Origin: Tannerella sp.
GTDB taxonomy: Bacteria > Bacteroidota > Bacteroidia > Bacteroidales > Tannerellaceae
Reading direction: 5' to 3'
NCBI GenBank assembly: GCA_031272655.1
Contig: JAISTJ010000090.1
Span: forward strand, 1 to 14,606
Length of the DNA stretch: 14,606 bases
Of the stretch, positions 1 to 14,606 are shown in pieces. Position numbers and translations under genes: made by a program. The notes under the pieces were generated by a model. The model saw only the letters and a program-made list of their open reading frames with translations. It ran no database searches and was not told the DNA's origin. How positions within the stretch are numbered: position 1 is the first letter of the stretch; each line of letters starts with the position of its first letter.

Positions 1-45
1 CACGATAGTGGAGATAAATAAAAATATTATTGCTATATTTTTCAT
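1..45 (-). CDS. Start of a SusD-like lipoprotein gene (partial)
   Basis: An ATG at 45-43 opens a frame that runs off the window after 15 codons, reading MKNIAIIFLFISTIV. This is a lysine-led, strongly hydrophobic start typical of a Bacteroidetes lipoprotein signal peptide. It lies 26 nt downstream of the susC stop on the same strand, in an AT-rich spacer, which is exactly where SusD partners are encoded. SusD proteins are outer-membrane lipoproteins that bind glycan and act as a lid on the SusC channel. The identity is inferred from position only. No SusD sequence motif falls inside the window, and another secreted protein is possible. Confidence 0.6.
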   Translation of the reverse strand, partial: MKNIAIIFLFISTIV

Positions 46-71
46 TTTTTTAATATTTAAATGTTTGATAA

Positions 72-3000
72 TTAAAATGTTATATCCAAACCAAGACTAA
101 AAGTGCGGCTGTTCGGATAAGCATACGTAGAATTGTCAGTTTCGGGATCAAGCCCCTTGTAAGGTGTTATCACAAACGGATTATTCACGTCGGCATATAC
201 CCGTATTAGTGATAACACGTTCTTGTTGACAGGAATAGTGTAACCCAGCGTAATATTGCGGCAACGTACAAACCAACTGTTAGAATTGTAGTAATCGCCG
301 ATGTAGCTGCGATAATCAACCTGAAAGAAACTTGGTTGGGTGGTTGTCTGGTAGTCGTGCGTCCAGCAATCTTTCATTGATACCGGCATGTTGTAGTTTT
401 GCTTGATCTGATAGACCGACAAATCGCTAACTCCCTGAATTAACCACAAATCTTTGTAAGTTCCGCCTTTGAGCAGTCCGAGTTGCCCGTAGAAATAGAT
501 GTTAAAATCGAAATTTTTCCATCTTACGGTATTATTCAGTCCTACCAAATATTTCGGGTCGGTGCTTCCGTAGAACACTTTGTCGGCATCGTCAAGTTTG
601 CCGTCGGGTTGTCCCGTTTTAAGAAACCGTCCGTTTTCGTCCGTTTTGATTGAACCGTCGGAGTTATATTGAAAACCGTCAATGTCCTTCACTTTGATAA
701 CGCCGGGCAAGGCTCCGGGTTGATGCGGCACGGTTTCGCCTGCCTGTATCAGTCCGTCGGTCAGAAATCCGTAAGACGCACGAATAGGCGCATCTACAAA
801 CTCATAAGCCGCCGGTTTCCATGTATCAGCGCGTTCTTTCCATCTGTCGCGGTAAAATGAAAACGTAAAGTCGGTATTCCACGAAAAATCCCTGTTGTTT
901 GCATTGACGGAATTTACAGTAAGCTCAAAACCACGGCTTTGTGTGCTGCCGATATTAGCGGCGATTGACGAAACTTCGTAATACGACAACAAGCTGCGCG
1001 ATGACAACAAGTCTGCAATAACACGGTCGAAATATTCGGCTGTGATATTCAGGCGATTATTGAAGAAACCAAGGTCGAGACCTGCGTTAAACTCTTTTGT
1101 AGTCTCCCATTTCAGAGATGTATTGGCCATCTGCGCCAAATAAACGCCTTTGTATTGCGTCTCGTTTCCGAAAGTGTTATTGTTTCCTACCTGATAGTAG
1201 CTGATGGCGCTGTATCCGATGTTGGAGTTTCCTGTTTCACCGTAGCTTAATCGCAGTTTCCCGTTAGAAAATACAGAACTTAAGGGTTTCAGAAAGTCTT
1301 CTTCAAGAAAACGCCACCCGACCGAAACAGACGGGAAATAACCCCAACGGTGGTCTTCACTGAAGTTGGAAGCGCCGTCGGCGCGTATCGTCGCCTGTAG
1401 CAGGTATTTGTCCATGAACGAATAGTTAAGACGACCGAAGAAAGACGCCAATTCGTCTTTTGTAGCCCACGAGCCGACGGTTGGCCGCGCTGCATTACCG
1501 GCTTCCAGATTATTATACAGGAATCCGTCAATCAAGAAGTCTTCATTTCCACCCCATAACGATTCATACATAAAGCGTTGGAATGAATAACCTGCAAGAA
1601 CTGTAAAACTGTGATTATCAATCTTTTTGCTGTAATTTGCCGTAAGGTCCAACAGGTAATCGGAATGGTCGGTTTGACCAATGTCCGCCCTTCCCCCGAC
1701 TTGTTTTCCCTGCAAGGTTGATTTGGGGACATACTGCTTGCGTTTGGCATAATTACGGTCAATGCCGCCGTTTATCTTGAAGATCAAGCCTTTAACAGGT
1801 TCAAATTCAACATAAACCGAGCCTAACAACCTTTCTTTGACTCCAATGTCATCTACTTCGAGCAGGGAAACGGGATTAGGATTATAAGGCGCCGTAACCT
1901 CAATAGGATAATCGCCATTCTCGTCCTTGACGGGTATTAACGGGTTAAACTGGGTTGCGGCGACCAATATTCCGGCGCTGGCAGCCCAATTCGGATTCAG
2001 CGCTACATTTTTCTCGGTTTTCCTTGAAACAGTCAGGTTGACGCCTGCCCGTACATATTTGCCGAGTTTCTGGTCTATATTCAACCTGCCGGTAAACCGT
2101 TCAAGGCCGTCGTTTTTGACAATGCCTTTCTGGTCGAAGTAATTGCCTGAAATCAAATACTTTGTGTATTCATTGCCGCCGTTAACCGAAATGTTGTGCT
2201 GTGTCATGAAACCGGTGCGCGTTACCTCATCAATCCAGTCCGTTTCGTTAGCCGGATTGCTAATCATTGCGTCCGTGTATCTCGGAATGAAAGGCGATAA
2301 ACTTGATTCGCTGACGTTGCCATAGACGCCGACTTTGTTCTGCCGCAACCAGACTTCATAATCGTAACGGTTTGCCTGAACCATGAAATCATGTGCATTC
2401 AGCACTTCAAAATTCTTAGCAATGCTTTGTGATGCAACCGTCGCCGAATACTTCACAACGGGAGCGCCCGAACTGCCCCGCTTTGTTGTGATGATGATGA
2501 CGCCATTACCTGCCCTTGCACCGTAAATGGCTGTCGAGCTGGCGTCTTTCAGCACCTCAACAGATTCAATATCGTTCGGGTTGATAGAACCAAGAATGTT
2601 GTCTTTCGTCCCGTCCGTATATCGTCCTGCATTAAGTCCGCCGGGGTCTTTAACTGGGAATCCGTCAATGATAATAAGCGGGTCGTTACCGGCTGAAATT
2701 GAGGCGGCTCCGCGAATGCGGTACGACGCTCCCCCGCCCGGCTGTGCACTTACGGTATTAACCTGCAAGCCGGCCGCCTTACCGGCTAAAATATGGCTGA
2801 CGGTAGAAACCGTTTGCACCGGTGCGTCATCAAGTTTGATTGAAGAGATAGCGCCTGTCAAGTCGCGTTTCTTCTGCACGCCGTAACCCACAACTACCAC
2901 TTCGTCAAGGGCTTGGGTGTCTTCACTGAGGGTAACGGCGAACGATGATTGGTTGCCGACAGTCAATTCCTGCGCGGCGTAGCCGACATACGAGACTTGC

Positions 3001-3530
3001 AGGATGGCGTTTTCAGCTACGGTCAGGGTGAAGTTGCCGTCGGAGTCGGTGCTGGTGCCGTTGGTAGTGCCTTTTTCAACAACGTTGGCGCCGACTATTG
3101 CTTCGCCGGAGGAGTCAACGACTTTGCCGGTGATGCGTTTGCCGCTCTGTTGTATGAAGGCTTTGAAAGTAGAGTTGTCTTCTTTTTTTGAGATGACAAC
3201 ATGGTCGTTAACCATCGTATAGGTATAGTCGCTACCTAAGAGGTTATCGAGGATTTCTTTAACAGGCTTGTCTTGTTCGTTGACTGTTACCTGTTTGTCG
3301 GCATCAATGTTTTGCCTGCTGTAATAAAACAGATAGCCTGACTGTCGTTCCATCTCGTCGAGAACGTCCGAGAGAAGAGCATTTTCTGCAATGATAGATA
3401 TGCGCCTGAGTTGGGAATAACCGTCCACAGCCGACAATTGCAGGAATAAACAGATCCAAAATAATAACGTGAGTCTCATGACTTTAAAAAATTTTGCTTG
3501 AAAAATTTGTGAAATTAAAAATTTGTCCAT
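72..3530 (-). CDS. SusC/RagA-family TonB-dependent outer-membrane transporter with STN signalling domain
   Basis: This 1152-residue protein imports glycan or other large ligands across the outer membrane using TonB energy. The hydrophobic signal segment is at about residues 18-36. An STN (secretin/TonB short N-terminal) domain follows at about 42-116. It is found in transporters that signal to a FecR anti-sigma factor. A carboxypeptidase-regulatory-like beta domain lies at about 132-202 (RITGKVVDSSGEAIVGANV). The family hallmark DEVVVVGYG is at 209-217. The plug spans about 218-350, with LIIIDGFPV and VEVLKDASSTAIYGARAGNG. The rest is beta-barrel and ends in an aromatic residue (DITF), as outer-membrane barrels do. 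Length is normal for the STN-containing subgroup. ATG at 3530 was preferred to the internal Met18, because long N-regions are usual in this subgroup. It follows sigma and anti-sigma genes and precedes a probable susD. The ligand cannot be read from the sequence. No housekeeping -7 element was found upstream, which fits control by the neighbouring ECF sigma factor. Confidence 0.95.
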   Translation of the reverse strand: MDKFLISQIFQAKFFKVMRLTLLFWICLFLQLSAVDGYSQLRRISIIAENALLSDVLDEMERQSGYLFYYSRQNIDADKQVTVNEQDKPVKEILDNLLGSDYTYTMVNDHVVISKKEDNSTFKAFIQQSGKRITGKVVDSSGEAIVGANVVEKGTTNGTSTDSDGNFTLTVAENAILQVSYVGYAAQELTVGNQSSFAVTLSEDTQALDEVVVVGYGVQKKRDLTGAISSIKLDDAPVQTVSTVSHILAGKAAGLQVNTVSAQPGGGASYRIRGAASISAGNDPLIIIDGFPVKDPGGLNAGRYTDGTKDNILGSINPNDIESVEVLKDASSTAIYGARAGNGVIIITTKRGSSGAPVVKYSATVASQSIAKNFEVLNAHDFMVQANRYDYEVWLRQNKVGVYGNVSESSLSPFIPRYTDAMISNPANETDWIDEVTRTGFMTQHNISVNGGNEYTKYLISGNYFDQKGIVKNDGLERFTGRLNIDQKLGKYVRAGVNLTVSRKTEKNVALNPNWAASAGILVAATQFNPLIPVKDENGDYPIEVTAPYNPNPVSLLEVDDIGVKERLLGSVYVEFEPVKGLIFKINGGIDRNYAKRKQYVPKSTLQGKQVGGRADIGQTDHSDYLLDLTANYSKKIDNHSFTVLAGYSFQRFMYESLWGGNEDFLIDGFLYNNLEAGNAARPTVGSWATKDELASFFGRLNYSFMDKYLLQATIRADGASNFSEDHRWGYFPSVSVGWRFLEEDFLKPLSSVFSNGKLRLSYGETGNSNIGYSAISYYQVGNNNTFGNETQYKGVYLAQMANTSLKWETTKEFNAGLDLGFFNNRLNITAEYFDRVIADLLSSRSLLSYYEVSSIAANIGSTQSRGFELTVNSVNANNRDFSWNTDFTFSFYRDRWKERADTWKPAAYEFVDAPIRASYGFLTDGLIQAGETVPHQPGALPGVIKVKDIDGFQYNSDGSIKTDENGRFLKTGQPDGKLDDADKVFYGSTDPKYLVGLNNTVRWKNFDFNIYFYGQLGLLKGGTYKDLWLIQGVSDLSVYQIKQNYNMPVSMKDCWTHDYQTTTQPSFFQVDYRSYIGDYYNSNSWFVRCRNITLGYTIPVNKNVLSLIRVYADVNNPFVITPYKGLDPETDNSTYAYPNSRTFSLGLDITF

Positions 3531-3537
3531 AACTTTG
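3506..3537 (+). promoter_or_regulatory. Bacteroides-type promoter for antisense RNA
   Basis: A -33 box TTTG (3506-3509) is followed after 20 nt by the -7 box TAACTTTG (3530-3537), matching the Bacteroides consensus TTTG-N19-21-TAnnTTTG. It points away from susC and overlaps the susC start codon on the other strand. No open reading frame follows, but an intrinsic terminator does. Predicted transcription start is about 3543. Confidence 0.65.
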
Positions 3538-3542
3538 CATGT

Positions 3543-3640
3543 TGTTAAGTGATAAATAAAGAATTCTCATACTGTCTTTTTTTATAGTGAAGGCTTAACA
3601 CTTTAGCCGGAGAGCGCTGGTACCGCTTTCCGGTTTTTTT
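3543..3640 (+). ncRNA. Candidate cis-antisense sRNA to the susC leader (DonS-type)
   Basis: The predicted transcript is about 98 nt. It runs from a near-consensus promoter (3506-3537) to a terminator hairpin with seven T (3607-3640). The predicted 5' end TGTTAAG (3543-3549) is exactly complementary to CTTAACA (3594-3600), closing the body of the RNA just before the terminator. Inside is a small hairpin, ACTGT 3571-3575 with ATAGT 3584-3588 (one wobble), that displays a U-rich loop. The RNA would be complementary to the susC leader from about 13 nt upstream of its ATG. Cis-encoded antisense sRNAs in this position repress susC homologues in ECF-sigma/anti-sigma PULs of Bacteroides (DonS in B. 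fragilis). Function here is inferred from layout. No coding potential is seen. Confidence 0.6.
3607..3640 (+). terminator. Intrinsic terminator of the antisense RNA
   Basis: The 10-bp stem CCGGAGAGCG (3607-3616) / CGCTTTCCGG (3624-3633) has one G-U pair, a 7-nt loop, and TTTTTTT at 3634-3640. In the opposite direction the stem is not followed by T residues, so it should not stop minus-strand transcription from fecR into susC. Confidence 0.8.
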
Positions 3641-3702
3641 CCGTATAAATTAATCCGTGTACATAGGCATTTTTTTAGTTTAAATTGTTAATACTCAGTT
3701 AG

Positions 3703-4761
3703 TTATCTCTTTCTTTTGTTGATTGTCAATACGTTCTTCTCCTTGTCGTAAACATAGCTGAACGGGATGTCGCTCTGGACTACCCGCATGATGTCCGTAA
3801 TCGTTTCATGCTGGTAAAATTTGCCGGTTCCGCGGTAGTTCATCACTGTGGAATCCGTGATGACAATCGTCGTTTTGTAGTAGTGCTCAAGCCGTTTAGC
3901 CATCTCTTCAAACGTGATGTCGTCGAAAAAGTACAGCCCGGTGATCCATGTGGTGTATTTTTGCGTTTCAACAGCTGTCGCTTTCATCTTGCCGACCGTT
4001 TCATCGTAATAATATTTTTGCCCGGGCTTAACTTTGTATGGTTTAGCACTTTGGTCGTTAGGCTCTACAGTAACGCTGCCATCAATCAGGATGGTTTCGA
4101 AGGCATTGCTGTTGCTGTAGGCGTAAATATCAAAGATTGTGCCTGTTGCGGTTACTTTGTGTTGCGAAGTTTGCACGACAAACGGTTTGCGGGCGTTTTT
4201 TTCTACAATGAAATAGCCCTCGCCATCAAGGCTCACGTTGCGCTCATTGCCGCTGAATCTTGACGGGTAGGTAAACTTTGAATGGGCGTTGAGCCACACA
4301 GTAGAGCTATCGCTAAGCAATAGTTTAACTCTCTGACCTTCAGGTACTTCGGCTGTATTGAATGTGATCGGTTCCTCGCGTACATTATTTATCCTTAGCA
4401 TGATGTCTATACCGAGCAGGATGATGATAGCGGCTGCAGCGGCGTATTTCAGGATTGGGGATAGCGGATTTGCGGGTTTACGCAGTTTGCCTGGTTTACG
4501 CAGTTTGGCGGCCATTCTTCTTATGGCGCCTGTCGGGGTTTTGCCCGCACCGGTTTGGATCCTTTCCCAAAGCGCATTAAACTGTTCATCAATGATTTCC
4601 GGATCGGAATACTTCAGTTCGTCTTTAAGTATCCAGATGCGTTCCATATCGAAGAGCAACGAGCGGAAATCGGCATCATCAGTCGCTTTCTGGGCTACCT
4701 TGCATATCTCGGACAGCCGACACTCATGCTCTAAGTATTTGATAATAATTTTTTCATCCAT
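3703..4761 (-). CDS. FecR-family anti-sigma factor
   Basis: This 352-residue inner-membrane regulator holds the adjacent ECF sigma factor inactive until the SusC-type transporter reports ligand. The cytoplasmic N-terminal part (about 1-100) would bind sigma. A single transmembrane helix lies at about 103-122 (YAAAAAIIILLGIDIML). The periplasmic FecR domain spans about 136-235, with EVPEGQRVKLLLSDSSTVWL and LDGEGYFIVEKNARKPFVV. A C-terminal DUF4974-like domain spans about 278-347 (FFDDITFEEMAKRLEHYY), the part thought to contact the STN domain. The start is 43 nt after the sigma gene stop, so the two are probably co-transcribed. Length and domain order are typical. An 18-bp tandem duplication gives the repeated KLRKP just before the membrane helix. 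Confidence 0.95.
   Translation of the reverse strand: MDEKIIIKYLEHECRLSEICKVAQKATDDADFRSLLFDMERIWILKDELKYSDPEIIDEQFNALWERIQTGAGKTPTGAIRRMAAKLRKPGKLRKPANPLSPILKYAAAAAIIILLGIDIMLRINNVREEPITFNTAEVPEGQRVKLLLSDSSTVWLNAHSKFTYPSRFSGNERNVSLDGEGYFIVEKNARKPFVVQTSQHKVTATGTIFDIYAYSNSNAFETILIDGSVTVEPNDQSAKPYKVKPGQKYYYDETVGKMKATAVETQKYTTWITGLYFFDDITFEEMAKRLEHYYKTTIVITDSTVMNYRGTGKFYQHETITDIMRVVQSDIPFSYVYDKEKNVLTINKRKR
4471..4506. repeat. 18-bp tandem duplication inside fecR
   Basis: Two adjacent 18-nt units (4471-4488 and 4489-4506) share GGTTTACGCAGTTT and differ only at their first few bases. In the protein they give KLRKPG then KLRKPA, adding a basic juxtamembrane repeat on the cytoplasmic side of FecR. 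Confidence 0.75.
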
Positions 4762-4804
4762 ACACTAATAAGACAACTGAGACGCCCGTTACTACGCAAA
4801 AAAT

Positions 4805-5380
4805 TTATAAAATTTTTATCAGTAGCATAATCGTCAGCAGGTCTTTGAGGTCGTCGCGAAGCTTTATTGCGGCATTTCTGAAATGCGATTCAACCGTTCT
4901 GTCTTTGATTTTCAGCTTTTTCGCTATATCTTTGTGCTCTAAGTCATGAAAGATACGCAACCTGACAACCTCTGCGCATCTGGCAGGCAGTTTGGTGAGG
5001 GCTGCTTCAATTTTTTCTCTTAAGTCTTTGTTTACTAATTCGTTAAACACCTCGTTATCATCACTCAAGCTGGCCTGATATTCATCACGGGCAAATTCAA
5101 TGAGCATTCGGGCTGCGTATTCTTTTTCTACTGCTCTGTGTTTCAGGTAATTAAGGCAGTTGTTGCGAACCCATTTTGACAGGAACTTTTTGAGATCGTT
5201 CACTTCGAGGGTCGCTCTTTTTTCCCAGAAGTCAGCGAACACATCCTGTACGATATCAAGGGCATCATCTTCGCAAACAAAACGGCTCGCCCAAGCCGTA
5301 AGCTTAGGAAAAAGACTTGTGTACAGCACTTTAAATGCCGCCTCGTCGCCCTGTCTGATTTTCTCGATATCTACTATCAT
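4805..5380 (-). CDS. ECF-type RNA polymerase sigma-70 factor
   Basis: This 191-residue protein belongs to the Bacteroidetes ECF sigma factors paired with FecR regulators. Region 2 lies at about 10-75 (GDEAAFKVLYTSLFPKLTAW and DALDIVQDVFADFWEKR, the core-binding and -10-recognition part). Region 4 lies at about 128-180 (LTKLPARCAEVVRLRIFHDL, then DIAKKLKIKDRTVESHFRNA, a helix-turn-helix for the -35 element). No region 3 is present, as expected. ATG 5380 gives the canonical start ahead of the 'IRQGDEAAF' motif. It heads the sigma-fecR-susC-susD run, and its likely target is the susC promoter downstream. It has its own housekeeping-type promoter only about 14 nt upstream of the ATG. Confidence 0.95.
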   Translation of the reverse strand: MIVDIEKIRQGDEAAFKVLYTSLFPKLTAWASRFVCEDDALDIVQDVFADFWEKRATLEVNDLKKFLSKWVRNNCLNYLKHRAVEKEYAARMLIEFARDEYQASLSDDNEVFNELVNKDLREKIEAALTKLPARCAEVVRLRIFHDLEHKDIAKKLKIKDRTVESHFRNAAIKLRDDLKDLLTIMLLIKIL

Positions 5381-5393
5381 GGATTTTTTTTTG

Positions 5394-5421
5394 CAAAGAT
5401 ACTGTTTTTTGACATTTGCAA
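5394..5421 (-). promoter_or_regulatory. Promoter of the ECF sigma gene
   Basis: Read on the minus strand, the -7 box TATCTTTG (5401-5394) matches TAnnTTTG. A partial -33 TTG lies at 5421-5419 with a 17-nt spacer, shorter than the usual 19-21. The start codon is at 5380, so the predicted 5' leader is only about 8-9 nt. Confidence 0.55.
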
Positions 5422-5470
5422 GAAATTTTTGAAAAAAATTTGAAAATATTTTTTTCTACTCAAAAAAACA

Positions 5471-5536
5471 GACGGCCTCACGGCGGGATGAAGTCCCGTC
5501 ATTTTTTCCGCAAGCGAAAAAGAAGAAGCAATGACG
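5471..5536. repeat. Compound dyad with alternative hairpins
   Basis: The first hairpin is GGCGGGA (5482-5488) / TCCCGTC (5494-5500), with one G-U and a 5-nt loop, followed by ATTTTTT, so it could act as a weak plus-strand terminator. A second pairing, CGTCATT (5497-5503) with AATGACG (5530-5536), uses the same CGTC bases, so the two exclude each other. GACGG (5471-5475) can also pair with CCGTC (5496-5500). CCGC/GCG and T-run/A-run bases within the second dyad add inner pairing. No gene directly follows. It could be a degenerate member of a dispersed dyad family or an RNA switch remnant. Confidence 0.45.
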
Positions 5537-5872
5537 AAGCCCTTGCCCCTCGCGCGTACATTATATATAATATACACCTGCAAATAATCATTTTAAGACA
5601 CAAAACCGTCGCCGTTTTAACAAAAAATGCAGTAAAGGTTAAATTTTCTTAAACTAATGGAAAAATGAAGTTTTGGGGGGTATGAATTATACATTTTTTG
5701 TAGTAAATCCCAACCCGATTGAATCATTTTTTGAAACAAACCGGGACTTTCAAGGTGCAGTTGTTGCATTTTTTGATACAAAGAGTTAAAATCGGGAGAA
5801 AAGTTACAAAATAAGGTCAAAATTTTTCCGGAAGGTCGCATTTTTTGCCAATCATATTCCCCAAAATCGCTA
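5537..5872. other. Gene-free AT-rich intergenic stretch
   Basis: I see no convincing gene here on either strand. It contains the AT palindrome ATTATATATAAT at 5560-5571 and the four phased 9-mers listed separately. The one long minus-strand frame crossing it (5617-5907) has no ATG near its start and no recognisable domain. The last part is the upstream region of the fimbrillin promoter. Confidence 0.6.
5692..5847. repeat. Four phased copies of CATTTTTTG
   Basis: Exact copies start at 5692, 5725, 5767 and 5839, spaced 33, 42 and 72 nt, all multiples of 3. On the minus strand each reads Gln-Lys-Met in one frame. Flanks are partly shared (for example TTGAAACAAA and TTGATACAAA). They may be protein-binding sites upstream of the fimbrillin promoter or the trace of a repetitive small ORF. 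Confidence 0.55.
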
Positions 5873-5880
5873 TATCTTTG
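5873..5880 (+). promoter_or_regulatory. Likely promoter (-7 box) of the fimbrillin gene
   Basis: TATCTTTG is a full match to the Bacteroides -7 element. The best upstream TTTG (5844-5847) is 25 nt away, too far for a standard -33 box, so an activator or a non-standard spacer may be needed. The predicted start near 5886 leaves a leader of about 96 nt before the ATG at 5982. Confidence 0.5.
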
Positions 5881-5898
5881 CACCGTCCAAAAGACCAG

Positions 5899-5919
5899 TA
5901 CCCCCAACCTACAGGGGTA
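5899..5919 (+). promoter_or_regulatory. Hairpin in the fimbrillin leader
   Basis: TACCCC (5899-5904) pairs with GGGGTA (5914-5919) around a 9-nt loop, about 12 nt after the predicted transcription start. A very T-rich stretch (5938-5957) follows 18 nt later, too distant for a classic terminator. It may stabilise the 5' end of the mRNA. A regulatory role is speculative. Confidence 0.3.
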
Positions 5920-5981
5920 GCCGGAATATGGGTGTATATTTTTTTTGTTTTTTGTTTTACTTAATTTATTAAAATTTTTTT

Positions 5982-7208
5982 ATGAAACATGTATTGTTGT
6001 TAGTTGAAAGAGCCAAGAGCCTCTTGTCATTCCGGGTAACATCGAGGGTTGCCCGTAACGCTGCAGCCGCAGGCTGCGCTATCGTCCTGACAGTCAGCGG
6101 GTGTACTCAGGATGAAGTCGTGAATCCGCAAACGACCCTTCCCGCAAGGGAAATAAGCTTCCGTGTACAAGGCGGAATGCCTGCTTCTTATGCCACAGGA
6201 ACGACTGTGAGTTTTGTTAATGCTTTTATAGTAAACGGCTTCGCGGTGAGAAATGTTGCCTCACAACAAGATTTAGCTGATGTTGATTATATTGGGGCGA
6301 CCGATCGGACGCAAGTGCTTGATGCTGTAACGGTTTATCGCATGGAGGGCACCACCAACAACTTCGATTACAATCCTAAGGTTTATATTGAAGAAATCAA
6401 CAACGGTGCGACGTTTGTAGCCTACTCTCCTGTCAGCGCCCAAATCACGCAAGGTTTGAAGGGCAATACTACTAACGAGATAAAATACACCGTGTTAGCG
6501 CCGAGAGCCGATGGCTATACAGCCCAGGAAGACTTTTTAGTAGCGCATACGACAATCTATAATAGTGCGCCGCCCCTGACCAACACTCAGGTAACGTTCA
6601 ACTTCCTCCACGCTTTGAGCCGTATTTATGTAAAAGCGCGTAACCGTTATAACTCGGATATCACTATCACTTCTATTGCGTTGAGAAACCTGCATAGATC
6701 CGGCTGGTTAAATATAGACACAGATGGTGTCATGCCGACTGCTAATGATGGCACGGCTGATATCAACGAAGCGTATAACAGCAGCCCGACGGATTTTACG
6801 GACTATAAAGTACTTTGGATACCGGCAGATACGTTTGAATACGATTATGCCTACATCCTGCCGCCTTTGGGGGTAACATTGCCTGCAAAAACCGATTCGA
6901 TGAAATTTGTCGTCTCGCCGGAACAGGGCATGCTTGTCCTGCCGCAGACTACAGTCATAGATAAGAATTTGGACGGGAATCCTGATTATGACGGTTTCTA
7001 TCTTGATATAACTTATAAGATAGGAGGTTCTACATACACCGCCAAAGCCCAGTATGAAGACCAAAATAGCATTGACCGTACAAGTTATGGCTATGGGATA
7101 ACGTTTGAGTTTGGACGGCAATATGCACTTACTATTGATTTTGACGGCACCGGCAAGGAAGTCAGTTTCGACGTTGATGTCGAAGCTTGGAATCCGATTG
7201 TTCAATAA
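5982..7208 (+). CDS. Fimbrillin-family surface lipoprotein
   Basis: This 408-residue protein is related to the FimA/Mfa-like fimbrillins of Bacteroidales, which form fimbrial stalk or tip subunits after lipoprotein export and proteolytic maturation. The lipobox LTVSGC ends at Cys41, after an unusually long basic N-region (29 residues) and a short hydrophobic core (AAAAGCAIVLTVSG). Mid-protein, VTFNFLHALSRIYVKARN matches the 'F.H.L(S/A)+(I/V)' motif typical of the family. The C-terminus FGRQYALTIDF...VSFDVDVEAWNP matches the family's last strands (…V.V..W.P). ATG 5982 is the only reasonable start and follows an AT-rich leader. A DUF5119 gene follows after 109 nt. No usher, anchor or further pilin gene is present, so whether it builds a polymer or is a standalone surface protein is open. 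Confidence 0.85.
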   Translation: MKHVLLLVERAKSLLSFRVTSRVARNAAAAGCAIVLTVSGCTQDEVVNPQTTLPAREISFRVQGGMPASYATGTTVSFVNAFIVNGFAVRNVASQQDLADVDYIGATDRTQVLDAVTVYRMEGTTNNFDYNPKVYIEEINNGATFVAYSPVSAQITQGLKGNTTNEIKYTVLAPRADGYTAQEDFLVAHTTIYNSAPPLTNTQVTFNFLHALSRIYVKARNRYNSDITITSIALRNLHRSGWLNIDTDGVMPTANDGTADINEAYNSSPTDFTDYKVLWIPADTFEYDYAYILPPLGVTLPAKTDSMKFVVSPEQGMLVLPQTTVIDKNLDGNPDYDGFYLDITYKIGGSTYTAKAQYEDQNSIDRTSYGYGITFEFGRQYALTIDFDGTGKEVSFDVDVEAWNPIVQ

Positions 7209-7259
7209 CCGAAAATAAAACCGTTATGAGTAAATAAATTTTTAACATGTTTGATTCTG

Positions 7260-7293
7260 ACCCTGACAAGGTTTGTGAAAACCTTGTCAGGGT
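7260..7293. repeat. Perfect 15-bp hairpin between fimbrillin and DUF5119 genes
   Basis: ACCCTGACAAGGTTT (7260-7274) and AAACCTTGTCAGGGT (7279-7293) are exact reverse complements around the loop GTGA, a GNRA-type tetraloop in RNA. No T-run follows on the plus strand, so it is not a standard terminator. It sits in the 109-nt gap of a likely two-gene operon. It may protect or set the 3' end of the upstream mRNA, or be one copy of a dispersed palindromic element. Confidence 0.9.
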
Positions 7294-7317
7294 TAATTCA
7301 AATATAATTAATGACTT

Positions 7318-8538
7318 ATGAAACCGCTATTGATTTGCATAATCTTACTGTCAGCAACAGGATGTGTGATGGAAGCGTTGCCTGATTGCGGCGTGCAGAT
7401 TACATCTACTTCCGGCACGCTTGCGCCTGTGTATGTGGTTATTCACTGGGACGGGAAACCGGAACATACGCTGCCGAAAGGGATGACCGTATATTGGTTT
7501 CCGAGTGCGGGCACACTGCTGAGTTCCGATATGGGAATCGCCGGCGGACGAGAATATCTTGTTCATGATATTTATCACACTCTGACGCTCGATTTTTACG
7601 GCAATACGAACCTTTCGTTCCGCAGTAACGGCGCCCGCAGTGATTATGAGGTTTTTAACGTTCCTGCAACTGGGGTGTATAACTATACAGGTGTGATGCT
7701 TACGGGCGAAAAAACCGTGGCGGAAGCGTCAACTCACTTCTATTCGGCAGGCGGCGGTTATTTGAGTCATTCGGAGGAAATGCTGCGCCAACAACGTGAT
7801 TATGAGCTTGTTGATACGCATAAAACACTTACCGGCGATACCGTTACCGTACATTTTTACCCGAAGAATGTCCTGCGTGAGTTTACTTTCCTGATATACA
7901 ACATTGATGATTTGAGCAATATGCGCACTGCAAGCGGCGCAATAACAGGAATGTCTGCTTCATACTTACCTGCGAGGGACACAAGTCGAGAGTTTGCGTC
8001 GCCTAACAGTCTGGCATCTACGCCTTCCACGATACTGTTTACTAATGTGGAAGCCGTCTTGAACGGACAGACTAACCCGCGGTGGACGGAAGCCGACAAG
8101 GAACTTTTCACCGCCATGAACCCGCTGTGGGAAAGCTCTGATACGACTGAAGGCTGGACAGGCGACTGGCTGATAGGCAGTTTTTACACTTTCGGGCCTA
8201 TTGACCCCGATTTGCATCAGTTCCGCCTGTCGGTAGTAGCGATCAGCAACGGCAACAAGGCCTACATCGGCACGTGGGGAGAAGATGTCGGTCGCAGCAG
8301 GGAGGCGTCTGTCGGAGTGCAGATAGACAGCGCAATGAGTGTCAACGGCACTTTGGCCGAACAACTTGGCTGGCGCATCCGTAACGGCGGCTTCGATATC
8401 GTTCTCGGCAACGACAATAACAACCTGAAATTGCCCGCCGAAAACATTGATGGCAACGACGGCGGTATTGACGTGAATGTGGACGGGTGGGGCGATATAA
8501 TAGACATCAAGAGCAGGCATTCGCCGAAAAAACAGTGA
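7318..8538 (+). CDS. DUF5119-domain lipoprotein, fimbria-associated
   Basis: This 406-residue protein has a compact lipoprotein signal, MKPLLICIILLSATGC (Cys16). The body fits DUF5119: an early strand VYVVIHWDG, then the 'GMTVYWFPSAG' segment (positions about 59-69, the family's 'gMtv.fyP..G'). Later come REFTFLIYNIDDLSNMRTAS with GAITGMSASYLPARD, and near the end GSFYTFGPI and QFRLSVVAISNGNKAY. DUF5119 proteins commonly sit next to fimbrillin genes in Bacteroides and are thought to be accessory or subunit lipoproteins. No enzymatic motif is seen. The acidic Asn/Gly/Asp-rich C-terminal stretch (about 362-395, NDNNNLKLPAENIDGNDGG) may be a flexible or metal-binding tail. Its stop is 2 nt from the opposing recJ stop. 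Confidence 0.8.
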   Translation: MKPLLICIILLSATGCVMEALPDCGVQITSTSGTLAPVYVVIHWDGKPEHTLPKGMTVYWFPSAGTLLSSDMGIAGGREYLVHDIYHTLTLDFYGNTNLSFRSNGARSDYEVFNVPATGVYNYTGVMLTGEKTVAEASTHFYSAGGGYLSHSEEMLRQQRDYELVDTHKTLTGDTVTVHFYPKNVLREFTFLIYNIDDLSNMRTASGAITGMSASYLPARDTSREFASPNSLASTPSTILFTNVEAVLNGQTNPRWTEADKELFTAMNPLWESSDTTEGWTGDWLIGSFYTFGPIDPDLHQFRLSVVAISNGNKAYIGTWGEDVGRSREASVGVQIDSAMSVNGTLAEQLGWRIRNGGFDIVLGNDNNNLKLPAENIDGNDGGIDVNVDGWGDIIDIKSRHSPKKQ

Positions 8539-8549
8539 TATTACTGTTT
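8530..8549. terminator. Shared hairpin terminator of convergent genes
   Basis: AAACAGT (8530-8536) pairs with ACTGTTT (8543-8549) around GATATT. The hairpin covers the stop codons of the DUF5119 gene (8536-8538) and recJ (8541-8543). On the minus strand the stem runs straight into six T residues, so it is a plausible intrinsic terminator for recJ. On the plus strand the T-run is only three, so termination there would be weaker. Confidence 0.6.
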
Positions 8550-10268
8550 GACGCTCGGACGTATATCCTTGATCATCAGCTGAATAGATGTAGTACCGTT
8601 ATAGGTGTTTTCTTCCACCGTATAGCAGATGTCAATGCTGTTGCCTTTCTTGACGTATGTCTCGTATTCGCCCATCCCGAAAGCGATTGCGTGGGTGGGC
8701 GGCGCTACACTGCCGTCGGTTAGTTCGAGCTTGAGGTGAGTGCCGTCTTTGCCGACTATCCGCGAGGTGCCGTAATCTTTGACGTTGTAGGTAACGAAGA
8801 CCGGTTTCTCGTTTTCGGGTCCGAAAGGATTCATCCGTTTGAGGTCGCGCATGAGGGAATCGTTGATGTCTCGTAGCGTAATAACCTCATCTATATCTAT
8901 TTGCGGCACCATCTGGTCGGGAGTTACCTCTTCCGACGCTATCTTCATAAATCTTTCCGTGAACGCTTCGAGGTTCTCTTCCCGAAGCGACAGACCTGCG
9001 GCATAAGTGTGTCCGCCGAAATTTTCGAGCAGGTCGCGACAGTTTTCAATAGCTTTATACATATCGAAGCCTGTTATGGCGCGTGCGGAGCCGGTTATCA
9101 GCTCTCCGGATTTGGTCAGCACAACCGCCGGACGGTAGTATTTTTCCGTCAGCCTTGAAGCGACAATACCTATCACTCCCTTGTGCCATTCGGGGTTATA
9201 GACCACAATGCCTTTTTTGTCTTCGATATCTTTGACGTCGTCAATGATAGCGTTTGCCTCGTCGGTTATTTTGCGGTCCATCTCGCGCCGTTCGTCGTTA
9301 TAGGCGTCAATGTTGGCGCTTTTCTCGCTGGCAATTTTTTCGTCGCGGGCGAGAAGCAGGTCAACAGCTTCGCGACCGTTCATCATTCTGCCGGAAGCAT
9401 TGATGCGCGGCCCTATCTTGAAGACTATATCGCTGATAGTTACGTCTTTACCTGTCAGTCCGCAGGTTTTCATAATCCCTTTCAGCCCCAAGCTTGCGTT
9501 GTAGTTTATCTGCCTCAGCCCGTAGTAAGCAAGGATGCGGTTTTCGCCGGTGATAGGCACAATGTCGGAGGCTATACTGATAGCCGTCAGTTCGAGCAGG
9601 TTTTCAAGCCTGTTGAACGGGATATTGTTGCTTTTGGCGAACGCCTGCATGAATTTGAATCCTACGCCGCAGCCGGAGAGGTGTTCGTAGGGATACTTCG
9701 AGTCGGTGCGTTTGGCGTCGAGCACGGCTAACGCATCCGGCAGCTTGTCGTCGGGCATGTGGTGGTCGCAAATGATGAAATCAATGCCTTTCTTGTTGGC
9801 ATAATCAATCTTATCAACTGCCTTAATACCGCAGTCGAGCGCAATAATCAACTTTATGCCGTTCTGCTCGGCATAATCAATGCTTCGATAGGATATGCCA
9901 TACCCCTCGTCGTAACGGTCGGGGATATAGTAATCCAGCATCGAAGAATAGAGTCGAAGGAACCGATATACAAGTGATACCGCTGATGTTCCGTCAACAT
10001 CGTAATCGCCATAAATCAAAATCTTCTCGTTGTTGCCGAGCGCGCGATTGAGCCGTTCCACTGCCTTTTGCATGTCGGGCATAAGGAACGGGTCGTGCAG
10101 GTCCTCGAGCTTTGGACGGAAGAATTTCCTCACTCCATCGGACGTTGTAATACCACGTTGTACAAGCAAATGGCAGACAACAGGGTTTAGGCGTACCTCC
10201 CTCATCAGCTTCTCCTGTATGCGTAATTCTTCGTCCGTATGGGTTTTTAAGCACCATCGTTTTGTCAT
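8541..10268 (-). CDS. recJ: Single-stranded-DNA-specific 5'-3' exonuclease RecJ
   Basis: This 575-residue protein degrades single-stranded DNA 5' to 3' in recombination, mismatch repair and base-excision repair. It belongs to the DHH/DHHA1 phosphoesterases. Visible motifs are GDYDVDG (87-93, motif I, metal-binding Asp), ALDCG (143-147), and CDHH (167-170, motif III). Then come GPRINASGRM (286-295), the DHHA1 segment NPEWHKGVIGIVASRL (358-373), SARAITGFDM, and ENFGGHTYAAG (415-425) for substrate binding. A C-terminal OB-fold is at about 445-570. All catalytic residues are present and the length is normal. The AT-rich upstream region carries a -7 element. It stands alone, with porT upstream in the same direction after 154 nt. 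Confidence 0.97.
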   Translation of the reverse strand: MTKRWCLKTHTDEELRIQEKLMREVRLNPVVCHLLVQRGITTSDGVRKFFRPKLEDLHDPFLMPDMQKAVERLNRALGNNEKILIYGDYDVDGTSAVSLVYRFLRLYSSMLDYYIPDRYDEGYGISYRSIDYAEQNGIKLIIALDCGIKAVDKIDYANKKGIDFIICDHHMPDDKLPDALAVLDAKRTDSKYPYEHLSGCGVGFKFMQAFAKSNNIPFNRLENLLELTAISIASDIVPITGENRILAYYGLRQINYNASLGLKGIMKTCGLTGKDVTISDIVFKIGPRINASGRMMNGREAVDLLLARDEKIASEKSANIDAYNDERREMDRKITDEANAIIDDVKDIEDKKGIVVYNPEWHKGVIGIVASRLTEKYYRPAVVLTKSGELITGSARAITGFDMYKAIENCRDLLENFGGHTYAAGLSLREENLEAFTERFMKIASEEVTPDQMVPQIDIDEVITLRDINDSLMRDLKRMNPFGPENEKPVFVTYNVKDYGTSRIVGKDGTHLKLELTDGSVAPPTHAIAFGMGEYETYVKKGNSIDICYTVEENTYNGTTSIQLMIKDIRPSVKQ

Positions 10269-10337
10269 TATATATTGTTTTTTTTATTTTTTCCATCTTG
10301 AAAAGAATTTTTACTTCCTACATAGAAATTCAACTTA

Positions 10338-10345
10338 CAAAGGTA
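10338..10345 (-). promoter_or_regulatory. Likely recJ promoter (-7 box)
   Basis: The minus-strand sequence TACCTTTG matches TAnnTTTG. I could not find a TTTG -33 box at 19-21 nt. The predicted leader is about 64 nt and very AT-rich. It lies in the 154-nt gap between porT and recJ, so recJ can be expressed separately from porT. Confidence 0.45.
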
Positions 10346-10422
10346 ATCATTTATTTTTAATTTATATGTACTTTGATAAAAAAGTTGCATACAAACTTGA
10401 TTTTTATATATTATTAACAGTC

Positions 10423-11136
10423 CTATTCAAAGTTGAAAGTGATTACAACCATGCGTGTAGTGGCTTTAGAAAGGGCTTTTGTGTAGATTTTGTCCGGTTC
10501 GTTGGCAAGATCTTCACGGGTATGGTTCATCGCGTCGGGCAATCCGAACTTGAACTTGATTTCGGGGGCGAGGCGGAAGAAGGGCATGTAAAAAGTGCAC
10601 CCCATGCCAAATTCAAAGCCGTAATCAACGGGATTCATCAGTAGCGGCACGCCCCTTTTGCGCCCAAGGTCGAGCGCCCCGTAAATGCCCGCCAGCACGT
10701 ATGGACGCGAGTTGTTAAGCCTCATGGAGGAAATTTTCAGGTCGAGCGGCACCGACAGGTAGTTTGAACGGACATTGATGCGTTTTTCCTCTTCGCTTTG
10801 TATTTCTTTGAAATACACTGACTTATCTCCAAAATGAATGGTTGGCGTCAGACGCAGGTTCATGTAGGGATTGACGAAGAGGTCGCCGATGACGCCCACA
10901 CTGAAGCCGGGCGAGTAGGCGGGGATTTCCGCAAACCAGACCTCGCCGTTTTCGGCGGCGATGCCATTGTTGGTAAGAAGCAGATCCTGGGCATGAAGGC
11001 CTACGTGGAAACCAAAATGATAGAGCTTGTTGTCGGCATAAGGCTGATTCTGCAAAGCGCGTCTCTGCGCCTGAAGCTGGAGCGACAACAACGTGAAAGC
11101 AAGCATATATACTATGTTTCCGAAACATATTTTCAT
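10423..11136 (-). CDS. porT: PorT-family outer-membrane protein of the type IX secretion system
   Basis: This 237-residue protein has the signal peptide MKICFGNIVYMLAFTLLSLQ ending at QLQAQ. The mature start RRALQNQPYADNKLYHFGF, followed by YSPGFSVGVIGDL and RLTPTIHFGDKSVYF, is characteristic of PorT. SNYLSVPLDLKISS and RPYVLAGIYGALDL are typical beta-barrel strands, and the protein ends in FNFE. PorT (SprT in gliding species) is needed for export of proteins by the type IX system in Porphyromonas gingivalis. I chose the ATG at 11136 because it starts a proper signal peptide. The frame stays open to 11208, but that part overlaps the divergent ferredoxin promoter and has no signal-like start. 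No promoter of the TAnnTTTG type is visible for it. No other type IX gene is in the window. Confidence 0.88.
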   Translation of the reverse strand: MKICFGNIVYMLAFTLLSLQLQAQRRALQNQPYADNKLYHFGFHVGLHAQDLLLTNNGIAAENGEVWFAEIPAYSPGFSVGVIGDLFVNPYMNLRLTPTIHFGDKSVYFKEIQSEEEKRINVRSNYLSVPLDLKISSMRLNNSRPYVLAGIYGALDLGRKRGVPLLMNPVDYGFEFGMGCTFYMPFFRLAPEIKFKFGLPDAMNHTREDLANEPDKIYTKALSKATTRMVVITFNFE

Positions 11137-11196
11137 TATAAATAATAACGTTTGAAGTAAGAAGTTATTGCATAAGGCAAAAAAAACGGATTTTTG

Positions 11197-11227
11197 TTTG
11201 CAAATCAAAAAAAATGCGTTACCTTTG
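11197..11227 (+). promoter_or_regulatory. Promoter of the ferredoxin gene
   Basis: TTTG (11197-11200), a 19-nt spacer, then TACCTTTG (11220-11227): a complete match to the Bacteroides consensus. Predicted start is near 11233, giving a 28-nt AT-rich leader. It suggests strong constitutive expression. Confidence 0.85.
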
Positions 11228-11260
11228 CACCCGATTTAATGTTTTAAAATAAAAAAAATT

Positions 11261-11428
11261 ATGGCTTATTTAATCAGTGACGACTGTATCGCGTGCGGTA
11301 CATGTATTGATGAATGTCCCGTTGAGGCTATCTCAGAGGGCGATATCTATCATATTGACCCCGAAATGTGTACCGATTGCGGTACATGTGCTGATGCCTG
11401 CCCGACAGAGGCTATTCATCCTGCATAA
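11261..11428 (+). CDS. Small 2[4Fe-4S] ferredoxin
   Basis: This 55-residue protein starts at ATG 11261 and stops at TAA 11426-11428. It has two classic cluster-binding motifs: CIACGTCIDECP (residues 9-20, C-x2-C-x2-C-x3-CP) and CTDCGTCADACP (residues 37-48), with pseudo-twofold symmetry as in clostridial-type ferredoxins. All eight cysteines are present. It is acidic, soluble and cytoplasmic, and serves as a low-potential electron carrier for enzymes such as pyruvate:ferredoxin oxidoreductase. The exact partner cannot be read here. It is monocistronic by layout: a strong promoter lies upstream and a hairpin downstream. Its size makes it easy to miss in automated gene calling. Confidence 0.95.
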   Translation: MAYLISDDCIACGTCIDECPVEAISEGDIYHIDPEMCTDCGTCADACPTEAIHPA

Positions 11429-11453
11429 GAAGTTTTATGTTCAATGGTTATGG

Positions 11454-11490
11454 AAGAGCGGGACGGCAACAACGCACCTCCCGCTCTTTC
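11454..11490 (+). terminator. Hairpin between ferredoxin and nusB
   Basis: AAGAGCGGGA (11454-11463) pairs perfectly with TCCCGCTCTT (11479-11488) around a 15-nt loop, followed by TCTT. One wobble and one G-C pair can extend the stem. The T-run is poor, so this may be an imperfect terminator that lets some ferredoxin transcription continue into nusB, whose ATG is 20 nt downstream. Confidence 0.6.
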
Positions 11491-11509
11491 TTAAGAGAAG
11501 TTTTTTGAC

Positions 11510-12436
11510 ATGATTAATCGAATTTTGATACGAATCAAAGTGCTGCAAGTTATTTACGCATTCTACCAGAAAGGGGACAGCGATCTCAAAGTGGCTGAAA
11601 ACGAGTTGATGATGAGCCTTCGACGCACTTATGACCTGTATTTTTATTTCCTGCTGCTGATAGTGGATATCACCCGCGCCTATGAACGGATGATTGACGC
11701 CCGCAGACACAAGTACCGCCCTACGGAAGCCGAACTGCATCCCGACCTGCGGCTGCTTAATAACCGTCTCGCGAAGCAGATTTCAACCAATCAGGCGTTC
11801 TTGAAATATACGCGCGAACATGGCATTTCGTGGTCTAATGACGCCGAGTTTATAAAGAAAACACTCGAAAGGATCTTAGAATCAGATGTTTATAATGACT
11901 ACATAACCGGCAAGGATGATAATTACGAAACAGACAAGACTTTTTGGCGCGCTGTTTTCAAGCGTATAATCTCCGATAACGACGCTATTGATGATTATCT
12001 TGAAGAAAAATGTATTTATTGGAACGAAGATATTGATGTGGTTGAATCGTTTGTAATCAAGACTATAAAACGATTCAACGAAGATTCGGATGACTGGCAG
12101 GATCTTATCCCGATGTTCAACAATCAGGATGATTACGACTATGTTATCAAACTGTTTCGCCAAACGCTGCTTCATGGAGAAGAGTTTAGACAACGTATTG
12201 ATAATCACGCCAAGAATTGGGAATCCGAAAGACTTGCATTGATGGATATTGTTATTATGCAAGTAGCTATGGCTGAGTTGCTTAACTTCCCTACAATACC
12301 AGTTAGCGTTACTTTGAACGAATATATTGATGCGGCGAAATACTACAGTACACCTAAAAGCAGCGTTTTCATCAACGGCGTACTTGATGCTATAGTAGCT
12401 GAACTTAGAGACGAGAAACTTATTTTTAAAGATTAA
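11510..12436 (+). CDS. nusB: Transcription antitermination factor NusB (long Bacteroidetes form)
   Basis: This 308-residue protein binds boxA RNA with NusE (ribosomal protein S10) to prevent premature termination in rRNA operons. The conserved NusB fold is clearest at the C-terminus, about 235-300: NWESERLALMDIVIMQVAMA, then FPTIPVSVTLNEYIDAAKYY, then SSVFINGVLDAI. The N-terminus MINRILIRIKVLQVIYAFYQ is the family's first helix. At 308 residues it is about twice the length of E. coli NusB (139), the extra being a helical central region (about 60-200). This longer form is normal in Bacteroidetes. It heads the close-packed nusB-yajC-ybbR-coaE set, with 17 nt to yajC. Confidence 0.93.
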   Translation: MINRILIRIKVLQVIYAFYQKGDSDLKVAENELMMSLRRTYDLYFYFLLLIVDITRAYERMIDARRHKYRPTEAELHPDLRLLNNRLAKQISTNQAFLKYTREHGISWSNDAEFIKKTLERILESDVYNDYITGKDDNYETDKTFWRAVFKRIISDNDAIDDYLEEKCIYWNEDIDVVESFVIKTIKRFNEDSDDWQDLIPMFNNQDDYDYVIKLFRQTLLHGEEFRQRIDNHAKNWESERLALMDIVIMQVAMAELLNFPTIPVSVTLNEYIDAAKYYSTPKSSVFINGVLDAIVAELRDEKLIFKD

Positions 12437-12453
12437 CTAATATATTGATTATT

Positions 12454-12795
12454 ATGTATTTAAACGTATTATTACAAGGCTGTGTGCAAAGCGCCGGTTC
12501 AGGCGCCGAAGGCGGACAGGGAGGATACACAGGTATCCTGATGATGTTTGTAGCCATGGCGGCTATCTTTTATTTTTTCATGATTAGACCTCAACAGAAA
12601 CGTCAGAATGACCTTCAAAAGTCGCGTGAGGCGATGAAATCGGGCGATAAGGTTGTTACAGCAGGCGGCATTCATGGACGCATCAAGGAAGTTGACGCCG
12701 CTACCATGCTCATTGAGATTGCAGATGGAGTGCGTATTCGAGTGGACAAAGCGTCGGTTTTTGCTTCCGCTGAAGATATACCTCAACAAAAATAA
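12454..12795 (+). CDS. yajC: Preprotein translocase accessory subunit YajC
   Basis: This 113-residue membrane protein associates with SecDF and SecYEG to aid protein export. One transmembrane helix, GILMMFVAMAAIFYFFMI (about 27-44), is followed directly by the family signature RPQQKRQ (45-51). A small cytoplasmic beta domain follows, with SGDKVVTAGGIHGRI (63-77) and a C-terminal VRIRVDKASV. I start at ATG 12454. A TTG nine bases upstream is in frame but adds nothing family-like. It lies between nusB and the ybbR-like gene with short gaps (17 nt on each side). Confidence 0.95.
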   Translation: MYLNVLLQGCVQSAGSGAEGGQGGYTGILMMFVAMAAIFYFFMIRPQQKRQNDLQKSREAMKSGDKVVTAGGIHGRIKEVDAATMLIEIADGVRIRVDKASVFASAEDIPQQK

Positions 12796-12812
12796 CCTCT
12801 CAACCCGTTGAA

Positions 12813-13817
12813 ATGCAGCATAAAGCACTGACTGCATTGAAAAAGATTGTCGCCAAAACGATAATCGTTTTTAAAAGACAACAATGGAAAGAAATAGTGA
12901 CTTTTCTGTTTTTTCTGTTGCTCGCGTCTTCTTTTTGGCTTCTCGAACACCTGCAACAAGGCTTCGAAAGGAAATTGAGCCTTCCCATTCATTACAAAGA
13001 TATTCCGGCAACAATGGCTCTTGCCGATGATAATACGCAGAAAATCACCCTTTCCGTGAAAGATAAAGGTACTAAACTGTTTTATTATCTCTGGAAAGGG
13101 AACTTTTCGCCTATAGAAGTGTCTGTAAATAACCTCAAGAAACAAACAGACTCCACTTCGGTGCTGCCGGAAAATATGCTCAATAAAGCCATTATGAAAC
13201 AGCTGATCAGCTCAACAACGCTGCTTTCAATAGAACCGGAAGAACTTATTGTCAAGTATTTTCCCTTGAAAGAGAAAACCGTTGCAGTTGACCCTGTTCT
13301 GAATATCAGTTATAAAAAAGGATATAATATTGCAGGTAAAATTATAATTTCTCCTGCAACAGTCAACGTTTTTGGACGTGAAGATATTATTGATACTTTA
13401 AGAATTATTCAGACTAAACAGGTAAAACTCAACAATTTATCTTCTAATGCAGAGACTACCGTTGCTTTAGACTTGCCGGAAGGCGTTAAAAGCAATGTAT
13501 CAAAAGTGACAGTGGGCGTACCTGTGGGCGAGTTTTTTGAGAAAAGAGTTAAAATTCAGGTAGTTTGCAACGATATGCCTGCGCGTACAGTACTTCGTTT
13601 CTTCCCTACTTCTGTAACTGTAACATGCTATATCCCGGTTGCATCCACATCTGAATCACAAGGTTTTTCTAACGAAGATATTGAGATTGTTATACCGTTC
13701 AAGTCATTCCAACAGTATCGCTCAGTTGGCAAACTCCCTGTTTTACTTACAAAGAAACCGTCTTATGTCTTTAGTTATGAGGTTTCGCCTTCCGAACTCG
13801 AATTTAGTATTGAATGA
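12813..13817 (+). CDS. YbbR/CdaR-like membrane-anchored protein
   Basis: This 334-residue protein has a cytoplasmic N-terminus (about 1-25), one transmembrane helix (about 28-46, VTFLFFLLLASSFWLLEHL), and an external region built of beta-rich YbbR-like repeats at about 50-310. Recognisable segments are LPIHYKDIPA, LSIEPEELIVKYFPLKEKTV and GYNIAGKIIISPATVNVFG. 'SP..V.V.G' is the usual repeat signature. In Firmicutes such proteins (CdaR) regulate a diadenylate cyclase. In Bacteroidetes a homologue regularly sits between yajC and coaE and its role is unproven. The stop is 3 nt before the coaE start, implying co-transcription and perhaps translational coupling. Confidence 0.85.
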   Translation: MQHKALTALKKIVAKTIIVFKRQQWKEIVTFLFFLLLASSFWLLEHLQQGFERKLSLPIHYKDIPATMALADDNTQKITLSVKDKGTKLFYYLWKGNFSPIEVSVNNLKKQTDSTSVLPENMLNKAIMKQLISSTTLLSIEPEELIVKYFPLKEKTVAVDPVLNISYKKGYNIAGKIIISPATVNVFGREDIIDTLRIIQTKQVKLNNLSSNAETTVALDLPEGVKSNVSKVTVGVPVGEFFEKRVKIQVVCNDMPARTVLRFFPTSVTVTCYIPVASTSESQGFSNEDIEIVIPFKSFQQYRSVGKLPVLLTKKPSYVFSYEVSPSELEFSIE

Positions 13818-13820
13818 GAA

Positions 13821-14435
13821 ATGATAAGGATAGGCGTTACAGGAGGCATTGGAAGCGGGAAGTCGGTCGTTTGCCGACTGCTTGAGGTCTTTGGCGTGCC
13901 GGTTTACGACGCCGACAGCGAAAGCAAACGCCTGTCGGAGACGGCGCCTGAAATCATCGACGGCTTAAAGAAACTCTTCGGAGAGGATATCTATTGCGAC
14001 GGGCGGCTCGACCGCCCGCGCCTCGCTTCGTATATCTTCGCTAACGAGAAACTGCTTGCCAAGGTCAACGCCATCATCCATCCCGTAGTCTTCCGCGACT
14101 TCCGGCGCTGGGCAGTCGAGACAGATAGTCTCTCTCCAAGAGAGGCTATCTGTACAGGAATAGTCGCCATCGAAAGCGCCATCCTCTTCGAAAGCGGTCT
14201 CGACAGCGAGGTGGATGTCAGCATAGCCGTTACAGCGCCGGTAGAACTGCGCCTTACCCGCGCAATGCAGCGCGACAGCGCCTCCGAAGCCGAGATAATG
14301 AAACGCATGAACCGCCAAATGCCTGACGAAATAGTCCGCAACAAAGCCGATTTCATCATCCATAACGACGACGCCCGCCCCATCATCCCCCAGTTGGAAG
14401 CCATACTTCGCCGGATTTTAGATTTTAGATTTTAG
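13821..14435 (+). CDS. coaE: Dephospho-CoA kinase CoaE
   Basis: This 204-residue cytoplasmic enzyme phosphorylates dephospho-CoA with ATP, the last step of coenzyme A synthesis. The Walker A loop GGIGSGKS is at 8-15. The conserved PVYDADSESKRL is at 27-38. NAIIHPVV is at 83-90, and ESAILFESGLD at 118-128. The C-terminal lid region has LRLTRAMQRD and KADFIIHND. All key residues are present. Two oddities are seen. Residues 101-111 (TDSLSPREAIC) are encoded exactly by a 33-bp palindrome in a loop that appears longer than usual. The last codons, including the TAG, lie inside a heptamer tandem repeat (C-terminus ILDFRF). The ATG is 3 nt after the ybbR-like stop. Confidence 0.95.
   Translation: MIRIGVTGGIGSGKSVVCRLLEVFGVPVYDADSESKRLSETAPEIIDGLKKLFGEDIYCDGRLDRPRLASYIFANEKLLAKVNAIIHPVVFRDFRRWAVETDSLSPREAICTGIVAIESAILFESGLDSEVDVSIAVTAPVELRLTRAMQRDSASEAEIMKRMNRQMPDEIVRNKADFIIHNDDARPIIPQLEAILRRILDFRF
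14121..14153. repeat. In-frame 33-bp palindrome inside coaE
   Basis: ACAGATAGTCTCTCT (14121-14135) pairs with AGAGAGGCTATCTGT (14139-14153), 15 bp with one T-G, around loop CCA. It starts and ends exactly on codon boundaries and adds 11 codons between Trp97 and Glu118. ACAG recurs immediately after it (14154-14157), which could be a short target duplication. Its form matches the intergenic hairpin at 7260-7293 (15-bp arms, 3-4-nt loop) but the sequence differs. Confidence 0.85.
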
Positions 14436-14462
14436 ATTTTAGATTTTAGATTTTAGATTTTA
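14414..14462. repeat. Seven tandem copies of GATTTTA
   Basis: Perfect heptamer copies start at 14414 and repeat every 7 nt, with a further partial GATT. The coaE stop (14433-14435) is inside copy 3. Because the unit is 7 nt, a TAG recurs in every frame within 21 nt, so copy-number change would barely alter CoaE but would change the distance to the next gene. It is followed by ATTCAT/CATCACT low-complexity repeats up to the next ATG. Confidence 0.95.
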
Positions 14463-14490
14463 GATTCATTATTCATCACTCATCACTCTT

Positions 14491-14606
14491 ATGAACGAAC
14501 AAATACGACAAATCGCCGCCCGCTTGAAGGGCTTGCGCGAGGCGCTGGAAATCAGCGTCGAAGACATTGCAAAGGTCGCAGGCATTACGCCCGACGAGTA
14601 CATCAC
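14491..14606 (+). CDS. Helix-turn-helix (XRE-type) transcriptional regulator, 5' part
   Basis: The frame opens with ATG 14491 and runs off the window after 38 codons. It reads MNEQIRQIAARLKGLREALE followed by ISVEDIAKVAGITPDEYI. The pattern 'RLKGLREALEISVEDIAKVAGIT' is the first helices and turn of an XRE-type DNA-binding domain. Proteins starting like this in Bacteroides often carry a C-terminal cupin domain and neighbour an acyl-CoA ligase gene. That part is outside the window and unverified. It lies 55 nt after coaE across low-complexity repeats. Confidence 0.75.
   Translation, partial: MNEQIRQIAARLKGLREALEISVEDIAKVAGITPDEYI

Follow-up and report, generated by a model that had tools for sequence, protein, structure and literature searches.

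A predicted structured antisense RNA opposite the susC leader of a Tannerella sp. locus, with a promoter -7 element built through the susC start codon

DonS-type RNAs are associated with PULs that use ECF sigma/anti-sigma pairs. DonS and the PUL-associated cis-antisense RNAs of Bacteroides were reportedly described by Cao et al. 2016. According to the available excerpts of the papers cited here, DonS is a cis-antisense RNA that represses its susC locus in B. fragilis (PMC7366714, PMC11697453), by a mechanism stated as unknown (PMC11697453), and the PUL-associated cis-antisense RNAs form a family of 78–128 nt (PMC7366714). The housekeeping sigma factor of Bacteroides has the promoter consensus TTTG / TAnnTTTG, and this sigma-ABfr promoter is canonical in 52% of the cis-antisense RNAs of B. 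thetaiotaomicron (PMC7366714). Antisense RNAs are present at 15 PULs in B. fragilis (PMC7366714, PMC10994844, PMC11697453, PMC9723704 and PMC10861873 together); for PULs of Bacteroides, Ryan et al. 2020 gives ten more and Ryan et al. 2024 gives 32 in all. The 32 antisense RNAs of B. thetaiotaomicron show both negative and positive correlations with susC (PMC10994844), so that repression is not a given. The ECF sigma/anti-sigma pairs themselves control host-glycan PULs (PMC11697453). In Vibrio cholerae, where the antisense RNA MtlS lies at mtlA, transcription of the target lowers the antisense RNA (PMC6597380).

We analysed a stretch of 14,606 nucleotides from Tannerella sp. (hereafter, the window), which carries a susC gene on the minus strand together with genes for an anti-sigma factor and a sigma factor. 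The preliminary description of this DNA had placed a sigma/anti-sigma pair beside susC, and Pfam confirms a FecR protein and an ECF sigma factor. The contig stops 71 nt past the susC stop codon; therefore, susD and the enzyme genes fall outside the view and the PUL is a putative one. At 5982-8538 (+), divergent from the sigma, fecR and susC genes, the window also has genes for a fimbrillin-like protein (Mfa_like_1) and, after it, a DUF5119 protein. The features that concern us are as follows.

72..3530 (-), susC, TonB-dependent transporter (Pfam CarbopepD_reg_2 and plug; STN under the Pfam cut-off)
3506..3509 (+), predicted -33 element TTTG of the antisense promoter (from sequence; sigma-ABfr consensus TTTG / TAnnTTTG, PMC7366714)
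3530..3537 (+), predicted -7 element TAACTTTG of the antisense promoter (from sequence; same register in 68 of the 98 listed long genus gaps)
3543..3641 (+), predicted antisense RNA of about 99 nt (5' end placed by promoter spacing; fold z -3.0)
3543..3550 (+), 5' arm of the closing stem, pairing with 3593-3600 (fold; paired changes retained in relatives)
3556..3585 (+), inner AU-rich hairpin, 3556-3563 with 3578-3585 (fold)
3593..3600 (+), 3' arm of the closing stem (fold)
3605..3640 (+), intrinsic terminator with a 12-bp stem, a 7-nt loop and a T run at 3634-3640 (fold; paired changes retained in relatives)
3662..3669 (-), TGCCTATG, conserved sense motif and candidate ECF promoter element of susC (GCCTATG counts; role inferred)
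3703..4761 (-), fecR-type anti-sigma factor gene (Pfam FecR and FecR_C)
4805..5380 (-), ECF-type sigma factor gene (Pfam Sigma70_r2, r4_2 and ECF)

Positions 3506-3641 of the plus strand thus hold a promoter, a non-coding stretch and a terminator opposite the susC leader. We consider it probable that this unit gives rise to a cis-antisense RNA, structured and about 99 nt long, which would act as a threshold brake on susC. What we observe directly are the sequence elements, how they are conserved, the strand on which they lie and the fixed register of the -7 box, and every element of the complete antisense unit proposed earlier sits at its proposed place. The promoter TTTG-N20-TAACTTTG was found exactly at 3506-3537, and the first T of its -7 box lies opposite the A of the susC ATG (3530). 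Two in-frame ATGs lie at the start of susC, at 3530-3528 and 3479-3477, either of which may be the start in use. The predicted 5' end of the RNA lies 13 nt from the A of this first ATG, in agreement with the earlier estimate that complementarity to the susC mRNA begins at about -13. The predicted RNA is fully complementary to the susC leader, which a co-fold restates. Stops break all three of its reading frames and leave no ORF of note, as expected from the earlier claim of about 98 nt without coding potential (99 nt as predicted here).

The predicted fold of 3543-3641, at -28.0 kcal/mol (z -3.0, with 2 of 200 shuffles as good), comprises the closing stem, the inner AU-rich hairpin and the terminator. 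The pairing of TGTTAAG with CTTAACA ahead of the terminator, already proposed, was recovered between 3543-3549 and 3594-3600, and so was the small inner hairpin, which is absent from the consensus of six orthologous units described below. For the terminator, the seven T residues held (3634-3640) but the stem length of 10 bp did not, since the stem has 12 pairs (3605-3635).

By description, the unit resembles the DonS family in that it is antisense and divergent at the 5' end of a susC homologue. Its predicted 99 nt fall inside the 78–128 nt range (PMC7366714), its promoter is of the sigma-ABfr type, and an ECF sigma/anti-sigma pair lies beside its susC, as in DonS-type PULs. The assignment to a DonS-type class therefore fits on every feature brought to a result, namely position, length, promoter and ECF pair. 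Unlike DonS, the window comes from another family of the Bacteroidales and its unit is predicted from sequence. The register through the start codon and the covariation of two hairpins are properties established here, and DonS is likened by description only.

A FecR search over 41 genomes of the genus returned, besides that of the window, seven hits that stand apart at 233–297 bits, the next scoring 188. At E 1e-5, 40 of the 41 genomes have a FecR match; the single-contig genome G031 has none. One of the seven hits (L056) is without a following susC and without the unit. Five of the six relatives with orthologous fecR and susC (L051, L052, L054, L055 and L057) retain the unit, that is, TAnnTTTG at a susC ATG, the 5' stem and the terminator hairpin. 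In L052 the box sits at the second in-frame susC ATG, and in L054, L055 and L057 the terminator T runs are interrupted. In the sixth orthologue, L053, the promoter is degenerate and the unit is interrupted by an insert; this insert (L053 1035-1415, genome G021) carries repeated AGTTCTAC-like units and lies between the two halves. The preliminary description had named loss of the unit from close relatives that still have the operon as the observation that would count against it; what we found is retention in five of six and degeneration in L053, an outcome in favour of the unit. When the window and the five retained units were aligned by sequence only (n = 6, a small set), 97.7% of cells paired. 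Five pairs change on both sides, one in the closing stem and four in the terminator, compared with a shuffled mean of 1.6 and with 0 or 1 for slid structures; the closing stem shows several one-sided changes in addition. The conserved stems anticipated for an alignment of relatives are thus present.

Some orthologues of the window (L053, L054, L055 and L057) carry an inverted repeat, GGTATNNNATACC or a near form of it, at about codons 7–11 of susC, immediately ahead of the antisense promoter. Over the 41 genomes, GGTATNNNATACC was found at 137 places per strand vs 84 for a backward control, the excess being concentrated in a few genomes (G031, 13/0; G021, 10/1; G024, 9/0). The repeat or a looser form of it stands at N-terminal codons of susC in 5 of 268 loci. 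In view of this last count and the modest genome-wide excess, we set aside GGTATNNNATACC as an operator beside the antisense promoter.

We define the register as the antisense -7 box running through the susC start codon, which reads on the sense strand as CAAANNTATG at the first ATG. The genus set comprised 149 of at least 150 listed fecR places, one at a contig end being skipped; 13 without a next ORF and one with the fecR stop too far off were dropped. The remaining 135 listed gaps from fecR to the next ORF consisted of 29 shorter than 100 nt, 98 of 100–300 nt and 8 longer ones. The next ORF was taken as susC, which is not so for a few (e.g., L056, L066 and L071) as judged by their first residues, and the counts are not independent because gaps and loci within one genome or genus are related. 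The exact register of the window was found at the first ATG in 68 of the 98 long listed gaps (30 lacked it), in 1 of the 29 short listed gaps and in 1 of 107 other ORFs, the last being mechanically chosen controls of at least 150 aa from the window and L001-L049, some of which are surely not genes. Since CAAANNTATG is nearly absent from the other ORFs and the short gaps, we rejected it as a general start context.

On the antisense strand of the 98 long listed gaps, TAnnTTTG was found in 83, a terminator in 56 and both in 48 (42 were without an antisense terminator by the rule used); the corresponding sense counts were 5, 0 and 0. The 29 short listed gaps had 7, 3 and 2, respectively, on the antisense strand. 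With duplicates removed and a stem of at least 8 bp, antisense terminators were present in 52 of 105 long genus gaps, vs 0 on the sense strand and 1.0 in shuffles. Among the 68 in-register loci, the antisense strand folded better than its complement in 66 (mean -28.2 vs -18.3 kcal/mol), with a mean dinucleotide-shuffle z of -4.1 and 59 loci below -2. The fold comparison and the terminator counts show that the antisense strand is the better structured and terminated one.

These data bear on another reading, in which the structure acts within the susC mRNA leader, as an attenuator or riboswitch, and an A-rich start context gives rise to the antisense promoter incidentally. In favour of it, any stem on one strand is mirrored on the other, the -7 box and the start codon overlap, and the sense strand does beat its own shuffles on average (mean z -2.3, with 39 of the 68 below -2). 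However, the sense strand folds worse in 66 of 68 loci and has a terminator in none of 98 gaps, CAAANNTATG occurs at just one of the 107 control ORFs and at one of the 29 starts that follow short gaps, and Rfam at gathering thresholds gave zero matches in the whole window. We therefore disfavour a sense-leader structure and regard this reading as very unlikely. In the terminator hairpins of in-register RNAs, RUGYY was seen in 39 of 77, by eye in an apical position opposite CAY; it is present in other families too and might be a pairing loop.

As an approach that is blind to proteins, we built a covariance model from the six orthologous units and ran it on the 41 whole genomes of the genus. At E 1 the model hit 32 of the 41 genomes and left nine without a hit. 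When 30 hits, one per genome, were fetched, 25 lay between fecR and susC, one lay beside susC alone and four adjoined neither gene; without the six training members, 19 of 24 lay between fecR and susC. Applied to 99 gap loci, the model gave 74 hits, with 69 loci matched antisense (63 of 93 once the training members are set aside) and 5 of the 74 hits on the sense strand. In the alignment derived from the gap hits, which is biased by the model and includes the five sense rows, 92.5% of cells pair vs 66.3% after shuffling.

Two findings go beyond the preliminary description, namely the -7 box running through the susC start codon and the recurrence of this register in many families of the order. 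The order sample consisted of 101 loci (72 fetched and 29 given; L255, from the genome of the window itself, was left out). These are best-scoring fecR hits and not a random sample, 20 of the 101 coming from G139, which belongs to the family of the window. Five loci had no usable next ORF, leaving 96, and one of the 28 families (f86) had no usable locus. The register was found in 45 of the 96 loci and 16 of the 28 families; split by gap length, it is present at 37 of the 67 long and 8 of the 29 short gaps. The 45 in-register loci had an antisense terminator in 31 cases and a sense terminator in one, and the antisense strand folded better in 39; for the 67 long gaps, the terminator counts were 41 antisense and 3 sense. 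A Bacteroidaceae sample, assembled around a named Phocaeicola MAG, had 39 loci, of which 2 lacked a next ORF and 37 were usable (L365 and L366 were left out). In this family, to which the DonS host belongs, few loci have the register (2 of the 37 usable ones), and both of these have a terminator. Genome G097 of the order sample is apparently identical to G165 of the Bacteroidaceae sample, as judged by shared contigs and positions, so that L348 and L369 are counted in both. At 29 loci outside the Bacteroidales, nine of which have gaps of at least 100 nt, we found no instance of the register and no antisense box in the gap or in the first 80 nt of the next ORF. A related-locus search named a single locus (L080), in which the layout is absent. 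In the excerpts of the PUL antisense RNA literature that we covered, which lie outside the founding study of Cao et al. 2016, we found no mention of a start-codon register or of an order-wide family.

The plus-strand promoter is predicted from its boxes to be of the housekeeping (sigma-ABfr) type of the Bacteroidetes. With spacers of 18–22, the promoter pattern matched three times in the window vs 0.46 expected. With spacers of 19–21, it matched 220 times in the genome of the window vs 41 times when read backwards, which indicates that most of its matches in this genome are not chance. A second match, TTTG-N19-TACCTTTG, lies at 11197-11227 (+), between the ORFs 10423-11208 (-) and 11510-12436 (+). 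One could argue that the promoter-like and terminator-like sites opposite susC arose by chance and are functionless, given that the gap is AT-rich and that the window contains two further matches to the promoter pattern. The conservation, the paired changes in the stems, the fixed register, the strand bias and the controls all show that the unit is not chance, and we hold this explanation to be improbable in the extreme.

The -33 box of the window is not shared in the same way as the -7 box. Among the 68 in-register genus loci, exact TTTG at spacers of 18–20 was present in just six, and we rejected a family-wide conserved -33 TTTG. The earlier expectation that both promoter boxes would be conserved in relatives thus stood for the -7 box and failed for the -33 box. 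The segment 3480-3540 (+) is similar to 11 loci over 40–56 nt, and four of the eight of these 11 that were run through ARAGORN adjoin a tRNA or tmRNA gene. These stable-RNA neighbours are tRNA-Asp in the genome of the window, tmRNA and tRNA-Ser in the genus, and tRNA-Met in another family. By this sequence comparison, the antisense promoter region of the window resembles the promoters of stable RNAs.

On the sense side, TGCCTATG followed by A-rich sequence is present in the window and in long fecR-susC gaps. Its core, GCCTATG, was found in 77 of 106 listed long gaps of the genus and 30 of 67 of the order, mostly 110–150 nt upstream of susC; among short gaps the counts were 3 of 29 and 1 of 29, respectively. 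An A stands eleven bases from the first base of GCCTATG in 91% of 99 cases. From these sequence patterns, GCCTATG would be part of an ECF promoter, with a predicted susC mRNA start near 3657. The antisense RNA would then cover the greater part of the leader, between 13 nt upstream of the AUG and about 16 nt downstream of the predicted mRNA start. It is less likely that GCCTATG marks the start of a mini-ORF, read by eye as short peptides such as MYTD.

From these observations we infer RNA production and repression of susC, in a scheme that would run as follows. Under uninduced conditions, the housekeeping sigma factor would supply the antisense RNA constantly, and the RNA would pair with any stray transcript of the susC leader, to within 13 nt of the AUG. 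The pairing may stop ribosome loading or open the duplex to RNase. Upon a substrate signal through the transporter, FecR would release the ECF sigma factor, which would drive strong susC transcription from near 3657 in excess of the antisense RNA. Because the antisense promoter is built from the susC start codon, polymerases passing this codon would also clear the antisense promoter. The outcome would be a leak-proof switch with a threshold.

The same geometry raises the question of whether the RNA is needed at all. By transcriptional interference alone, an opposing promoter would hamper susC through collision, the RNA itself being inert. The promoters converge, the antisense -7 box lying on the susC ATG, and both MtlS/mtlA and RnaG/icsA are documented cases according to the excerpts of PMC6597380. 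The same source describes MtlS, the nearest worked parallel, as cis-antisense to the 5' UTR of a sugar transporter gene, with a putative promoter within the target gene, and interprets it as a brake that raises the induction threshold, as we propose here. MtlS differs in its 71 bp of complementarity, in its phylum and in its CRP-controlled target without an ECF sigma factor, and we claim no kinship. RnaG likewise has a promoter flanking the start codon of its target, but differs in that the interference is mutual and transcriptional, the RNA promoter is dominant and a single locus is concerned (PMC6597380). Against interference alone, the RNA is structured beyond its terminator, with a 5' closing stem that shows one two-sided and several one-sided pair changes in the six orthologous units, and with better antisense folding in 66 of 68 loci; a pure road-block should need neither a 5' stem nor a terminator placed before the susC promoter region. 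Interference as the sole activity therefore seems unlikely to us.

Alternatively, the antisense RNA might be made but be helpful, either protecting the susC leader or acting in trans on other mRNAs. The coexistence of positive and negative correlations between antisense RNAs and PULs in B. thetaiotaomicron is compatible with this idea (PMC10994844), but the functional case, DonS, shows repression in the excerpts at hand (PMC7366714, PMC11697453), and full complementarity up to -13 of the AUG would favour a block. We judge such a helper function to be quite unlikely, and the preferred interpretation remains an antisense RNA that brakes susC.

A wider proposal is that, in the Bacteroidales, the fecR-susC gap serves as a standard two-way switch. 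The two-hairpin antisense RNAs would form one ancient family, with a housekeeping -7 element made from the susC start codon and a 5' end locked 13 nt before the AUG, and polymerase entering susC would wipe the antisense promoter. In some families this switch would gate most of the ECF-controlled SusC transporters with long leaders. For this proposal as a whole, we see the case as evenly balanced. The points of specialist interest are the exact register, the conserved two-hairpin RNA and their spread over the order. Together with the sense motif, the register and the two-hairpin RNA allow single-base tests of whether the RNA, polymerase collision or both set the threshold, and the covariance model can list such RNAs in genomes without RNA-seq. 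SusC transporters determine which glycans are taken up by Bacteroidales, and it is their synthesis on which the proposed brake would act.
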